The translations under genes were made by a program, and so were the position numbers. A stretch of 64,000 nucleotides of DNA. Origin: Castellaniella sp. S9 (GTDB taxonomy: Bacteria; Pseudomonadota; Gammaproteobacteria; Burkholderiales; Burkholderiaceae_B). Numbering within the stretch: the stretch's first letter is position 1; each line of letters starts with the position of its first letter. The stretch lies in assembly GCF_027257175.1 (NCBI RefSeq), contig NZ_JAPFGD010000002.1:186001-250000 (forward strand), given 5' to 3'. The notes under the pieces were generated by a model. It had not been told where the DNA came from and searched no databases. It saw only the letters and a program-made list of their open reading frames with translations. Positions 1 to 64,000 of this stretch are shown in pieces.

Positions 1-26
1 AATGAATTCGTCCGAAATATTGTTGT

Positions 27-42
27 ATTACAGTTTTGTAAT
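27..42. promoter_or_regulatory. Inverted-repeat operator, copy 1 (ATTACA-N4-TGTAAT)
   Basis: Perfect inverted repeat ATTACA-GTTT-TGTAAT about 125 bp upstream of the response-regulator gene. The same repeat, with spacer GATT, occurs at 4040-4055 upstream of the MFS gene. Operators of this general form are bound by OmpR-type heavy-metal regulators such as CusR and CopR. Autoregulation is inferred from position and from the duplicate site. Confidence 0.6.
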
Positions 43-165
43 CTGATCGTCATCGTGCTGTCAGTTTTACGCGTGTAGAGTCTTACTATGAGTTCTGACG
101 CTTCTACGTCAGGGGCGGTCCCTTAAGTCAGACACAAAACTGAAGTACATCGCAGGAGCGATCCC

Positions 166-849
166 ATGAAACTGCTCGTCGTTGAAGATGAGATAAAAAC
201 TGGCGAATACATACGTGAAGGGCTCGTCGAGTCCGGCTTTATAGTCGATCTGGCCCGCACGGGTCTGGACGGGCACCACCTCGCCCTGACAGAGGATTAT
301 GATTTGATCATCTTGGATGTCATGCTGCCAGATGTTGACGGCTGGCGTATTGTTCAAGCGTTGCGCGAAGCGAAGTCGGCTACTCCAGTATTGTTTTTGA
401 CGGCACGCGATAGCGTGGAGGATCGTGTTAAGGGCCTGGAACTAGGCGCCGATGATTATTTGATTAAACCTTTTGCTTTTTCGGAGCTGCTCGCACGAGT
501 CCGTACGTTACTGCGTCGAGGAACCACGCCGGTCTTTAATGATCAGTTGCAGGTGGCCGACCTGGTGCTGGACATCCCGCGTCGGCGGGCGAGGCGGCAA
601 GAGGTACGCATTAATCTGACAAACAAGGAGTTCGCACTTCTGGAGCTTTTGGTGCGTCGCCAAGGCGAAGTGTTACCGCGTTCTCTGATCGCCTCGCAGG
701 TGTGGGACATGAATTTTGACAGCGATACCAACGTCATTGACGTGGCAATTCGGCGCCTGCGCGCCAAAATCGACGACGCCTTTGAGCCCAAGCTAATTCA
801 TACCGTTCGCGGCATGGGTTATATGCTTGATGTCAGCAGCGTGAGCTAA
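166..849 (+). CDS. OmpR-family response regulator, heavy-metal type (CusR/CopR/IrlR-like)
   Basis: A 227-residue two-domain response regulator. The receiver domain (about 1-115) has the acidic cluster E7-D8-E9, phospho-acceptor D51 in [15 protein letters not shown]79 and K101 (IKPF). The winged-helix output domain (about 130-222) carries the IRRLRAKID and [10 protein letters not shown] signatures of the OmpR/PhoB class. The ATG follows a GGAG ribosome-binding site. The stop lies 5 nt before the histidine-kinase start, so the two are co-transcribed. An ATTACA/TGTAAT inverted repeat upstream, repeated before the MFS gene, is its probable target. The metal or other stimulus cannot be read from sequence: no copper, silver or cobalt efflux genes lie beside it. 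Confidence 0.9.
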
Positions 850-854
850 AAAGA

Positions 855-2264
855 ATGGCACGCCGCCCCGCGTCCTTGGCCCTGCGCCTGACCGTATCCA
901 TTGGAGCAGTCATAACAGTGGTGCTTCTTACGTTTGGATGGATGGTCCAACGATCCATTAATAGTCACTTCGTTCAGCAGGATGTCGATGAGCTTAATGC
1001 TGTTGTTCAATCGCTGACGCAGTCGCTCTCAGAGCCGCCAGCTGCTCAGGAACCGGATGCATTGAAGCGTCGGTTAGCGGCAGCGTTTTCAGGCCATCGT
1101 AATGCACAATTTCGTGTCTCGGATAGTCATGGAAATGTGATTTACGCTACGCCTAATTCGGATCTGGATGGTTTTGCACGGTTGGTTCCCTCTTCGGGCG
1201 TGATCACCATCAACTCGGTGAAAATCTGGCGGGATAAGGGAGAGACCTATAGAGGTGCTGTTGTGCAGCTAATGAACAAAGGTCTTCCAGGTGGCGAGCC
1301 TTTAACCTTAGCTGTGGCCACTGGCATCAATTTTCACCTGCACTATCTTGAAAGCTTCCGCAGTTACCTGAGAATTATTACGGTCGCGGCCTGTCTGATT
1401 GCCATTCTGGCGACATGGTTTGCTGTGTATCAAGGGCATGCGCCGATACGGCGCATCAGCCGAGAGATTCGTCGAATCAAATCTGACCAGCTTTTTATTC
1501 GGCTTGTTCCTGGTACGGTTCCAGTGGAGCTAACTGAGCTGGCCGTGTCATTCAACGACATGCTGGATCGTATTGAAGATGGTTTTCATCGCCTCTCGAA
1601 TTTTTCGGCTGATATTGCTCATGAGTTGCGTACGCCCATAACTAATTTGAAGACGCAGACTGAAGTCGCTCTCTCTCAATCGCGCGATATTGGGCAGTAT
1701 CGAGAAATTCTATATTCCAATTTGGAAGAATACGAACGTATGGCCAAAATGGTCGGTGATATGCTGTTTTTGGCACAAGCCGATAATAACCAGCTCAAAC
1801 CGGAGCTGGTCAGCGTGAACTTGGTCACGGAAGTGCAGGCGCTATTTGATTACTTCGAAGCGTGGGCCGAAGAACGCTCTGTTGCTTTGATACGCAAAGG
1901 TCCCGTTGTATGTGTTCAGGGTGATAGATTGATGATGCGCCGCGCACTAAGCAATCTTTTGTCCAATGCCATACGTTATACCCCTCCGGGGCGAGCAGTC
2001 ACCGTCTCACTAGCGGCTAACAGCAATGACACGGTGGTTATACGTGTTGCGAACCCGGGGTTAGCAATCAATCCCGAGCATCTTCCAAGGTTGTTTGACC
2101 GATTTTACCGCGCGGATCCTTCACGCCAACGCAAGGGCGACGGAGCCGGTTTAGGTCTAGCCATTGTCAAATCGATTATTGACACACATGGCGGCACCAT
2201 TACTGCAAAAGATGAGGATGGACAAATGGTTTTTGAGATCACGCTTCCTAACGCCACGCTTTAA
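855..2264 (+). CDS. Sensor histidine kinase, heavy-metal type (CusS-like)
   Basis: A 469-residue inner-membrane histidine kinase. TM1 is at about 11-30, a periplasmic sensing region spans about 31-170 and TM2 about 172-192. HAMP covers about 193-245, followed by the dimerisation helix with phospho-acceptor H256 (FSADIAHELRTP) and the catalytic domain with N box (SNLLSNAIRY), F box (LFDRFYRAD) and G box (GAGLGLAIVKSI). This is the architecture of the CusS/CopS/IrlS family. It autophosphorylates and passes phosphate to the regulator encoded 5 nt upstream. No His- or Met-rich metal-binding run is visible in the sensor region, so a non-metal signal remains possible. Confidence 0.88.
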   Translation: MARRPASLALRLTVSIGAVITVVLLTFGWMVQRSINSHFVQQDVDELNAVVQSLTQSLSEPPAAQEPDALKRRLAAAFSGHRNAQFRVSDSHGNVIYATPNSDLDGFARLVPSSGVITINSVKIWRDKGETYRGAVVQLMNKGLPGGEPLTLAVATGINFHLHYLESFRSYLRIITVAACLIAILATWFAVYQGHAPIRRISREIRRIKSDQLFIRLVPGTVPVELTELAVSFNDMLDRIEDGFHRLSNFSADIAHELRTPITNLKTQTEVALSQSRDIGQYREILYSNLEEYERMAKMVGDMLFLAQADNNQLKPELVSVNLVTEVQALFDYFEAWAEERSVALIRKGPVVCVQGDRLMMRRALSNLLSNAIRYTPPGRAVTVSLAANSNDTVVIRVANPGLAINPEHLPRLFDRFYRADPSRQRKGDGAGLGLAIVKSIIDTHGGTITAKDEDGQMVFEITLPNATL

Positions 2265-2594
2265 TTGAATATTAATTATCACGAATACCAATAGGGTTGC
2301 GGGCGAGCTTTTGTTCCAACGCGAATCACGTATTGCTCGCCTAGGCAATGATGACGGCTTTATAGCCACCGATAAGTTCGACTGCTCCGACGGTGCGATG
2401 TGCATGCCTACAGTTCCCGACCAGACGTTCGTGCAGAAGGCTTACCAAAAGCTTGATGAAACAGATCGCATGAAACCATCCTCATCCAATGATTGTGTTA
2501 TCGATGTAATGGAACAGTTATTCCCTCGTAGCTAAGATCTAGCATTTCCGGTCTGTCCTAATTCAGACCGGAGTGAACCATTTCGGGGTGGGAG
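2265..2594. other. Intergenic stretch between convergent kinase and MFS genes
   Basis: No convincing gene. A 74-codon plus-strand frame exists (2311-2535) but has no recognisable domain or clear ribosome-binding site. A strong hairpin lies near its right end (separate entry). Confidence 0.5.
2547..2572. terminator. Hairpin between convergent transcripts
   Basis: Perfect 9-bp stem TCCGGTCTG / CAGACCGGA with an 8-nt loop, 22 bp before the end of the minus-strand MFS gene. There is no long T tract on either side. It could stop transcription in both directions, or be a processing stem. Confidence 0.5.
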
Positions 2595-3803
2595 TCACTT
2601 ATGCATTTCAGAGCGAAAGAGGAAGGCAGCGAGGATCCCGAGGAGGATGGCGCCAGCGCCGAACACGTGGAGTGCCGTTTCGATGCCAAGCGGCAGCATC
2701 GCGCCAAAAAGTAGGCTCCCGCTGCCGAAGCCGACGAACAGGGTGAACACGTTCAAGCCCATGGCTTGCCCGCGGTTTGGCCCCAAGTCGGTCACGATGC
2801 CGGCCAGCAGCGGTTGTGTTAGGTCGTAACCGACCGACAGCAGTGTTACTAAAATGGGCGCCCCGATCAGGGGCATGTCGAGTGAGAGCGCGGCGGCGCT
2901 GGCGCCAGCGATGAGCAATCCGACGGGGATCAGTTGGCTTCTGCCGTAGCGGTCGGCGAGCCGCCCGATAACTGGGCCGAGTAGGAAGCCGGGAATACCG
3001 TAGCCCAGAAGTGCAAGGCCGATCCCGACGTCACCTAAGCCATATTTGCGCGAAAAATACACGCCGAGCCAAGTGAACACGCCGGAATGAAACACCGCAT
3101 TGAGCGCAACGTAGGCATAGGTGCGCTGACCACGTGAGCTGCCCAGCAAAGTACGATAGCCGGCAAACAGGGTGCCAAGCGTTGGCCTCGCGGTGCCGCT
3201 TTTGTTGCCCAACAGATCACGATAAGGCAACAGAAAGGCGAGGACCATCGTAGCGGCTGCGGCCACGCCAAAAAATAGGCCGCGCCATGTGATGAACGGC
3301 TCGAGCATCACACCCGCGACCGCGCCGACCGCCATGCCGCCGGCCATGGCACCAAATAGCCAGCCCAGCGGGCGGCCCCGTTCACGGTAGGGAAACAGGT
3401 CGCCAATCAGTGCGAGAGCGAGCGGTACGACGCCGCTGGCCCCAAGGCCGGTCAGCAGACGCACGGTCGTTAATTGCTCAGCTGATTGGGAAAATCCCGT
3501 CAGAACGGTCAGAAGAATGAACGCCGATAGCGAAGCGATCATGATCGGACGTCGTCCGATCCTGTCAGATAGCAACCCGTAAAACAACGTCGCAACGCCA
3601 TAGGCCATGAGATAGGCGGGCACCATCAAACCAGCCATTTCCACAGACACATGAAATACAGCGGCCAAACGCGGCAGCAGTGGTGCCACCATATATGCTT
3701 GGAAAAAGATAAGAAATGTGGCGCCGGTGAGAATCCATAGCAATCGTTCACTGCGCGCATTACCTCCCCCGGTAGTGACTGCACCACTAGTGTTTGTGGT
3801 CAT
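2595..3803 (-). CDS. MFS transporter (drug/solute efflux type)
   Basis: A 402-residue major-facilitator protein with about 12 hydrophobic segments. Motif A appears after TM2 as GLLSDRIGRRPIMI, with a second-half copy GRLADRYGRSQLI after TM8. The polar N-terminus (about 1-20) is cytoplasmic. It probably exports a drug or small toxic compound by proton antiport, but the substrate is not identifiable. It converges on the two-component system, and the regulator's inverted repeat recurs 237 bp upstream of its start (4040-4055), suggesting one regulon. The GGCAATTAAT before the ATG is a weak ribosome-binding site. Confidence 0.85.
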   Translation of the reverse strand: MTTNTSGAVTTGGGNARSERLLWILTGATFLIFFQAYMVAPLLPRLAAVFHVSVEMAGLMVPAYLMAYGVATLFYGLLSDRIGRRPIMIASLSAFILLTVLTGFSQSAEQLTTVRLLTGLGASGVVPLALALIGDLFPYRERGRPLGWLFGAMAGGMAVGAVAGVMLEPFITWRGLFFGVAAAATMVLAFLLPYRDLLGNKSGTARPTLGTLFAGYRTLLGSSRGQRTYAYVALNAVFHSGVFTWLGVYFSRKYGLGDVGIGLALLGYGIPGFLLGPVIGRLADRYGRSQLIPVGLLIAGASAAALSLDMPLIGAPILVTLLSVGYDLTQPLLAGIVTDLGPNRGQAMGLNVFTLFVGFGSGSLLFGAMLPLGIETALHVFGAGAILLGILAAFLFRSEMHK

Positions 3804-4441
3804 ATTAATTGCCTCCCATTAGATTTTGATGTCGTTAGGATGGACCTTCCAATTGTGGCAAGGTCAAGTGCTTATTGACGCTGCAAAGCACAGAGACGAT
3901 TAAGTCCAGTTGCTCGTTCTTCGTTGTTACCAGTGTAGAAGCCACGATATTGTCTGAAGCTACATCAAGGTTCGATACAGAGAAATAGGGAGCCCCCATA
4001 ACGTATATTCCGGAAGCCATCAAGTTTTAGATCACCTTCATTACAGATTTGTAATCATGCCGTCACCACTGTGTCATCGTCGTGTAGGTAGAGTTTTGAG
4101 GTGGCGTTCATCGCCGCCATTCCCGCGGCACAGAGGCTTGGTCTAACAATGTGCGACAGTGTCGGAGAGGTAACGAGACACTTGTGGTGTGAGGATGCGT
4201 TATTGACATAATTTCATTGTGTTCGCTGAGGAGCAGAACTTTCATCAAGTGGCGGATCGGGTGCACATCGACCATCATCCTGCGCAAGACGACAGACGCG
4301 GAAACTAGCCGCGCCTGTGACTTATTACTGTCGAAGGTTGAGAATTGATTAGACGAGGCCAAGCGTGGTATGGGTGAGGCCCTTTGGGCTAATGCTCTGG
4401 TTGTTAATGAGCAATATGAATGCTAGGGGCTGAAAGAAAAT
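3804..4441. other. Long leader and non-coding stretch upstream of the MFS gene
   Basis: Contains the second regulator box (4040-4055). No supportable gene is seen. Two short minus-strand frames (3835-4023, 62 codons; 4108-4362, 84 codons) have no family resemblance. If the box activates the MFS promoter, the mRNA would start near 4010 and carry about a 200-nt leader. Confidence 0.45.
4040..4055. promoter_or_regulatory. Inverted-repeat operator, copy 2 (ATTACA-N4-TGTAAT)
   Basis: ATTACA-GATT-TGTAAT, identical in both half-sites to the repeat at 27-42 before the response-regulator gene. The bases either side of the spacer are also alike (ATTACAG...TGTAATC in both). A minus-strand -10-like TAAAAC lies about 15 bp downstream of it toward the MFS gene. 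Confidence 0.6.
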
Positions 4442-4570
4442 GGTTTTGATGTCTCGATCTTCAAGTTGTACTTGTGGTTCAACATTTCACGGCACGCCGT
4501 CTATTACTAGCCGATCAAGGTCATGATCGAGCAGTCGTCATTCTTTGGTTACCGGACGGTGGCGATTTAG
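4442..4570 (+). pseudogene. IS3-family transposase OrfB fragment
   Basis: One frame reads G-F-D-V-S-I-F-K-L-Y-L-W-F-N-I-S-R-H-A-V, then two tyrosines, a TAG, and PIKVMIEQSSFFGYRTVAI to a final TAG. This matches the N-terminal part of IS3-family OrfB, where '(I/V)SR..(V/Y)YY' and 'MIE..PSFGYRTVA' are characteristic. Only about 43 codons remain, with an internal stop, so it is dead. It ends 1 nt before the LysR start codon at 4572. Confidence 0.55.
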
Positions 4571-4571
4571 C

Positions 4572-5480
4572 ATGGAACTACGCCATCTACGTGCCTTCAT
4601 CGTACTGGCTGAGGAGCTGCACTTCGCCCGTGCCGCTGAGCGGCTGAACATTGAGCAGTCACCGCTGTCGCGCACTATCAAGCACCTAGAGGGCGAGTTG
4701 GGCGTGCTGCTGTTTAAGCGCGATCGACGTGGTACGCATCTGACCCTCGCTGGTGAAGTCTTTCTGCAGAACGTGCGTCGGGTATTTACCAGTCTCGACC
4801 AAGCTACGGCGAGTGCTAAGGCAGCGGCAGCGGGTTATCGCGGCACGCTGCGTATTGCCGTCTCTGATGGAGCTGCGGAACCTAGACTAGCAGCGCTGTT
4901 GGCGCGCTGCCGTGAGGAAGATCCTGAAGTGGAGATCCGCCTGTTCGACGTACCACTGGCCGAGCAGTTGCGAGGGCTACGAAAAGGCGCGTTTGATGCC
5001 GGCTTCGCTCGCTCCTCCGAAACGGGAGACGATATCGTTGCTTATTCTGCCTGGAGTGATCCGCTGGTAATAGCCATGGCCGCACGCCATCCCTTGCTGG
5101 TGCATGCACAGATTCCGGTGGAGGAGTTGTTGCGCTACCCGTTGGTGATGTGTCATCCCCATGAGTGCGAAGGCTATCTGCAGCAGATCGTCAAACTACT
5201 GCGTGGAGTGAATGTCGAGCCCATTGTGATCGCACAAGCTAGTTCCTTGAGCATCGCTTTGACGCTGGTGGCCGCTGGCTATGGTCTGTGCTTTGCCACT
5301 GCCACCCAGATCGGCATGTACAGACACCCGGATGTGGTGGCTCGGGCTCTGGAAGGGCCGCAAGGAGAAGCGACGTTGATGACCTACCTGCTATATCCTC
5401 AGGCTGGAGTTTCTGAACCATTGAGTCGGTTTATCGAGCGAATTCAACTTGGAGAGGCTGACGGCATGTCATTGCCTTAG
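4572..5480 (+). CDS. LysR-family transcriptional regulator (mobile-element type)
   Basis: A 302-residue LysR regulator. The N-terminal winged HTH (about 1-60) contains FARAAERLNIEQSPLSRTIK, followed by a linker helix and a periplasmic-binding-like effector domain (about 90-295). The ATG at 4572 is chosen because the family begins MELRHLR; an in-frame ATG 9 codons upstream lies inside the IS3 scrap. The effector domain resembles those of the stand-alone protein at 6148-6807 and the LysR at 23279-24187, including the A-x-LLAR and EQL-x-GL stretches. The three are paralogues of a type common on integrative elements. The target is unknown. Confidence 0.85.
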   Translation: MELRHLRAFIVLAEELHFARAAERLNIEQSPLSRTIKHLEGELGVLLFKRDRRGTHLTLAGEVFLQNVRRVFTSLDQATASAKAAAAGYRGTLRIAVSDGAAEPRLAALLARCREEDPEVEIRLFDVPLAEQLRGLRKGAFDAGFARSSETGDDIVAYSAWSDPLVIAMAARHPLLVHAQIPVEELLRYPLVMCHPHECEGYLQQIVKLLRGVNVEPIVIAQASSLSIALTLVAAGYGLCFATATQIGMYRHPDVVARALEGPQGEATLMTYLLYPQAGVSEPLSRFIERIQLGEADGMSLP

Positions 5481-5485
5481 CAATA

Positions 5486-5788
5486 TCACCCATCGTTTGC
5501 GTTGGCTTCAGTCTGTAGGTTTTTCTCAGTGGCCGCTATCAGTTCACTCGCGCTTTTGTTCAGTGCTCTGGCGATACGCAGAATAATCGCCAGGTTCGGC
5601 ATATGTTCGCCACGCTCGATCTTGCCCATGTGCGAACGCTCGATCCCCGCCAGGTGGGCGAGTGTCTCTTGGGCGATGCCCAGCTCTGTTCTTGCTGCCC
5701 GAACGGCCATGCCAAACGCAATGGCTGGCCCTGCTTCATAGGTGGTGGTGCCGGTCGGCCGGCCTCGTTGGATAGTACGCTTCTGCAT
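5486..5788 (-). CDS. XRE-family DNA-binding protein
   Basis: A 100-residue Cro/CI-type regulator. The HTH_3 domain (about 26-80) contains VRAARTELGIAQETLAHLAG, then IERSHMGKIERGEHMPNL. It ends 5 bp from the stop of the convergent LysR gene. A TTG two codons upstream is an alternative start; the ATG at 5788 is preferred. A perfect palindrome 38 bp upstream (5826-5837) is a possible autoregulatory operator. Small XRE proteins of this type often control excision or transfer genes on integrative elements. No partner gene is adjacent. Confidence 0.8.
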   Translation of the reverse strand: MQKRTIQRGRPTGTTTYEAGPAIAFGMAVRAARTELGIAQETLAHLAGIERSHMGKIERGEHMPNLAIILRIARALNKSASELIAATEKNLQTEANANDG

Positions 5789-5825
5789 CAGCAAAAGCTT
5801 CGTACGACACCATAAATCAAACCAC

Positions 5826-5837
5826 GTTAAATTTAAC
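5826..5837. promoter_or_regulatory. Palindrome upstream of the XRE gene
   Basis: GTTAAATTTAAC, a perfect 12-bp palindrome in an AT-rich stretch 38 bp upstream of the XRE start codon. It is a candidate operator/promoter, but AT-rich palindromes of this size can occur by chance. Confidence 0.35.
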
Positions 5838-6147
5838 TCATGATAAGATTTAAGCCTTATTTTTTGACTTACGCTGTCGTTCTCCGCTAATTCCTGGACC
5901 GTTGCCGTTAAACGTGGGCTCGTCCATTAAATCCCGGACTCGGAAATGGAGCGTAGAGGATGTGAACGAAGTGTTGAACTAGCTTCTTGTTTTGAGGAAA
6001 AAACATGAGGCGGTAGTTGGAGGCATGAGCTGCCCCGGTCTGTCATCCAGATGTCGGCCGTCCGGCTAGTTCAGTTTTAGCGAAGACTTTGGCACTATTC
6101 CGGCTTTTAACGAAGAACGACAGTCCTCTGCGAATAAGGAGAACAAT
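5838..6147. other. Non-coding stretch before the LysR effector-domain gene
   Basis: No gene seen. It includes a -35-like TTGACT near 5863 and ends with a good ribosome-binding site (AAGGAG, 6 nt before the ATG at 6148). Confidence 0.4.
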
Positions 6148-6807
6148 ATGCCTTCCAACGCTGATCGGCGACCTTTGCGAATCGCCGTATCATTTGGCGC
6201 GATCCACGCACAGCTGGCAACGCTTCTCGCTCGCCAACGCATAGAGGAGCCTGAAACGCCCGTTGCACTGTCTGAGGTTTCCCCAGCAGAGCAAATCGCG
6301 GGTCTGAAAGACAGACGCTACGAACTCGGATTTACCCTGGGTGTGGGAGCCGAACACGGCTTGAAGATGCAGCCGCTCTGGCATGACGAACTGGCGGTCC
6401 TGGTGCCAGCGTGCTCACCACTACTGACCTATGCAGCCATCCCGTTGTCTACACTTGCGGACTATCCGGTGGTGATGTGGCATTCCGAGGTCTGCGCGGC
6501 CATGCATTATTACGTGCAAGCCTTATTCGTGAAGGCTGAATTGACACCACACGTTGCAGCTCAGGCGCGCAGTTTTGAGTTCATGGCAACTGTGGTAGCG
6601 GCCGGCTATGGTGTCGGGCTGGCCGCATGCTCCCGGATTGATGCGGCGCGAGAAGCCGGTATCGTCGCGAGACCTCTTCACGCAGACGATCACACGATTA
6701 CAACGTTCCTGCTTTATTGCGACGGGGCTTCGGAGAGGGTCAAGCGGTTTATCGAGCGGGCGCGGCGCTGTGCTGGCACGGCCTCGCTTTGTGGTGTGGT
6801 TGGTTAA
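6148..6807 (+). CDS. Stand-alone LysR-type effector (substrate-binding) domain protein
   Basis: A 219-residue protein made only of the LysR effector-binding domain: it starts at RIAVSFGAIHAQLATLLAR and runs to KRFIERARR. The DNA-binding HTH and linker helix are absent. A clean AAGGAG ribosome-binding site precedes its ATG, so it looks translated rather than a random fragment. It resembles the effector halves of the LysR proteins at 4572 and 23279. It could sequester a ligand or form mixed oligomers with a full-length LysR. Upstream DNA shows no obvious HTH remnant in the same frame. Confidence 0.7.
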   Translation: MPSNADRRPLRIAVSFGAIHAQLATLLARQRIEEPETPVALSEVSPAEQIAGLKDRRYELGFTLGVGAEHGLKMQPLWHDELAVLVPACSPLLTYAAIPLSTLADYPVVMWHSEVCAAMHYYVQALFVKAELTPHVAAQARSFEFMATVVAAGYGVGLAACSRIDAAREAGIVARPLHADDHTITTFLLYCDGASERVKRFIERARRCAGTASLCGVVG

Positions 6808-7069
6808 AGCGGCAGCTCTCGCCGTTTGCAACGAGATCGACTACGAACTTATTCCCGCTCAATAACGCTCAATAATACTGTGCGTCGCTCTGGCATTGGT
6901 CTGCATGTTTTCGATAGCGTTGTGTAGACCTCGACGGCGCTCTATGGCCTTCGCCAGACTTCGCGTATTATAGTGGTCGTGGATGGGTACATTATTGGGT
7001 ACATCCGCACTATTCTAACTGAATAAAGCCTTTGTTAATCAAGGGGATAGGCGGACTTTACTGTTTCCT
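6808..7069. other. Non-coding stretch left of the island boundary
   Basis: No gene seen. It contains a directly repeated GGGTACAT pair (6985-7004) and ends at the 25-bp boundary repeat. Confidence 0.4.
6985..7004. repeat. Tandem GGGTACAT motif near the integrase
   Basis: GGGTACAT at 6985-6992 and 6997-7004, a 12-bp period, about 65 bp left of the att-like repeat. Short iterated sites of this kind are often found beside tyrosine integrases as arm sites or regulator sites. The function here is inferred from position only. Confidence 0.35.
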
Positions 7070-7094
7070 TCACCCGCTCCACTTCAACTTTCCA
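7070..7094. repeat. Left 25-bp direct repeat (att-like, tRNA-Gly 3'-end-like)
   Basis: A 25-bp sequence starting TCACCCGCTCCACTTC and ending TTTCCA that recurs perfectly at 24363-24387 in the same orientation. CACCCGCTCCA, preceded here by TTTCCT, resembles the T-stem/acceptor 3' end and CCA of a tRNA-Gly gene, a known target of ICE and island integrases. No complete tRNA is present. The broken integrase starts 226 bp inside, the usual attL-int arrangement. Confidence 0.65.
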
Positions 7095-7319
7095 TGGTGT
7101 TCCAAGGACGTCCATGGCGTGTTTCAAGTCATTGTCACGGTTCGGTTTTTCCAGAAAATCCGTTCCAGTGACGTCCAGCGAAATCCACTGACGGCCGGCC
7201 CAAACTGGTACAAAAAGTGGCCCAAACAATGCGCGAACTTCCCCTGCCGCATTGTTGCTGGAGGAGCCGGGAGCCGATGGGAAACATGGCACTCAACTCG
7301 CTTTCAAGGAGTTGGGATC
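7095..7319. other. Spacer between left att-like repeat and integrase remnant
   Basis: No gene seen. This is the expected integrase promoter region. A ribosome-binding-like AAGGAG lies at 7306-7311, 8 nt before the ATG at 7320. Confidence 0.4.
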
Positions 7320-7754
7320 ATGCTTTCAGACCCCATGGCCCGGTAGGCCAAGTCCACCGGCAAGCCATACGCACTGGCCGACTTCGACGGCCTCTATCTC
7401 TACGTTTCCGCCATCGGCACCAAGGCTTGGCACTTCCGCTATTCGTGGTTTGGCAAGCGTGAGCGCATCACCCTCGGCAACTATCCGGCGCTTTCCCTGA
7501 AGGACGCCCGTGCGCTTCGCGATGAAGCCCGCTCGCTGCTCGCCAAGGGCGTCAATCCCTACAGCGAACGTAAGCGCAAGCGGCACGCGATCGTCCTGGC
7601 CGGCGAGCACACCTTCATGGCCGTCTACGAGCAATGGCTGGCCCATCGCCGGCTCTCGCTGGAGGAAGGACGGCAGACCAGCCTGGAACAGATCGGGCGC
7701 GTCTTCAAGAAAGATGTGTTCCCCTCGCTGCGGCACCTGACCATCTACGAGATC
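7320..7754 (+). pseudogene. P4-type tyrosine integrase, N-terminal remnant
   Basis: The ATG at 7320 begins MLSDPMAR, then TAG at 7344-7346 where the family normally has a lysine (MA.KAK.TGK). The frame then continues AKSTGKPYALADFDGLYLYV, an N-terminal integrase domain with RITLGNYPALSLKDAR and EHTFMAVYEQWLAHRR. Only about 140 of the usual 400 or so residues remain. The catalytic domain with its R-H-R-Y residues is gone, replaced in frame by a HipA tail at about 7755. Nonsense mutation plus truncation make it inactive, so the island cannot excise by itself. Confidence 0.8.
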
Positions 7755-8336
7755 ATCCGCGTGGCGCCGGCCCGCGTGGAAGTGATCGGCGGCACGGCGG
7801 TCGCCGTCATCCGGCGTTTCGACCGCACCGATGATGGCGGCCGCATCCCTTACGTGTCGGCCGCGACGATGCTCCAGTCCGGTGGCCGCGACGCGACGCA
7901 TGCCTACACCGAACTGGTGGATGTACTGCTTCAGTCGGGCGCCGATCCGATCGCCGACATCCATGAGTTGTGGCGGCGGCTGGTCTTCAATTTCCTGGTC
8001 TGCAATACCGACGACCACCTGCGCAACACCGGCTTCCTGTACGACGCGCGCCAGCGCGGCTGGCGCCTGTCGCCAGCCTTCGACCTGAACCCGATGCCGG
8101 GCGACCGTCGCGAGAGCAAGACCTGGCTGACCGAGGACACCGGCGTCATCGACAGCCGTGACATGCTGATGGCCGCCGCGTCGTATTTCAGGCTGGATGC
8201 TGCGCAAGCGCAGGCGATCTGGAGCGAAGTGGCCCAGGCCGTGGCGGGCTGGCGCGCAGTGGCCCGGGGATTGGGCATGTGCGGCACCGACCTGCTGGAT
8301 TTCGAGCCGGCGTTCGTCGAATCGACCACGCCTTGA
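7755..8336 (+). pseudogene. HipA-type kinase, C-terminal fragment
   Basis: Continues in frame from the integrase remnant. About 190 residues match the C-terminal lobe of HipA-family serine/threonine kinases, toxins of HipBA modules. NTDDHLRNTGFL holds the catalytic-loop aspartate and asparagine, and SPAFDLNPMP is the metal-binding segment. The N-terminal lobe and the HipB antitoxin gene are missing, so no active kinase is expected. An internal ATG at 7617 could still allow a 239-residue chimera to be made. It converges on the minus-strand Jet genes, 21 bp apart. Confidence 0.75.
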
Positions 8337-8357
8337 CGACATCGGCAGGAAATGCCG

Positions 8358-9563
8358 CTACGGCAGAGAATCGTCCTGGACTTTTTTGATCAACGCCGCG
8401 CATAGCCAGCGATAGCCGATGCGTTCCTGCTCCAGCCGCAGTTGTGGCCGGATTCGATCATTACGCAAGTCGTCGTAGAGAGCGGCTTCCTCATCGACCA
8501 GTCGGGACAAGGGCAACGTATGGCGTTTGTCGAGGGGCTCCTCACCCCATTGAAGTTCGTGGGCCATCAGGGTGGAGCGGTCCATGAGGAACGAAGCGGC
8601 TAGCGGGAAATACTTGCGCAGGCTGTCCAGAATGGCAAAGCCATGGGTGTCGATATCTCCCCAATAGTGCAGAGAGGCGCGATGCAGCCAGTCTGCTCGG
8701 GCAAGCGCCCCCCAGCCATAGCCGGCACCGAACACGACGATGGCACTGGATACCGGCGGGAAAGCCAGGAAGTTCACCTCGTTTTCGGTGATGAAGACAC
8801 GCTGCGCAGGCAGGGCGAGCGTGGCGAAGCTGTCCGCATCCAGGGTGATGTCGGTCAGTCCCGTGCAGCCCGGAAGCTGGGGCAGCTGCGCATCGAGCAA
8901 GCGCAGGCGGATGCGAACGGGCTTGTCGCGAAAGCCGTAGCGACGGGCGAATCCTGCGACTCCGGTGGCATCGTGGCCGATGGCTTCGGCGGGCAAGGCC
9001 AGGTCCAGCCATTGGCCTAATGTTGCGCGATGCGCCTCGATGAACTTGCTGTCCACGCCCGGCGCGTCGACCTGCCGAAGATAGACGCCGGGGCGCGGAT
9101 GGGTTTGCACCCAGGCCACTACGGCCAGCAGGCGCGGCCAGTGTTCGGCCAGTGCCAAGGTCTGCAACGGTGATCTGTGCAGCCACGGCAGCAGTGCGGG
9201 TTGCGCTTCGGCAGTTTGCTGCCAGAGCGCCTGGAACCGGTGGGCATCTCCGGTCTTGCCGATCATCGCCAGTGTGTCTTCCAGCGTATCGATCCAGAGC
9301 GTGTCCGGCAGGCGCTGCCGGCCCTGCACCCGGTGCGTCCATTCGCGCCATTCAATGCGCACGCGTGGCATGGCGCTGATGTCGCGCACCCAGCCGCGCA
9401 CGGCATCGAAACGGTTGCTGAGATCGACGGCGGACGGTGACTTCAGCGACAGCCGCAATGGCCAGCGCAGCGTGCCGTCGCCGACCACGGCACGCAGCAA
9501 CTCGCCGCGCTGCCACAGCCGTTCGACCTGCGCACGAAGGTCGGCGGGCTGGCTCCATGTCAT
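8358..9563 (-). CDS. jetD: Wadjet defence system nuclease subunit JetD
   Basis: A 401-residue protein of the DUF3322/DUF2220 type that forms JetD of type I Wadjet, the SMC-like system that cleaves small circular plasmids. The N-terminal domain covers about 1-190. The C-terminal topoisomerase-VI-like TOPRIM domain carries E260 in VFITENEVNFL and the DxD pair D303/D305 in HYWGDIDTHGF, the metal-binding residues. The length is normal and nothing is broken. The gene overlaps the end of the jetC remnant by 4 nt (ATGA), the usual coupling in jet operons. JetA, JetB and most of JetC are missing here, so by itself it should not act as a defence system. Confidence 0.85.
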   Translation of the reverse strand: MTWSQPADLRAQVERLWQRGELLRAVVGDGTLRWPLRLSLKSPSAVDLSNRFDAVRGWVRDISAMPRVRIEWREWTHRVQGRQRLPDTLWIDTLEDTLAMIGKTGDAHRFQALWQQTAEAQPALLPWLHRSPLQTLALAEHWPRLLAVVAWVQTHPRPGVYLRQVDAPGVDSKFIEAHRATLGQWLDLALPAEAIGHDATGVAGFARRYGFRDKPVRIRLRLLDAQLPQLPGCTGLTDITLDADSFATLALPAQRVFITENEVNFLAFPPVSSAIVVFGAGYGWGALARADWLHRASLHYWGDIDTHGFAILDSLRKYFPLAASFLMDRSTLMAHELQWGEEPLDKRHTLPLSRLVDEEAALYDDLRNDRIRPQLRLEQERIGYRWLCAALIKKVQDDSLP

Positions 9564-10504
9564 GCAGCGCCTCCCGTGGCGGCAGCCTTCTGTGCCCGGT
9601 ATTCCTCAATGCTCAGGCTGCGCAGCCGCGACTCACGGCCGCCTTCGTTGTGCACGAAGCCGACGCTGGAAACATACGGCTCGATGATGTGGATCTTCTG
9701 CAGCGGCGTAATGATCAGCAGTTGCAGGTTGAGCTGGCGGAACAGTTCCAGCCCATACTGGGCCGATTCATCCGAGCCGCGCCCGAAGGCTTCGTCGATC
9801 ACGACAAAACGGAATGAGCGCGAGCGCACCGCCCCCCATTCCAGGCCGAACTGGTAGGCCAGGCTGGCGGCCAGCACGGTATAGGCCAGCTTCTCCTTCT
9901 GCCCGCCGGATTTGCCGCCGGAGTCGGAGTAGTGTTCGTGTTCGGTATCGTCCTCGCGCCGGCGCTCGCTGGCGGAAAACAGGAAGCCGTTGCGCACGTC
10001 GGTCACCTTCTGCATCCAGCGCCGGTCGATCTCGGTCAGTCCCTCACGCCCCCGGAAGCGGTCGATGATGGCCTTGACCTGAAGGAACTTGGCTTCGGAA
10101 TACTGTTCGTCTACCGAGCCGCTCAGCGCGTCTTCGGTGCAGGCACGCAGGTCCTGAAGGAAGTCGCGGATCTCCGCATCGGGGCTGGGTTGCGCCAGCA
10201 ACCGGATGTAGCGTCCGGGGTTGTAGTCGATCACCTGCAAGGATTGGTTGATGACATCGACCCGTTCCTTGATCGTTTCCCGCTCGCGCGCGAGCTGGGC
10301 ATTGAAGTTGGCGATCTCGTTGATGGTGTTGACGTTGAGCAGTTCCTTGAAACGCGCTTCGAAGCGCGGCAGGTCGTCGCGCTGCAAATCGCTCATCAAG
10401 CGCTCGAATTCGGGCAGCGCGGCCAGGCTGACGTCGATCTCGGCGGTCTCGGCCTTGAAGGCCTCCTTGAAGCCGCGCATGGCGTTGATGATGCGTTCGG
10501 TCAG
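9560..10504 (-). pseudogene. jetC: JetC (SMC-like ATPase of Wadjet), C-terminal remnant
   Basis: About 315 residues equal to the C-terminal third of JetC. There is a coiled-coil stretch (ERLMSDLQRDDLPRF onward), then the ABC signature SGGQKEKLAY and Walker B FRFVVIDEAFGRGSDE, ending with the H/D-loop region. Full-length JetC is about 1,100 residues; the Walker A half and the hinge are gone. The open frame enters from an IS110-type transposase start (10505-10594) through a TAG at 10544-10546, with a GTG just after it at 10543. The ATPase cannot be functional. It is translationally linked to jetD. Confidence 0.8.
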
Positions 10505-10594
10505 CGCCTTGGCAACCACCACGCGCGCATCCACCGCATGCACCTAGATAACCCGCTTGGCCAGATCCACCCCGACTCGGGCAATCTCGTTCAT
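10505..10594 (-). mobile_element. IS110-family transposase 5' remnant
   Basis: On the minus strand from an ATG at 10594, the frame reads MNEIARVGVDLAKRVI, a TAG at 10544-10546 (where a glutamine is expected), then VHAVDARVVVAKAL. This is the N-terminus of IS110/IS1111-family DEDD transposases ('VGVDLAK..(I/V)QVHAVD'). After about 30 codons it passes in frame into JetC. The insertion or a later deletion removed the front of the jet operon. Confidence 0.7.
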
Positions 10595-10718
10595 GGACTT
10601 CCCCTTTCACATGGCTGCAGATTGATGACTTGGGGAGCACCATCGCGGTGGCAGCCAACATTTGTTTCCTGGCTGCTTACGATTGAGTCACATCAATCGG
10701 CCAGCAGATCGCTGGATG

Positions 10719-10770
10719 TTGACTCTTGACTTTCGGCATGTTAGGCGCAATATCTTGCAAAGTCTTGCAA
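10719..10770 (+). promoter_or_regulatory. Promoter and repeated operator-like motif upstream of the stress cassette
   Basis: TTGACT occurs twice (10719-10724, 10726-10731). From the second, a 16-bp spacer leads to CAATAT (10748-10753), a plausible sigma-70 promoter reading toward the HTH gene. Two copies of TCTTGCAA follow at 10753-10760 and 10763-10770, one helical turn apart. They overlap the likely start point and are a candidate operator, perhaps for the HTH protein encoded next. Confidence 0.45.
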
Positions 10771-10818
10771 GAATTTCCTCAGGCGAGGCCGCGTGACGAC
10801 GGAACTTGTGGGGGTGGT

Positions 10819-11100
10819 ATGACAGCGCGCCAGCAGGCGATCTTCACACTCGACGAGTTGGCTGCCTACTTGAAAGTCGGCAAGCGGACGCTTTACCGGC
10901 TCGCCTCGCCCGGGGAGATTCCGGCCTTCAAGGTCGGCGGGACGTGGCGGTTTCGTCAAAGTGAAATCGATCGATGGATCAATGATCAGATCCAAGCAGG
11001 CAGAAAGAAGGAGGTGATACGCACAGATGAGCAGCCAAAGTCAGCGGAACACTCCGTGTCGTCTGGGCGCGCTGTCCGTCGCCGCAGGCAAACGGAGTGA
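10819..11100 (+). CDS. Helix-turn-helix (excisionase/MerR-like) DNA-binding protein heading the stress island
   Basis: A 93-residue protein with a MerR/excisionase-type HTH_17 domain: FTLDELAAYLKVGKRTLYRL, then IPAFKVGGTWRFRQSEIDRWI, followed by a basic polar tail. The ATG at 10819 is used because the domain starts just after it; the frame is open 31 codons further up without a good start. A small HTH gene of this kind commonly stands first in the transmissible locus of stress tolerance, upstream of hsp20 and clpK. It probably regulates the cassette. The TCTTGCAA pair at 10753-10770 is a candidate binding site. Confidence 0.75.
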   Translation: MTARQQAIFTLDELAAYLKVGKRTLYRLASPGEIPAFKVGGTWRFRQSEIDRWINDQIQAGRKKEVIRTDEQPKSAEHSVSSGRAVRRRRQTE

Positions 11101-11135
11101 GCGAGAGTCTTCAATTTTTCTTCTGGAGGTGTGAC

Positions 11136-11705
11136 ATGGACATTGATTTCAAGAAATTGGCTCCCTGGAACTGGTTCAAGAAGGAGCAGGAAGAACAACA
11201 GAGCACTGCCTCGCTGCCGGTGCAGCGCAATGACCTGCCGGTGGCGGGTGGGCCCGTCAGTCCCATCCTGCAATTGCATCGCGAGATCGACCGCCTGTTC
11301 GACGACGCGTTTCGAGGCTTCGGTTTCCCGACGCTGGCCATGCCACGCTGGCCGTCGGACTGGCCGGGCATGCTGAAGCCGGCGCTGGACATCCAGGAGA
11401 CCGACAAGCAGTACAAGATCGCCCTGGAAGTACCCGGCGTCGAGGAAAAAGACATCCAGATCACGCTCGACAACGACGTGCTGCTGGTGCGCGGTGAAAA
11501 GCGTCAGGAGCAGGAAACGAAAGACGGCGGTTTCCACCGGGTGGAGCGCTCCTACGGCAGCTTTCAGCGCGCTCTGAACCTGCCGGCCGATGCCAACCAG
11601 GACACGATCAAGGCCGCTTTCAAGAGCGGCGTGCTCACGATCACGATGGAAAAGCGCGAGGCCAGTACGCCCAAGCAGGGGCGCTCAATCCCGATCAACG
11701 GCTGA
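11136..11705 (+). CDS. hsp20: Small heat-shock protein Hsp20 (island-borne)
   Basis: A 189-residue alpha-crystallin-type holdase. After a variable N-terminus (MDIDFKKLAPWNWF), the crystallin domain (about 80-180) includes LDIQETDKQYKIALEVPGVE and ends with the FKSGVLTITMEK motif. The C-terminal RSIPING supplies the I-x-I/V-like anchor. The ATG at 11136 follows GGAGGT at good distance. It binds unfolding proteins under heat or oxidative stress and hands them to a disaggregase. ClpK follows 93 bp downstream. The order HTH - hsp20 - clpK is that of the locus of heat resistance/stress tolerance in Klebsiella, E. coli and Pseudomonas aeruginosa. Confidence 0.92.
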   Translation: MDIDFKKLAPWNWFKKEQEEQQSTASLPVQRNDLPVAGGPVSPILQLHREIDRLFDDAFRGFGFPTLAMPRWPSDWPGMLKPALDIQETDKQYKIALEVPGVEEKDIQITLDNDVLLVRGEKRQEQETKDGGFHRVERSYGSFQRALNLPADANQDTIKAAFKSGVLTITMEKREASTPKQGRSIPING

Positions 11706-11798
11706 CGCGGGGCAGCGCGTTTTTCTCAAAAACCACAAAGAGATGAGGCACCGTGATCGGCGGTGCCTCGTCAGATCAATCTTTACAGGAGCATCAGC

Positions 11799-14648
11799 AT
11801 GGCCAGAAAACAATGCCAAGTCTGCGGCCAGCCCGCCACGGTGCGGGTGGAAGCCAATCTCAATGGTCGCCACAGCACCATGCTGTTGTGTGACGATCAC
11901 TATCGCCAACTGGTGCGCCAGCAAAAGCGCACCGTCTCGCCGCTGGAAGCCTTGTTCGGCTCGCGCAGCGGGCTGTTCGAAGACTTCCTTGGCAGCGACT
12001 TCTTCCGCATCGGTGACGACGCACCGTCCATGGCGGCCGATACCGACGAGGTCGTCGATGCCTCGTTCGGCGAACCCGCCCCGGCCGGTACGGGCACCGC
12101 GCGCCGTCGCGGCAGTGGGCTCGCCAGCCGTATCAGCGAACAGTCCGAGGCCCTATTGCAGGAGGCCGCCCGACACGCTGCAGAGTTCGGGCGCGCCGAA
12201 GTCGATACCGAACACCTGCTGCTGGCGCTATCCGACAGCGACGTGGTCAAGACCATCCTGGGGCAGTTCAAGATCAAGGTCGATGACCTCAAGCGACAGA
12301 TCGAATCCGAAGCCAAGCGCGGCGACAAGCCGTTCGAGGGCGAGATCGGCGTGTCGCCCCGGGTCAAGGACGCGCTCAGCCGTGCTTTCGTGGCCTCCAA
12401 CGAACTCGGCCACTCTTATGTCGGGCCGGAGCATTTCCTGATCGGGCTCGCCGAGGAAGGCGAAGGTTTGGCGGCCAACCTGCTGCGCCGTTACGGCCTC
12501 ACGCCGCAAGCGCTGCGCCAGCAGGTAAGCAAGGTGGTCGGCAAAGGGGCCGAGGATGGCCGCGCCGAGACGCCGACCAACACGCCCGAGCTGGATAAAT
12601 ACTCGCGCGACCTCACCAAGATGGCGCGCGAGGGCAAACTCGATCCAGTCATCGGCCGTGCGCAGGAGATCGAGACCACCATCGAGGTGCTGGCCCGGCG
12701 CAAGAAAAACAACCCGGTGTTGATCGGTGAGCCCGGCGTCGGCAAGACCGCCATTGCCGAAGGACTGGCGCAGCGGATGGTCGCCGGCGAAGTGCCCGAG
12801 ACGCTGCGCGACAAGCGTCTGGTCGAACTCAACATCAACGCCATGGTGGCAGGCGCCAAGTACCGCGGCGAGTTCGAGGAGCGCGTGCAGAAGGTGCTCA
12901 AGGAAGTGACCGAGCACCAGGGCGAGCTGATTCTCTTCATCGACGAGGTGCACACCATCGTCGGTGCAGGCCAGGGTGGCGGCGAAGGCGGGCTGGACGT
13001 GGCCAACGTGTTCAAGCCGATGATGGCGCGCGGCGAACTGAACCTGATCGGCGCCACCACGCTCAACGAGTATCAGAAGTACATCGAGAAGGACGCCGCG
13101 CTGGAGCGTCGCTTCCAGCCGGTGATGGTGCCCGAGCCGACGGTAGCGCAGACCATGATGATCCTGCGCGGCCTGCGCGACACCTTCGAGGCGCACCACA
13201 AGGTCAGCATCACCGAGGATGCGATCATCGCCGCCGCCGAGTTGTCGGACCGCTACATCACCGCGCGCTTTTTGCCTGACAAGGCCATCGACCTGCTCGA
13301 CCAGGCGGCCGCACGCGTGAAGCTGTCGGCCACGGCCCGCCCGGTGGCGGTGCAAGAGCTGGAGTCCGAACTGCACCAGCTGCGGCGTGAGCAGGACTAT
13401 GTGGCCTCGCGCAAGCACTACGACAAGGCCGCCGAGCTGGGCAAGCGCATCGAGGCCAAGGAGACTGAACTCAAGAAGCTCGTCGAGGAATGGGAACGCG
13501 AGCGCGCCTCGGGCAGCGCCGAAGTCAAGGCCGAGCATGTCGCGCAGATCGTCTCGCGCCTGACCGGCATTCCGGTCAACGAGCTGACAGTGGAAGAACG
13601 CGAGAAGCTGCTGCATCTGGAGCAGCGGCTGCACGAGCGCTTGGTGGGCCAGGACGAAGCGGTGCGCGCGGTGGCCGATGCCGTGCGGTTGTCGCGCGCG
13701 GGCCTGCGCGAAGGCAGCAAGCCGGTGGCGACTTTTCTGTTCCTCGGGCCGACCGGCGTGGGCAAGACCGAGCTCGCCAAGGCGCTGGCCGAGTCCATCT
13801 ATGGCGATGAAGGTGCGCTGCTGCGCATCGACATGTCCGAGTACGGGGAACGCCATACCGTGGCACGCCTGGTGGGCGCGCCTCCGGGTTATGTGGGCTA
13901 TGACGAGGGCGGCCAGCTCACCGAGAAGGTGCGTCGCAAGCCCTACAGCGTGTTGCTGCTGGACGAGATCGAGAAGGCTCACCCCGACGTCTACAACATC
14001 CTGCTGCAGGTGTTCGACGACGGGCGGCTCACCGACGGCAAGGGCCGAGTGGTGGATTTCACCAATACCATCATCATCGCCACCTCGAACTTGGGCTCGG
14101 ACATCATCCAGCGTCGGCTGAAGGCCCGTGGCGCCACCGGCGAGGAATACGAGAAGACCAAGTCCGAGGTGATGGACGTGCTGCGCGGACACTTCCGCCC
14201 CGAGTTCCTCAACCGCATCGACGAGATCATCGTCTTCCATGCGCTGGGCAAGGAGGAGATCCGCCATATCGTCGGCCTGCAGCTCGATCGTGTGGCCCGC
14301 AACGCCGCCAGCCAGGGCGTGACGCTGACCTTCGATCAGACCTTGATCGATCACTTCGCGGAGGAAGGCTACAAGCCCGAGTTCGGCGCGCGTGAGCTCA
14401 AGCGGCTGATCCGCAGCGAACTGGAAACTGCTCTGGCGCGCGAGATGCTGGGTGGCGGTATCGGCAAGGCCGATCACGCCAGCGCCCGCTGGGACGACAA
14501 GGCCGAACGGGTGGTCTTCGAGCGCCAGGAGCCACCCGCGAAGCCGGCCGAGCCTGAGAAGCCCGATGCCGCGAACGCGGCCGAGACGCCGCCTAGCGAC
14601 GCGAGCAAGTCTGCGCGCAAGAAGAAGTCAGCGGGCGGCGAATCTTGA
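11799..14648 (+). CDS. clpK: ClpK/ClpG stand-alone disaggregase (AAA+ ClpC/B-like)
   Basis: A 949-residue AAA+ protein, the usual length of ClpK/ClpG_GI. An N-terminal zinc-finger-like patch (C6, C9, C31, H34) is followed by a Clp N domain (about 110-250). NBD1 has Walker A GEPGVGKT at 310-317 and a linker/middle domain. NBD2 has Walker A GPTGVGKT at 650-657 and the C-terminal D2-small domain, ending in an Ala/Lys-rich tail. ClpK confers heat resistance by pulling proteins out of aggregates without ClpP. The start at 11799 is set by AGGAG and the MARKQCQVCG family N-terminus. It sits between hsp20 and the phospholipase-D gene, as in stress-tolerance islands. Confidence 0.93.
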   Translation: MARKQCQVCGQPATVRVEANLNGRHSTMLLCDDHYRQLVRQQKRTVSPLEALFGSRSGLFEDFLGSDFFRIGDDAPSMAADTDEVVDASFGEPAPAGTGTARRRGSGLASRISEQSEALLQEAARHAAEFGRAEVDTEHLLLALSDSDVVKTILGQFKIKVDDLKRQIESEAKRGDKPFEGEIGVSPRVKDALSRAFVASNELGHSYVGPEHFLIGLAEEGEGLAANLLRRYGLTPQALRQQVSKVVGKGAEDGRAETPTNTPELDKYSRDLTKMAREGKLDPVIGRAQEIETTIEVLARRKKNNPVLIGEPGVGKTAIAEGLAQRMVAGEVPETLRDKRLVELNINAMVAGAKYRGEFEERVQKVLKEVTEHQGELILFIDEVHTIVGAGQGGGEGGLDVANVFKPMMARGELNLIGATTLNEYQKYIEKDAALERRFQPVMVPEPTVAQTMMILRGLRDTFEAHHKVSITEDAIIAAAELSDRYITARFLPDKAIDLLDQAAARVKLSATARPVAVQELESELHQLRREQDYVASRKHYDKAAELGKRIEAKETELKKLVEEWERERASGSAEVKAEHVAQIVSRLTGIPVNELTVEEREKLLHLEQRLHERLVGQDEAVRAVADAVRLSRAGLREGSKPVATFLFLGPTGVGKTELAKALAESIYGDEGALLRIDMSEYGERHTVARLVGAPPGYVGYDEGGQLTEKVRRKPYSVLLLDEIEKAHPDVYNILLQVFDDGRLTDGKGRVVDFTNTIIIATSNLGSDIIQRRLKARGATGEEYEKTKSEVMDVLRGHFRPEFLNRIDEIIVFHALGKEEIRHIVGLQLDRVARNAASQGVTLTFDQTLIDHFAEEGYKPEFGARELKRLIRSELETALAREMLGGGIGKADHASARWDDKAERVVFERQEPPAKPAEPEKPDAANAAETPPSDASKSARKKKSAGGES

Positions 14649-14665
14649 GTCATGAGGAGGCTGTC

Positions 14666-16096
14666 GTGTCCGACCCCAATGGGCTGACATGGGCAGCCAC
14701 CCTCGTGTCGCTGGCGGTCGCTATCCCCACAGCGGGGCACGCGGTCATCTACAAGCGTGACCCTCGATCGGCCACGCTGTGGGTACTGCTGATCGCCTTG
14801 TTGCCGCTGGGCGGTTCGCTGCTGTATGGGCTGTTCGGCGTCAACCGTTACCAGCGGCGGGCGCGGCGGCTCTTCCCGGGGGCAGATCCTGCTGTTCGGC
14901 AGGACCTCTCGCCCACGATGCCCGAGGCTGTATCGCCGCCGCTTGCCGGTCTGGCCCACCTGGTGGGACGCGCCACCGGCCAGTCGCTGACCGGCGGCAA
15001 CCGCATCGAGCCGCTTGTCGATGGCGAGCAGGCCTACCCGGCCATGCTCGCCGCCATCGAGTCGGCGCGGTACAGCGTCGCCTTGGCCTCGTACATCTTC
15101 GACAGCCAAGGCATCGGGGCGCAGTTCGTCGATGCGCTGCGCCGGGCTCATGAGCGCGGCGTGCAAGTGCGGGTGCTGATCGACGACGTGTATGCCCGCT
15201 GGACGCCCCGCAGCGCCTACCGTGCCTTGCAGCGCGCCGGCGTTCCGGCGGCGACGTTCAACCCGACATTGATTCCCGCGCGCCTGCATGCCGCGCATCT
15301 GCGCAATCACCGCAAGCTGCTGGTGATCGATGGCGAGACGGGTTTCACCGGCGGCATGAACATCTTCGGTCCGTATTGGCGGCCCGATGCGCCGGGCCAG
15401 GCCTGTCACGATTTGCACTTTCGTCTGCGCGGGCCGGTGATTGCGCATCTGATGCGGTGCTTCACCGATGATTGGTGCGATACCACGGGCGAGCGGCTCA
15501 GCAAGGGTTACTGGGGCGAACCGCCCGTAACGGCTGATGAGCAAGGAACCTCTTGGGCGCGCGGCATCGAGGCCGGTCCCGACGAGGCCCTGGACCGGAT
15601 GCGCTGGACCTTCATGGGCGCTTTGAGCGCCGCGAAGCATTCGGTGCGCATCTGGACACCGTATTTCGTCCCCGATCAGCCCATGATCGCGGCGCTGAGT
15701 ACGGCTGCGTTGCGCGGCGTGCGTGTCGACGTGCTGACGCCTGCGAACGGTGACCATCCCACGGTGCAATGGGCCGCGCGCGCCCACTACTGGCAGGTGC
15801 TGGAGCACGGTGTGCGCATCTTCGAACGGCCTGGCCCGTTCGACCATAGCAAGCTGATGCTGGTAGACGGCAAGTGGTGCTGCCTGGGTTCGGCCAATTG
15901 GGATGCACGCAGCCTGCGCCTGAACTTCGAGTTCAATGTGGAGGTGTACGACACCGCGTTGTCTACGCGGCTGTCATCCCTTTTTGATACCGCCCGTGAT
16001 GCGGCGGACGAGATATCGGCGATGGCGTTGCGCGCCCGCCCGCTGGCCATCCGCTTGCGCGACGGGGTGGCCCGTCTGTTCACCCCCATTCTCTAG
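14666..16096 (+). CDS. Cardiolipin-synthase-like phospholipase D protein
   Basis: A 476-residue membrane protein. Two N-terminal transmembrane segments (LAVAIPTAGHAVIY region and WVLLIALLPLGGSLLYGLFG) precede two PLD domains. The HxK motifs are HLRNHRKLLVIDGETGFTGG and FDHSKLMLVDGKWCCLGSAN, both intact. The family makes cardiolipin or transfers phosphatidyl groups. The GTG at 14666 follows GAGGAGG, so it is preferred over the TTG at 14645 that overlaps the clpK stop. In stress islands this gene lies between clpK and ftsH and probably adjusts membrane lipids under heat or oxidative stress. Confidence 0.85.
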   Translation: MSDPNGLTWAATLVSLAVAIPTAGHAVIYKRDPRSATLWVLLIALLPLGGSLLYGLFGVNRYQRRARRLFPGADPAVRQDLSPTMPEAVSPPLAGLAHLVGRATGQSLTGGNRIEPLVDGEQAYPAMLAAIESARYSVALASYIFDSQGIGAQFVDALRRAHERGVQVRVLIDDVYARWTPRSAYRALQRAGVPAATFNPTLIPARLHAAHLRNHRKLLVIDGETGFTGGMNIFGPYWRPDAPGQACHDLHFRLRGPVIAHLMRCFTDDWCDTTGERLSKGYWGEPPVTADEQGTSWARGIEAGPDEALDRMRWTFMGALSAAKHSVRIWTPYFVPDQPMIAALSTAALRGVRVDVLTPANGDHPTVQWAARAHYWQVLEHGVRIFERPGPFDHSKLMLVDGKWCCLGSANWDARSLRLNFEFNVEVYDTALSTRLSSLFDTARDAADEISAMALRARPLAIRLRDGVARLFTPIL

Positions 16097-16123
16097 CGAC
16101 ACGACTTGCGAGGAACATTGCCC

Positions 16124-18010
16124 ATGGAAAAGAAAGATCAATGGAACATTGGCTACTGGATCGTCGCCGGCCTGTTGCTGCTGACGCTGCAGAACTACTG
16201 GCAGGCGGCCAAGACGGTCGAGCCTGTACCCTACAGCGAATTCGAGAAAGCGCTGGCCGAGGGGCGCGTCGCCGAGGTGCTGGTGTCGGACCGCACGGTG
16301 ACCGGGCGCCTGAAATCGCCGGACAGCCGGGGCAAGACCACCATCGTGGCCACCCGCGTCGAGCCCGATCTCGCCGAGCGGCTGTCCAAGTACGACGTGC
16401 CCTACGCGCGGGTGGTGGAAAGCACTTGGCTGCGTGATGTGCTGTCCTGGATTCTGCCGGCGGTAGCCTTCTTCGGCGTCTGGTTCTTCCTGTTCCGCCG
16501 CTTCGCCGAGAAGCAGGGCATGGGCGGCTTCCTGAGCATCGGCAAGAGCCGCGCCAAGGTGTTCATGGAGAAGAACACCGGCGTCACCTTTGCCGATGTG
16601 GCGGGTGTGGATGAAGCCAAGGCCGAGCTGGTCGAGATCGTCGATTTTCTGAAGAACCCGCAGGACTACGGTCGTCTCGGCGCGCGCATCCCGAAAGGTG
16701 TGTTGCTGGTGGGCCCGCCCGGCACGGGCAAGACCCTGCTGGCCAAGGCCGTGGCGGGCGAGGCCGGGGTGCCGTTCTTCTCCATCTCCGGCTCGGAGTT
16801 CGTCGAGATGTTCGTCGGCGTGGGGGCGGCGCGCGTGCGCGACCTGTTCGAGCAGGCCCGCGGGCAGGCGCCGGCCATCATCTTCATCGACGAACTCGAT
16901 GCACTGGGCCGCGCGCGCGGCGCCGGCGGGCCCATCGGCGGCCACGACGAGCGCGAGCAGACCTTGAACCAGCTGCTCACCGAGATGGACGGCTTCGACA
17001 GTTCGGTGGGGCTCATCATCCTGGCTGCCACCAACCGGCCCGAAATCCTCGACCAGGCGCTGCTGCGCGCCGGTCGCTTCGACCGTCAGGTGCTGGTGGA
17101 CCGGCCCGACAAGAAAGGTCGCCTGGATATCCTGAAGGTCCATGTCAAGAAGATCACCCTGGCCCACGGTGTAGATCTGGAACAGGTGGCGGCGCTGACC
17201 ACCGGCTTTTCCGGCGCTGATCTGGCCAATCTCGTGAACGAAGCAGCGCTGAACGCGACGCGGCGCAAGGCGCAGGCTGTGGAACTGCAAGACTTCACCG
17301 CCGCCATCGAGCGCATCGTGGCCGGCCTGGAAAGGAAGAACCGTGTGCTCAATCCGAAGGAGCGGGAAACCGTGGCCTATCACGAGATGGGGCATGCGCT
17401 GGTGGCGCTGGCGCTGCCCGGCACCGATCCGGTACACAAGATTTCAATCGTTCCGCGTGGCATCGGTGCACTCGGCTACACCCTGCAGCGGCCCACAGAA
17501 GACCGATTTCTGATGACACGTGCCGACCTGGAGCACAAGATCGCCGTGCTCCTGGGAGGGCGCGCGGCTGAGAAGCTCGTGTTTGGCGAGCTGTCCACAG
17601 GGGCTTCAGACGATCTCGCGCGGGCCACCGACATCGCCCGCGACATGATTACGCGCTTCGGCATGGATGAGGGCTTGGGGTACGTTGCTTTTGAGGCACA
17701 GAGGCCGCGTTTTCTTGATGCGCCTGAACTGGCACAGGGTGGCTGCCGGGTAGCCGAATCGACTCAGACACGCATCGACCAAGCCATCCGTGACATCGTG
17801 ATGGGTGTGTTTGATCGTGCATACCGAATTCTCGAAATTAACCGAGAAGTGCTGGAGCGGTGCGCGCGCGAACTGCTCGCACGGGAAACGCTGGATGAAT
17901 ACAGCATCCGGCAACTGACGCAAGGGCTACAGCTCGAATCCCCATGTCACAGTGGTCCAACTGCCGGAGCCATTGCTTCCTCTGTGTCCCAAGGAGCCCC
18001 TCATGAGTGA
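16124..18010 (+). CDS. ftsH: ATP-dependent zinc metalloprotease FtsH (island copy)
   Basis: A 628-residue FtsH. TM1 is near 8-28, a short periplasmic domain follows, and TM2 is near 107-127. The AAA domain has Walker A GPPGTGKT at 197-204, Walker [13 protein letters not shown] and an SRH region ending [11 protein letters not shown]. The protease domain has the zinc site HEMGH at 420-424. All catalytic residues are present. It degrades misfolded membrane proteins. It is a second, island-borne copy beside clpK, as in P. aeruginosa clone C and in heat-resistance loci. The start has GAGGAA 10 nt upstream. The stop overlaps the next gene by 8 nt. Confidence 0.92.
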
Positions 18011-20609
18011 CAGCCTTCATATCGTCTGCCCACACTGCCAATCCATCAATCGTGTTCCAGCCAACAAACTGGCTGAGCAGCCCAATTGCGGGCGGTGCCA
18101 GTACCCGCTATTCGCCGGAGAACCCATCGAGCTGACCACAGCGACGGTAGAGGATATCACCGATCTCAAGAGGATCGAGCAGGCGCTGAACTCTATGCGC
18201 CTACAGCGAGAAGAGTTGGCCAGCCATGTTCCCGGTATGCTTTACCAATACCGTCTTCGTCCGGACGGCAGCTCGCACTTCCCTTATGCCAGCGCGAAGA
18301 TACGGGAAATATACGGGGTTGCACCGGAGGATGTTGTCGAAGATGCCTCTCCTGTGTTCGCGGCGCTCCATCCTGAAGACCGCGACCGTGTGCATGAAAC
18401 CCTACAGGCGTCGGGGCAGTCACTCGCGCTTTGGCATGACGAGTACCGGGTGCAGTTTCCAGACGGTCGGGTGATCTGGGTCGAAGGCGAGGCGTCGCCT
18501 GAAGCCCTGCCTGATGGGAGCATCCTCTGGCACGGCTATACCCATGATGTCACCTCACGCAGAAGATCCGCGGAAGAGCTTCGCCTTGCGGCTAAAGTTT
18601 TTGCGCACGCAGGAGAGGGCATCCTCGTTACCGACGCTCAGGCCCACATTGTCAACGTCAACCGGGCGTTTACCGTGATCACTGGTTATGCGCGGGAGGA
18701 AGTATTGGGCCAGACACCCCGTCTGCTCGAGTCCGATCGCTATGACGATGAGTTCTATCAGACCGTTTGGCAGGCTCTGCTTGAGCACGACTACTGGCAC
18801 GGAGAGCTCTGGTGCCGACGCAAGAACGGCAGCCAGTTTGCCGCGCTGCTGACGATCAGTGCTGTCCCGGATATGCAGGGCCATATCGAGCATTACGCAG
18901 CCATGTTCTCCGACATCACGGCGCTGAAAAAGAACCAGGAACAACAGCTTGAACGTGTTGCTCATTACGACCTGCTCACCGGCTTGCCCAATCGACTATT
19001 GCTTGGAGACCGCCTTAAGCAGGCCATTTGTCAGACACGTCGGCGTGGCATGCACCTGGCGGTTGTCCTCATCGATCTGGATGGATTCAAGAAGGTCAAC
19101 GACCAGCACGGCCACGCAGTCGGCGACAAATTGCTGTCCGTCCTGTCCAGGCGTATGACGCAAGTGTTGCGCGAAGGCGATACCTTGGCCCGTCTTGGTG
19201 GTGATGAGTTTGTCGCTGTTCTGGTCGACCTGCCGGATATTTCCATCAGCGTACCGATTCTTGATCGCCTGATCGAGGTAGCTGCGCAGCCCGTACCGAT
19301 TGGTGACGCACTGTGCGAAGTGAGCGCGAGTATCGGTGTGAGCTACTACCCGCAAGTCGAAGACATCGACGCCGACCAACTACTGCGGCAGGCAGATCAG
19401 GCCATGTATTTCGCCAAGCAAGCTGGCAAGAATCGATATCACGTTTTCGATACGGAGAAGGATCGTACGCTGCGCACCCGTTACGAAGGATTGGACAGCA
19501 TAGAGAATGCACTTGCCAATGGGCAGTTTCTGCTTTACTTCCAACCTAAGGTCAACATGCGCACCGGTGAGGTGCTGGGCGCCGAAGCCTTGATCCGCTG
19601 GCAACATCCGGCGCGTGGCTTGTTATCTCCTGCCTCCTTCCTACCCCTCATTGAGAATCATCCGCTCGGGATTGACGTGGGGAAATGGACCATCGAGGCT
19701 GCGCTGACCCAGATCGAAATTTGGCGCGAGGCCGGCCTACATGTCCCGATCAGCGTGAATATCGGTGCCGAGCACTTGCTGCAACCGGACTTCATCATGC
19801 ATCTACGGGGTATGTTGTCACGACATCCCGGCGCCCAGCCGCAAGACCTTGAACTGGAAATCCTCGAAATCAGCGCCGTGGAGGACTTCGTTCAAGTGTC
19901 TCAGGTGATGGCGCTGTGCGAGAGGATGGGATTGCGTTTTGCCCTCGACGATTTCGGCAGCGGCTATTCATCGCTGACCTATCTGAAGCGCCTGCCCGCG
20001 TACCTGCTCAAGATCGACCAAGGTTTCATACGCGACATGCTCGAGGATCCGGACGATATCGCCATCCTGGATGCGCTACTGGCACTGGCAAGGTCGTTTG
20101 GCAGGAACTGCATCGCGGAGGGAGTCGAATCCATTAAGCATGGTGAAATGCTGCTGCGTCTGGGATGCGAGTGGGGCCAGGGTTATGCCATCGGGCATCC
20201 GATGCCGGTGCATGAATTCGAGCAATGGCTATACACCTGGCAGGTACCCTTATCCTGGAAGGGATTCAAACCTGACAGTCGCGCCGCGCTGCCCGTGCCG
20301 TTCACATACGCCGACCACCGGGTCTGGATTTCCCAGATGATCGACTATCTGTCAGGCAAGACCCAAGTGCCTCCTCAATCCGAAACACTCCAATACTGGC
20401 GGGATCAAAGTGGTCGCCCTACGTTCTTCGGCAAGGATCCTGATGATCAGGTCGATGTCCTGCATCAGAGCATCCAGCAGTTAGCGCACACCCTGAGTGA
20501 AATGAAAAATGCCGGCCGTGTCGAGGCATTGAGGGCTGGCATCGACAAGTTGCAACATTTGCAGGCGGATCTGCTGGGATTGCTGCCGCCAGCCCAGAAG
20601 CCGGATTGA
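18003..20609 (+). CDS. TrxC-like zinc ribbon fused to PAS-PAS-GGDEF-EAL protein
   Basis: An 868-residue protein. Residues 1-48 match the N-terminal zinc ribbon of thioredoxin 2/TrxC (C9, C12, C29, C32; CPHCQ and CGRCQ), but the thioredoxin fold is absent. From about 49 ([13 protein letters not shown], typical of the end of a PAC motif) come two PAS/PAC units (about 68-190 and 195-315). A GGDEF domain has RLGGDEF with GGDEF at 399-403. An EAL domain has EALIRW starting at 528 and [10 protein letters not shown]. The C-terminal tail, about 120 residues, has H772, H821 and H829, perhaps CZB-like. It should make and/or hydrolyse c-di-GMP. The start overlaps ftsH by 8 nt. Stress islands normally carry a trx gene downstream, so this looks like a trx 5' end joined to a sensor gene by deletion. 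Confidence 0.8.
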
Positions 20610-20794
20610 TGCCATGCATGGGACAAAGGGTTGACGTGCAAGAGGCTGATCCACCCATCGGCGGCGCCACAGGCGCGCAGGACATTATGCGCTGGATGGC
20701 TTCGCAATTGCCCCGGTGATGCAGGTGTAATCGAGTCGTCTTATCGGACTCCCCGTTCCATTAACGTTTCATTGAAAGAGAGAGCGCAACGCTT

Positions 20795-21265
20795 ATGCAT
20801 AAAGAATCTGGCCACACGGCCCTTGACAAGATGCGCTCCCAGTGGCGGTTGATGACGGTTTACGAGCGCTTCGAGCAGGTTGTTGCCATCACGCTGTCGG
20901 GCGTCATGTCGATGGTGATTGTGATTTCGCTGATTCAGTTGATTCGGCTGGTGTTCACGCTGCTCGTCATGGATGCACTGAATCCACTGGATCATAAGGT
21001 TTTCCAGCTGGTATTCGGTGCCACCATGACGCTGCTGATCGCGATGGAATTCAAGCATTCGATCGTCAAAGTGGCGCTGCGCAAGGAAAGCATCATCCAG
21101 GTCAAGACCGTCATTCTGATCGCGATCCTGGCACTGGCCCGCAAGTTCATCATCCTTGACCCCGACGTTGATCCTGCCAAAGTGGCCGCCCTGGCGGGGA
21201 CGATACTGGCCTTGGGTCTGACCTATTGGCTCATGCGTGAACGCGACGACCGGAAGAGCGAGTGA
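20795..21265 (+). CDS. psiE: PsiE-family inner-membrane protein
   Basis: A 156-residue protein with about four hydrophobic helices (IVISLIQLIRLVF, VFQLVFGATMTLLIAM, VILIAILALARKFIIL and LAGTILALGLTYWLM). It matches the phosphate-starvation-inducible PsiE family, including MEFKHSIVKVAL and ARKFIILD. Molecular function is unknown. PsiE-like genes are fixed members of the stress-tolerance locus, next to an M48 protease and degP as here. The start is 185 bp after the previous stop, with GAGAG upstream. The spacing to the M48 remnant is 7 bp, so they are co-transcribed. Confidence 0.8.
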   Translation: MHKESGHTALDKMRSQWRLMTVYERFEQVVAITLSGVMSMVIVISLIQLIRLVFTLLVMDALNPLDHKVFQLVFGATMTLLIAMEFKHSIVKVALRKESIIQVKTVILIAILALARKFIILDPDVDPAKVAALAGTILALGLTYWLMRERDDRKSE

Positions 21266-21272
21266 TTGGACC

Positions 21273-21866
21273 ATGGCTCTTTATAGTCTAGACGGTCGAC
21301 ACGATGCCAGGTCGAGGCACCGCTGGCTCAATCGCTTTCAAACCGTGCCGCTGGTTTTGACCCTGGTGGGGATCGCAGCTGCCGTTGGCAGTCTGCTGTT
21401 GGGCGAGCATGGCCTTTGGCTGGCACTGGCAACATGCGCATTGACCCTGCTGATCGAACCTGTCGTCGCCTCCGCGATGACCTTGCGCCTGTATGGCGTC
21501 CGTCCCTTGCGCAGCAATGAAGCCCCCGTAATCTGGTCGTTGCTGCGAGCGCTTACAACGCGCGCCGGGTTGCCGAACACGCCGGTTCCGTACTATGTGC
21601 CCAGCGGCATCGTCAATGTCAATGCCTTTGCCACCGGCTCCAGGCGCCTTGCCTCCATTGCCCTCACGGATGGTCTGCCCGGCTGGGGAAATCCCGAGCC
21701 GTCTTGGTTGCGCACGCATACGGCGGCAGAGGATCGTATCGCGCGCCTGATGGAGTTGGCGCCTCAGCCATCGCAGACCCTGCCGTTCCAAACGGATTAT
21801 CTCGTGCGAAGGTCGTTCGCCCCGATGTGCCCACCACGCCGGGGCCTGAGCGGCCTTTGGCGCTAA
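21273..21866 (+). pseudogene. HtpX-like M48 peptidase with active site deleted
   Basis: A 197-residue product in an open frame. Two membrane helices (about 22-64) and the domain start VIWSLLRALTTRAGLPNTPV are followed by NAFATGSRRLASIALTDGLP. In M48 peptidases the HExxH helix should come within about 15 residues. Instead the frame jumps to GWGNPEPSWLRTHTAAEDRI, a segment normally well downstream of the zinc site. The catalytic part has been lost in an in-frame deletion, so it cannot be a protease. In intact stress islands an M48 peptidase occupies this position between psiE and degP. Confidence 0.7.
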
Positions 21867-21889
21867 ATCACTCGAAAGGAGCCTCCGTC

Positions 21890-23044
<1,155 letters not shown>

Positions 23045-23278
23045 TTGAACTGAACCTGTGGATCAGGCGGTAGTGCAGCGTCGCGGCGATTGAGGCTCTC
23101 AGGTCTCTTCGGCCAGGTAGCGTTCCGCCTCAACCTCCGTAATTTTCGGATGCGATCTGCCTATCCGAATAGGCAAGCATGCAACGCCGGAACCTCTTGC
23201 CAATCATCGAAGGAGAAAGCGAGGCGCAATCCGCATGAGGTGGACGCAGGCCAGGAACGAGGCAAACAGGAGGCCGCA

Positions 23279-24187
23279 TTGGAACTCAGACTACTGCGCT
23301 ATTTCGTTGCGGTCGCGGAAGAACTGCATTTCGCGCGAGCGGCCGAGCGCCTTGGCGTAGAACAATCGCCTGTGTCGCGCGCAATGCGCAATCTCGAAGC
23401 CACGCTCGGCGTGCAGTTGTTCGACCGCAGCGCGCACCAGACGCGACTGACCTGGGCCGGTCAAGTGTTCCTCGGTGAGTGCCGGCGTGTGCTGGCCACC
23501 GTGGAGCAGGCGGTGAGTGCCGCAAAGGCGGCGGCGCAGGGCTATCAGGGTTATCTGCGCATCGCCATCTGCGACAGCTTGGCGCAGCCCCACATTGCCA
23601 CCTTGCTGGCGCGCAGCCGCGAGGAAGAGCCCGAACTGGAGATTCGCGTCTTCGAGCTGCCTTTCGCGCAGCAGCTCAAGGGCCTGCACAACGATCTGCT
23701 GGACATCGGCTTTGCGCTGTCGGACGCGGTGAGCGAAGGCCTTGTCGCCGAGCCCGTGTGGACCGATCCTCTGTCGGTGATCGTGCCCGTGCGCCACCCC
23801 TTGTTGGCGCACGCGGAAGTGCCATTGGATGAAGCCTTGAAGTTTCCGTTGGTACTGTGCCATCCGGACGCGGGATCGGGCTGCCACCACCAGATCCAGG
23901 CGGTGCTTCAAGGTGCGTCCAAGCCGCTCAAGCTGGTAGATCAGGTGACGAGCCTAGGCGTGATGCTGACTCTGGTCGGTGCCGGTTATGGCCTAGGTTT
24001 CGCCATTGCCTCGCAGGTGCAGACCTTGAACCGCCCCGACATAACCGTTCGCCCCTTGGCCGGCACGCCGCCCATGCTGTCCACCTACCTGCTGCGCCGC
24101 AGCGCCGAACCCTCTGAGCCCATGAAGCGGTTTCTGCAGCGCGCCCGCGAGGAGTTCCTGCCAAAGGGAGATGAACCGGCCTCGTGA
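23279..24187 (+). CDS. LysR-family regulator at the right end of the stress island
   Basis: A 302-residue LysR protein starting at TTG 23279, chosen because CAGGAGG lies 6 nt upstream and the family begins (M)ELRLLRYFVAVAEELHF. The HTH contains FARAAERLGVEQSPVSRAM, and an effector domain covers about 90-295. It is a paralogue of the LysR at 4572 and of the effector-only protein at 6148. It follows degP by 234 bp and is transcribed away from it. It lies just inside the right boundary repeat. The regulated genes are unknown; control of the island is a reasonable guess. Confidence 0.85.
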   Translation: MELRLLRYFVAVAEELHFARAAERLGVEQSPVSRAMRNLEATLGVQLFDRSAHQTRLTWAGQVFLGECRRVLATVEQAVSAAKAAAQGYQGYLRIAICDSLAQPHIATLLARSREEEPELEIRVFELPFAQQLKGLHNDLLDIGFALSDAVSEGLVAEPVWTDPLSVIVPVRHPLLAHAEVPLDEALKFPLVLCHPDAGSGCHHQIQAVLQGASKPLKLVDQVTSLGVMLTLVGAGYGLGFAIASQVQTLNRPDITVRPLAGTPPMLSTYLLRRSAEPSEPMKRFLQRAREEFLPKGDEPAS

Positions 24188-24318
24188 CGTTGAGCGCTCG
24201 GGTACATTGGCTACTGCTGGCTGTCCATGGCTCGCACTGGACTTGCTCGGAGCGCGCGTTGACCAAGCGTGGTTTTTCAGTCCATAATTATGTCCATCTC
24301 GGTTCGCCGAGTGCGGAA
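24188..24318. other. Non-coding stretch before the right boundary
   Basis: No gene seen; it leads into two stem-loops and the 25-bp repeat. Confidence 0.4.
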
Positions 24319-24361
24319 AACTCGTTATCAATCAACGAGTTGGGAACACGATGATGTTCCC
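24319..24361. repeat. Two consecutive hairpins abutting the right att-like repeat
   Basis: AACTCGTT / AACGAGTT (24319-24326 and 24334-24341, 7-nt loop) is followed immediately by GGGAACA / TGTTCCC (24342-24348 and 24355-24361, 6-nt loop). The second ends 1 nt before the 25-bp repeat. Inverted repeats beside an attachment site often are recombinase or terminator sites. The left repeat lacks both hairpins. Confidence 0.5.
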
Positions 24362-24362
24362 A

Positions 24363-24387
24363 TCACCCGCTCCACTTCAACTTTCCA
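24363..24387. repeat. Right 25-bp direct repeat (att-like, tRNA-Gly 3'-end-like)
   Basis: Identical over 25 bp to 7070-7094, and similar for another 12 or so bases on its right (AGGGCGCTCCA versus ATGGTGTTCCA). It is preceded by GTTCCCA, so the block reads like TTCCCATCACCCGCTCCA, the 3' end of a tRNA-Gly. The two copies bracket 17.3 kb holding the integrase remnant and the stress cassette. Confidence 0.65.
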
Positions 24388-24601
24388 GGGCGCTCCACAG
24401 TCGGCTTCGTGTGCTGCAATCAATGCGGGGCCCGTGCGCTCCCGGATCAGGGCGGAACAAGCAATGTGTTTTCACCGGATCAGGCCGTTTCAAGCGGCGC
24501 TGAAAGCGCAGCAAGCCCTGAAAACCTTGAACCCGAAGGCATGGCTTGTCGAGAATGAAGCAAGGAAGTAAGATTTCCTTTGAAACTTACGGAGACCTCC
24601 C
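24388..24601. other. Stretch between the right boundary and the toxin-antitoxin pair
   Basis: No supportable gene. A ribosome-binding-like GGAGA lies just before the antitoxin ATG at 24602. Confidence 0.4.
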
Positions 24602-24820
24602 ATGCTTGCCAAGCTCACTTCGAAAAATCAGATCACGCTGCCGAAGGCGGCCGTGTCCGGCGTGGATGCGGCGGAGTACTTCGACGTGACCGTCGAGGGC
24701 GGCCGGATCGTCCTGACACCCGTGCGGGTCCAGAAGGCGCAGGCCGTGCGTGAGAAGCTGGAGCAACTCGGGATCACCGAACAGGACGTCGAGGATGCCG
24801 TGGCCTGGGCACGGCAGTGA
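24602..24820 (+). CDS. AbrB/VapB-type antitoxin
   Basis: A 72-residue protein. The SpoVT/AbrB DNA-binding fold (about 1-45) has LTSKNQITLPKAAV and YFDVTVEGGRIVLTP, followed by a short helical tail that would wrap the toxin. It normally neutralises a PIN-domain ribonuclease and represses its own operon. The toxin gene starts at the last base of this stop codon (TGATG), so the two are translationally coupled. The module sits just outside the right end of the stress island. Confidence 0.85.
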   Translation: MLAKLTSKNQITLPKAAVSGVDAAEYFDVTVEGGRIVLTPVRVQKAQAVREKLEQLGITEQDVEDAVAWARQ

Positions 24821-25233
24821 TGCACAGGGTCGTCCTCGGCACCAACATCGTGCTGTCGGCGCTGATCTTCAGTGCCGGACGCCTGGCCTGGATACGCCAC
24901 GCCTGGCAACACCAGCGGTTGCAGCCGCTGGTCTGCCGCGAGACGGCCAGTGAACTCCTGCGCGTCCTGGCCTATCCCAAGTTCAAACTGTCGACCTTGG
25001 AACGGCAGGAGTTGCTGGCGGACTTTCTGCCCTACGCCGATGTGGTGGAACTTCCGGCACCATGGCCGGACCTGCCGGTCTGCCGTGACGAGAAGGATCA
25101 GGTGTTCCTGGTGCTCGCGCATGTCGGCAAGGCGGATGCGTTGATCACGGGCGACGCGGACATTCTCGCCATGCGAGAGGACTTTCCCGGCCTGATCATG
25201 ACCGCCGAAGCGTTCGCGGCGCGGCAGGCATGA
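24820..25233 (+). CDS. PIN-domain toxin (COG1569-like) with altered catalytic residue
   Basis: A 137-residue PIN-domain protein, the putative toxin partner of the AbrB protein upstream. In PIN nucleases the first metal-binding aspartate lies in '(V/I)LDTN'. Here the motif reads VVLGTNIVLSAL, with GGC (Gly) in place of GAC/GAT. Later acidic positions are kept: E in ETASELLRVL, D in CRDEKDQVFL and D in ITGDADIL. The missing first aspartate should weaken or abolish RNase activity. A GTG at 24817 is an alternative start. Confidence 0.8.
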   Translation: MHRVVLGTNIVLSALIFSAGRLAWIRHAWQHQRLQPLVCRETASELLRVLAYPKFKLSTLERQELLADFLPYADVVELPAPWPDLPVCRDEKDQVFLVLAHVGKADALITGDADILAMREDFPGLIMTAEAFAARQA

Positions 25234-25555
25234 AGGAGACCGGCACCGCCTTGCCCAGCGGCCGTGGAACGACCATGAGGTAGCCAACCATGAAGCACAC
25301 CGCACGCATGTGGAAGTCGTTGCCCAGTCTGATCAGCCTCGCGGCGCTTCATGAGTGTTTGACCCCAGCGGTCGGGTGAGGAGTCCCAGCGTAGCGCCAG
25401 GGTCGTCCGCCTTCGAGCCGAAGCAACAAGCTCGCGCAGCTTGCGCGCATGACGGGCGAAGCCCTCGCGATCATCCCAATGGCTGTCGATGCATCGCGTC
25501 GGCCATTGAAGCATTGAAGTACGCTTTAACCTGTTTCACTGTCAATGTGACCTGC
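25234..25555. other. Stretch without a recognisable gene
   Basis: A short plus-strand frame begins MKHTARMWKSLPSLISLAAL near 25290 and stops after about 30 codons. A minus-strand frame (25514-25349 and on) shows no family I can name. It could be the scar of another insertion. Confidence 0.35.
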
Positions 25556-26617
25556 ATGCAAGGCGATCTTTTCGGGGACATTGTGTCATCGACGGCGGCC
25601 GATGCGGTCTCACCTGCGGAGTCGGCGTCCACCTCCAGCAGCGCGGCCAAGGTGCGTTCCGCGACCGCCGTGGAAGACTGGCGCGGGCTGGCGCAGCGGC
25701 TGCCGGCGCAACTGCGTTTTGGCGCCTCCACATGGTCCTACCCGGGGTGGGAGGGCCTGGTCTGGGAAGGCGACTACGATTCGAGCACCTTATCGAAGCA
25801 CGGCCTCGAGGCCTACCATCGGCACCCGCTGTTGCGCACCGTGTGCGTGGACCGCAGCTTCTGGCGTCCCTTGACTGCACGTCAATATGCCGCTTATGCG
25901 GGCCAGGTCGGCGATGACTTCCGTTTCGTCGTCAAATGTCCCGCCACCGTCACCGATGCACAGATCCGTGATGACGAAGGCAAGGTCCGTGCGCCCAACC
26001 CCGAGTTCCTCGACCCGAACGGGGCCGTTGAGCGCTTCGTCCAGCCGGCGCTCGAAGGGCTGGGCGCCAAGCTTGGCGTGCTCGTCTTCCAATTGAGCCC
26101 TCTGCCGTGGGGGGAACTCAGCCGCTCCGCATCGCTGCTGGATAGACTGGGCCGTATGCTGGCGGCCGTCCGGCAAGCCTTGCCCGCAGACGCGCGCGTG
26201 ATCATCGCCGTGGAAGTCCGGGATCCGGAGCTCCTGGGCCAGGCGCTGGTCGACATGCTCCAGACGCATGGCGCCACCTTCTGCCTGGGCCTGCATGCCA
26301 AGATGCCGCCGATCGAGGAGCAACTGCCCATGCTGCGCGCGCTATGGCCTGGGCCGCTGGTCTGCCGATGGAACCTGAATCGCATCTTTGGCGCCTATGG
26401 CTATGCCGACGCACAGAAGAAGCACAGTCCGTTCGACGCCATCCTCAGCGAAGACCCCCACACACGCGCCGTGCTGGCGCGCACCATCCGCGGCATCACG
26501 GGGGCGGGCCAGCCGGCCTATGTGACCGTCAGCAACGACGCCGAGGGCTGCGCGCCGCTTTCCATCCAGAAGCTCGCGCTCGCAGTCGCAGGCAGCTTTG
26601 GCGCCGAATTGGGATAA
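25556..26617 (+). CDS. DUF72 (YecE-like) family protein
   Basis: A 353-residue protein of the DUF72 TIM-barrel family. RFGASTWSYPGWEG near residue 58 is the typical start of the fold, followed by FRFVVKCPATVT, LGVLVFQLSP and a late YVTVSNDAEG, which corresponds to the 'V.fnN.. G.a..nA..L' end motif. The biochemical role of the family is unknown. The ATG at 25556 is chosen because the family begins with a short polar lead (MQGDLFGD). The N-terminal 50 or so residues are low-complexity Ala/Ser. An SDR gene follows 32 bp downstream. Confidence 0.8.
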   Translation: MQGDLFGDIVSSTAADAVSPAESASTSSSAAKVRSATAVEDWRGLAQRLPAQLRFGASTWSYPGWEGLVWEGDYDSSTLSKHGLEAYHRHPLLRTVCVDRSFWRPLTARQYAAYAGQVGDDFRFVVKCPATVTDAQIRDDEGKVRAPNPEFLDPNGAVERFVQPALEGLGAKLGVLVFQLSPLPWGELSRSASLLDRLGRMLAAVRQALPADARVIIAVEVRDPELLGQALVDMLQTHGATFCLGLHAKMPPIEEQLPMLRALWPGPLVCRWNLNRIFGAYGYADAQKKHSPFDAILSEDPHTRAVLARTIRGITGAGQPAYVTVSNDAEGCAPLSIQKLALAVAGSFGAELG

Positions 26618-26649
26618 TTGCACCGGTCATCAAGTTACTGGAGCTATGT

Positions 26650-27354
26650 ATGTCTGTGGAAAAAGTCGCGCTCGTCACCGCCGGCGGTTCTGGCATGGGT
26701 GCCGCCGCCGCCCGCAAATTGGCACAGGACGGCTACCGCGTCGCCGTGCTGTCCTCGTCCGGCAAGGGCGAGGCGCTCGCCCATGAGCTCGGGGGTGTGG
26801 GCGTCACCGGATCGAACCAGTCGAACGACGATCTGCGCCGCCTCGTCGGTCTGGCGATGCAGCGCTGGGGGCGCATCGACGCATTGGTCAATTCCGCCGG
26901 CCACGGCCCGCGCGCGCCCATCCTCGACATCACCGACGAGGACTGGCACAAGGGCATGGAGGTCTACTTTCTGAGCGCTGTACGCCCGGCCCGGCTGGTC
27001 GCGCCGATCATGGCGGCGCAAGGCGGCGGAGCCATCGTCAACATCTCCACGGCCTGGGCCTTCGAGCCCGCCGATCTGTTTCCGACCTCCGCGGTGTTTC
27101 GCGCCGGGCTGGCCAGCTTTACCAAGATCTTCGCCGACACCTACGCGGCCCGGAACGTCCGCATGAACAACGTGCTGCCCGGCTGGATCGACAGCCTGCC
27201 CGCGACGGACGAACGGCGCGAGAGCGTGCCGATGGGTCGCTACGGCAAGGCCGAGGAAATCGCCGCCACCGTCGCTTTCCTGCTGTCGGACGGCGCGGGC
27301 TACATCACCGGCCAGAACATCCGGGTCGACGGCGGTCTGACACGCGCCGTGTGA
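26650..27354 (+). CDS. Short-chain dehydrogenase/reductase lacking the YxxxK pair
   Basis: A 234-residue Rossmann protein. The cofactor-binding TAGGSGMGAAAARKL is near residue 10, the NSAGHGP segment is NAAG-like, and GAIVNIST carries the active-site serine position. The C-terminal YITGQNIRVDGG is typical. Where most SDRs have YSASK, this one has SAVFRAGL, so the Tyr and Lys of the catalytic triad appear replaced by Ser and Arg. The substrate is unknown and catalysis may be altered. It lies 32 bp after the DUF72 gene and converges on the LLM monooxygenase gene 12 bp away. Confidence 0.8.
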   Translation: MSVEKVALVTAGGSGMGAAAARKLAQDGYRVAVLSSSGKGEALAHELGGVGVTGSNQSNDDLRRLVGLAMQRWGRIDALVNSAGHGPRAPILDITDEDWHKGMEVYFLSAVRPARLVAPIMAAQGGGAIVNISTAWAFEPADLFPTSAVFRAGLASFTKIFADTYAARNVRMNNVLPGWIDSLPATDERRESVPMGRYGKAEEIAATVAFLLSDGAGYITGQNIRVDGGLTRAV

Positions 27355-27366
27355 TGCTGATCTGCC

Positions 27367-28389
27367 TCACCGCCAGCCCAGCGCCGGCGCCACGTGCGTC
27401 AGGATGGCCTCGATGACGTGCGCGTTGTAGTCCACGCCCAGTTGATTCGGGACCGTCAGCAGCAGCGTGTCGGCCTCTGCGATCGCCTGGTCCTGCTTCA
27501 GCAGCTCGACGAGGACGTCCGGTTCCGCGGCATAGCTGCGACCGAACACCGCGCGCGTCTTTTCGTCGATGAAGCCCACCTGGTCCCTGTCGTCGCCGCC
27601 GCGGCCGAAATACGCCCGATCCCGGTCGTCCACCAGCGCGAAAATGCTGCGGCTGACCGAGACCCGCGGCTCACGGGCGTGGCCGGCGTCCTTCCAGGCG
27701 GCCTTGTAGGCGCGGATCTGCACGGCCTGCTGCACGTGGAACGCCTCGCCCGTCTCGTCGTCCTTGAGGGTCGAGCTTTGCAGGTTCATGCCCAGCTTGG
27801 CGGCCCACACGGCGGTCGCATTCGATCCCGAACCCCACCAGATCCGCTCGCGCAGCCCTTCTGAAAAAGGTTCGAGGCGCAACAGGCCCGGCGGATTGGG
27901 AAACATGGGGCGCGGGTTCGGCCGGGCGAAGCCTTCGCCACGCAGCAGTTCGAGGAAGGCCTCGGCGTGCCGGCGCCCCATGTCCGCGTCGGTCTGGCCC
28001 TCGGCGGGCTGGTAGCCAAAATGGCGCCAGCCCTCGATCACCTGTTCCGGCGAACCCCTGCTGATTCCCAGTTGCAGGCGGCCGCCCGCGATGAGGTCGG
28101 CCGCGCCGGCATCCTCCACCATGTAGCAGGGATTCTCGTAGCGCATGTCGATCACCCCGGTGCCGATCTCGATGCGTTGCGTCCTGGCGCCCACGGCGGC
28201 CAGCAACGGGAACGGCGAGGCCAATTGGCGGGCGAAGTGGTGGACGCGAAAATACGCGCCATCCAGGCCGAGCGCCTCGGCGGCCACCGCAAGTTCGATG
28301 GATTGCAACAGCGCGTCCGCCGCGCAGCGGGTTTGCGATTGAGGGGACGGCGTCCAGTGGCCGAAAGAAAGGAATCCGATCTTCTTCAT
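27367..28389 (-). CDS. LLM-class (luciferase-like) flavin-dependent oxidoreductase
   Basis: A 340-residue bacterial-luciferase-fold protein. It begins MKKIGFLSFGHWTP and contains GLDGAYFRVHHFARQLASPFPLL, RIEIGTGVIDMRYENPCYM and GRLQLGISRGSPEQVIEGW, the segments forming the FMN site and TIM-barrel core in F420/FMN-dependent monooxygenases. It probably uses reduced flavin from a separate reductase. The substrate is unknown. No reductase is adjacent. Transcription is toward the SDR gene. Confidence 0.85.
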   Translation of the reverse strand: MKKIGFLSFGHWTPSPQSQTRCAADALLQSIELAVAAEALGLDGAYFRVHHFARQLASPFPLLAAVGARTQRIEIGTGVIDMRYENPCYMVEDAGAADLIAGGRLQLGISRGSPEQVIEGWRHFGYQPAEGQTDADMGRRHAEAFLELLRGEGFARPNPRPMFPNPPGLLRLEPFSEGLRERIWWGSGSNATAVWAAKLGMNLQSSTLKDDETGEAFHVQQAVQIRAYKAAWKDAGHAREPRVSVSRSIFALVDDRDRAYFGRGGDDRDQVGFIDEKTRAVFGRSYAAEPDVLVELLKQDQAIAEADTLLLTVPNQLGVDYNAHVIEAILTHVAPALGWR

Positions 28390-28559
28390 TGTGAGGCGGC
28401 CTCCAAGGTTGGGCGGGGCGAACGGCGACGCGCCCGATACTGGATTCTAGTGCCGATGCCGCATTGGGGCGCGGCAGCGCCATGTCGGCCATCGGCGAAC
28501 CGCGCCGATGGCGCGGTGCTACAGACCCTCGGGCCTGCGTGGAGGCCCGGCCGTCGGCT

Positions 28560-29645
28560 TTACGACCGCGCCATCAGCGCAGCCTCGACGGCCATGCCCA
28601 CGTCCGTGGTGTTCGCTTTGCCGCCCAGGTCCGGCGTGGTGGTTTCCCCCTTGCCCAGTACATCCTCTATCGCGCCCACGATGGCGTCGTGTGCCGCCGT
28701 GTGCCGGGCATCGCCGTTGCCCAGGAAATCCAGCATCATGGCGCCGGACCAGATCATGGCGATGGGATTGGCGATGTTCCGGCCGTAGATGTCGGGGGCC
28801 GAGCCGTGCACGGGCTCGAACAGCGACGGGAACTTGCGCTCCGGATTCAAGTTGGCCGACGGCGCGATGCCGATGGTGCCCGCGCATGCCGGCCCCAGGT
28901 CGGACAGGATGTCGCCAAACAGGTTGGAGGCCACCACGACGTCGAAGCGCTGCGGGTTCAGTACGAAATGCGCCGACAGGATATCGATATGGTATTTGTC
29001 CCAGCGCACGTCCGGGTACTGGGGGGCGATCTGTTCCACGCGCTTGTCCCAGTAGGGCATGCTGATGGAAATGCCGTTGGACTTGGTCGCGGAGGTCAGG
29101 TGCTTTTTAGGCCGGCTGCGGGCAAATTCGAATGCGTACTTCAGGATGCGGTCCACGCCTGTGCGGGTGAACACCGCCTCCTGTAGCGCGAACTCGCGCT
29201 CCGATCCTTCGAACATCACGCCGCCCACGGAGGAGTATTCTCCTTCGGAGTTCTCGCGCACCACATAGAAGTCGATGTCCCCGGGCTGCCGGCCGGCCAG
29301 CGGGCAGGGGACGCCCTTGATCAGGCGCACGGGCCGCAGGTTGACGTATTCGTCGAAACCCCTGCGAAACTGGAGGAGGGAACCCCACAGCGAGATATGG
29401 TCCGGTACGGTTTCGGGCCAGCCGACGGCGCCGAAGTAGATCGCATCGAAGCCTTGCAGCTGTTCGAACCAGTCCGAGGGCATCATCCGCCCGTGCTTGG
29501 CGTAGTACCCGCAGTGAGCCCAGTCGAACGCTTGCAGGGACAGCTGGATGTCGAATTTCTCGGCCGCCGCCTTCAACACTCGTAGCCCTTCAGGCATTAC
29601 TTCCTTGCCGATGCCATCGCCGGAAATCACTGCAATCTTGTGCAT
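28560..29645 (-). CDS. ttuC: Tartrate dehydrogenase / D-malate dehydrogenase (decarboxylating)
   Basis: A 361-residue isocitrate/isopropylmalate-dehydrogenase-family enzyme. It begins MHKIAVISGDGIGKEVMPEG, has YFGAVGWPETVPDHISLWG, and an arginine cluster (FRRGFDEYVNLRPVR). ENSEGEYSSVGG is the segment distinguishing tartrate/D-malate from isopropylmalate enzymes. Metal ligands are supplied by the NLFGDILSDLGP region, and the end has FEPVHGSAPDIYG. It uses NAD+ to oxidise L-tartrate or D-malate to oxaloglycolate or pyruvate plus CO2. The ATG at 29645 fits the family N-terminus. A LysR gene is divergent across 98 bp, the usual ttuA-ttuC arrangement. Confidence 0.88.
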   Translation of the reverse strand: MHKIAVISGDGIGKEVMPEGLRVLKAAAEKFDIQLSLQAFDWAHCGYYAKHGRMMPSDWFEQLQGFDAIYFGAVGWPETVPDHISLWGSLLQFRRGFDEYVNLRPVRLIKGVPCPLAGRQPGDIDFYVVRENSEGEYSSVGGVMFEGSEREFALQEAVFTRTGVDRILKYAFEFARSRPKKHLTSATKSNGISISMPYWDKRVEQIAPQYPDVRWDKYHIDILSAHFVLNPQRFDVVVASNLFGDILSDLGPACAGTIGIAPSANLNPERKFPSLFEPVHGSAPDIYGRNIANPIAMIWSGAMMLDFLGNGDARHTAAHDAIVGAIEDVLGKGETTTPDLGGKANTTDVGMAVEAALMARS

Positions 29646-29743
29646 CTTGCCCTTCTGTACTGTTGTTTTGAATATCCCCGCGATGATACTATCCAGCGCA
29701 AAGAACATAATTGGCGGATTCGTTAAATCACAAGACACATATC

Positions 29744-30667
29744 ATGAATAATCAGCCGCTACTCGAAGACCTACGCTTGTTTTGCCTGGTCGTGCGCAAT
29801 CGCAGCTTCGTGGCAACAGCGACAGAGCTGGGCGTGTCGCCCGCATACGTCAGCAAGCGGATCGCCACCCTGGAAAGCACGCTGAAGACCAAGCTGTTGC
29901 ACAGAACCACGCGCCGGGTCGCCGTCACCGATGACGGGACGTCGATCTATGAATGGTCCCAGCGCATCCTCGAGGACGTCGACCAGATGACCGAGATGGT
30001 GCAGACCACCAAGACGACCCCCCGGGGTCTGCTGCGGATCTGTACCAGTTCGGGGTTCGGGCGCAACCGAGTCGGGCCGGCCTTGTCGCAGTTGGCCAAG
30101 CAATATCCGTCGATGGAAATCCAGTTCGAACTGCTGGACAGGCCGGTGGATTTGATCGGCGAGGGCTTCGATCTGGATATCCGGGTGGGCACGGTGACCG
30201 ACCCCGGGTTGATCGCCAGGCGCATCGCCACCAACTATCGGATATTGACGGCTGCGCCCTCGTACGTCGCGCGGTACGGGCAGCCATCCTCGTTCCCGGA
30301 TCTGGCCAATCATCAATGCATCGTCATCCGCGAACGCGACCAGACTTCGAGCGTCTGGCGAATGACCGGCCCCTCAGGCCCGGTCAGCATGAAGGTGTCG
30401 GGGCCGTTCTCGACCAATAACGGGGAAGTCGCCCACAAGTGGGCGATAGACGGCCACGGCATCCTGCTGCGATCCATCTGGGACGTCAAGGCCAGCCTGG
30501 ACGCGGACAAGCTCGTCAGGGTGTTGCCCGATCATTCGCAGGAGGCCAACGTATGGGCGGTGTATTCATCGCGGCTCAGCAGTTCGGCCAAGGTACGCGT
30601 GTGCGTGCAGTTCCTGGAGCAATGGCTGAACGTCAGCGTGGGCGAGATCCGGGGCCAGCCCGGCTGA
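29744..30667 (+). CDS. LysR-family regulator (TtuA-like)
   Basis: A 307-residue LysR protein. The HTH (about 8-66) includes SFVATATELGVSPAYVSKRI, and the effector domain covers about 95-300 with GEGFDLDIRVG. It is divergent from the tartrate/D-malate dehydrogenase gene and likely controls it in response to the dicarboxylate. The 98-bp shared region holds AT-rich sequence around 29700-29720 that could hold its site. It ends 6 bp from the convergent epimerase gene. Confidence 0.85.
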   Translation: MNNQPLLEDLRLFCLVVRNRSFVATATELGVSPAYVSKRIATLESTLKTKLLHRTTRRVAVTDDGTSIYEWSQRILEDVDQMTEMVQTTKTTPRGLLRICTSSGFGRNRVGPALSQLAKQYPSMEIQFELLDRPVDLIGEGFDLDIRVGTVTDPGLIARRIATNYRILTAAPSYVARYGQPSSFPDLANHQCIVIRERDQTSSVWRMTGPSGPVSMKVSGPFSTNNGEVAHKWAIDGHGILLRSIWDVKASLDADKLVRVLPDHSQEANVWAVYSSRLSSSAKVRVCVQFLEQWLNVSVGEIRGQPG

Positions 30668-30673
30668 TCGGAC

Positions 30674-31621
30674 CTACGAGCCCGCTGGCGCTCGCGCGCG
30701 CAATATCGCGTCGCGAACCCGGGCAGCTCCGTCGGCCAGGCTCACTTTGGGGTCGAAGTCCAGATCGCGCCTGGCCGCATCTATCGTCAAGGGCCCCAGG
30801 CCGAAGGTGTTCCATCCCATGCCATCGGGCTGCACTCGTACCGATACTTCCGGCACCGCCAGCCGGACCTGGGCGACGATGTCGTCCAGGGTCTGTGCCA
30901 CGCCGGGCCCGATGTTATAGGCCCGTTGCCGCAGCGCAGGCATGCTCAGGGCGGAGCAGATGCCATCGATGACGTCATCCACGTAGATGTGCTGGCGGGT
31001 GCGGCCGGGCTCGTCCCGGACGGATGTGACGCGGCCGTCGATGGCGTCCTGGACCAGCGTGCGGATCAGGCACGACGTGGTCCTGCCTGGCCCATAGCAT
31101 GAGGCCACCCGCAGCGCCACGGCGTCGACGCCGTGCTCGGCGAAATAGGCATTGATCAATGCCTCGCCCGCGGCCTTGGTGGCGCCGTACACCGTGCTGG
31201 GATACAAGGGCGTGTCCTCATTCACGGGCAAGATGTCGGCACGTTCGCCGTACGCCATGACGGACGAGAACCATATGACCCGTTCCACTTGATGGATGCG
31301 CGCCGCCTCCAGCAGATCGACCAGCGAGGACAGGTTGATGTCGCACAGCCGGGCGGGCGCGTCGCGCATCAGCATGGGGCCCGATATGCCGCCGGCATGC
31401 ACGACCTTCCGGACGTCGTGGCGCACGATGGCTTCGTGCCAGCGATGAGGGTCGGGCAGGTCGTGCGTCATGATGGGAAAGGGCATGCCCTGCGGCACGA
31501 TCCTGTCCATGCCGATCACCCGGTGCCCCTCGCGGACCAGACGGTGGGCCAGTTCGGCGCCGATCAGGCCTGTGATACCGGTGACGAGGATTGCGCCCTC
31601 GCGCTGTATTGCTGCAATCAT
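30674..31621 (-). CDS. NAD-dependent epimerase/dehydratase family protein
   Basis: A 315-residue extended SDR. It has the glycine-rich ILVTGITGLIGAELAHRL, the serine of VIWFSSVMAYG and the YxxxK pair in YGATK. QHIYVDDVIDG is typical of nucleotide-sugar epimerases and related enzymes. The start at 31621 has AGGA 9 nt upstream; an in-frame ATG at 31642 is possible. It is the last gene of the minus-strand TRAP operon, 36 bp after dctP. It may act on a hydroxy-acid or sugar-acid taken up by the transporter, as in denD/uronate-type clusters; the substrate is unproven. Confidence 0.82.
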   Translation of the reverse strand: MIAAIQREGAILVTGITGLIGAELAHRLVREGHRVIGMDRIVPQGMPFPIMTHDLPDPHRWHEAIVRHDVRKVVHAGGISGPMLMRDAPARLCDINLSSLVDLLEAARIHQVERVIWFSSVMAYGERADILPVNEDTPLYPSTVYGATKAAGEALINAYFAEHGVDAVALRVASCYGPGRTTSCLIRTLVQDAIDGRVTSVRDEPGRTRQHIYVDDVIDGICSALSMPALRQRAYNIGPGVAQTLDDIVAQVRLAVPEVSVRVQPDGMGWNTFGLGPLTIDAARRDLDFDPKVSLADGAARVRDAILRARAPAGS

Positions 31622-31657
31622 CGAACTATCCTGGAATGGCATGGTTCACGAGAGGGA

Positions 31658-32665
31658 TTATTCGACCGCCTGGATCTTGTTGTACAGATCGGCAAGCAGC
31701 CCGCCCTCGAAGGTATTGGGCACGTCTTTCACCTTTTCGCGGAAGGCGGCCTTGTCGGGCTGCACCACGGTCATGCCTCCGGCCTTGAGTTCGGCCAGCA
31801 GCTCGGTTTCGCTGTCCAGCACCAGTTGATCCTGATACACGCCCGCATCGCGTACCGCCGTCTTGATCAGGTCCAGCTGCTCGGGTGACAAGCGGCCGTA
31901 CAGATCGTCGCTCATGCCGACGATCACATTGGAGACCAGATGGTCGGTCAGCGACAGATACTTGTTGACCAGATGCACGCCGGCACCCTTCATGGTGGCC
32001 AGCGGATTTTCCTGCGCGTCCACCACATGGGTCTGCAAGGCCGTGAACAAGTCCTTGAAATCGACGGGCGTGGGCGTTGCGCCCATCGCGCGCCAGTACG
32101 CCTCAAAGATGGGAACGGGGACCACGCGCAGCTTCATCCCCTCCAAGTCGGCGGGCGTCTTGACCGGCTTGTTGGACGTCAGTTGGCGTGTGCCGTAATA
32201 CCAGGACGAACTGATGATGTGGATACCGGTTTTTTCCAGCAGGGCGTCGGCCAGCTCGTCGCCGACTGGTCCTTCCAACGCCTTGCGCATGTGGGCGGGG
32301 TCGCGGAATGCGTACAGCATGCCCAAGACGTTGGCCTGGGGCAGCACGTTGCCGTAGGTGGAGCCGGTGATCGCCGCCATGTCGAGCGTGCCGATCTGCA
32401 TGCCTTCTATCATTTGCTGCTCATTGCCCAGCTGGCCGGCGGGGTAGTCCTGCACTTTGATCTTGCCGCCGGACCGTTCCTCCACAAGCTTGGCAAAGCG
32501 CTTCACGCCCAGGTCCAGCGGCGTGCCCACGGCAATATTCTGGCCGATGCGTAGGGTCATGGTTTGTTGTGCCCAGGCGCTGCCGCCGGCAAGCAATGTC
32601 GTGGCGAGCATGGCGGTGATGGCCGCCTTGGCGCTGCTTTTCATGGATGATCGAATGGATAGCAT
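31658..32665 (-). CDS. TRAP transporter substrate-binding protein (DctP type), system 2
   Basis: A 335-residue periplasmic binding protein with a Sec signal peptide cleaved near GSAWAQQ (about 30-33). The mature part has the DctP signature: NIAVGTPLDLGVKRFAKLVEE and AVPV..RYW region GMKLRVVPVPIFEAYWRAMG. The arginine in KLRVVPVP would bind the substrate carboxylate. AAGGAGG precedes the ATG. It follows the dctQ-dctM pair (order Q-M-P) and precedes the epimerase gene. The ligand is probably an organic or sugar acid. Confidence 0.9.
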   Translation of the reverse strand: MLSIRSSMKSSAKAAITAMLATTLLAGGSAWAQQTMTLRIGQNIAVGTPLDLGVKRFAKLVEERSGGKIKVQDYPAGQLGNEQQMIEGMQIGTLDMAAITGSTYGNVLPQANVLGMLYAFRDPAHMRKALEGPVGDELADALLEKTGIHIISSSWYYGTRQLTSNKPVKTPADLEGMKLRVVPVPIFEAYWRAMGATPTPVDFKDLFTALQTHVVDAQENPLATMKGAGVHLVNKYLSLTDHLVSNVIVGMSDDLYGRLSPEQLDLIKTAVRDAGVYQDQLVLDSETELLAELKAGGMTVVQPDKAAFREKVKDVPNTFEGGLLADLYNKIQAVE

Positions 32666-32686
32666 GGTGTTCCTCCTTGTAGTGGT

Positions 32687-33958
32687 CTAATTGGAATAAA
32701 CGAACTGGGGCAGCCAGGTGATGGTCTGCGGAAACACAATGATCAACAGCATGGTGACGACCAGCGGTATCAGGAACGGCCATACTGCTACGATCACCTT
32801 TTCCAGCCTGATGCCCGACACCTGGCTGCCCACGTACAGGCAAAGGCCGACCGGCGGAGTCACCAGGCCGATGCCCAGCATGTACACCATCATCACCCCG
32901 ATATAGACCGGATCCATGCCGGCCGATATCAGTGCGACGCCCAGTACCGGAGTCAGCAGAATGATGGCGGCGGCCACTTCCATGAAGCACCCCACGATCA
33001 GCAGCAGTACGGCGACGGCAAGCATGATCATCAGCGGGTCCTGGAAGGACGCCATCAGCAGCTCGGACAGGCCGCCGGCAACCTGCGAGCGGGAAATCGC
33101 ATATCCCAGCGGCGCCGCGAAGCCGATGATCAGCATGATGGCGCCCGACAGGGTCGCCGTGCTCATGAGCGCTTCCAGCACCTTTGCCCAGGTCAGCTCG
33201 CGGTAGATCAGGCCGGCGACGATCAGCGTGTACACGGTCGCCAGGATGGCGGCTTCCGTGGGCGTGGCCAGCCCGGAGAACATGGCGCCGAGCAGTACGA
33301 CCGGCGTCAGCAAGGACCATATTCCTTCCCGGAAGGTGCGCCAGAAAGGCACTTGCGGCGCCGCCTTGACCTTTGTCTTGCGGCGCCAGAACAGGAAGGC
33401 GAACATCAGCATGATCATCAGGCCCGTCAGGATGCCCGGTATGACGCCGCCCAGGAAAAGCAGGCCGATGGGCACGTTGGCGATGCTGCCGAAGATGACC
33501 ATGTTGATGCTGGGCGGAATAATGGGGCCGATGGTGGCGGTGGTGGTGATGACGCCGATGCTCAGGTCGTCCGGGTAGTGGCTGTCCCGCATCGCCTTCA
33601 TGCCGATCTTGCCGAGGCTGGCCAGGTCGGCGACTGCCGAGCCCGACATGCCGGCGAAGATCATGCCGGCCACCACGTTGGTATGGCCCAGCCCGCCGGG
33701 GATACGGCCCACGCAAGCCAGTGCGAACGCGAATATCCGGCGTGTGATGCCTCCGCAGTTCATCAGCTCGCCCGCCAGAATGAAGAACGGGATGGCGATC
33801 AGGGGGATGTTGCCCAACTGGCCGATGAATTGTTGCGGAAAAACCAGCAGGTTGGCGTTGGTCGCCAGAAAATAGCCCAGCGCCGATGCCGCGATGGCGA
33901 AGGCGATCGGCGCGCCCAGGAGCATGGCTGCCAGCAGTACGATGGATGAAGTGATCAT
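32687..33958 (-). CDS. TRAP transporter large permease (DctM type), system 2
   Basis: A 423-residue inner-membrane protein with about 12 transmembrane helices, the DctM length. It contains GMSGSAVADLASLGKIGM and GPIIPPSINMVIFG, conserved DctM segments, and the late VTPPVGLCLYVG. It moves the organic acid with Na+ in partnership with DctQ. Its start overlaps the dctQ stop by 4 nt (ATGA), and dctP follows 21 bp after its stop. Confidence 0.9.
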   Translation of the reverse strand: MITSSIVLLAAMLLGAPIAFAIAASALGYFLATNANLLVFPQQFIGQLGNIPLIAIPFFILAGELMNCGGITRRIFAFALACVGRIPGGLGHTNVVAGMIFAGMSGSAVADLASLGKIGMKAMRDSHYPDDLSIGVITTTATIGPIIPPSINMVIFGSIANVPIGLLFLGGVIPGILTGLMIMLMFAFLFWRRKTKVKAAPQVPFWRTFREGIWSLLTPVVLLGAMFSGLATPTEAAILATVYTLIVAGLIYRELTWAKVLEALMSTATLSGAIMLIIGFAAPLGYAISRSQVAGGLSELLMASFQDPLMIMLAVAVLLLIVGCFMEVAAAIILLTPVLGVALISAGMDPVYIGVMMVYMLGIGLVTPPVGLCLYVGSQVSGIRLEKVIVAVWPFLIPLVVTMLLIIVFPQTITWLPQFVYSN

Positions 33959-34506
33959 GCGCTGGTCTCCTGCTCCGGCGTGCCGGGCGGCACGATGACC
34001 GTTTCAATGAAAACGAAGCGGCGCTTGAACACCTGCAGCTGGATCAGGCGCAAGCCCATGAGCACCGCGAGCGCCGGCGCAGCCGCATAGGCCCAGGCCC
34101 AGGTGAAGGGCAGGGTGGCGAAGGAAAAAGAAGTGCGTGACATCAGGCTCCACCCATACCACCCCAGCACCGCCAGCACCGCTAGGACCAGCAGCAGCAC
34201 CAGGTAGTCGAATCCCTTGCGCAGGCCCAGGGGAAGGCTGTCGGCCACAGCGCCCAGCCGCACCAGGGCCAGGCGTTTCGCCGCGCCCGTCGCGCCCAGG
34301 ACGGAACACCAGACGAACAAGAACTGCGAGAGTTCCTCGGGCCAGCTGAGCGGCGACCCGAGCAGAGTGCGCAGGAAAACCTGGGCCACCATCACCGCCC
34401 CGATGATGCACAGCAGGAGCATCGCCACCAGCTCTTCGGCGTTGTCCGCGAGAATGCGCCCCCAGGAGACACGAGCGCCATGCGAATGGATGGAGGAACC
34501 GATCAT
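33955..34506 (-). CDS. TRAP transporter small permease (DctQ type), system 2
   Basis: A 183-residue membrane protein with four hydrophobic segments: EELVAMLLLCIIGAVMVAQVFL, FLFVWCSVLGA, YLVLLLVLAVLAVLGW and AYAAAPALAVLMGLRLI. The PLSWPEELSQFLFVW motif is diagnostic of DctQ. It overlaps dctM by 4 nt and starts 2 nt after the racemase-GAF stop, so all are in one transcript. Confidence 0.88.
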   Translation of the reverse strand: MIGSSIHSHGARVSWGRILADNAEELVAMLLLCIIGAVMVAQVFLRTLLGSPLSWPEELSQFLFVWCSVLGATGAAKRLALVRLGAVADSLPLGLRKGFDYLVLLLVLAVLAVLGWYGWSLMSRTSFSFATLPFTWAWAYAAAPALAVLMGLRLIQLQVFKRRFVFIETVIVPPGTPEQETSA

Positions 34507-34508
34507 CG

Positions 34509-35720
34509 TCAGACCCAGCCCGATCGTTCAAGGAGGCTGCGGGCCTTGTCCATGGCCGCGCGCATTGCCTCGATGTCGCGATCGGACCATGGCCGCGTGT
34601 CGGGGAGATGGTGGACGGAGATCCAGCCGACCAGTTGATTGCGCCATACCAGAGGTCCGAGAACCTGGGCCTTGACGCCATAGACGCCCATCAGCGCCTT
34701 GGGCGGCGGAACCTGGGCATTGATGCAATCCTCCTGAATGAGCAGGTCGCGATGCCGGTCCAGCCACTGGACGGTCGCCAGGCTGCGTTGGTTCAGGGAC
34801 GAGTCCAGCCTCAGCGAGGCCACGCCCGGGGCGGTGGCTTCGGCATAGACGTCGTCGACGCCGATGTTTAATTCCGGGATGTCCAGCCGAATGGTGGTGC
34901 GGCTGGCGGACGTGGCCACCAGAAGCTCGGCCAGTATGGTATCGAGCTCGGCGAGAACCTCGTGGTCGCGCAGCAGCTGGCCCCATCCGTGCAGCGGATT
35001 GCTGATGCCGGCCATTTGCAGGGCCTGCCACAAGGTGACCGCTATGCTGTCGAAAATCGGCTTGCCCAGTTCGTGTTCCATGTCGTCCAAGACGGCGGCG
35101 GCGGCCAGATTGGTGCAGCCGACGACGATGCACTCGGCATCGGGCGAGTCCGCATCGCGCAGCAGCTGCTTGATGGTATCGAACGACGTGCCGCCAATGA
35201 CCTGGTTCTTGGTGATGTCCAGGCGCGCCTCCTTGACCACTTCGAAGCCGGCGCTCTCGTAGGTGCGCGCCATCTGGCGCGCCGGCGCCTGGACGTACGG
35301 CGTCGCCAAGGCGAACTTCTGGATGCCGTACTGCGCAAGCACTTCCAACTGGGCCAGGGAAGAGGTCGATGCCGGCACCCCCACGGTCCCGGTGATGGCG
35401 GCGCAGATGTCCTTGTCAGCCTCGAAGCCTTTCCCGGACCATGCGCCGGAGGTTCCGTTCCACAGGATCACATCCACTGCCGCATCGCCCAGCAGGCTGG
35501 CCGCCTCGGCCATTTTCGAGGTTTCGAACTGGTTGACGTCGTTCGCATCGAGCGTCAGCGTCCGGACCTGGACGCGCGAGAAATGGGTGGATACGCGGTC
35601 GCTGATCTGATGCGTCATCAGTTGGGTCAGCGGTTCCAGTGCCGTGTTGGACGAGGGCGTAATGAATCCGATTTTCTTGAGGTCTTTCAGGCCGCCGGCC
35701 TTCTTCAATCGTGCGTTCAT
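34509..35720 (-). CDS. Asp/Glu-racemase / maleate-isomerase-like domain fused to a C-terminal GAF domain
   Basis: A 403-residue two-domain protein. Residues about 14-255 match the arylmalonate-decarboxylase/maleate-isomerase branch of the Asp/Glu racemase superfamily (GFITPSSNTALEPL; C202 in IVVGCTNLAAAAVL). The first catalytic cysteine of two-cysteine racemases is absent: the loop reads ILWNGTSGAW. So, like arylmalonate decarboxylase, it has one catalytic Cys. Residues about 260-400 resemble a GAF domain (SLATVQWLDRHRDLLIQED, VWRNQLVGWISVHHL), perhaps a ligand sensor. It lies between an SDR and dctQ in the TRAP operon. Isomerase, decarboxylase or regulatory roles are all possible. Confidence 0.75.
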   Translation of the reverse strand: MNARLKKAGGLKDLKKIGFITPSSNTALEPLTQLMTHQISDRVSTHFSRVQVRTLTLDANDVNQFETSKMAEAASLLGDAAVDVILWNGTSGAWSGKGFEADKDICAAITGTVGVPASTSSLAQLEVLAQYGIQKFALATPYVQAPARQMARTYESAGFEVVKEARLDITKNQVIGGTSFDTIKQLLRDADSPDAECIVVGCTNLAAAAVLDDMEHELGKPIFDSIAVTLWQALQMAGISNPLHGWGQLLRDHEVLAELDTILAELLVATSASRTTIRLDIPELNIGVDDVYAEATAPGVASLRLDSSLNQRSLATVQWLDRHRDLLIQEDCINAQVPPPKALMGVYGVKAQVLGPLVWRNQLVGWISVHHLPDTRPWSDRDIEAMRAAMDKARSLLERSGWV

Positions 35721-35758
35721 CGTGCTTCCTTATCAAATGGTCTAAGGGGATGGCCGGG

Positions 35759-36517
35759 CTATGGCAGGATCCAGCCGCCGTCCACGACCAGGGTATGGCC
35801 TGTGATGTAGGATGCGGCGTCGCTCGCCATGAACACAAAGGCATGCGCCATGTCTTCGGTTTGTCCGAAACGCCCCAGGGGGATGCGTTTCAGCGATTCG
35901 GCGTAATGGGCGGGGTCCTGCAGCAGATGCTGATTGAGGGGTGTCAGCGTTCGTCCGGGGGCCACGCAGTTGACGCGCACGCCCAGCGGGCCCCATTCCA
36001 GCGCCGCCGTCTTCACAAACTGGGAAATGCCCGCCTTGGTGGCGGCGTATACGGATCGGAACTCGGCGCCGTTGTACGCCAACTGTGAGCCGGTATGGAC
36101 AATGGCGCCGCGCTTGCGAGCCGACATTTTCCGGCCTACGAGGCGGCTAAGCGCGATCGAGCCGGCCAGATTGACGGAAATCACGCGAGTGAGGTCCGTC
36201 CATTTCAAATCGGACAGGGGCTCGTACAGCAGGACGCCCGCATTGTTGATCAGTATGTCCACCTCGCCGATGGCCTCGTCCAGGGCCTCGATGGACTCGA
36301 GCGCGCCTTGGTCGAACACAATGGGCCGCAGCACGCCGGGCCGCTGCGCGGCAAACGCGGCAAGCGCCCCTTCATCCTTGTCGGCCGCGAACACCGTCGC
36401 GCCCAGATCGGCGAACAGTCGGGCGGTCGCCTGCCCGATGCCGCTGGCCGCGCCTGTGACGCAGACCGTCCGGCCGGTGAAATCGAACAAGCTCGAAAAT
36501 GCATGGGATGCGGTCAT
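35759..36517 (-). CDS. Short-chain dehydrogenase/reductase in TRAP operon
   Basis: A 252-residue classical SDR with TGAASGIGQATARLF cofactor motif, NNAG (ILINNAGVLLYEP), serine in IVHTGSQLA, and YAATK as the YxxxK pair. The C-terminal YITGHTLVVDGGWILP is typical. The ATG at 36517 is chosen for the MTASHAFSS lead; upstream codons lie in the preceding dctM end. It lies between the two TRAP sets and probably oxidises the imported hydroxy-acid. Confidence 0.88.
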   Translation of the reverse strand: MTASHAFSSLFDFTGRTVCVTGAASGIGQATARLFADLGATVFAADKDEGALAAFAAQRPGVLRPIVFDQGALESIEALDEAIGEVDILINNAGVLLYEPLSDLKWTDLTRVISVNLAGSIALSRLVGRKMSARKRGAIVHTGSQLAYNGAEFRSVYAATKAGISQFVKTAALEWGPLGVRVNCVAPGRTLTPLNQHLLQDPAHYAESLKRIPLGRFGQTEDMAHAFVFMASDAASYITGHTLVVDGGWILP

Positions 36518-36539
36518 GTGATTTCCGTTTGCGTTTCCA

Positions 36540-37820
36540 TCAATAGCCCAGCAGGCGCGGCAGGAACAGGATGATGTCCGGGAACAGCGTGAACAGGAAC
36601 AGCAGCGCATACTGGAGCACGATGAAGGGTGTGGCTTCCCGGATGATTTCGGTGACCTTGATCCGCCAGATGCCCGAGGTGACGATGAGCAGGATGCCCA
36701 CCGGCGGCGTGATGCCCCCGATGGTGATGTTCATGACCACCAGGAAGCCAAAATACACCGGATCGATGCCATACATGGCTGCGATCGGCGCAATGATGGG
36801 CACCAGCATCAAGTAGGCCGCGTTGGCCTCCATCACCATGCCCACCAATACCAGCATCAGCATCACCAGAAAGGTGAACAGCAGGGGATCGGTCGTCACT
36901 GTGGTGAGCCACTCCGCGACTTGCGGCGCCACCATTTCCGCGGTCAACAGGTAGGTCACCTGGGACGAGAAGGCGATCAGGGCGCCGACGATGGCGGTGA
37001 TGATGGCGGCGTTCAGCAGGCAGGGCAGCAGGTCTGACAGACGCAGCTTCCTGGTTACGAAAAAGCCGATCGCCAGTGCATACGCGACGGCGATGGCGGC
37101 GCCTTCGGTGGCCGTGAACACCCCGCCCACGATGCCGCCGATGACCAGTACCGGCATCAGGAAGACGATCAGCGATCGGCGCAGCTCGCGCACGACGCGT
37201 GCCGTGCTGAACGCCTCGCCGCTGACCGGATAGCCGCGCCGGCGGGCAATGACGGCGCACAGCACCATGGTGCCGAGGCCCAGGAAAATACCCGGAACGA
37301 TGCCCGCGACGAAGAGATAGCCCACGGACACGTCGCGCGCCACCACGGCGTAGACGATCATGCCGATGCTGGGTGGGATGATCGGCCCGAGGTTGGAGGC
37401 GGATGCCACGAGAGCCGCGCCAAACCCCTTGCTGTACGACTTGCCGAGGCTGGGGCCGAGCGTGGAGCCCAGGGCCGTGGCGTCGGCCACCGAGCTGCCG
37501 GACACCGACGACAGGCCCATGGCGGCGCCGATCGTGACCAGACCCAGCCCGCCCGTGACTCGGCCCACGGCGGCATCGGCGAGCTCGATGAGCCTTTCCA
37601 TGATGCCGCCCCGGACCATCAGCTGGCCGGCCAGCATGAAAAGGGGGATGGCCATCAGCGGGAACGAGTCCAGCGCATAGACCATCTTGCCGGCCAGTTG
37701 CTCCATGGGAAAGCCGCCCAGCAGGACCCCGCCCAGGCCGGCCCAGCCCAGCGCGAAGGCCAGCGGCATGCCGAGGACGGCCAGCACCGAGAAAATCCCG
37801 AGCATGGTCAAAGAGATCAT
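36540..37820 (-). CDS. TRAP transporter large permease (DctM type), system 1
   Basis: A 426-residue DctM protein with about 12 membrane helices. It shows SSVSGSSVADATALGSTLGP, GPIIPPSIGMIVYAVVA and GGITPPVGILLIVTSG. It overlaps dctQ by 4 nt at its start. It is the second of two large permeases in the same minus-strand operon; this one has P-Q-M order, the other Q-M-P, so they are not a simple tandem duplication. Confidence 0.9.
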   Translation of the reverse strand: MISLTMLGIFSVLAVLGMPLAFALGWAGLGGVLLGGFPMEQLAGKMVYALDSFPLMAIPLFMLAGQLMVRGGIMERLIELADAAVGRVTGGLGLVTIGAAMGLSSVSGSSVADATALGSTLGPSLGKSYSKGFGAALVASASNLGPIIPPSIGMIVYAVVARDVSVGYLFVAGIVPGIFLGLGTMVLCAVIARRRGYPVSGEAFSTARVVRELRRSLIVFLMPVLVIGGIVGGVFTATEGAAIAVAYALAIGFFVTRKLRLSDLLPCLLNAAIITAIVGALIAFSSQVTYLLTAEMVAPQVAEWLTTVTTDPLLFTFLVMLMLVLVGMVMEANAAYLMLVPIIAPIAAMYGIDPVYFGFLVVMNITIGGITPPVGILLIVTSGIWRIKVTEIIREATPFIVLQYALLFLFTLFPDIILFLPRLLGY

Positions 37821-38326
37821 GATTCGCTCCAGTGCTCGCTGGGCGGTTCGCCGGTGATCGCTATGCGTCCCACGTGCAGGCAGGTGTGGACCTGGCCGAT
37901 CACCAGGCTTGCATAGAACACGCCCACGCTCAGTGGAATGCCGGGCATGAGCTGGTCCCAGGTGTCGGCCGTGAGCAGGGCGGCGTAGTAGGCGATGATG
38001 GCCGACAGGATCAGGATCAGCACCGCATTCAGGGACACCACGATGCGCTTGGCGGATGCGTTGAACCGGTCGACGAGCAGCTCTATGCCGACGTGCGCGT
38101 TATAGCGGATGCCCAGCGGTATCGCGAACATGACCGCCCAGATGAAGCACACCCGCGGCACATCCCAGCCCCAGGCCAGTGAATCATTCAGGGCATAGCG
38201 AAAAAAGACTTGCAACAGCAGCACGGCCGCCAGCACGGCCATGGACGCCGTGACGATGGCTGCTGCCAGTCGATCGAGCGCGCCGAGAACGGCATCGTAG
38301 CAGTTCAGGAAGGCTTTTTTTGTCAT
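37817..38326 (-). CDS. TRAP transporter small permease (DctQ type), system 1
   Basis: A 169-residue membrane protein with four hydrophobic stretches and the DctQ segment YALNDSLAWGWDVPRVCFIW. It is paired with the overlapping dctM at 36540-37820 and lies 71 bp after dctP. Confidence 0.88.
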   Translation of the reverse strand: MTKKAFLNCYDAVLGALDRLAAAIVTASMAVLAAVLLLQVFFRYALNDSLAWGWDVPRVCFIWAVMFAIPLGIRYNAHVGIELLVDRFNASAKRIVVSLNAVLILILSAIIAYYAALLTADTWDQLMPGIPLSVGVFYASLVIGQVHTCLHVGRIAITGEPPSEHWSES

Positions 38327-38397
38327 GGTGATTCGGTAACTGGCGCCCGTCGCCGCCGGCGACAGGCGCAGCCTGTGTTCAACTCAGGCAAGGGGGC

Positions 38398-39414
38398 TCA
38401 GGCCGCCTCGCACGTCTGGATGCCCTGCTCGACCAGGTCCATCGCTTCGTCGCCCAGCCGCTTGCGCATCTCGGCATAGACCGAGCGCGTCGCCTCGCGA
38501 AACTTGGCCAGATCGTCCTTGGAAAGCTCGTGGTATTCCATGCCTTCCTTGATCAATTGATCGCGGGCGACCTTGTTCTCGCGCATGGATATGGCGCGCT
38601 GTTCGGCCGTCGCCTTGGCCGCGGCTTCGCGCACGGCCTTTTGCTGATCGGCGCTGAGCTTGTCGAAGGCGCTTTTGTTCACCATGTAAGCGGCCCAGTC
38701 GTAGAAGTGCCCGGAATTGGACAGGTACTTCTGGACTTCCGAGAATTTGCGCACGACCATGTTGTCGTAGGGGTTCTCCTGACCGTCCACCACGCCTTGC
38801 TGCATGGCCTGGTAAAGCTCTTTGATGTCGATGGGGGTGGGATTGGCGCCCAGGGCGCGGAACGTCAGCTGCCAAGCCTCGCCCGGCAAAGTCCGTATTT
38901 TCAGGCCTTCCATGTCGGCCACCGACGTGATCGGACGTTTGTTGTTGGTGATGTGGCGGGCGCCCACCTGCGCCCAGCCCAGCACCAGTACGCCTTTTTC
39001 CGCCATCTTGCCTTCCAGGAACTCGCCCAGGCCGCTCTCCATCTGGCAGATGGCCTGCTCCGGCGAGGTGGCGGCAAACGGCAGGATCGCTGCACCGAGT
39101 TCAGGCACCAGCTTGTCGTAGAAGCCGATGGAGCCCCACGCCATCTGGATCTGGTTGGTCCGCAGCTGGTCCACCTGTTCCAGCGCGCCGCCCAGCGTAT
39201 TGTTCGGGAACAGGTCCACGCGGATGGTGTCGTTGGAAAGCGCGGCGGCCTCGGACTTGAAGACCTTGGCCCCCGCGGTCGTGGAATGGCCCTCCGGGTA
39301 TGAGCCGCTGGCGCGCCAGTGCGCCTTATCGTCCGCCGCGTGGGCCACATTGCCCGCCAGCATCAGCGTTGCTGCGCACCAGGCGATTCGTTTTAATGGG
39401 GAACGGTGTGTCAT
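38398..39414 (-). CDS. TRAP transporter substrate-binding protein (DctP type), system 1
   Basis: A 338-residue periplasmic solute-binding protein. The signal peptide ends near NVAHAADD (about 22-26). The mature part has DctP features: KVFKSEAAALSNDTIRVDLF and MEGLKIRTLPGEAWQLTFRALG, with the substrate-binding arginine in KIRTLP. The ATG at 39414 follows AGGAGG. It is the first gene of the long operon ending at the epimerase. A palindromic motif at 39529-39539 lies 115 bp upstream. Confidence 0.9.
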   Translation of the reverse strand: MTHRSPLKRIAWCAATLMLAGNVAHAADDKAHWRASGSYPEGHSTTAGAKVFKSEAAALSNDTIRVDLFPNNTLGGALEQVDQLRTNQIQMAWGSIGFYDKLVPELGAAILPFAATSPEQAICQMESGLGEFLEGKMAEKGVLVLGWAQVGARHITNNKRPITSVADMEGLKIRTLPGEAWQLTFRALGANPTPIDIKELYQAMQQGVVDGQENPYDNMVVRKFSEVQKYLSNSGHFYDWAAYMVNKSAFDKLSADQQKAVREAAAKATAEQRAISMRENKVARDQLIKEGMEYHELSKDDLAKFREATRSVYAEMRKRLGDEAMDLVEQGIQTCEAA

Positions 39415-39528
39415 TGTCTTCCTCCTGTGATGTGTGCCATTCCATGGAGTGTCTGGAATCGTGCGGCCGTTCAACGCCTGGGGTCAGTTCAAAAACGGCG
39501 GCTTTCTTATATTGAATCCATAGTAAAG

Positions 39529-39539
39529 CAAACCGTTTG
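39529..39539. promoter_or_regulatory. Candidate operator upstream of the double-TRAP operon
   Basis: CAAAC-C-GTTTG, an 11-bp inverted repeat in the AT-rich 224-bp region between dctP (minus strand) and the end of the G3E GTPase gene. Position suits a promoter of the operon starting at 39414. No regulator is assigned. Confidence 0.3.
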
Positions 39540-39637
39540 TGGAATAATTGATCATGGGTGAACCAATAAGACACGATCCGTCAATAATGTCGGGCTTGAA
39601 GGGACTGCGTGCGGGCGGCATCGCGCCGCGAATGTTC

Positions 39638-40678
39638 CTAGCGTGTCATGAATGCCTGCAGGGAGTGCTGCAGGGCTTCCTTGGAGGGCAGGTCGCCGAT
39701 CAGCACCAGCCGCGAGCGATGGTCGTCGTCGGGCCAACGCGGCAGGTGGGTGGGCGGGTGCATCAGGTGCTGGACGCCATGCACGACTGTCGGCAAGGAC
39801 GAGCCGCTGATGTTCAGGATGCCCTTCATGCGCAGGATGCGGGCTCCGTGGCAATGCAGGAGCATGCTCAGCCATACCCCGAACGCGGCCCAGTCCAGCG
39901 GCTCTTCGAAGGTCAGCGCAACGGAGGTCACGCGTGTCGCGTGCGCTGGCCCCAGGCGCTTGCCGTCCGGCCCGAACAGGCCGTCACCGCCGGCCGAAGG
40001 CCGGCCGGCAAACCAACGCTTCGCCTCTCTCGTGCCGGATGAGGCCTGGACGTCCTCCTCGACCAGGATGTCGGCTTCCTGCGCGGTGCCGTCCGATGTC
40101 GTGACAGTGGCCGAGGGATTCATGTCCGAGAGGGCGGCGTGCAGATCGTCGACAGCCCGTGTGTCGGCCAGATCGGTCTTGGTGATGACCAGGCGGTCCG
40201 CCACCGCCACCTGCCGCACCGATTCCGGGTGTGCCCGCAGCTGAGCGAGCCCGTGCAGCGCATCTACGGTCGTCACGATGGTGGCCACGCGGAAGTGGAA
40301 GTGCAGCTGGGGATGGCCGATGATGGTATTGAGTACGGGGGCGGGGTCGGCCAGCCCAGTGGTTTCGACCACGACACGATCAAAGGCCGGCACGTCGCCG
40401 CGATTGCGCTTTGCGTTCAGGTCCAGCAGCGCGTCCGCCAGGTCGCTGCGGATGCCACAGCAGATGCAGCCGTTGCTCAAGACGACCGTCTCGTGGTCCA
40501 CGATGTCGATCAGGTCGTGATCCAGCGCGATTTCGCCCAGCTCATTGATCAGCACGGCGCAGTTCGCAAAGGCATCACTGCTGAGCAGGCGCTTCAACAG
40601 CGTGGTCTTGCCGCTGCCCAGGAAGCCCGTCAGCACGTTGAGCGGGATTTTTACGGCGGCCTGCGATGCGTCGTTCAT
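39638..40678 (-). CDS. G3E-family GTPase (CobW/ZNG1-like metallochaperone)
   Basis: A 346-residue GTPase of the CobW/YjiA/ZNG1 group. The P-loop is GFLGSGKTT (18-26), the metal motif is C71-I-C73-C74 (GCICCG), VVETTGLADPAPV follows, and TKTDL is the base-recognition motif. The C-terminal CobW_C domain covers about 230-335. Members hand Zn2+ or other metal to client enzymes. The start overlaps the previous gene's stop by 4 nt (ATGA), and a deacetylase-fold metallo-hydrolase lies two genes upstream. A role in loading that enzyme's metal is inferred. Confidence 0.88.
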   Translation of the reverse strand: MNDASQAAVKIPLNVLTGFLGSGKTTLLKRLLSSDAFANCAVLINELGEIALDHDLIDIVDHETVVLSNGCICCGIRSDLADALLDLNAKRNRGDVPAFDRVVVETTGLADPAPVLNTIIGHPQLHFHFRVATIVTTVDALHGLAQLRAHPESVRQVAVADRLVITKTDLADTRAVDDLHAALSDMNPSATVTTSDGTAQEADILVEEDVQASSGTREAKRWFAGRPSAGGDGLFGPDGKRLGPAHATRVTSVALTFEEPLDWAAFGVWLSMLLHCHGARILRMKGILNISGSSLPTVVHGVQHLMHPPTHLPRWPDDDHRSRLVLIGDLPSKEALQHSLQAFMTR

Positions 40679-40992
40679 GGATGTCGCCGCAGACGCTCGA
40701 TGACGGCGCCCGACAACGGATCGGCCCGGCCACCCGTCAGCCGCTCGACGGCCGGCCATAGCTGGCCCAGGTTGTCCACGAGCTCGGACTTGCCGGTCAA
40801 GGTGCTGAGCAGGTATTTGCTGCCTTGCCAATCGGATACCGAGCACGAAAATGCGCCCAGCACCCGGTTCAGGTATTTGACGCGGCGCGACCTTTCGGTG
40901 CGGCGGATGTGCGCCAGCTCGTCGGCGTCCGGCCGCGGCAAGAGGTCGCTCCAGTGATCATCGGCGCCCAGGATGCCGCACAGTCCGCACAT
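40675..40992 (-). CDS. Small Cys-motif protein of unknown function (MCGLCG N-terminus)
   Basis: A 105-residue protein I cannot assign to a named family. It begins MCGLCGILGADDHWSDLL; the two cysteines form a C-x-x-C motif directly at the N-terminus, with Cys2 placed like the nucleophile of class-II glutamine amidotransferases (MCG...G). It is far too short for that fold and has no further amidotransferase motifs. The rest is basic and helical (RRTERSRRVKYLNRVLG), with one more Cys (FSCSVSDW). It is translationally coupled to the G3E GTPase downstream and 32 bp after the deacetylase-fold gene. A metal-binding adaptor is possible. Confidence 0.65.
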   Translation of the reverse strand: MCGLCGILGADDHWSDLLPRPDADELAHIRRTERSRRVKYLNRVLGAFSCSVSDWQGSKYLLSTLTGKSELVDNLGQLWPAVERLTGGRADPLSGAVIERLRRHP

Positions 40993-41024
40993 GTCTCCTC
41001 CTCATGCCGCGCCGACGGGGCGGG

Positions 41025-41909
41025 TCAACCCTGAGTCCATGGCGAGCGCCGGTCGAAGTCCGATGCCATGTCGTCCATGGTCACGAACGTGACCCCCGCA
41101 TGGCCGCTGATGTATTCGAACAGCCGTTCGAGCATGAGCAGCACCTGCGGGCGGCCGGACACATCGGGGTGGATGGTGATGGGGAACACCGCGTAATCGT
41201 ATTCCCGATACACCCAGTCGAACTGGTCGCGCCACATCTGCTCGATGTCGCGCGGATTGACGAAGCCATGGCTGTTGGGCGATTTTTTGATGAACATCAT
41301 GGGGGGCAGGTCGTCCAGGTACCAGTTGGCCGGGATTTCGATCAAGGGGGTTTCCTTGCCCCGGATCAGGGGCTTCATCCATTCGCTTGCGTCCCTGGTG
41401 AAGTCGATCTTGGTCCAGGAATCGCCCACACGCACGCGATACGGCTGGAAGTCATGATGCATCAGGCTGTGGTCGTACTTGATGCCTTTCTTCAGCAGCA
41501 GCTCGTTGGTGATCGTACTGAACTCCCACCACGGCGCGACATAGCCGGTGGGACCCTTGCCGCAAAGCCGGGTGATGAGCTCGATGCTCTTGTCCATGAC
41601 GTCTTCCTCTTGTTTGGCCGTCATGGCGATCGGGTTCTCGTGCGAATAACCGTGCATGCCGATCTCGTGGCCGGCATCCACCACCGCCCTGATCTGGTCC
41701 GGGAAGGTCTCGATGGAATGACCCGGAACGAACCAGGTCGTCTGGATGCCGAACCGGTCGAATAATTTGAGCAGGCGCGGCACGCCCACCTCGCCGGCAA
41801 ACAGGCCGCGCGAGATATCGTCCGGCGAATCTTCGCCGCCGTAGGAGCCCAGCCAGCCCGCCACGGCGTCCACGTCCACGCCGAACCCGCACAGAATTTC
41901 TTTAGCCAT
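41025..41909 (-). CDS. Polysaccharide-deacetylase-fold hydrolase (HpPgdA / cyclic-imide-hydrolase clade)
   Basis: A 294-residue NodB-like metallohydrolase. It starts [21 protein letters not shown]12 or D14, H86 and H90 (MHGYSHENP) form the metal site at the positions known from Helicobacter pylori PgdA. The rest also follows that clade ([35 protein letters not shown]). Close relatives in pseudomonads are cyclic imide hydrolases (imidases), not peptidoglycan enzymes. There is no signal peptide, and an amidase lies upstream. Ring opening of cyclic imides in the cytoplasm is therefore the more likely role. Confidence 0.82.
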
Positions 41910-41935
41910 TGTGTCGATCTCCTTGGTTTGGGCAA

Positions 41936-43321
41936 TCAGCCTGTATACGGCATGACGCAAGCGCCGAGTTGCAGGCCTGTATTCAACAAATAATCTTCGC
42001 TGCCCGCTCTCGCGTAGAAGGCGATGCTGGTGGGCATCTGCGCCTGGCCGACCCCGTTGGGCAGCGCCAGGCCGCACATATTGAGCATGTTGGCCCACAT
42101 GGTGTTCCGAATGGTTTTGCCGTTGACACGCGCAAAATAATCGATATCCGCCTGCAAGGGGGCCAGGGGCGGGGCCACATGGGCGATCGTGGGCATGACC
42201 AGCATGGCCCCGTCCAGCGAGGCCCACAAGGACTCGCGCAGGCGCTGCCGCTCTTGCTGCAGGCGCAGCAGGTCATACGCGGACATGGACTTGGCGGCCA
42301 TGATCCGCCTGAATACGAACGGATCAATCTCGGATGCGCGCGGGCCCTCCAGCAGTTCATGATGCCGGCAGTAGGCTTCGGCCGACGCCAGGAAGCCATG
42401 ATTCCGGCCGAGCGACTCGAGCTCGTCCAGCTCGGGCACTTCGCGCCGGACCACGCGCGCGCCCGCTTCCTGTAGCCGCCGCAGCGATTCAACGAAGTTC
42501 CGCTCCACCTCGGGCTCGAGCGCCTCCATGACCGCGGTGTCGGGAGCGACCAGCGTCACCTCGGACAGGGGGACGCTTGCCGTTGCCGCGGTCGGCTGCG
42601 TGGCCAGGCCCCGCATGGCCCGATCCACCAGCAGGCAGTCGGATACGGCGTGGGCCAGCACGCCTATCGTGTCCAGCGTGCGAGACAGGGGAAAGACCCC
42701 ACCGCGGTCGAAGCGCAGCTCGGACGTTTTATATCCGACCACGCCGTTGAATGCCGCCGGCGTACGCACCGAGCCGCCGGTGTCGGTGCCGATGGCGATC
42801 GGCACCAGCCGAGCGCCCACGGCGACGCCCGATCCCGACGAGGAGCCGCCCGGTACGCGCGCGCAATCGCGCGCATGCGGATTCAGCGGCGTGCCGAAAT
42901 GAGGATTCAGGCCAAGTGACGAATAGGCGAACTCGCTGAGATTGGTCTTGCCCAGGCTGACCATCCCGGCCGCCGCCAGATGGGCGACGACCGGGGCGTC
43001 GGCGGATGCCGGCGCGGCATCGCGGTAGATATTGGAGGCGGCGGTGGTGGGTGTGTCCCGGACATCGATCACATCCTTCCAGGCGACCGGCACGCCGTCC
43101 AGGGCACCCAAAGCCTGGCCGCGGCGGTGGCGTTCGGCGCTGGCGGCTGCCTCCCGCCGCGCCCGCTCGAATGTGGTGGTGATGAATACCGTGCGGTCGT
43201 CCCCGGCCTCGATCCGCCTGATGAAGTGCTCTGTGAGTTCGACCGCATCTATTTCTTTGCTGGCGAGCATCTGGCCAAGTGTGGTGGCCGAACACTCGCA
43301 CAGCGCTGTGGCAGGCGACAC
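41936..43321 (-). CDS. Amidase-signature amidase
   Basis: A 461-residue amidase-signature hydrolase. The Ser-cisSer-Lys triad is visible as K82 (VAWKDVID), S160 in the GGSSSGSG stretch and the nucleophile S184 in [16 protein letters not shown]. The length fits single-domain amidases. It is the first gene of the minus-strand set amidase - deacetylase-fold hydrolase - MCGLCG protein - G3E GTPase. Next to an imidase-type enzyme it may hydrolyse the half-amide formed by ring opening, releasing ammonia and a dicarboxylate. Indole-acetamide- or AtzF-like roles are alternatives. Confidence 0.85.
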
Positions 43322-43403
43322 TGGTATCTCCTCTGAGTCACGAAGTGATCCTTGGCATGGCCCACATGAGCGCGGCTCGATGCCAATTATTCATTATTTG
43401 TAC

Positions 43404-43409
43404 ATTATA
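43404..43409 (-). promoter_or_regulatory. Candidate -10 element of the amidase operon
   Basis: TATAAT on the minus strand in a notably AT-rich 60-bp patch of an otherwise GC-rich region, 83 bp upstream of the amidase start. No convincing -35 hexamer is seen at the right distance, suggesting an activator-dependent promoter. Confidence 0.35.
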
Positions 43410-43493
43410 TTTGGATTTTTGTGCGAATAGCGCTTTCTTTTCATTGTAATAAGCACTGTTTCGCTCTATCGCGACGGTCAAGGAAGAGGCTCA

Positions 43494-43524
43494 GCGGCAG
43501 CGGGCCAATCCCGGCCCGCCGCCG
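43494..43524 (-). terminator. GC-rich hairpin after the BON-domain gene
   Basis: Arms GCGGCAGCGGGCC and GGCCCGCCGCC, one A-C mismatch, 6-nt loop, directly after the minus-strand stop at 43525. A likely transcription terminator, though the T tract is weak. Confidence 0.5.
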
Positions 43525-43950
43525 TCAATTCCCGGTGGCTGCGTGCGGCGCCGTAGACGCGCCCGAGCTCATGCCGCCGCCGGCCGGGGGCGTGGGCTGC
43601 ATCGGAGCCGGTGCGGGCCTGTTCTTTTTCGGATCGACCGTGATGCGGTTCTCCACATCCTTGACACCCTTGACGCCGCGCGCCACGGTGGTCGCCTGGT
43701 CCACCTCGGTGTCGGTGCCGACTGTGCCTGTGAGGGTGACCACCCCTTCGGTGGTCTCCACCGAGATGTCCAGGACGCTCAGCGCCTCGTCGGCCATGAT
43801 AGCGGCCTTGACCTTGGTGGTCAGGGCCGCGTCGGCCACGTACTCGCCGACGGACTGCCGTTCTTGATCCGCATCGGCGGCGAATGCCGCCGGGGCGAGG
43901 ACGATGCCCGCTCCGATCGAAGCGGCAATGATCGCTTTGCGAAATTCCAT
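43525..43950 (-). CDS. BON-domain periplasmic protein (OsmY-like)
   Basis: A 141-residue protein with a signal peptide (about 1-24, LAPAAFAAD) and one BON domain (about 37-106: VGEYVADAALTTKVKAAIM, GVVTLTGTVGTDTEVDQATT). The Pro/Gly/Ser tail is disordered. BON proteins such as OsmY protect the envelope or bind phospholipid under osmotic stress. It is the last gene of a cluster with DUF1328 and CsbD genes on the same strand, a common general-stress grouping. Confidence 0.85.
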   Translation of the reverse strand: MEFRKAIIAASIGAGIVLAPAAFAADADQERQSVGEYVADAALTTKVKAAIMADEALSVLDISVETTEGVVTLTGTVGTDTEVDQATTVARGVKGVKDVENRITVDPKKNRPAPAPMQPTPPAGGGMSSGASTAPHAATGN

Positions 43951-44020
43951 GTTGATACTCCTCTTCTGTCAGGGGCCGGCGGGGGCGGGACGCGGTCGGA
44001 CAATCGCCGCCGGCCTGTTC

Positions 44021-44182
44021 TTATTTCCGGAACATCCCGCCCAGGATGGACAGCAAGGCCAACGCCAGGAACACAAAAAACAGGATCTTGGCGATGCCGG
44101 CGGCGCCGGCGGCTATGCCGCCGAAGCCCAGGACCGCCGCGATGATGGCGATGACGAAGAAAACCACGGCGTAGTGCAGCAT
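44021..44182 (-). CDS. DUF1328 small membrane protein (YtjA-like)
   Basis: A 53-residue protein with two hydrophobic helices: [19 protein letters not shown] and [18 protein letters not shown], ending GGMFRK. It matches the DUF1328/YtjA family of tiny inner-membrane proteins seen beside CsbD and BON genes. Function is unknown; stress induction is typical of the group. It is 70 bp upstream of the BON gene and 26 bp downstream of the CsbD gene. Confidence 0.85.
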
Positions 44183-44208
44183 GTCGGTTTCTCCCGATGA
44201 AGAGTGGC

Positions 44209-44409
44209 TCAGGGGTTGTTGTCGAAGAACTCACGAACCTCTTTCTGTGCTTGCTCGCGCGTCTTGCCGTAACGCTCCTGGATCAGGCCGGCCAGCCGCT
44301 CGGCGTTGCCTTCCGTGCGGGTCAACTCATCGTCGCTGAGTTCTCCCCACACCGCCTTGGCCTTTCCGGTCATTTGCTTCCACTTGCCTGCGATGATGTC
44401 GTTGTTCAT
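44209..44409 (-). CDS. CsbD-family stress protein
   Basis: A 66-residue hydrophilic protein: [20 protein letters not shown], followed by [20 protein letters not shown] and [15 protein letters not shown], the CsbD family hallmarks. Family members are highly expressed under general stress but their action is unknown. The ATG at 44409 follows AGAGAGG. It heads the CsbD - DUF1328 - BON set. Confidence 0.88.
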
Positions 44410-44783
44410 GATGGCCTCTCTTTGTCGTTGAGGTTTGAGGGTCGGCTCGCATGTTCTGCGGTCGCCCCAGGCGGGATTGGCATCCGCTGTTTTCAACGTA
44501 AGGCCGCGGCTGGTGGCTGTCAAAATACGAGATGAGGAAATGTAACGGCGCCGGACGGCGGAAATCGTCGCTGCCTCGACGTGGAATGAATCGGCCCCGG
44601 CCCATAGGTGCCGTTACATTTCAGAGATGTTTTGTCCGTCTTTGAGCGAAAAGGGTAAGCAGATCTACGGCATTCGGCGCGCCGCGCGCCGGCCCCGGGG
44701 GACCGATATAATTCGATCTCGACACCAGGCCGTCCGGGCGCATAGGCGCGGGCGGCATTTCACCGGCGGAGTTGGATCGATCC
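44410..44783. other. Divergent intergenic region, CsbD gene to LacI gene
   Basis: 374 bp with no gene seen. It holds promoters for both directions and the 16-bp inverted repeat pair described separately. Confidence 0.45.
44537..44622. repeat. Spaced 16-bp inverted repeat in csbD-lacI intergenic region
   Basis: GAAATGTAACGGCGCC at 44537-44552 and GGTGCCGTTACATTTC at 44607-44622 are reverse complements with one mismatch, 54 bp apart. They could be two operator half-regions, a looping site for the LacI-type protein encoded at 44784, or the ends of a small mobile repeat. Confidence 0.45.
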
Positions 44784-45848
44784 ATGCCAACGCTCAAGAA
44801 ATCCCCCCCTGCCAAGGACGCGAGGCGGGCGTCCAACCGCGTGACTTTGCTGGACATTGCCCGCCACGCGGGCGTGTCGCGCGCGACGGTGTCCCTGGTC
44901 ATGCGCGACAGTCCGCTGGTCGCCCAGGAAACCCGCGAGCGCATCAAGCAGGCCGCGGTCGAACTGGGCTACGTCTACAATCGCGGCGCCGCCAGCCTGC
45001 GGTCCCGCCGCTCATTGATCGTGGGGGTGTCTATCACCGACCTCAGCAATCCTTATTTCGCCGAGCTCACCGCCGCCGCGGAGCAGGGCTTGTCGCAGGT
45101 CGATCGGATGGCGCTGCTCAGCAACAACAACGAATCGGTCGACAAGCAGGATTCCTTCATCGACACGATGCGCGAGTACAACGTCGACGGCCTGATTATC
45201 TGTCCGGCCATCGACACGCCGGTGGCGACGATCCGCCGCCTCAACGCGCTGCACATTCCGTTCGTGTTTCTGTCGCGTCGCATCGGCGGGGTCAAGGCCG
45301 ACTACGTTTCCAACGACAATGTCCGTGGCCTGCGGATGGCCACGGAGCACCTGCTGGCGCTGGGGCATCGCCGCATTGCCATGATCTGCGCCAGCACGCG
45401 GACATCGACGGGCCGCGAGCGCCTCGAGGGATATACCTCCGCCTTGCGGGACGCCGGCCTGCCGGTGGAGCCCTCCCTCATCGTCGAGGGCGCGCCCACC
45501 CGGCGCGACGGGATGGAAGGCCTGATGTCGCTCATGGCAAAGCCGCGGCCGCCGACGGCGGCGGTCTGCTTCAACGACATCAGTGCTTTTGGCGTGATGC
45601 TGGGCCTCAATCACCTGGGCATGCGCATCGGCCACGACTTTGCCGTGACCGGGCACGATGACATTACCGAGGCCGGCCTGTGGATGCCGGGCCTGACGAC
45701 CATCGCCGTCCCGATCGAGGAAATCGGCCGCCAGGCGGCGCGCGTGCTGCTCGAACGCATCAATGAGCCCGATCGGCCGGCTCAGAAGGTCATTCTTGCC
45801 CCGAAGCTGGTGCTGCGTGAATCCAGCGGCGCGCGCCCCGGCGCCTGA
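44784..45848 (+). CDS. LacI-family transcriptional regulator
   Basis: A 354-residue LacI protein. The HTH and hinge (about 20-75) contain VTLLDIARHAGVSRATVSLV, then RIKQAAVELGYVYN, followed by a periplasmic-binding-like sensor domain (about 80-345, VGVSITDLSNPYFAELTAA). It is convergent with the ten-gene CoA/TRAP operon, the stops being adjacent (45848/45849). It is the obvious candidate repressor of that operon. A palindrome with a central CG, typical of LacI sites, lies at the operon's far promoter (55421-55434). The ATG at 44784 is preferred over an upstream in-frame TTG. Confidence 0.88.
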   Translation: MPTLKKSPPAKDARRASNRVTLLDIARHAGVSRATVSLVMRDSPLVAQETRERIKQAAVELGYVYNRGAASLRSRRSLIVGVSITDLSNPYFAELTAAAEQGLSQVDRMALLSNNNESVDKQDSFIDTMREYNVDGLIICPAIDTPVATIRRLNALHIPFVFLSRRIGGVKADYVSNDNVRGLRMATEHLLALGHRRIAMICASTRTSTGRERLEGYTSALRDAGLPVEPSLIVEGAPTRRDGMEGLMSLMAKPRPPTAAVCFNDISAFGVMLGLNHLGMRIGHDFAVTGHDDITEAGLWMPGLTTIAVPIEEIGRQAARVLLERINEPDRPAQKVILAPKLVLRESSGARPGA

Positions 45849-46631
45849 TCAGAAGTGCGGGATGTGCATGCCGCCGTCGATATGAAAGGCGTCGCCCGTG
45901 CTGAACGGGAATGCGCGGCCGGCCAAGGCGGCGACCGCGAGGCCCACCTCGTCGGCTGAACCGAACCGCCGGATCGGGCTCAGGCCGTCGGCGATGCGCT
46001 GATCGTAGCGGGCCTTGATGACGCGCGTCATGTCGGTCTCGATGACGCCGGGGCGGATCTCGTAGACACGGATGTCGCTGTCGGCCAGGCGCAAGGCGTA
46101 GAGCTTGGTGGCCATGGACACCCCCGTTTTCGACAGGCAGTACTCGGCCCGCTCGACCGATGCGAACAGCGCATTGGCCGAGGATACGTTGACGATCGTC
46201 CGATGGCCGCGGGGCGCCCTGTCGGCGAGCATCCGGCGGGCGATGTCCTGGGTCAGGAAAAACATGGCCTTCAGGTTGACCGACATCAGCGTATCGTAGC
46301 TGTCCTCGCTGACATCCAGGATGTCGCCGCGCACCTTGACCGAGATGCCGGCGTTGTTGACGAGGCAGCTCAAGCCGCCGAAGGCCTCCCAGGCCCGGGC
46401 GGCGAGGGCGGCGCGCGCGTCGCGATCGGCGATGTCGGCCACCACCACTTCGGCGCGTGCACCGGCGCGCTGCAGTTCGGCGACGGTCTCGTCCATGGCC
46501 GCGTCGTGCGCGACGTCGTTGACCACGATGTCATAGCCCTTGCGTGCCAGGGCCAGGCAGATGCCCCGGCCGATGCCCCGGCGTCCGCCGGTCACCAGGG
46601 CCGCGGGGCGGCGGGATTCCATCTGTGACAT
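45849..46631 (-). CDS. Short-chain dehydrogenase (3-ketoacyl reductase-like)
   Basis: A 260-residue classical SDR: ALVTGGRRGIGRGICLAL, NNAG (LVNNAGISVK), serine in IVNVSSANALF, YCLSK as the YxxxK pair, C-terminal FPFSTGDAFHIDGGMHI. It is the last gene of the operon and follows the acyl-CoA dehydrogenase by 9 bp. It probably oxidises the hydroxyacyl-CoA or ring hydroxyl formed by the upstream hydratases. Confidence 0.87.
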   Translation of the reverse strand: MSQMESRRPAALVTGGRRGIGRGICLALARKGYDIVVNDVAHDAAMDETVAELQRAGARAEVVVADIADRDARAALAARAWEAFGGLSCLVNNAGISVKVRGDILDVSEDSYDTLMSVNLKAMFFLTQDIARRMLADRAPRGHRTIVNVSSANALFASVERAEYCLSKTGVSMATKLYALRLADSDIRVYEIRPGVIETDMTRVIKARYDQRIADGLSPIRRFGSADEVGLAVAALAGRAFPFSTGDAFHIDGGMHIPHF

Positions 46632-46640
46632 GGCAGGCCC

Positions 46641-47789
46641 CTAGCTCAGCAGCGCGCGCGAGATGATCATGCGCTGGATCTGGTTGGTCCCCTCATAGAT
46701 CTGGGTGATCTTGGCGTCGCGGTACAGCCGCTCGACCTCGATGCCGCGCGTGTATCCCATGCCGCCGTGGATCTGGACCGCATTGGCGGTGTGCTCGACG
46801 GCGGCATCGCTGGCGGCGCACTTGGCCATGGAGGCCTCGACCGAGGCGCGTTCGCCCCGGTCCATCTTGTCTGCCGCGGCGTGCACCATCAGGCGGGCCC
46901 CATGGGTGGCCTTGGCCATGTCCGCCAGCATCCATTGCACGGCCTGGAAGTCCGCGATCGGCCGGTCGAACTGGCGGCGCATGCGGGCGTAGTCGATCGA
47001 GGCCTCGAGGGCGGCCTGCAGGATCCCGACCGCCAGCGAGGCGATGCCGACCCGGCCCTTGTCCAGGACGCTCATCATCATCTTGAAGCCCTGGCCTTCG
47101 GTGCCCAGCAGCGCATCGCCGGACAGCGGCACGGCCTCGAACGACAGGGATCCCAGCGGGGAGGCGCGCTGGCCCATCTTGTGTTCGCGCGGGCCCGCGG
47201 TATAGCCGGGCAGGTCGCTGTCGACGAGGAAGATGCTCATGCCGCGCTTGCCCAGTTCGACGTTGCTGCGTGCCAGCACGACGGCGAAGTCGGCGACCGG
47301 GGCGTTGTGGATCCAGAGCTTCTCGCCGCTGAGCGACCAGCCGTCCGCCGTGCGCGTCGCGGTGCAGCGGATGCCGCCGACGTCCGAGCCCGCACCCGCC
47401 TCGGTGATGGCGTAGGCGCAGCGCCTTTCGCCGCGCAGCAGGGGACCCATGTAGCGTTCGCGTTGCTCCGGTGTGCCGTGCTCGGACAACAGCGAGGAGA
47501 CGAGTTCGACCAGGCCGCACTGGTCGGCGACCGAGGCGTAGCCCCTGCCCAGTTCTTCCATCAGCACGGCATAGGCCAGGGCGCCGGCGCCCACGCCGCC
47601 GTGCGCCTCGGGAACGGTCAGGCCGAGCATGCCCAGGCTGGCCATTTCCTGGTAGAGCTCTGTGGGATAGCGTTCGGTCGCATCGAGTTCGGCGGCGATG
47701 GGGCGTACCTTTTCGTCGACGAAGCTGCGTGCCGAGTCGCGGATCATGCGCTGGATGTCATTGAGCGGGGGATCGAATGTATACGTCAT
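46641..47789 (-). CDS. Acyl-CoA dehydrogenase
   Basis: A 382-residue FAD-dependent acyl-CoA dehydrogenase: N-terminal helical domain, CAYAITEAGAGSDVGGIRCT and WIHNA in the middle beta domain (FAD and substrate contacts), and ITQIYEGTNQIQRMIISR near the end, where the Glu of YEGT is the catalytic base in most short/medium-chain enzymes. It introduces the alpha-beta double bond into an acyl-CoA. The ATG at 47789 lies 5 nt after the maoC stop. Confidence 0.9.
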   Translation of the reverse strand: MTYTFDPPLNDIQRMIRDSARSFVDEKVRPIAAELDATERYPTELYQEMASLGMLGLTVPEAHGGVGAGALAYAVLMEELGRGYASVADQCGLVELVSSLLSEHGTPEQRERYMGPLLRGERRCAYAITEAGAGSDVGGIRCTATRTADGWSLSGEKLWIHNAPVADFAVVLARSNVELGKRGMSIFLVDSDLPGYTAGPREHKMGQRASPLGSLSFEAVPLSGDALLGTEGQGFKMMMSVLDKGRVGIASLAVGILQAALEASIDYARMRRQFDRPIADFQAVQWMLADMAKATHGARLMVHAAADKMDRGERASVEASMAKCAASDAAVEHTANAVQIHGGMGYTRGIEVERLYRDAKITQIYEGTNQIQRMIISRALLS

Positions 47790-47794
47790 GATGT

Positions 47795-48238
47795 TCAGGC
47801 CTTCTTGACCCACTTGAGGATGTGCTGGGCGACGGCGACGGTGTCGCCGTCCTGATTGGTGACGCGGATCTCGGAGCGCGAGCGGCGCTGTTCGGGATCG
47901 ACCTCGGCGATGGTGTAGTGGACGGTGAGCGTGTCGCCGATGCGCACCCCCTTGAGGAAGCGGATGCGGTCGTAGCCCAGCGAGACCGGGATTTCGTCCT
48001 GTGGCCCCTTGGCCTTGGCCTCGGCGTTCTGGCAGATCATGGTCGAAGTGGTCGACATGTAGCCCACGACCAGGGCGCCGTGGGCAATGCGTCCGCCATA
48101 CGGCGTGTCGCGCATCATGTGCTCGTCGACGTGATTGGGGGCCAGATCGCCGGTGATGCCGGCAAATCCAAGGACGTCGTACTCGCCGACGGTTTTGGTG
48201 AATTGGGCATGATCGCCCACACTGACGTGAAAAGTCAT
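47795..48238 (-). CDS. MaoC-like (R)-specific enoyl-CoA hydratase
   Basis: A 147-residue hotdog-fold protein. The Asp/His dyad D31 and H36 (FAGITGDLAPNHVDEH) sits at the positions of PhaJ-type hydratases. GGRIAHGALVVGYMST is the conserved overhang/substrate segment. It hydrates a trans-2-enoyl-CoA. It is placed between the Gfo/Idh oxidoreductase and the acyl-CoA dehydrogenase; a second, crotonase-type hydratase is also in the operon. Confidence 0.87.
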   Translation of the reverse strand: MTFHVSVGDHAQFTKTVGEYDVLGFAGITGDLAPNHVDEHMMRDTPYGGRIAHGALVVGYMSTTSTMICQNAEAKAKGPQDEIPVSLGYDRIRFLKGVRIGDTLTVHYTIAEVDPEQRRSRSEIRVTNQDGDTVAVAQHILKWVKKA

Positions 48239-48275
48239 GACGTTGCCTCGCTGTGTGTCGTTCGTGAAAAAGGTG

Positions 48276-49310
48276 TCAGGAAGTCGCCTCGAGCGTGATC
48301 GCCCGCTGCTCGTCGCTGGAACGCAGGAATCCCTCGATCAGGGCCTGCACGCGCAGGGCCGAGCGGCCATGGACACCGGGTGGGCGGCCGCAGCGGACGC
48401 TATCGAGGAAGTCCTCGATGAGCGCGCGGTGCGCGCCGTGGTCGAAGGCCATCGGGTCCGAGGGGTCGCGCTGGTATTCGGGCGGCGCCATGTGTTCGTG
48501 GCGGCCATCCTGATGGTAGATGTCCAGCGATTCGCCGCTCATCACCGCTGTGCCGCGTTCGCACGCCAGTTCGATGCGCTCGGGAAAGCCGGGGTAGGCG
48601 ACGGTCGTCGCGTCGATGGTGCCTACGGCGCCGTTCTGGAATTCGATCGCGCCGCAGGCGATGTCCTCGGTGTCCGTGGCGCGCAGACCCGAATTGCGCG
48701 TCAAGGCGGTGAGCCGGCGCACCGGGCCGGCCAGGTCCAGCAGCAGGTCCAGCGTGTGGATCGCCTGGGTCAGGAGCACGCCGCCGCCGTCGCGGGCCTT
48801 CATGCCGCGGCCGGGCTCGGCATAGTAGGCGGGGGTCCGCCACCAGCGGATCGAGGCGCTGCCCGAGACCAGGCGGCCCAGGGTGCCTCCCTGCAGCAGT
48901 TCGCGCAGCGCGATGGCGGCGGGCCGGAAGCGATGTTGCAGGACGACGCCCAGGTGCAGGCCGGCGTCCTCCATGGTCCGGATGGCCTCGAGGGCGCGTT
49001 CGGTCGACACGTCCAGCGGTTTTTCGACCAGCACGTGCTTGCCGGCCGCGGCGCAGCGCTGGATGAGCTCGAGATGGGTCAGCGGCGGCGTCAGCAACAG
49101 CACCGACTCCAGGGCGGGGTTCGCCAGCATCGCGTCCAGGGTTTCGACCACGGGCAGGCCCATGTCGCGCGCCGCGGCGCGGCGTTGCGGGCTGGGGGTC
49201 CAGGCGGACGCAATCTCGGCGCGGCCGGACAGATCGCGCAGGCTGGCGAGATGCGGGCCCAGGGCCATGCCCAGGCCGACCAGCCCGATGGTTTGTCTTA
49301 CGGGTGTCAT
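48276..49310 (-). CDS. Gfo/Idh/MocA-family oxidoreductase
   Basis: A 344-residue protein. The Rossmann start TIGLVGLGMALGPHLASL is followed by the EKPLDVS motif (HVLVEKPLDV), the catalytic-lysine signature of the family. The C-terminal alpha/beta domain has GGVLLTQAIHTLDLLLDLAG, where the His is the usual proton-transfer residue. It oxidises or reduces a sugar- or cyclitol-like hydroxyl with NAD(P). The start overlaps the enoyl-CoA hydratase stop by 4 nt. Presence in a CoA-type operon points to a polyhydroxylated or cyclic substrate. Confidence 0.87.
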   Translation of the reverse strand: MTPVRQTIGLVGLGMALGPHLASLRDLSGRAEIASAWTPSPQRRAAARDMGLPVVETLDAMLANPALESVLLLTPPLTHLELIQRCAAAGKHVLVEKPLDVSTERALEAIRTMEDAGLHLGVVLQHRFRPAAIALRELLQGGTLGRLVSGSASIRWWRTPAYYAEPGRGMKARDGGGVLLTQAIHTLDLLLDLAGPVRRLTALTRNSGLRATDTEDIACGAIEFQNGAVGTIDATTVAYPGFPERIELACERGTAVMSGESLDIYHQDGRHEHMAPPEYQRDPSDPMAFDHGAHRALIEDFLDSVRCGRPPGVHGRSALRVQALIEGFLRSSDEQRAITLEATS

Positions 49311-50068
49311 GTGTCCTCCTTGCCGCCGCGCTGGAAGGCCGAGATGCCTTCCAGATGCTGGCCGGTGCTGAAGCACAGCGTGTTCATCTCGTTCTCGTAG
49401 CGCAGGCCCGACTCGAGCGGCGTCGACAGGGATTGGCGCACCGCGGCCTTGACCGCCTGCGCGGCGATCGGGTTGAGGGCGGCCAGCTTGCGGGCGGTAG
49501 CGCGCGCCGTTTCCAGGACCGCATCGTCATCGACCAGCTCGTCGATCAGGCCCAGCCGATGTGCCTCGGCGGCGTCGATGGGTTCGCCCAGCAGCAATAG
49601 CTTGAGGGCGGGCCCGTAGCCGATCAGCCGCGGCAACATCTGCGAAGCGCCGCCGCCGCCGACCCAGCCGTGGGTGACTTCGGGGAAACCGTAGCGCGAA
49701 CCGCGACCGCCGACACGCAAGTCGGCCGCCAGCGCGAGTTCGCCGCCGCCGCCCAGGACCCAGCCTCGCAGGGCGGCCACCACCGGCTTGCGGACGTTGC
49801 GCAAGGCGTGGGCGTATTCGAGGCGGTTGCGAAAGGACCAGGCGTTCGGGTATTCGGCGAGCGAGCCCAGGTCGCTGCCGGCGCAGAACGCGCGTTCGCC
49901 GCTGCCCGAGATGAGGACGGCGCGCACGGCATCGTCGCGGTCCGCCTCGCGGCAGCACGCCTCGATCCGCACGGCCATTCCGGGCGTGACGGCGTTCATC
50001 TTGCGGGGACGATTCAGCGTGATGTGCGCGACACCGTCCTCGACGTCCATGATGACTTCGTCGCTCAT
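49307..50068 (-). CDS. Enoyl-CoA hydratase/isomerase (crotonase family)
   Basis: A 253-residue crotonase-fold protein: VAHITLNRPRKMNAVTPGM, oxyanion-hole segments FCAGSDLGSL and LRGWVLGGGGELALAADLRV, then YGFPEVTHGWVGGGGASQ, where glutamates of the two catalytic positions are present. It hydrates or isomerises an enoyl-CoA. It overlaps the neighbouring genes by 4 nt at each end. Confidence 0.87.
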   Translation of the reverse strand: MSDEVIMDVEDGVAHITLNRPRKMNAVTPGMAVRIEACCREADRDDAVRAVLISGSGERAFCAGSDLGSLAEYPNAWSFRNRLEYAHALRNVRKPVVAALRGWVLGGGGELALAADLRVGGRGSRYGFPEVTHGWVGGGGASQMLPRLIGYGPALKLLLLGEPIDAAEAHRLGLIDELVDDDAVLETARATARKLAALNPIAAQAVKAAVRQSLSTPLESGLRYENEMNTLCFSTGQHLEGISAFQRGGKEDT

Positions 50069-50877
50069 GCGGAGGCCTCCATGAAGAACGACATGACGGC
50101 CTCCACCTGCCGATCCAGCATGGGGATGCCGTTCATGACCCGGCATCCGCAGGCGCGCGCATGCTCGGCCAGGGGCGTGTTTTGCGGCTTCATGATGATG
50201 TCGACGACGCGCAAGCCGGGATCGAGCGGGCCGAAGGGCGCGGGCATGCCGTCGCCGGCCTGCATGCCGATGGGCGTGCAGTTGATCAGCAGATCGTGGC
50301 CGTCCACGTGCGCGGGATCGTTGGCGGCGCGGGCCTCGCAATCCGGGTAGTGCGTCGACACGCGCTGCGCCAGGTCGGCCGCGCGCGCGGCGTCCGTATC
50401 GTAGATGTCCAGCGCGCGCGCGCCGGCCTCGGCCAGGGCGATGGCGACCGCGCTGCCGGCGCCGCCGGCGCCCAGCATCTTGACCCGCCGCCCCGCCGGT
50501 TCGAAATCCTCGGCCCGCAGGGCGCGGACCAGGCCGGTGCCGTCGAAGATCGCGCCGTGCCAGCTGCCGTCCGCGTTGCGGCGCAGGGCGTTGACGGCGC
50601 CGACCTGCAGCGCCGTCGGCAGGCAGGTGTCGGCCAAGGCCAGGGCGCGTGCCTTGTAGGGCACCGTGACCACCAGCCCATCCAGATTGCCCAGCCGCAT
50701 CAGGCCGAGCATCGTTTCATCGAAGGCCTCGGGCAGCACGTGCAGCGGAACCAGAATGGCATTGTGGCCGGCCTGCTGCAGCCAGGCCGTCATGACTTCC
50801 GGCGAGCGGACCTGGGCGATGGGGTGGCCGACGATGCCGTACAGGCGCGTGGCGCCGTCGAGGCGGGCGATGCTCAT
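50065..50877 (-). CDS. Shikimate-dehydrogenase-like protein (AroE family)
   Basis: A 270-residue AroE-family oxidoreductase. The substrate domain has YGIVGHPIAQVRSPEVM, the catalytic pair K75 (VTVPYKARA) and D110 (IFDGTGLVRAL); the NAD(P) domain has MLGAGGAGSAVAIAL. It interconverts 3-dehydroshikimate and shikimate or similar cyclohexane-type acids. It lies within a catabolic operon, not near aromatic biosynthesis genes, so it is probably a catabolic paralogue (quinate/shikimate or a related ring acid). It overlaps the CoA-transferase gene by 4 nt. Confidence 0.85.
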   Translation of the reverse strand: MSIARLDGATRLYGIVGHPIAQVRSPEVMTAWLQQAGHNAILVPLHVLPEAFDETMLGLMRLGNLDGLVVTVPYKARALALADTCLPTALQVGAVNALRRNADGSWHGAIFDGTGLVRALRAEDFEPAGRRVKMLGAGGAGSAVAIALAEAGARALDIYDTDAARAADLAQRVSTHYPDCEARAANDPAHVDGHDLLINCTPIGMQAGDGMPAPFGPLDPGLRVVDIIMKPQNTPLAEHARACGCRVMNGIPMLDRQVEAVMSFFMEASA

Positions 50878-52487
50878 GTGGGGACTCCTTGTCCGGTTGC
50901 GATGCGAACGCTGCGTGGTGCGAGGGGGCCTTTTTCGGCGAGGCTCGAGGCCAGTCCGATCGAGCCCTCGTCGAAGAGCGCGGCATCCATGGTGCGCAGC
51001 GAGCCGGACACGATGGGCTTGAAGTCCATATGCGCGAGCACGTCGCGCTCGAGGTCGACGCCGGGGGCGATCTCGATGAGGACCAGGCCCTCCGCGCTCA
51101 GCTCGAAGACGGCGCGCTCCGTGACATACACCACCCGTTGGCCGCATTGCACGCCATACGGGCCGCTGTAGGTGATCTGGCGCACCTCGCGCACGAACTT
51201 GCGATGCGGCCCGTCCTGCTCGATCCGCAGGCGGCCGCCGGCGCAGACCAGCCGGCTGGCGCCGGCGGTGAAGGTGCCGCTGTAGACGACGGTGCGCGCG
51301 TTCTGGCTGATGTTGATGAATCCGCCCGGGCCGATGATGCGCTTGCCGAAGCGGCTGACGTTGACGTTGCCCCGCGCGTCGATCTCGGCGAACGACAGGA
51401 ACGCCAGGTCCAGCCCGCCGCCGTCATAGAAGTCGAATTGATAAGGCTGGTCGACCAGGGCCGCGTAGTTGGTGGCGGCACCGGCGTCGCCGCCGGCCGC
51501 CGGGGCGCCGCCGATCAGGCCTTGCTCGTTGGTGAGGCAGACGGCGTCGAGCACGCCTTCCTCGGCGGCGATGCTCGCGATCCCGGTCGAGATGCCCGAA
51601 CCGAGATTGCAGACGGCCCCCGTCACCAGTTCCTGGGCCGCACGGCGGGCAATGACCTTGCGTGCGTCCAGCGGCAGGCGTGGCATGTCCGAGGCCGGGA
51701 TGCGCAGCTCGCCGGCATAGGCCGGGCTGTAGGGTGTCAGGTAGGTCTGCAACTGGTCGGGCTCGACCACGATGTAGTCGACCAGGATCCCGGGAATCTT
51801 GACCTGCTTGGCCGGCAGGGTGCCGCGCTGGGCCATGCGCCGGACCTGGACGACCACGATGCCGCCGCAGCGGCGCGTGGCCTGGGCCTCGGAGAGCATC
51901 TCGCCGAAGATCGCCTCCTGTTCCATGGTCACGTTGCCGTCCTCGTCGGCCGTGGTGCCTCGCAGGAAACAGACGTCCACGTGGAAGGATTTGTAGAACA
52001 GGTAGTCCTCGCCCTGGAACTCGACGCGCTCGACGACCTCGGCGGTGCGCGGCTCGGACTGCCGGCCTGCGCCGAGACGCGGATCGACGAAGGTGTGCAG
52101 TCCGGTCTTGGTGATGAGGCCGGGACGGCCCGCGGCCATTTCGCGCATCAGTTGCGAGAGCGCGCCCTGGGGCAGCGTCCAGCCCTCGATGGCGCCCGCC
52201 TGCACGAGGTCCGAGATGGCCGGCGAGTTGACGTAGGTGCCGGAGATGACGCGCGCCAGCAGACCCTCCTGGGCCAGATAGCCGGCGCCCTTGCTGATGC
52301 CGTCCCCCAGCCCGACGGGATGCAGGGCCGAGAGGCCGGCCGGCAGGCCCGTTTCCCTGTAGCGGTCGCCGACCGCCCGCATCAGGCGATCGGGCACGGC
52401 ATGCCCGCCGCCGGATCCGCCGATCAGCAGCGTGTCGCCGGATTGCAGCAAGGCGGCGGCCTGTTCCGCGGAGATCACTCTAGCCAT
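50874..52487 (-). CDS. Acyl-CoA:acetate/3-ketoacid CoA-transferase (fused alpha-beta)
   Basis: A 537-residue single-chain CoA-transferase of the propionate-CoA transferase type. The alpha half includes LLIGGSGGGHAVPDRLM. The beta half has the catalytic E321 in CLTNEQGLIGG (family 'S/NE.G'), which forms the glutamyl-CoA thioester. It activates the imported carboxylic acid with CoA from acetyl- or another acyl-CoA. It comes directly after the TRAP transporter genes, fitting uptake then activation. Confidence 0.9.
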   Translation of the reverse strand: MARVISAEQAAALLQSGDTLLIGGSGGGHAVPDRLMRAVGDRYRETGLPAGLSALHPVGLGDGISKGAGYLAQEGLLARVISGTYVNSPAISDLVQAGAIEGWTLPQGALSQLMREMAAGRPGLITKTGLHTFVDPRLGAGRQSEPRTAEVVERVEFQGEDYLFYKSFHVDVCFLRGTTADEDGNVTMEQEAIFGEMLSEAQATRRCGGIVVVQVRRMAQRGTLPAKQVKIPGILVDYIVVEPDQLQTYLTPYSPAYAGELRIPASDMPRLPLDARKVIARRAAQELVTGAVCNLGSGISTGIASIAAEEGVLDAVCLTNEQGLIGGAPAAGGDAGAATNYAALVDQPYQFDFYDGGGLDLAFLSFAEIDARGNVNVSRFGKRIIGPGGFINISQNARTVVYSGTFTAGASRLVCAGGRLRIEQDGPHRKFVREVRQITYSGPYGVQCGQRVVYVTERAVFELSAEGLVLIEIAPGVDLERDVLAHMDFKPIVSGSLRTMDAALFDEGSIGLASSLAEKGPLAPRSVRIATGQGVPT

Positions 52488-52531
52488 TTCATTACCTCTG
52501 AGAACAACGGTTTTTCAAGACTCGTGTGGGG

Positions 52532-53803
52532 TCAGTTCAGGAACAAGTTCGGTGCGAACGTCACCGCGCTCGGCACGAACACCAGGAAAATCATGCCGCC
52601 GATCAGCGACAGGAAGAACGGGATCGTGGCCCAGAAAATGCGCTCCATCGGCAGCTTCGAGACCGAGGCCACTCCATAGAGCGCCACCCCGACGGGGGGC
52701 GTGATCAAGCCCACCACGCAGGTCATGCAAAACAGCACGCCGAAATGCACGGGATCGATGCCTGCCGAGGCCACGATGGGCATCATGACCGGTGCCACCA
52801 TCAGGATGATGGGCGTGGCATCCATGAACATGCCCAGGACCAGGATCACGGCCAGCAGGACCAGGAGGATGGCCCAGGGCTCGCTGACCATCCCGCTGAC
52901 GCCGTTCATGAACAGCACGGGCAGTTGTTCGCGGGTGAACACCCAGCCGTCCAGCCCCGAGATGCCCACCACCAGCATCAGCACGCCCACCGTGCTGCCG
53001 GCGTTGACGAACTCGCGATACATGCCGCGCCAGGTCAGGGTGCGGTACCACATGCCCAGCAGCAGGATGTAGAGCACGGCGATGGTGGCCGCCTCGGTGG
53101 GGGTGAAAAAACCGAAGAAAATCCCGCCGATGATGATGACCGGGGTCAGCAGCACCAGGAAGGCCTTGCGCAATGTGGTGAACAGGCGGCGAAACGAGAA
53201 CTGCCCCATCAAGGGATATTGGCGCCGTCGGGCGATGATCGATACCGCGATCAGCAGGAGGGAGGCGAAGATGATGCCTGGAACGATGCCGCCGATGAAC
53301 AGCCGCCCGATCGAGACGTTCGCGGTCGCCCCGTAGATGATCATGATGATCGAGGGCGGGATGATGGGCGCCAGGGTCGAAGCCGACAGCGTGATGGCGG
53401 CGGCGAACTCGGGATCGTAGCCGCGCTCGCGCGCGGCCTTGACGGTGATGGTGCCCACGCCCACGGCGTCGGCGGCGGCCGAGCCCGACATGGCCGAGAA
53501 AATCATGCTGGTGACCACCACGACGTGGCCCAGCCCGCCGCGGATGTGGCCGACGATGGCCATGGCGAAATCGAATATTTTGTCGGTGACCTGCAACAGG
53601 TTCATCAGGCGGCCCGCCAGCAGGAACATGGGCACGGCCAGCAGCACGGAATTATTCAGCGTGCCATAGATTCGCTGCGTGGTGATGCCCAGCGAGATGT
53701 CGTTGAGGAACAGCCAGACGAGGGCGGGCAGGCCCAGCGCGACGGCGATCGGCGATCGCAGCAGGATCAGCAGGATCAGCAGGGCGAGAAAGAGCCAGAT
53801 CAT
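52532..53803 (-). CDS. TRAP transporter large permease (DctM type), system 3
   Basis: A 423-residue DctM protein with about 12 membrane helices (MIWLFLALLILLILL onward; AMSGSAAADAVGVGTITVKA; APIIPPSIIMIIYG; GLITPPVGVALYG). The ATG at 53803 overlaps the dctQ stop by 4 nt. It is the third TRAP set in the window; the order P-Q-M is the common one. It imports the substrate of the CoA operon. Confidence 0.9.
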   Translation of the reverse strand: MIWLFLALLILLILLRSPIAVALGLPALVWLFLNDISLGITTQRIYGTLNNSVLLAVPMFLLAGRLMNLLQVTDKIFDFAMAIVGHIRGGLGHVVVVTSMIFSAMSGSAAADAVGVGTITVKAARERGYDPEFAAAITLSASTLAPIIPPSIIMIIYGATANVSIGRLFIGGIVPGIIFASLLLIAVSIIARRRQYPLMGQFSFRRLFTTLRKAFLVLLTPVIIIGGIFFGFFTPTEAATIAVLYILLLGMWYRTLTWRGMYREFVNAGSTVGVLMLVVGISGLDGWVFTREQLPVLFMNGVSGMVSEPWAILLVLLAVILVLGMFMDATPIILMVAPVMMPIVASAGIDPVHFGVLFCMTCVVGLITPPVGVALYGVASVSKLPMERIFWATIPFFLSLIGGMIFLVFVPSAVTFAPNLFLN

Positions 53804-54303
53804 TCGATCACCTCTTTCGGGGACGCGTCGGGATGGATCGGACGCACCGCGGCCATCAGAAAGTGCAGGACCATCAGTGCGCAGCCGATGGGGATCGCGG
53901 CATAGGACCAGGCGACCGAGATGCCCAGCGTCGGCAGGATCTGGCCGGCGCCGTTGAGCATGGTCTGGGCCGAGACCCAGGCGAGGATGGCGAAAAAGCC
54001 GACGGTGGTGAGGTCGATCAGGCGGGCGACCGCGGCCTTGCCGGGGAAATTGACTTTCTCCATGAACAGCTCGACCACGAAGTGCTCGCAGCGGTGCGTG
54101 CCGACGGCCGCGCCGATGAAGACCAGCCAGATCTGCAGCACGCGCCCCAGTTCCTCGGTCCAGGCCAGCGGAAAGTCCATGAAGAACCGTGAAATCACCT
54201 GCATGGACAAGGTGAAGAGCAGCGCGGCGAGGATGGCGAACAGCATCAGGCCTTCGAGGCGCACCACGCCCGCCTCCAGCCGGAGGAAATGTGTCTTGTT
54301 CAT
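53800..54303 (-). CDS. TRAP transporter small permease (DctQ type), system 3
   Basis: A 167-residue protein with four membrane helices and FPLAWTEELGRVLQIWLVFIG, the DctQ signature. It overlaps dctM by 4 nt and lies 47 bp after dctP. Confidence 0.88.
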   Translation of the reverse strand: MNKTHFLRLEAGVVRLEGLMLFAILAALLFTLSMQVISRFFMDFPLAWTEELGRVLQIWLVFIGAAVGTHRCEHFVVELFMEKVNFPGKAAVARLIDLTTVGFFAILAWVSAQTMLNGAGQILPTLGISVAWSYAAIPIGCALMVLHFLMAAVRPIHPDASPKEVIE

Positions 54304-54350
54304 GTGTATCCCTCGGGGGGCCTGGGCCCCCCGGCTGAGTGTTGGCGGGA

Positions 54351-55331
54351 TCAGCGGGCGTTGCGGATGGATTCCACCAGATCGGCGCCGTATTGCTTGG
54401 CGTACTTTTCCTGCACCGGCTTGACGGCGGCTTCGAAGGCGGCGCGGTCCGTCTCGGTGACGGTGACGCCGTGTTCCTTGAGCCAGGCGATGTCGCCGTC
54501 GAAGTTCTCGGCAAACAGCTTGCGCTGGTAGGCCGTGGCCTTGGCCATGGCCGCGTCGAACTCCTGGCGCTGCTCGGGGCTGAGCTTGGCGAGGGCGGCG
54601 CGATTGGCGATGACCGGCTTCATCAGGAAGAAGTGGCCCGTGAGGGACAGTTGCGGGGCCTGCTCATAGAACTTCATGTTGCGATAGCCCGAGGAATCGT
54701 TCTCCGCGGCATCGATGGTATGCGTGGCCAGGCTGGTGTAGACCTCGCCGTAGGGCATGGGCGTGGGCTTGGCGCCCAGCGCGTTGAAGGTGTCGATGTA
54801 GACCGGGCTGCCGATCACGCGGATCTTCATGTCTTTCATGTCGGCGGGCGTCTTGATCGGGGTCTTGCGGCTGAAGACGTGGCGCACGCCGGCGCTCCAC
54901 CAGCCGACGACGTCCAGGCCGGATTCCTTTTCGACGCGCTCGGTGATGCCCTGGCCGATCGGGCCATCGGTGACCACCCAGGGGTGGGTCACGCCGTCGC
55001 GGAACAGGAACGGAATGTCATAGACGCCGACGCTGGGCGCGAAGGCGCTGAGGTTGGCGCCGGCCACGCAGGTCATGGTCAGGGCGCCCATTTGCACTTG
55101 CTCGATGGCGTCCTTTTCGCCGCCGATCTGGCCTTGCGGGAATATTTTCAGAGTCACCCCGGTGCTGCCGGCGGCCAGCTCTTTTTGCAAGAGGACGAAG
55201 GCCTCGTAGCAGGGTTCGCCGGGCGGATTGACGTGGCCCGCGGTCAGTTCGATGGCCTGGGCTGAGAAGCTGGCCGACAGCGTCAGGGCGATGCCGCACA
55301 GCAGGGATTTCTGGAGGTTTGGAAATTTCAT
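54351..55331 (-). CDS. TRAP transporter substrate-binding protein (DctP type), system 3
   Basis: A 326-residue periplasmic binding protein with a signal peptide ending near FSAQAIE (about 25). It contains IPFLFRDGVTHPWVV and MKDMKIRVIGSPVYIDTFNA, with the carboxylate-binding arginine in KIRVIG. It is the first gene of the CoA operon. Its promoter region holds a perfect palindrome at 55421-55434. Confidence 0.9.
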   Translation of the reverse strand: MKFPNLQKSLLCGIALTLSASFSAQAIELTAGHVNPPGEPCYEAFVLLQKELAAGSTGVTLKIFPQGQIGGEKDAIEQVQMGALTMTCVAGANLSAFAPSVGVYDIPFLFRDGVTHPWVVTDGPIGQGITERVEKESGLDVVGWWSAGVRHVFSRKTPIKTPADMKDMKIRVIGSPVYIDTFNALGAKPTPMPYGEVYTSLATHTIDAAENDSSGYRNMKFYEQAPQLSLTGHFFLMKPVIANRAALAKLSPEQRQEFDAAMAKATAYQRKLFAENFDGDIAWLKEHGVTVTETDRAAFEAAVKPVQEKYAKQYGADLVESIRNAR

Positions 55332-55420
55332 GGGGTCTCCGGATCGGTGAGGCCGAGGCGCGGATGCGACATGTCGGCACATGGTTTTCATCCGCCTTTT
55401 TGGGTGGCGGTCGGAAAATA

Positions 55421-55434
55421 TTAGATCGATCTAA
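55421..55434. promoter_or_regulatory. LacI-type palindrome upstream of the CoA/TRAP operon
   Basis: TTAGATCGATCTAA, a perfect 14-bp palindrome with a central CG in an AT-rich patch, 90 bp upstream of dctP. The form suits LacI-family operators. The LacI gene lies at the other end of the operon. Binding is inferred. Confidence 0.5.
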
Positions 55435-55495
55435 ATTTTCCGTCAAGATCGGGGTTTTCCCGTTCCCGGCGTCGCGATCGGATCCTGTGCTGAAA

Positions 55496-56503
55496 TCAGG
55501 GGGAGGGTGTGTCGCCGTGCCCGTGCGCGGCTGGGTCCGCCGGTTTGGCCTCGTCGGACAGGCTGCAGAATGCCGCGTCCTCGGTGTTCCAGTCGATGGC
55601 CACGGTGGCGTGCCCGATGCCGAAGTGCGCCAGCAGTTCGCGCTCGACCGCGCGCACGACGAGGCGCGCCTCGGCATCGCGGATCGGACGCACGTGCAGG
55701 GTCGCCAGGGGCCGGCCCGAGGTAATCAGCCAGACGTGGACGTGGCTGACCGCGGCGACGCCGGGCACCTCGTCCTGCAGGTGGCGCTGGATCATGTCGG
55801 GCCGCGCGTCGTCGGGCGCGCCCTCCAGCAGGATGTGCAGGGACTTGGCGAGCAGGCGCCAGGCGCTGCGCAGGATCAGCAGGGAGACGAGCACCGACAG
55901 GATCGGGTCGATCGGCATCCAGCCGGTGAAGTGGATGACGATGGCGGCGATCACCGCGCCCGCCGACCCCAGCAGGTCGCCCAGCACGTGCAGCACCGCG
56001 CCCCGGATGTTGACGTGGTCGCTGTCGCCGCGCGTGAGGATCCAGAAGACCAGCGCGTTGGCGAGCAGCCCGGCGACGGCCACGGCCAGCATCGGACCGG
56101 CGAGGACGGCTTGAGGTTCCCGCAGGCGCTGCCAGGCCTCGACGAGGATCCACAGCACGATCCCGAACAGGGTGATCGCGTTGACGAAGCCGGCGATCAC
56201 CTCGAAGCGCAGATAGCCGAAGCTGCGCTTGTCGTCGGCCGCGCGCCGGCCATAGCGAAAGGCCGCGTAGGCCAGCGCCAGCGCCACGGCGTCGGTCAGC
56301 ATGTGACCGGCATCGGCCAGCAGCGCAAGCGATCCCGACACAATGCCGCCGGCGACCTCCACCAGCATGAAGGCGAAGATCAGGTAGAAGGAAAGCAGGA
56401 CCTTGCGCTCGTTGGCGCGGGTCACCGCCGGCGCATGATCGTGAGCGTGGTCGTGGCCGTGATGATGATCGTGATCGTGGGGATGCGAGTGCGGTTGCGT
56501 CAT
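55496..56503 (-). CDS. Cation-diffusion-facilitator metal exporter (ZitB/CzcD-like)
   Basis: A 335-residue CDF protein. The cytoplasmic N-terminus (5-23) is almost entirely His/Asp. Six membrane helices follow, with metal-site residues H67/D71 (DAGHMLTD) and H172/D176 (LHVLGD), the HxxxD pairs of Zn2+-selective CDFs. The C-terminal cytoplasmic metallochaperone-like domain ends with a short His/Gly tail. It exports Zn2+ (or Co2+/Cd2+) by proton antiport. It starts 1 nt from the next CDF gene, in the same operon. Confidence 0.88.
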   Translation of the reverse strand: MTQPHSHPHDHDHHHGHDHAHDHAPAVTRANERKVLLSFYLIFAFMLVEVAGGIVSGSLALLADAGHMLTDAVALALAYAAFRYGRRAADDKRSFGYLRFEVIAGFVNAITLFGIVLWILVEAWQRLREPQAVLAGPMLAVAVAGLLANALVFWILTRGDSDHVNIRGAVLHVLGDLLGSAGAVIAAIVIHFTGWMPIDPILSVLVSLLILRSAWRLLAKSLHILLEGAPDDARPDMIQRHLQDEVPGVAAVSHVHVWLITSGRPLATLHVRPIRDAEARLVVRAVERELLAHFGIGHATVAIDWNTEDAAFCSLSDEAKPADPAAHGHGDTPSP

Positions 56504-56504
56504 G

Positions 56505-57398
56505 TCAAACGGGATCGAAGTGCGTCATGACGTCCAGCACGGGCAGGTCGGCCATGACGCGGCGGCGCGCCTCGACGGCGATTGCATGGCCTGCCTCGAT
56601 GGTGAGCGTCCCGTCCATCTCGATGTCGACCTCGACCCAGACCATGTCGCCCATTTTACGGGTGCGCAGGTCATGGATGCCGCGCACCCCCGGCGTGCCC
56701 AGCAGGCGTTCGCGGATCGCGTGTTCGGTGTCCTCGTCCGCGGCGCGGTCCACCAGGTCATTGAAGGCCCGCCAGGAGAACGTCCCGCCCATCCGCAGGA
56801 TGAACAGGCCGACGATCAGGGCGGCCAGCGGGTCGGCCAGGGGCAGGCCGGCGAGGTTGGCGCCGATGCCCAGGGCGACGACCAGCGAGGAGGCCGCGTC
56901 GGAACGCGCATGCCAGGCATTGGCGATCAGCATCGTCGAGCGCACCCGGTGCGCGACCCGCAGCAGGTAGCGGAACAGCAGTTCCTTGGCCAGCAGCGCG
57001 AGCAGCGCGGCAAAGAGCGCGGCCTGATGCACGGTGGGGACCGCCGCCGGGTTCTGCAGCCATTCGGTGCTGCGCCACAGCATGCCGCCGCCCACGAGCA
57101 GCAGCAGCACGCCGATGGCCAGCGTCGCGGCGGTTTCGAAACGCAAGTGCCCGTAGTGGTGATCGGCGTCGGGGCCGCGGATGCTGTGTTTATTGGCCAG
57201 CAGGACCAGGCCGTCGGAGGCCAGGTCCGAGAGCGAGTGGATGGCGTCGGCCACCAGGGCCTGCGAGTGCGCAAACACGCCGATGGCGAGCTGGACGGCG
57301 GACAACAGGGCGTTGACCAGGACGCTGATCCAGGTGCTGCGCCGGGCCGCCGCATGGCGGTCGGGCCCCGGCACCGGAGGGAGGGACGGAGGCTGCAT
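56505..57398 (-). CDS. Cation-diffusion-facilitator metal exporter (FieF-like)
   Basis: A 297-residue CDF protein without a His-rich lead. Six helices hold the metal site H54/D58 (IHSLSD) and H163/D167 (WHARSD). The C-terminal domain ends VLDVMTHFDPV. The first metal pair is HxxxD instead of FieF's DxxxD, a pattern linked to Zn2+/Cd2+ or Mn2+ choice. It is directly upstream of, and nearly fused in transcript to, the His-rich CDF. Tandem CDFs suggest handling of two metals or two affinities. Confidence 0.85.
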   Translation of the reverse strand: MQPPSLPPVPGPDRHAAARRSTWISVLVNALLSAVQLAIGVFAHSQALVADAIHSLSDLASDGLVLLANKHSIRGPDADHHYGHLRFETAATLAIGVLLLLVGGGMLWRSTEWLQNPAAVPTVHQAALFAALLALLAKELLFRYLLRVAHRVRSTMLIANAWHARSDAASSLVVALGIGANLAGLPLADPLAALIVGLFILRMGGTFSWRAFNDLVDRAADEDTEHAIRERLLGTPGVRGIHDLRTRKMGDMVWVEVDIEMDGTLTIEAGHAIAVEARRRVMADLPVLDVMTHFDPV

Positions 57399-57462
57399 GC
57401 CGGAAGTATAGGCGGCGGCCGTCGGCGCGCAAGTGTCCCCCGACGCGGCGCGTGGATTTGTG

Positions 57463-59532
57463 TCAGCTGATCCGCATGCCGGGCTGTGCGCCGCTGGAGG
57501 GCTCGAGGATGTACAGGCCGTCGTCCACCGAGGAATCGGCGTGGCTGGCGGCCAGCACCATGCCTTCGGACACGCCGAAGCGCATCTTGCGCGGCGCCAG
57601 GTTGGCGGCGAGCACGGTGAGCTTGCCGGTGAGATCCTCGGGGCGATAGGCGGACTTGATGCCGGAGAACACCTGCCGCAGGCGCCCCTCACCCACATCG
57701 AGCGACAGGCGCAGCAGCTTGTCGGAGCCTTCCACCGCCGTGCATTCGACGATGCGCGCGATGCGCAGATCCAGGCGGGCAAAGTCCTTGATGTCGATGG
57801 TCTCGGCGATGGGCTCGCCGCCCGGGACGACGGCCGGGGCGGCCGGCGGTTCGAACAGTTCGTCGAGCTGTTTCGGATCCACGCGTTGCATCAGGTGCTT
57901 GAAGGCGGCGATCCGTGTGGGCGGTTCGCCCGCATCGGCCCAGGCGAAGGCGCGATCCAGGCCGAAGAGTTCGCGCGCCACGCGGTCGGCGAGGGCGGGC
58001 AGCACCGGCGCCAGCATGACCGACAGCGCCTTGAAACCGGCCAGGGCACGCGAGCAGATGTCCTGCAGCGCCGCCTTTTGCGCGGCGTCCGCCTGGGCGA
58101 TGCCCTTGGCCAGCACCCAGGGCTGGGCCGCGTCGAAGGCCTGGTTGATGCGGTCGGCCTGGGCCATGATGCGGCGCACGGCGCGGCCGTACTCGCGCGC
58201 CTCGAAATCGGCGCGCACCTCGTCGGCCGCCTGGGCGAGTTCGTTCGCCATGGCCTGCGCGCCGCCGGAATAGGCCAGTGCGCCGTCGAAGTGCCGGGTG
58301 ATGAAGGTGGCGGCGCGGCTGGCGATGTTGACGTATTTGCCGATGAGGTCGCTGTTGATGCGCGCCACGAAGTCGTCGGGATTGAAATCCAGGTCCTCGA
58401 CGTGGGCGTTGAGCTTGGCCGCGATGTAGTAGCGCAGCCACTCGGCATCCATGCCGATGTTCAGGTAGCGCAGCGGCGAGATGCCCGTGCCGCGGCTCTT
58501 GGACATTTTCTGGCCGCTGACGGTGATGAACCCATGCACGTGCAGCATGTCGGGGGTCTTGCGGCCCGAGAACTTCAGCATGGCCGGCCAGAAGAGCGCA
58601 TGGAAATAGACGATGTCCTTGCCGATGAAGTGGACTTGCTCGGTGTCGCCCGCCGGGTCGAGCAGGGTGTCGAAATCCAGGCCTTGGCGGCCGCAGTAGG
58701 CCTTGAGCGAAGCCAGGTAGCCCACCGGCGCGTCGAGCCAGACGTAGAAGTACTTGCCGGGCGCGTCCGGGATGGGGATGCCGAAGTAGGGCTCGTCGCG
58801 CGAGATGTCCCAGTCGGCCAGATTGGCCTGCGCGCCTTCGTTTTCGCCCAGCCATTCGCGGGTCTTGGCCAGCACCTCGGGCTGCAGGCGCCGCGTGCCG
58901 TCCGCGCGCGTGCCATGGGTCCACTCCTGCAGGAAGGCCACGCAGCGCGGATCGGACAGCTTGAAGAAGAAGTGCTCGGACGAGCGCAGGACGGGGCGCG
59001 CCTGGGTGATCGTGGAGTAGGGGTCGATCAGGTCGGTGGGGGCGTACACCGCGCTGCAGACCTCACAGGAGTCGCCGTACTGGTCCTTGGCGTGGCAATG
59101 CGGGCACTCGCCCTTGATGTAGCGGTCGGGCAGGAACATGCCCTTGACGGGATCGTAGAACTGCTCGATCTCGCGGCTGGAGATGAAGCCCGCGGCCTTC
59201 AGCGCCCGATAGATGTCCTGCGAGAGCTCGACATTTTCCGCCGAATCGGTGCTGTGCCAGTGGTCGAAGCGGATGTGGAACCCTTGCAGGTACCGGGGCC
59301 GCTCGTCGGCATAGCGGGCGACCAGGGCCTGCGGCGTGATGCCCTCGGCCTCGGCCTTGAGCATGATGGGCGCCCCGTGCGCGTCGTCCGCGCCCACGAA
59401 ATGCACCGTGTGGCCGGCCATGCGCATGCTGCGCACCCAGATGTCGGCCTGGATGTACTCCATGATGTGGCCGATGTGGAAGGAACCGTTGGCGTAAGGA
59501 AGGGCGGTGGTGACGAAGATTGTGCGCGACAT
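57463..59532 (-). CDS. metG: Methionyl-tRNA synthetase
   Basis: A 689-residue class I synthetase. HIGH is at 19-22 and KMSKS at 342-346. A zinc knuckle has [17 protein letters not shown]. The anticodon-binding helical domain and a C-terminal tRNA-binding/dimerisation domain (about 580-689, [19 protein letters not shown]) complete it. It charges initiator and elongator tRNA-Met. Full length and intact; a core gene. Confidence 0.96.
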
Positions 59533-59565
59533 CGAGGTGGGCGTGAAAACCGTAAAACCTCAATT

Positions 59566-59838
59566 CTAGGGGATTTCGCGCATCTCGATGTCGGTGACGT
59601 CCTGCTTGGGGCCGGCGTTGCGTTGCCGCGTCCCGGCAAAGCCCGGATGGACGCCGGGGCGGCGGCGCTCCGCCCAATAGGCCTTCATGCCGAAGGGCCT
59701 GCCCTGGAGGCGGGCCACGACATACAGGACGGCCACCGCGACGGCGGTCGACGCCATGAAGACGAACGCCATGACCATGCCGAAGAAGGCCAGGACCAGG
59801 AACAGGGCGCCTCGCAGAATCTGTTGGATGATGTTCAT
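59566..59838 (-). CDS. Small membrane protein of unknown function
   Basis: A 90-residue protein with two hydrophobic helices (GALFLVLAFFGMVMAFVFMA and STAVAVAVLYVVAR) and a basic/proline-rich tail. I recognise no named family. It is 33 bp upstream of metG on the same strand and divergent from apbC across 137 bp. The start at 59838 lies 7 codons inside the longest frame and fits the first helix. Confidence 0.6.
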   Translation of the reverse strand: MNIIQQILRGALFLVLAFFGMVMAFVFMASTAVAVAVLYVVARLQGRPFGMKAYWAERRRPGVHPGFAGTRQRNAGPKQDVTDIEMREIP

Positions 59839-59975
59839 GGCGTGTTGGACTCCTCGCACCCCGAAAGGTTCATAATCATGGCGGCATTAAGGTCGATATT
59901 GGGGTCAATACTGCGATGTCAAGGTCGATCCGCTATTCTTTCGGTTTCGACCTTCAAACATGATCGGATCATCCC

Positions 59976-61061
59976 ATGAGCGCCACTATCCAGGACATCC
60001 GCGAAGTCCTGTCCAAAGTCATCGACCCCGACACCCGCAAGACCCTGCCGGTGACCGAGCCGGATCTGCAGATCCGGCCCGAGGGCGATGCCTACAACCT
60101 CACTGTAACCCTGGGCTATCCCTTGTTCAATGGGCAGCAGGAACTGCAGGGCCGGATCCGGGACGCGCTGGCGGCTCGCGGCGTGTCCGTCGGCGCCCTC
60201 GATTTCGTCTCCAGGATACGCACCCACGCGGTGCAGCGCGGGCTGCGGCCCCTGGACTCGGTGCGCAACATCATCGCCGTCGCCTCGGGCAAGGGCGGGG
60301 TGGGCAAGAGCACCACGGCGGTCAATCTGGCGCTGGCCTTGCATTCCCAGGGCGCCCGCGTGGGGCTGCTGGACGCCGACATCTACGGCCCCAGCGTGCC
60401 CATCATGCTGGGCCTCTCGGGCAAGCCCAAGAGCGCCGACGGCAAGAGCATGGAGCCCATGGTCGGCCACGGCCTGCAGGCCAATTCCATCGGCTTCCTG
60501 ATGGACGACGACGGTCCGGCGATCTGGCGCGGCCCGATGGTCACCCAGGCCCTCACCCAGTTGCTCAGCCTTACGAATTGGAACGATTTGGATTACCTGA
60601 TAGTGGACATGCCGCCCGGAACCGGCGATATTGCCCTCACCATGGCGCAAAAGGTGCCTCTGACGGGTGCGGTCATCGTGACCACGCCGCAGGACCTCGC
60701 CCTGGCGGATGCCCGCAAGGGCCTGATCATGTTCCAGAAGGTCGATGTGCCGGTGTTGGGAATCGTTGAAAACATGTCTGTCCACGTCTGCTCGAATTGC
60801 GGACATGCCGAGCCCATCTTCGGGCAGGACGGCGGCCGCCAGCTCGCGTCGACGTACAACCTGCCCTGGCTCGGCGCTTTGCCGCTGCAGATCGACATCC
60901 GCAGCGAAACGGACTCCGGACGTCCCAGCGTGGTGGCCTCGCCCCAGGGGGCGGCGGCCGGCCTCTACCAGCAGATCGCGCACCGCCTGGCGGTGCACGT
61001 GGCCGGTCAGCCTCTGGACGATTCGGGCAGCCGGCCACGCGTGGTCGCCCGCAAGACCTGA
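59976..61061 (+). CDS. apbC: Iron-sulfur cluster carrier ApbC/Mrp
   Basis: A 361-residue Mrp/NBP35 P-loop ATPase. The N-terminal MIP18/DUF59 domain (about 1-85) is followed by the deviant Walker A GKGGVGKS at 105-112, DADIYGPSVPIMLG and the cluster-binding CxxC in VHVCSNCGHAEPIFG. It carries Fe-S clusters to target proteins. The stop is 5 nt before the tamA start, so they may be co-transcribed. Confidence 0.93.
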   Translation: MSATIQDIREVLSKVIDPDTRKTLPVTEPDLQIRPEGDAYNLTVTLGYPLFNGQQELQGRIRDALAARGVSVGALDFVSRIRTHAVQRGLRPLDSVRNIIAVASGKGGVGKSTTAVNLALALHSQGARVGLLDADIYGPSVPIMLGLSGKPKSADGKSMEPMVGHGLQANSIGFLMDDDGPAIWRGPMVTQALTQLLSLTNWNDLDYLIVDMPPGTGDIALTMAQKVPLTGAVIVTTPQDLALADARKGLIMFQKVDVPVLGIVENMSVHVCSNCGHAEPIFGQDGGRQLASTYNLPWLGALPLQIDIRSETDSGRPSVVASPQGAAAGLYQQIAHRLAVHVAGQPLDDSGSRPRVVARKT

Positions 61062-61066
61062 GCCGG

Positions 61067-62893
61067 ATGCGCCGCGGGATCGGAGGGCTCTGCTTTTGCG
61101 GCGTGCTCGGGCTGCAGGGCGCGGCGCATGCCGCCCAACCCGAGGTCATCATCGATCCGGGCGGCGCGCCGCCCGAGGTGTTGCAAGAAATTACCCTGGC
61201 AGTGGGCGCGATCACGCGGCTGGCCGAGGACCAGGACATCCGCGAGGTGTCCCGGTTGCGGCGGCGGGCCTGGGAGGCGGCGCGGGCCGCCTTGCAGACC
61301 CAGGGATATTTCTCGCCGGTGGTGACGCTGGATGCCAGCGACGGCGCGCCGGGCGGCGGGGAGTTCTGGGATATCGCCATCGAGCCGGGCGAGCGCTCGA
61401 CGGTGCGGCTGCTGGGCCTGAATTTCACCGGCGCGATTTCCGGCGCGGCCTATGAAGGCCGCCGCACCGAGCTGCGCGAAGCCTGGCCGTTGCGGTCGGG
61501 CATGCCCTTCATCAACAGCGAGTGGAACTCGGCAAAGGCGGCGCTGCTCGATGAGGTCGCCCGCAAGGAATTCTATTTCGCCCGCTATGCGCGTACCCGG
61601 GCGACCGTCGATCCGCAGGCCGCCGCCGCGGATCTGGAGGTCGACGTCGACAGCGGCCCGCCGGTGCGCATGGGTCCCTTGCGGGTCGAGGGCCTCAAGC
61701 GGGTGCCCGAATCCCTGATCGCACGCTACGTCCGCTATGATCCGGGCGATCCCTATGACCAGGATCTGCTCGATGCGTGGCAGGAGGCCTTGCAGTCGAC
61801 GACCTTCTTCCGGGGGGCTTTCGTGACGCTTGATGAGCCTGCGGCGGCCGATGCAGCGCCGCAGGGCGATGCCGCCGCGGGGGCCGCCGGCCCGCAGCCC
61901 GCCGGCGACGAGCCCGTGGAACTGCCGGTGCATGTCCGGGTGACCGAGGGGCCCGCCCGGCGCGTCAGCAGCTCCATCGGGGTCGATAGCGACCACGGCG
62001 TGCGCGTCGAGGGCCTGTATCGCCAGAACATCGTCTTTGGCCAGCCCGTCTGGATAGAAACCGGTGCGGGTATCGATCCCAAGCGCCAGCGTGCGTTCTT
62101 CGACGTGCACCTGCCGCCGACCCTGGCCGGCTATCACGACAGTTTCGGCGTCCTCTACGAGCATACGGACATCGAGGGCCAGGAGAACAGCCGTGCGGGC
62201 CTCGGGTGGACCCGCACCCAGAAACGCCGGGCGGCGGGCAACAGCCGTGTCGAGTACGAGACGCAGCTCGGCGCGCTGGTGACGCACGACAAGACGCGGA
62301 TTTCGGGCGGCGAGAACTACGAGGTGCCCAGCTGGGCGCTGAACTGGAAGTGGCTGCGACGCGACGTGGATGCCAAGTACGAGCCGCGCGAAGGCAACCT
62401 GGTCGAGTTCGGCCTGGGCGCCGGCACGACGCTGGACGATTGGAAGCCCTTTTACCGGACGAGCCTGCGCGCCCAGGGCTGGTGGCCCATGGGCCAGCAT
62501 GACGTCCTGACGCTGCGGGGCGAAGTCGGCAAGGTCTGGTCGGACACCGACAGGCTGCCGCAGGATTTCTCGTTTCGCACCGGCGGCTCGCGCACCATCC
62601 GCGGCTATCGCTACCAGAGCATCGGCATCGAAAGCGGCGATGCCATCATCGGCGCGCCGACCCTGGCGGTGGCCAGCGTCGAATACGTCCATTACTTCAC
62701 CGACCTGTTGGGCGCCAGCGTTTTCGTGGACGCCGGCGATGCGGCGCCCTCGTTCTCCAGCATGGACTGGCACATCGGCTATGGCACGGGCCTGGCGGTG
62801 CGCACGCCGGCCGGGCCGTTTTACGTGGATCTGGCCTGGTCGGACAAGGATCGCCGGCTGCGGCTGCATTTTTCACTGGGGATTGCGTTTTGA
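61067..62893 (+). CDS. tamA: Outer-membrane translocation and assembly module protein TamA
   Basis: A 608-residue Omp85-family protein. A signal peptide ends near GAAHAAQ. Three POTRA-like repeats cover about 25-265, and the C-terminal 16-strand barrel (about 310-608) has the GGSRTIRGYRYQSIG motif (VRGY/F-type) and a terminal aromatic, SLGIAF. A short acidic/Ala-rich stretch lies between. With TamB it places selected outer-membrane and autotransporter proteins. The tamB start overlaps its stop. Confidence 0.88.
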   Translation: MRRGIGGLCFCGVLGLQGAAHAAQPEVIIDPGGAPPEVLQEITLAVGAITRLAEDQDIREVSRLRRRAWEAARAALQTQGYFSPVVTLDASDGAPGGGEFWDIAIEPGERSTVRLLGLNFTGAISGAAYEGRRTELREAWPLRSGMPFINSEWNSAKAALLDEVARKEFYFARYARTRATVDPQAAAADLEVDVDSGPPVRMGPLRVEGLKRVPESLIARYVRYDPGDPYDQDLLDAWQEALQSTTFFRGAFVTLDEPAAADAAPQGDAAAGAAGPQPAGDEPVELPVHVRVTEGPARRVSSSIGVDSDHGVRVEGLYRQNIVFGQPVWIETGAGIDPKRQRAFFDVHLPPTLAGYHDSFGVLYEHTDIEGQENSRAGLGWTRTQKRRAAGNSRVEYETQLGALVTHDKTRISGGENYEVPSWALNWKWLRRDVDAKYEPREGNLVEFGLGAGTTLDDWKPFYRTSLRAQGWWPMGQHDVLTLRGEVGKVWSDTDRLPQDFSFRTGGSRTIRGYRYQSIGIESGDAIIGAPTLAVASVEYVHYFTDLLGASVFVDAGDAAPSFSSMDWHIGYGTGLAVRTPAGPFYVDLAWSDKDRRLRLHFSLGIAF

Positions 62894-64000
62894 GGGCGAT
62901 CCTGCGGTTCTTCGGTTTGTGGGTCTTGCCCTTGCTGGTGACGGTGATGCTGCTCCTGCTGGGTTTCGCGTACTGGTGCGCCGCCAGCGAGCCGGGCACG
63001 CGCTGGCTGCTGCGCACCGTGGCCGCGCAGCTCGACGGTGCGGCACAAGGCGTGCACGGCACCTTGCGCGATGGCGCCTACGTCGAAGGCCTGTCGCTGG
63101 CGCTGCCGGATGCCGACGTGCGCGTCGTGGGCCTGCACCTGAAGGTCTTGTGGCCGGAGTTGCTCGAGCGCCGGCTGCACGTCGATGATCTGTCGGCGGT
63201 GCGGGTCGACGTGGCGTTGCATCCAGTCCCCGGCGACGAGCCGCCGTCCGCCGAGCCTTTCCGGATGCCGGCCCTGCCGGTCGACGTGCGGCTGGACCGG
63301 CTGGCCCTGGGCGGCCTGGGCTTGCAGATCAACGGTGAGGCGCCCCCGGTCGAGTTGCTGTCGGTCTCGACCGCCGCGACGCTGGACCGCCATGCCGCGA
63401 GCGTGCGCCTGAACCATCTGCACGCCGCGTGGGGGCGCATGCTGCTGTCGATCGATGGACGCCTGGCGCTCAACGGCCTCGCCTCGCCGTGGCCGTTCGT
63501 CCTGGACTTGCAGGGTTTTGCCCAGGATCGCAGCGAGGGCTCCCCCCTGTGCCTGCGGCAGTACCTGGGACAGCCCGCGGCGCCGGCCTCCGCTTCGGCC
63601 GCCGCGGATGCCGGCGCCCCGGCCCCCGAGCCCGCAGCCGATGCACCGCCATGCCGGGTCGACATGACGCTGCATGCGGCCGGGTCGCTCGATAGCCTCA
63701 CCGTTGCGCTGGGTGCCACGGGCGAGGGCTTGACGCTGGACGCCGGGGGGGATGTCTTTCCCGATCGGGTGTTCCCACTGGCGCGCGCCCACCTGGCCGC
63801 CAGTCTGCCGGACGGATCGGGGGCGACGCTGCGGATCGAGCCACAGCCGGACTCGGCCCCGGCGCCGGGTGAGCCGCTGGCCCTGGACGTGCGGATCGCC
63901 TTGCGTGAACTCGACCTGCAGCCGTGGCTGCCCGCGGACCTGGGGGCCAGCCGGCTGAGCGTGCAGGGCGAGGCTCGCATCGGCCTGGATGCCGCCCATG
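62890..64000 (+). CDS. tamB: Translocation and assembly module protein TamB (5' part, runs off window)
   Basis: The first 370 codons of an AsmA-like TamB. It starts TTG at 62890, overlapping the tamA stop by 4 nt (TTGA). It begins (M)RAILRFFGLWVLPLLV with a single membrane anchor, then TRWLLRTVAAQLDG and VHGTLRDGAYVEGLSL, typical of TamB N-termini. The beta-helical periplasmic domain continues beyond 64000. A weak ribosome-binding site and the coupled TTG make the exact start uncertain. Confidence 0.85.
   Translation, partial: MRAILRFFGLWVLPLLVTVMLLLLGFAYWCAASEPGTRWLLRTVAAQLDGAAQGVHGTLRDGAYVEGLSLALPDADVRVVGLHLKVLWPELLERRLHVDDLSAVRVDVALHPVPGDEPPSAEPFRMPALPVDVRLDRLALGGLGLQINGEAPPVELLSVSTAATLDRHAASVRLNHLHAAWGRMLLSIDGRLALNGLASPWPFVLDLQGFAQDRSEGSPLCLRQYLGQPAAPASASAAADAGAPAPEPAADAPPCRVDMTLHAAGSLDSLTVALGATGEGLTLDAGGDVFPDRVFPLARAHLAASLPDGSGATLRIEPQPDSAPAPGEPLALDVRIALRELDLQPWLPADLGASRLSVQGEARIGLDAAH

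Follow-up and report, generated by a model that had tools for sequence, protein, structure and literature searches.

A recurrent bacterial operon that probably opens small nitrogen rings, with an MCxxC protein and a G3E GTPase as candidate metal-insertion partners of its hydrolase

Four adjacent genes of Castellaniella sp. S9 probably allow the cell to open small nitrogen-containing rings and to use them, judging from their sequences. The reading that we favour, with a probability of about 0.55, is that they form an operon that serves to catabolise a small cyclic imide in the cytosol and carries its own metal-insertion pair. The ring opening is known chemistry. What is new is the helper pair, which consists of a small protein beginning M-C-x-x-C (the MCxxC protein) and a COG0523/G3E GTPase, and which we infer probably loads the ring-opening hydrolase with its metal. 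The genes lie in a window of 64,000 nt (assembly GCF_027257175.1, contig NZ_JAPFGD010000002.1, positions 186,001–250,000 of the forward strand), and the coordinates below are those of the window.

The open reading frames and their translations place all four genes on the minus strand, co-directional and tightly packed. In order of reading they encode an amidase-signature (AS) amidase (41936..43321, with a GTG start as listed), a NodB-fold metallohydrolase (41025..41909), an MCxxC protein of 105 residues starting MCGLCG (40675..40992) and the GTPase (39638..40678). The amidase and hydrolase genes are 26 nt apart and the hydrolase and MCGLCG genes 32 nt, while the last two genes overlap by 4 nt (ATGA). 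The mechanically called GTPase frame begins at 40846, within the small gene; it probably starts at the ATG at 40678, and the cobW match begins at residue 13 of that reading. Promoter-like patterns (3 sites against 1.9 expected) and terminator-like patterns (8 against 4.4) were not used. The four-gene arrangement is real: the same core recurs in many Pseudomonadota and in one Bacteroidota genome, which puts it far beyond chance. The original prediction of an operon is thus borne out, and of its spacing of 4 to 32 nt the upper figure is right, the lower one being an overlap and not a gap.

The hydrolase falls in Pfam family Polysacc_deac_1 (PF01522). Its nearest solved structure is HpPgdA of Helicobacter pylori (3qbu), which it matches over residues 1–290 of 294 with 527 bits (E 1.3e-157), as against 119 bits to 3rxz and 71 bits to the PuuE allantoinase 3cl6. 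It has all five of the residues named as metal or catalytic residues in HpPgdA, namely D12, D14, H86, H90 and H247 (PMC3084791). This supports the earlier assignment of the protein to the HpPgdA/cyclic-imidase clade, with imide hydrolysis as its putative function. By inspection of the N-terminus there is no evident signal peptide, as had also been claimed, and HpPgdA itself is described as a protein with a metal site that lacks both a polysaccharide groove and a signal peptide (PMC3084791).

The amidase, a proposed half-amidase, contains a PF01425 domain (277 bits, residues 28–446) and a GGSSSGSG motif. It scores just below the cut-off of NCBIfam model NF004766 (550 bits against 559), and the nearest solved structure is biuret hydrolase 6c62 (E 6e-42). 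It is less constant than the hydrolase, the MCxxC protein and the GTPase. An amide hydrolase from one of three unrelated families is found within 5.5 kb of the hydrolase in 80 of 123 loci (AS amidase in 72, asparaginase in 8 and a nitrilase-type enzyme in 2, two loci having two types); the other 43 have none in this range, some of them being ended by contig edges. In three loci (L069, L129, L133) an asparaginase follows the GTPase and a binding protein, in the position that an AS amidase has in three others (L079, L082, L146). Either an asparaginase or a nitrilase-type gene can take the place of the amidase. That unrelated families of amide hydrolase stand beside the hydrolase, and that one replaces another at the same position, suggests that the product of the hydrolase is an amide, by analogy with the fungal proteins HxnM and HxnN discussed below. 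The order of steps originally proposed, from imide to half-amide to diacid, gains support from these neighbours, as a putative function.

The MCxxC protein belongs to an unnamed family, neither it nor its relatives having a match in Pfam or NCBIfam. The CxxC start that had been pointed out for it is a family feature: M-C-x-x-C stands at the start of 111 of 111 genes, as found with a model that begins at the motif and whose alignment favours finding it there. In 41 of 120 genes the Met is preceded by a stop codon at a distance of five codons or less. In 48 aligned sequences M1, C2, C5, W14, R31, G67, W79, P92 and L93 are invariant. The AlphaFold2 model of the window's protein has a mean pLDDT of 83, falling below 50 for residues 1–6; the protein is small and globular in this model, and its cysteine-bearing N-terminus, the part predicted with low confidence, may be flexible. 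Foldseek gave no match for the model at E 0.001 or better, and the best VIA-align Z was 4.6, too low to interpret; both results are compatible with a known fold. Profile searches up to E 10 yielded no solved relative of the family, and eight pattern matches on viral contigs included no relative. Class II glutamine amidotransferases have a similar MCGI start. A fragment of such an enzyme was considered and rejected, the protein having 105 residues and no match to a GATase Pfam domain.

The GTPase has the expected cobW (PF02492, 151 bits) and CobW_C (PF07683, 83 bits) domains and an NGCICC motif, and falls below the NCBIfam equivalog cut-offs for PRK11537 (181 of 361 bits), CobW (110 of 332) and ZigA (102 of 600). 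To our knowledge COG0523 GTPases are widespread and few of their client enzymes are known. A GTPase gene lies directly downstream of the MCxxC gene, on the same strand, in 117 of 120 cases, and the GTPase is the proposed dedicated partner of the MCxxC protein. In a COG0523 tree the GTPases from MCxxC loci all lie on one side of a single branch (support 91/98). This tree compares 42 such sequences, some of them duplicates, with 22 others and has three very long branches; it leaves out L223, L224, L230 and the linked locus L231, as well as G3E matches without a locus.

The gene set occurs together in other genomes, and its absence elsewhere, which would have told against the original prediction, is not what was found. 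Within one set of 349 Pseudomonadota genomes that includes the window's own, the clade hydrolase (above 500 bits) and the MCxxC protein are present in the identical 10 genomes, and no MCxxC match was obtained in the 15 genomes whose hydrolase matches are all weaker (202 bits or less). In many genomes only some of the first-look candidates were scored in these searches (12 of 63 in one case, 6 of 12 in another), so weak members may be missed. Among the closest loci on GTDB contigs (the best 80 of 565 confirmed relatives, many from Pseudomonas and Rhizobiales, with some repeats such as L021 and L058, which are the same region), 77 have the MCxxC gene, and in the other three the contig ends about 2.1 kb downstream of the hydrolase. 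The linkage has exceptions in both directions. Six hydrolase loci (L190, L193, L194, L197, L198, L199) have neither MCxxC nor GTPase gene within 5–8 kb on each side, or within the shorter flank of L193, where the record ends. The metal ligands are conserved in all six proteins, and the one loss is that of the catalytic Asp12 in L193. Conversely, the pair occurs without a clade hydrolase in four genomes: one of the window's own genus that is 99% complete (G119), G103, G204 and the fragmented G416. In G103 (L025) it adjoins an allantoinase/dihydroorotase-like amidohydrolase, and in G204 (L022) a distant deacetylase-fold protein. These exceptions count against the proposal that the two proteins serve to load the metal of the hydrolase.

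Downstream of the core, on the same strand, are the genes of a TRAP transporter: the solute-binding protein DctP (38398..39417; TIGR00787, 212 bits), which is likely part of the same functional unit, the small permease DctQ (37817..38326; PF04290) and the large permease DctM (36540..37820; TIGR00786, 370 bits). They are followed by a short-chain dehydrogenase/reductase (SDR; 35759..36532; PF13561, 184 bits), proposed to act in oxidation before ring opening, and an EutA/arylmalonate-decarboxylase-like protein with a GAF domain (34509..35720; PF17645, PF01590). The order of TRAP, SDR and EutA-like genes is the same in relatives L018 and L021, and the EutA-like gene is also kept in L076. A role for it as maleate isomerase is not favoured: it has GTSG, without a cysteine, at what we take from the motif to be the N-terminal catalytic position. 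At least one SDR gene lies within 6 kb of the hydrolase in 80 of 123 loci, at least two in 69, and none in 43. It had been suggested that the operon feeds the neighbouring TRAP and malate/tartrate genes. The tartrate dehydrogenase is genuine (28563–29678, 543 bits), but no link between it and the present operon was found.

We hypothesise that the substrate would be imported by the TRAP transporter (elsewhere by an ABC or MFS transporter) and oxidised to the imide by SDR dehydrogenases. The PgdA-like hydrolase, whose function is assigned by homology, would then open the ring to give a half-amide, the amide product being suggested by the neighbours, and the amidase would convert this to ammonia and a dicarboxylate. 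The MCxxC protein and the GTPase would supply the apo-hydrolase with its divalent metal, which is probably zinc, in the manner of HypA and HypB.

The hydrolase might instead deacetylate a glycan or another acetylated compound, as its annotation as a polysaccharide deacetylase and its fold family (PF01522) imply. HpPgdA is the product of H. pylori gene HP0310, which has been reported to release acetate from acetylated xylan, chitin and chitosan (PMC3688963), and its knock-out to give more acetylated peptidoglycan and greater lysozyme sensitivity (cited in PMC3084791). On the other hand HpPgdA, with no groove for a polysaccharide, was reported inactive on GlcNAc, chitotriose, N-acetyl polyamines and N-acetyl dipeptides (PMC3084791). 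Because of this published structure, the lack of an evident signal peptide and the recurring neighbours, which are amide hydrolases, SDRs and transporters, we regard deacetylation as very improbable. A ureide ring, such as hydantoin or a dihydropyrimidine, is a less remote but still unlikely substrate. Among the 123 loci, 8 have a dihydropyrimidinase-type gene at a distance of 1.3 to 11.9 kb from the hydrolase, and PuuE allantoinase is its best NCBIfam model (TIGR03212), although at just 76.6 bits against a cut-off of 424.6, for which reason that identity was rejected. A ureide pathway would require a carbamoylase, whereas the recurring partners are amide hydrolases. HpPgdA is reported to be inactive on allantoin (PMC3084791).

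It is easier to imagine, though we still doubt it, that the catabolic reading is right and that the MCxxC/GTPase pair, instead of inserting metal, senses metal or redox state or helps the tetrameric hydrolase to fold or assemble. The exceptions described above, in which metal ligands persist without the pair and the pair occurs without a clade hydrolase, are in its favour, as is the report that an ion was present in HpPgdA produced in E. coli (PMC3084791). Against it, G3E GTPases have been linked to metallocentre assembly, and the activator of nitrile hydratase could not do without its CXCC motif (PMC2770081); a [SN][GA]CxCC motif, sought as a simple pattern, is kept by the GTPases of 108 of 118 surveyed loci.

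Metal insertion by the pair, our preferred reading, has parallels in known systems. In HypA and HypB, too, a small protein that has its metal site at the N-terminus acts with a partner GTPase in metal insertion (PMC5557546, PMC3287977). However, no HypA model is among the Pfam or NCBIfam matches of 48 MCxxC members at E 0.1, and nickel is not implied. Nha3, the COG0523 activator of Fe-type nitrile hydratase, is also clustered with its client, which is a different enzyme, and its description in PMC2770081 mentions no MCxxC partner. For the catabolic steps, HxnM of the Aspergillus nidulans nicotinate pathway has been proposed, from knock-out metabolites, to open 3-hydroxypiperidine-2,6-dione, and HxnN, which has FAAH-like catalytic residues, to hydrolyse the resulting amide (PMC9304392). 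HxnM is an HpPgdA-clade imidase followed by an amide hydrolase, and it is 64% identical to the cyclic imide hydrolase homolog of Pseudomonas putida YZ-26 (cited in PMC9304392). In the fungal pathway the SDR-type HxnW and the OYE-type HxnT act before these two enzymes (PMC9304392); the bacterial clusters, too, repeatedly contain SDR genes, and 3 of 123 loci have OYE-type genes close to the hydrolase. The fungal system differs in that 'cobw' has 0 occurrences in the companion paper PMC8478523. The original remark that no such system had been described therefore needs qualifying: the imidase and amidase step has a fungal precedent, while no paper on the MCxxC protein, or on the set of hydrolase, MCxxC protein and GTPase, is among the literature matches listed.

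The layout of H. pylori HP0309–HP0312, which includes the 'peptidoglycan deacetylase' HP0310, is suggested to be similar to that of the operon. HP0309 is annotated as an N-carbamoyl-D-amino acid amidohydrolase and HP0311 as hypothetical (PMC3866246), and HP0312 is a COG0523 member (PMC2770081). By these annotations, the order resembles that of a Rufibacter locus (L134). The HP0310 mutant data speak against a shared imidase cassette in H. pylori, and it is also made less probable by a list of genes absent from H. cetorum, which has HP0309, HP0311 and HP0312 but not HP0310. We nevertheless put forward, as a tentative extension that is considerably less probable than the main reading, that the pair constitutes a machine, not described before, that is dedicated to inserting metal into ring-opening amide hydrolases. 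The MCxxC protein would use an N-terminal cysteine hook, formed by the free amine together with Cys2 and Cys5 once Met1 has been removed, and would move between unrelated client folds, and HP0309–HP0312 would be the same cassette, with HP0310 matured by HP0311 and HP0312.

Client recognition and metal transfer become directly testable in a sequence-defined COG0523 group that comes with both a candidate client, itself conserved, and a small partner protein that has no name. The results suggest that many genes annotated as polysaccharide deacetylases may be imidases. There is also a concrete alternative role to weigh for HP0310, the structure of which was at odds with the function assigned to it, and if the extension is true, this protein, regarded as an immune-evasion enzyme, would chiefly be a cytosolic imidase.

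The four genes of the window lie on the minus strand, in the order amidase (43321-41936, Pfam Amidase), hydrolase (41909-41025, Pfam Polysacc_deac_1), MCGLCG protein (40992-40675, without a Pfam family) and GTPase (40678-39638, Pfam cobW and CobW_C). The spacing is 26 nt between amidase and hydrolase and 32 nt between the hydrolase and MCGLCG genes, and the last two genes overlap by 4 nt (ATGA). This confirms the original prediction of a closely spaced set on one strand, and the finding is larger than was reported there. 3' of the GTPase gene are DctP, DctQ, DctM, an SDR and an EutA-like protein with a GAF domain, an order also found in two loci from other genomes (L018 and L021). The hydrolase matches HpPgdA of H. 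pylori with 527 bits across residues 1-290, and retains D12, D14, H86, H90 and H247.

In the EutA-like protein (34509-35720), the GAF domain is fused to a EutA/arylmalonate-decarboxylase-like domain with GTSG at the first catalytic position and GCTN at the second, so that only one of the two cysteines usual in such proteins is present. A second TRAP set, whose solute-binding protein matches TIGR00787 with 223 bits, follows on the same strand (31661-34506).

The original prediction treated the genes as one functional set, and they were indeed found together in other genomes. In the phylum set of 349 genomes, a hydrolase profile with a cut-off of E 1e-20 finds matches in 25. The ten scoring above 500 bits are exactly the ten that contain MCxxC, the family of the small protein, while none of the fifteen with a hydrolase match of 202 bits or less has an MCxxC match. 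Under a random model that ignores shared descent, such coincident placement has a probability of about 1.5e-19; with genera as the unit (7 of 185) the value is about 8e-13. Four of the ten genomes are from one genus. Among the best 80 of 565 confirmed hydrolase relatives in GTDB contigs, MCxxC is present at 77 loci and the GTPase at 76. In the three loci without MCxxC (L102, L118 and L122) the sequence ends about 2.1 kb past the hydrolase, before the place of MCxxC in the same layout elsewhere, and the sequence of L065 too stops early.

All 128 loci fetched for the hydrolase or the small protein together hold 120 MCxxC genes. For 117 of these the GTPase is the next gene 3' and has the same orientation, and 116 have a hydrolase of more than 45% identity no further than 7 kb away. 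The exceptions to the latter are L019, L022, L025 and L046, the last being cut just 5' of MCxxC. MCxxC is missing from nine of the 128 loci, namely the three truncated ones and L190, L193, L194, L197, L198 and L199. Despite this, the hydrolases of these six retain the metal ligands (catalytic position 12 is Gly in L193), and therefore the pair of MCxxC and GTPase accompanies the hydrolase very often, yet is not required everywhere. Two hydrolases of 57-58% identity (L048:5344 and L049:8439) have His for Asp12 (NVHFD), and MCxxC and the GTPase still adjoin them.

The small protein is present in 14 of the 268 genomes of the window's family, the window's own counted. The MCxxC profile matches 8/399 genomes of the order, 4/321 of the class and 10/349 of the phylum, each including the window's genome; in the phylum of the Rufibacter locus L134 the single match among 148 genomes is that genome itself. 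Larger stretches were fetched around the small protein for the 13 other family genomes, and they contain the GTPase in all 13 cases and a hydrolase of at least 70% identity in ten. Of these 13 loci, L022 has a distant hydrolase relative (29% identity), and L019 and L025 have no hydrolase in the locus. Four genomes thus carry the pair without a clade hydrolase. In G119, the source of L019 and a 99% complete genome from the same genus as the window, nothing matches the hydrolase at E 1e-10; G103, G204 and G416 have distant matches only, of at most 107 bits. MCxxC and GTPase form a lone pair in L019 (6886-8240), with no same-strand metal hydrolase adjoining; in L025 (G103) they adjoin a divergent allantoinase/dihydroorotase-like amidohydrolase and an apparent GntR gene, and in L022 (G204) they are placed after a different deacetylase-fold protein.

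The eight MCxxC genomes analysed have 4 to 9 cobW-model matches each, some of them weak. In a maximum-likelihood tree of 64 GTPase rows (59 different), the 42 from MCxxC loci share one side of one branch (support 91/98; one change in 94% of bootstrap trees), with the 22 others outside; this branch still takes in the GTPases of L019, L022 and L025. Across 29 loci, and with general relatedness included, distances for the small protein correlate with those for the GTPase (rho 0.62) and the hydrolase (rho 0.50), with 0/2000 label shuffles as high in either case; for hydrolase and GTPase the correlation is 0.35 (30/2000 as high).

Two loci show further features. L023 (G020) has identical MCxxC copies at 8473-8733 and 10230-10490 with repeated SDR pieces in between, which may be an assembly artefact, because L017, a locus that overlaps it, contains an undetermined residue. 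L187 comes from an IncF-type plasmid of Klebsiella pneumoniae (NZ_CP147633.1) and has the entire cluster (amidase, hydrolase, MFS, two SDRs, MCxxC and GTPase) beside insertion sequences, and therefore the cluster may be mobile in enterobacteria.

The M-C-x-x-C start is found in 111/111 MCxxC sequences, and M1, C2, C5, W14, R31, G67, W79, P92 and L93 are invariant across 48. No fitting Pfam or NCBIfam family was found for these 48 members, which gave sparse, scattered matches (E >0.04). The AlphaFold2 model of the small protein has a mean pLDDT of 83; its body is predicted confidently, but residues 1-6 score below 50. Foldseek found no match to this model at E 0.001, and the best VIA-align Z is 4.6. 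A small body with two cysteines on a loose N-terminal tail would suit a metal-handing role. There is a likeness here to HypA, which has an N-terminal nickel site and acts together with HypB (PMC5557546, PMC3287977).

The enzymes encoded nearby point to an amide as the product of the hydrolase, because three unrelated folds fill one role beside it. There are 123 loci with a hydrolase of more than 45% identity, and in 80 of them an amide hydrolase is encoded no more than 5.5 kb away: an AS amidase in 72, an asparaginase in 8 and a nitrilase-type enzyme in 2, two loci having two types. The other 43, some of them cut short, have none within that distance. The asparaginase is immediately 5' of the hydrolase in L190, L192, L194 and L195; in L069, L129 and L133 it follows the GTPase and a binding protein, the place of the AS amidase in L079, L082 and L146. 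In L134 the nitrilase-type gene is 123 nt ahead of the hydrolase. Within 6 kb, 80/123 loci carry one or more SDR genes and 69/123 carry two or more. L194 combines two SDRs with an OYE-type reductase, a set resembling fungal HxnT, HxnW, HxnM and HxnN (PMC9304392), but OYE-type genes were found in only 3 of the 123 loci. L060 has genes that, judged by eye, resemble a three-subunit molybdenum hydroxylase.

The transporter type differs among loci (TRAP, ABC or MFS). In some loci a solute-binding-protein-like gene stands right after the GTPase (for example L146:10363-11571 and L187:13168-14382), MFS-type clusters likewise retaining it; the copy in L188 is further away. The eight N-termini inspected have no evident export signal, but one is present in the second binding protein that these Rhizobium-type operons encode. 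The GTPase-adjacent gene may encode a cytosolic binding protein.

A shared layout with Helicobacter was also considered. The available part of PMC3084791 terms HP0310 (HpPgdA) atypical, without a polysaccharide groove or signal peptide and inactive on the substrates tested, and uses HP0312 as second anchor of its gene-context analysis; HP0312 is a COG0523 protein according to the text seen of PMC2770081. With HP0309 (N-carbamoyl-D-amino acid amidohydrolase) and HP0311 (hypothetical, known by annotation only), these neighbours resemble the order in Rufibacter. Against this reading, the portion examined of PMC3866246 lists HP0309, HP0311 and HP0312, and not HP0310, as absent from H. cetorum, so HP0310 may persist there without its neighbours. 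Also against it, HP0310 reportedly releases acetate from acetylated polymers and pNP-acetate (PMC3688963, in part), and its knock-out is cited in PMC3084791 as raising the acetylation of peptidoglycan and making the cells more sensitive to lysozyme.

Among the open-literature listings covered, neither the small protein nor its set with hydrolase and GTPase was found described; ten COG0523 subfamilies are detailed solely in an additional file of PMC2770081, and an earlier mention is possible. Both gene context and homology lend good support to the proposed imide-opening role, and metal loading by the pair is plausible as a candidate function. The catalytic steps are already known; it is the helper pair that is new among G3E maturation systems.
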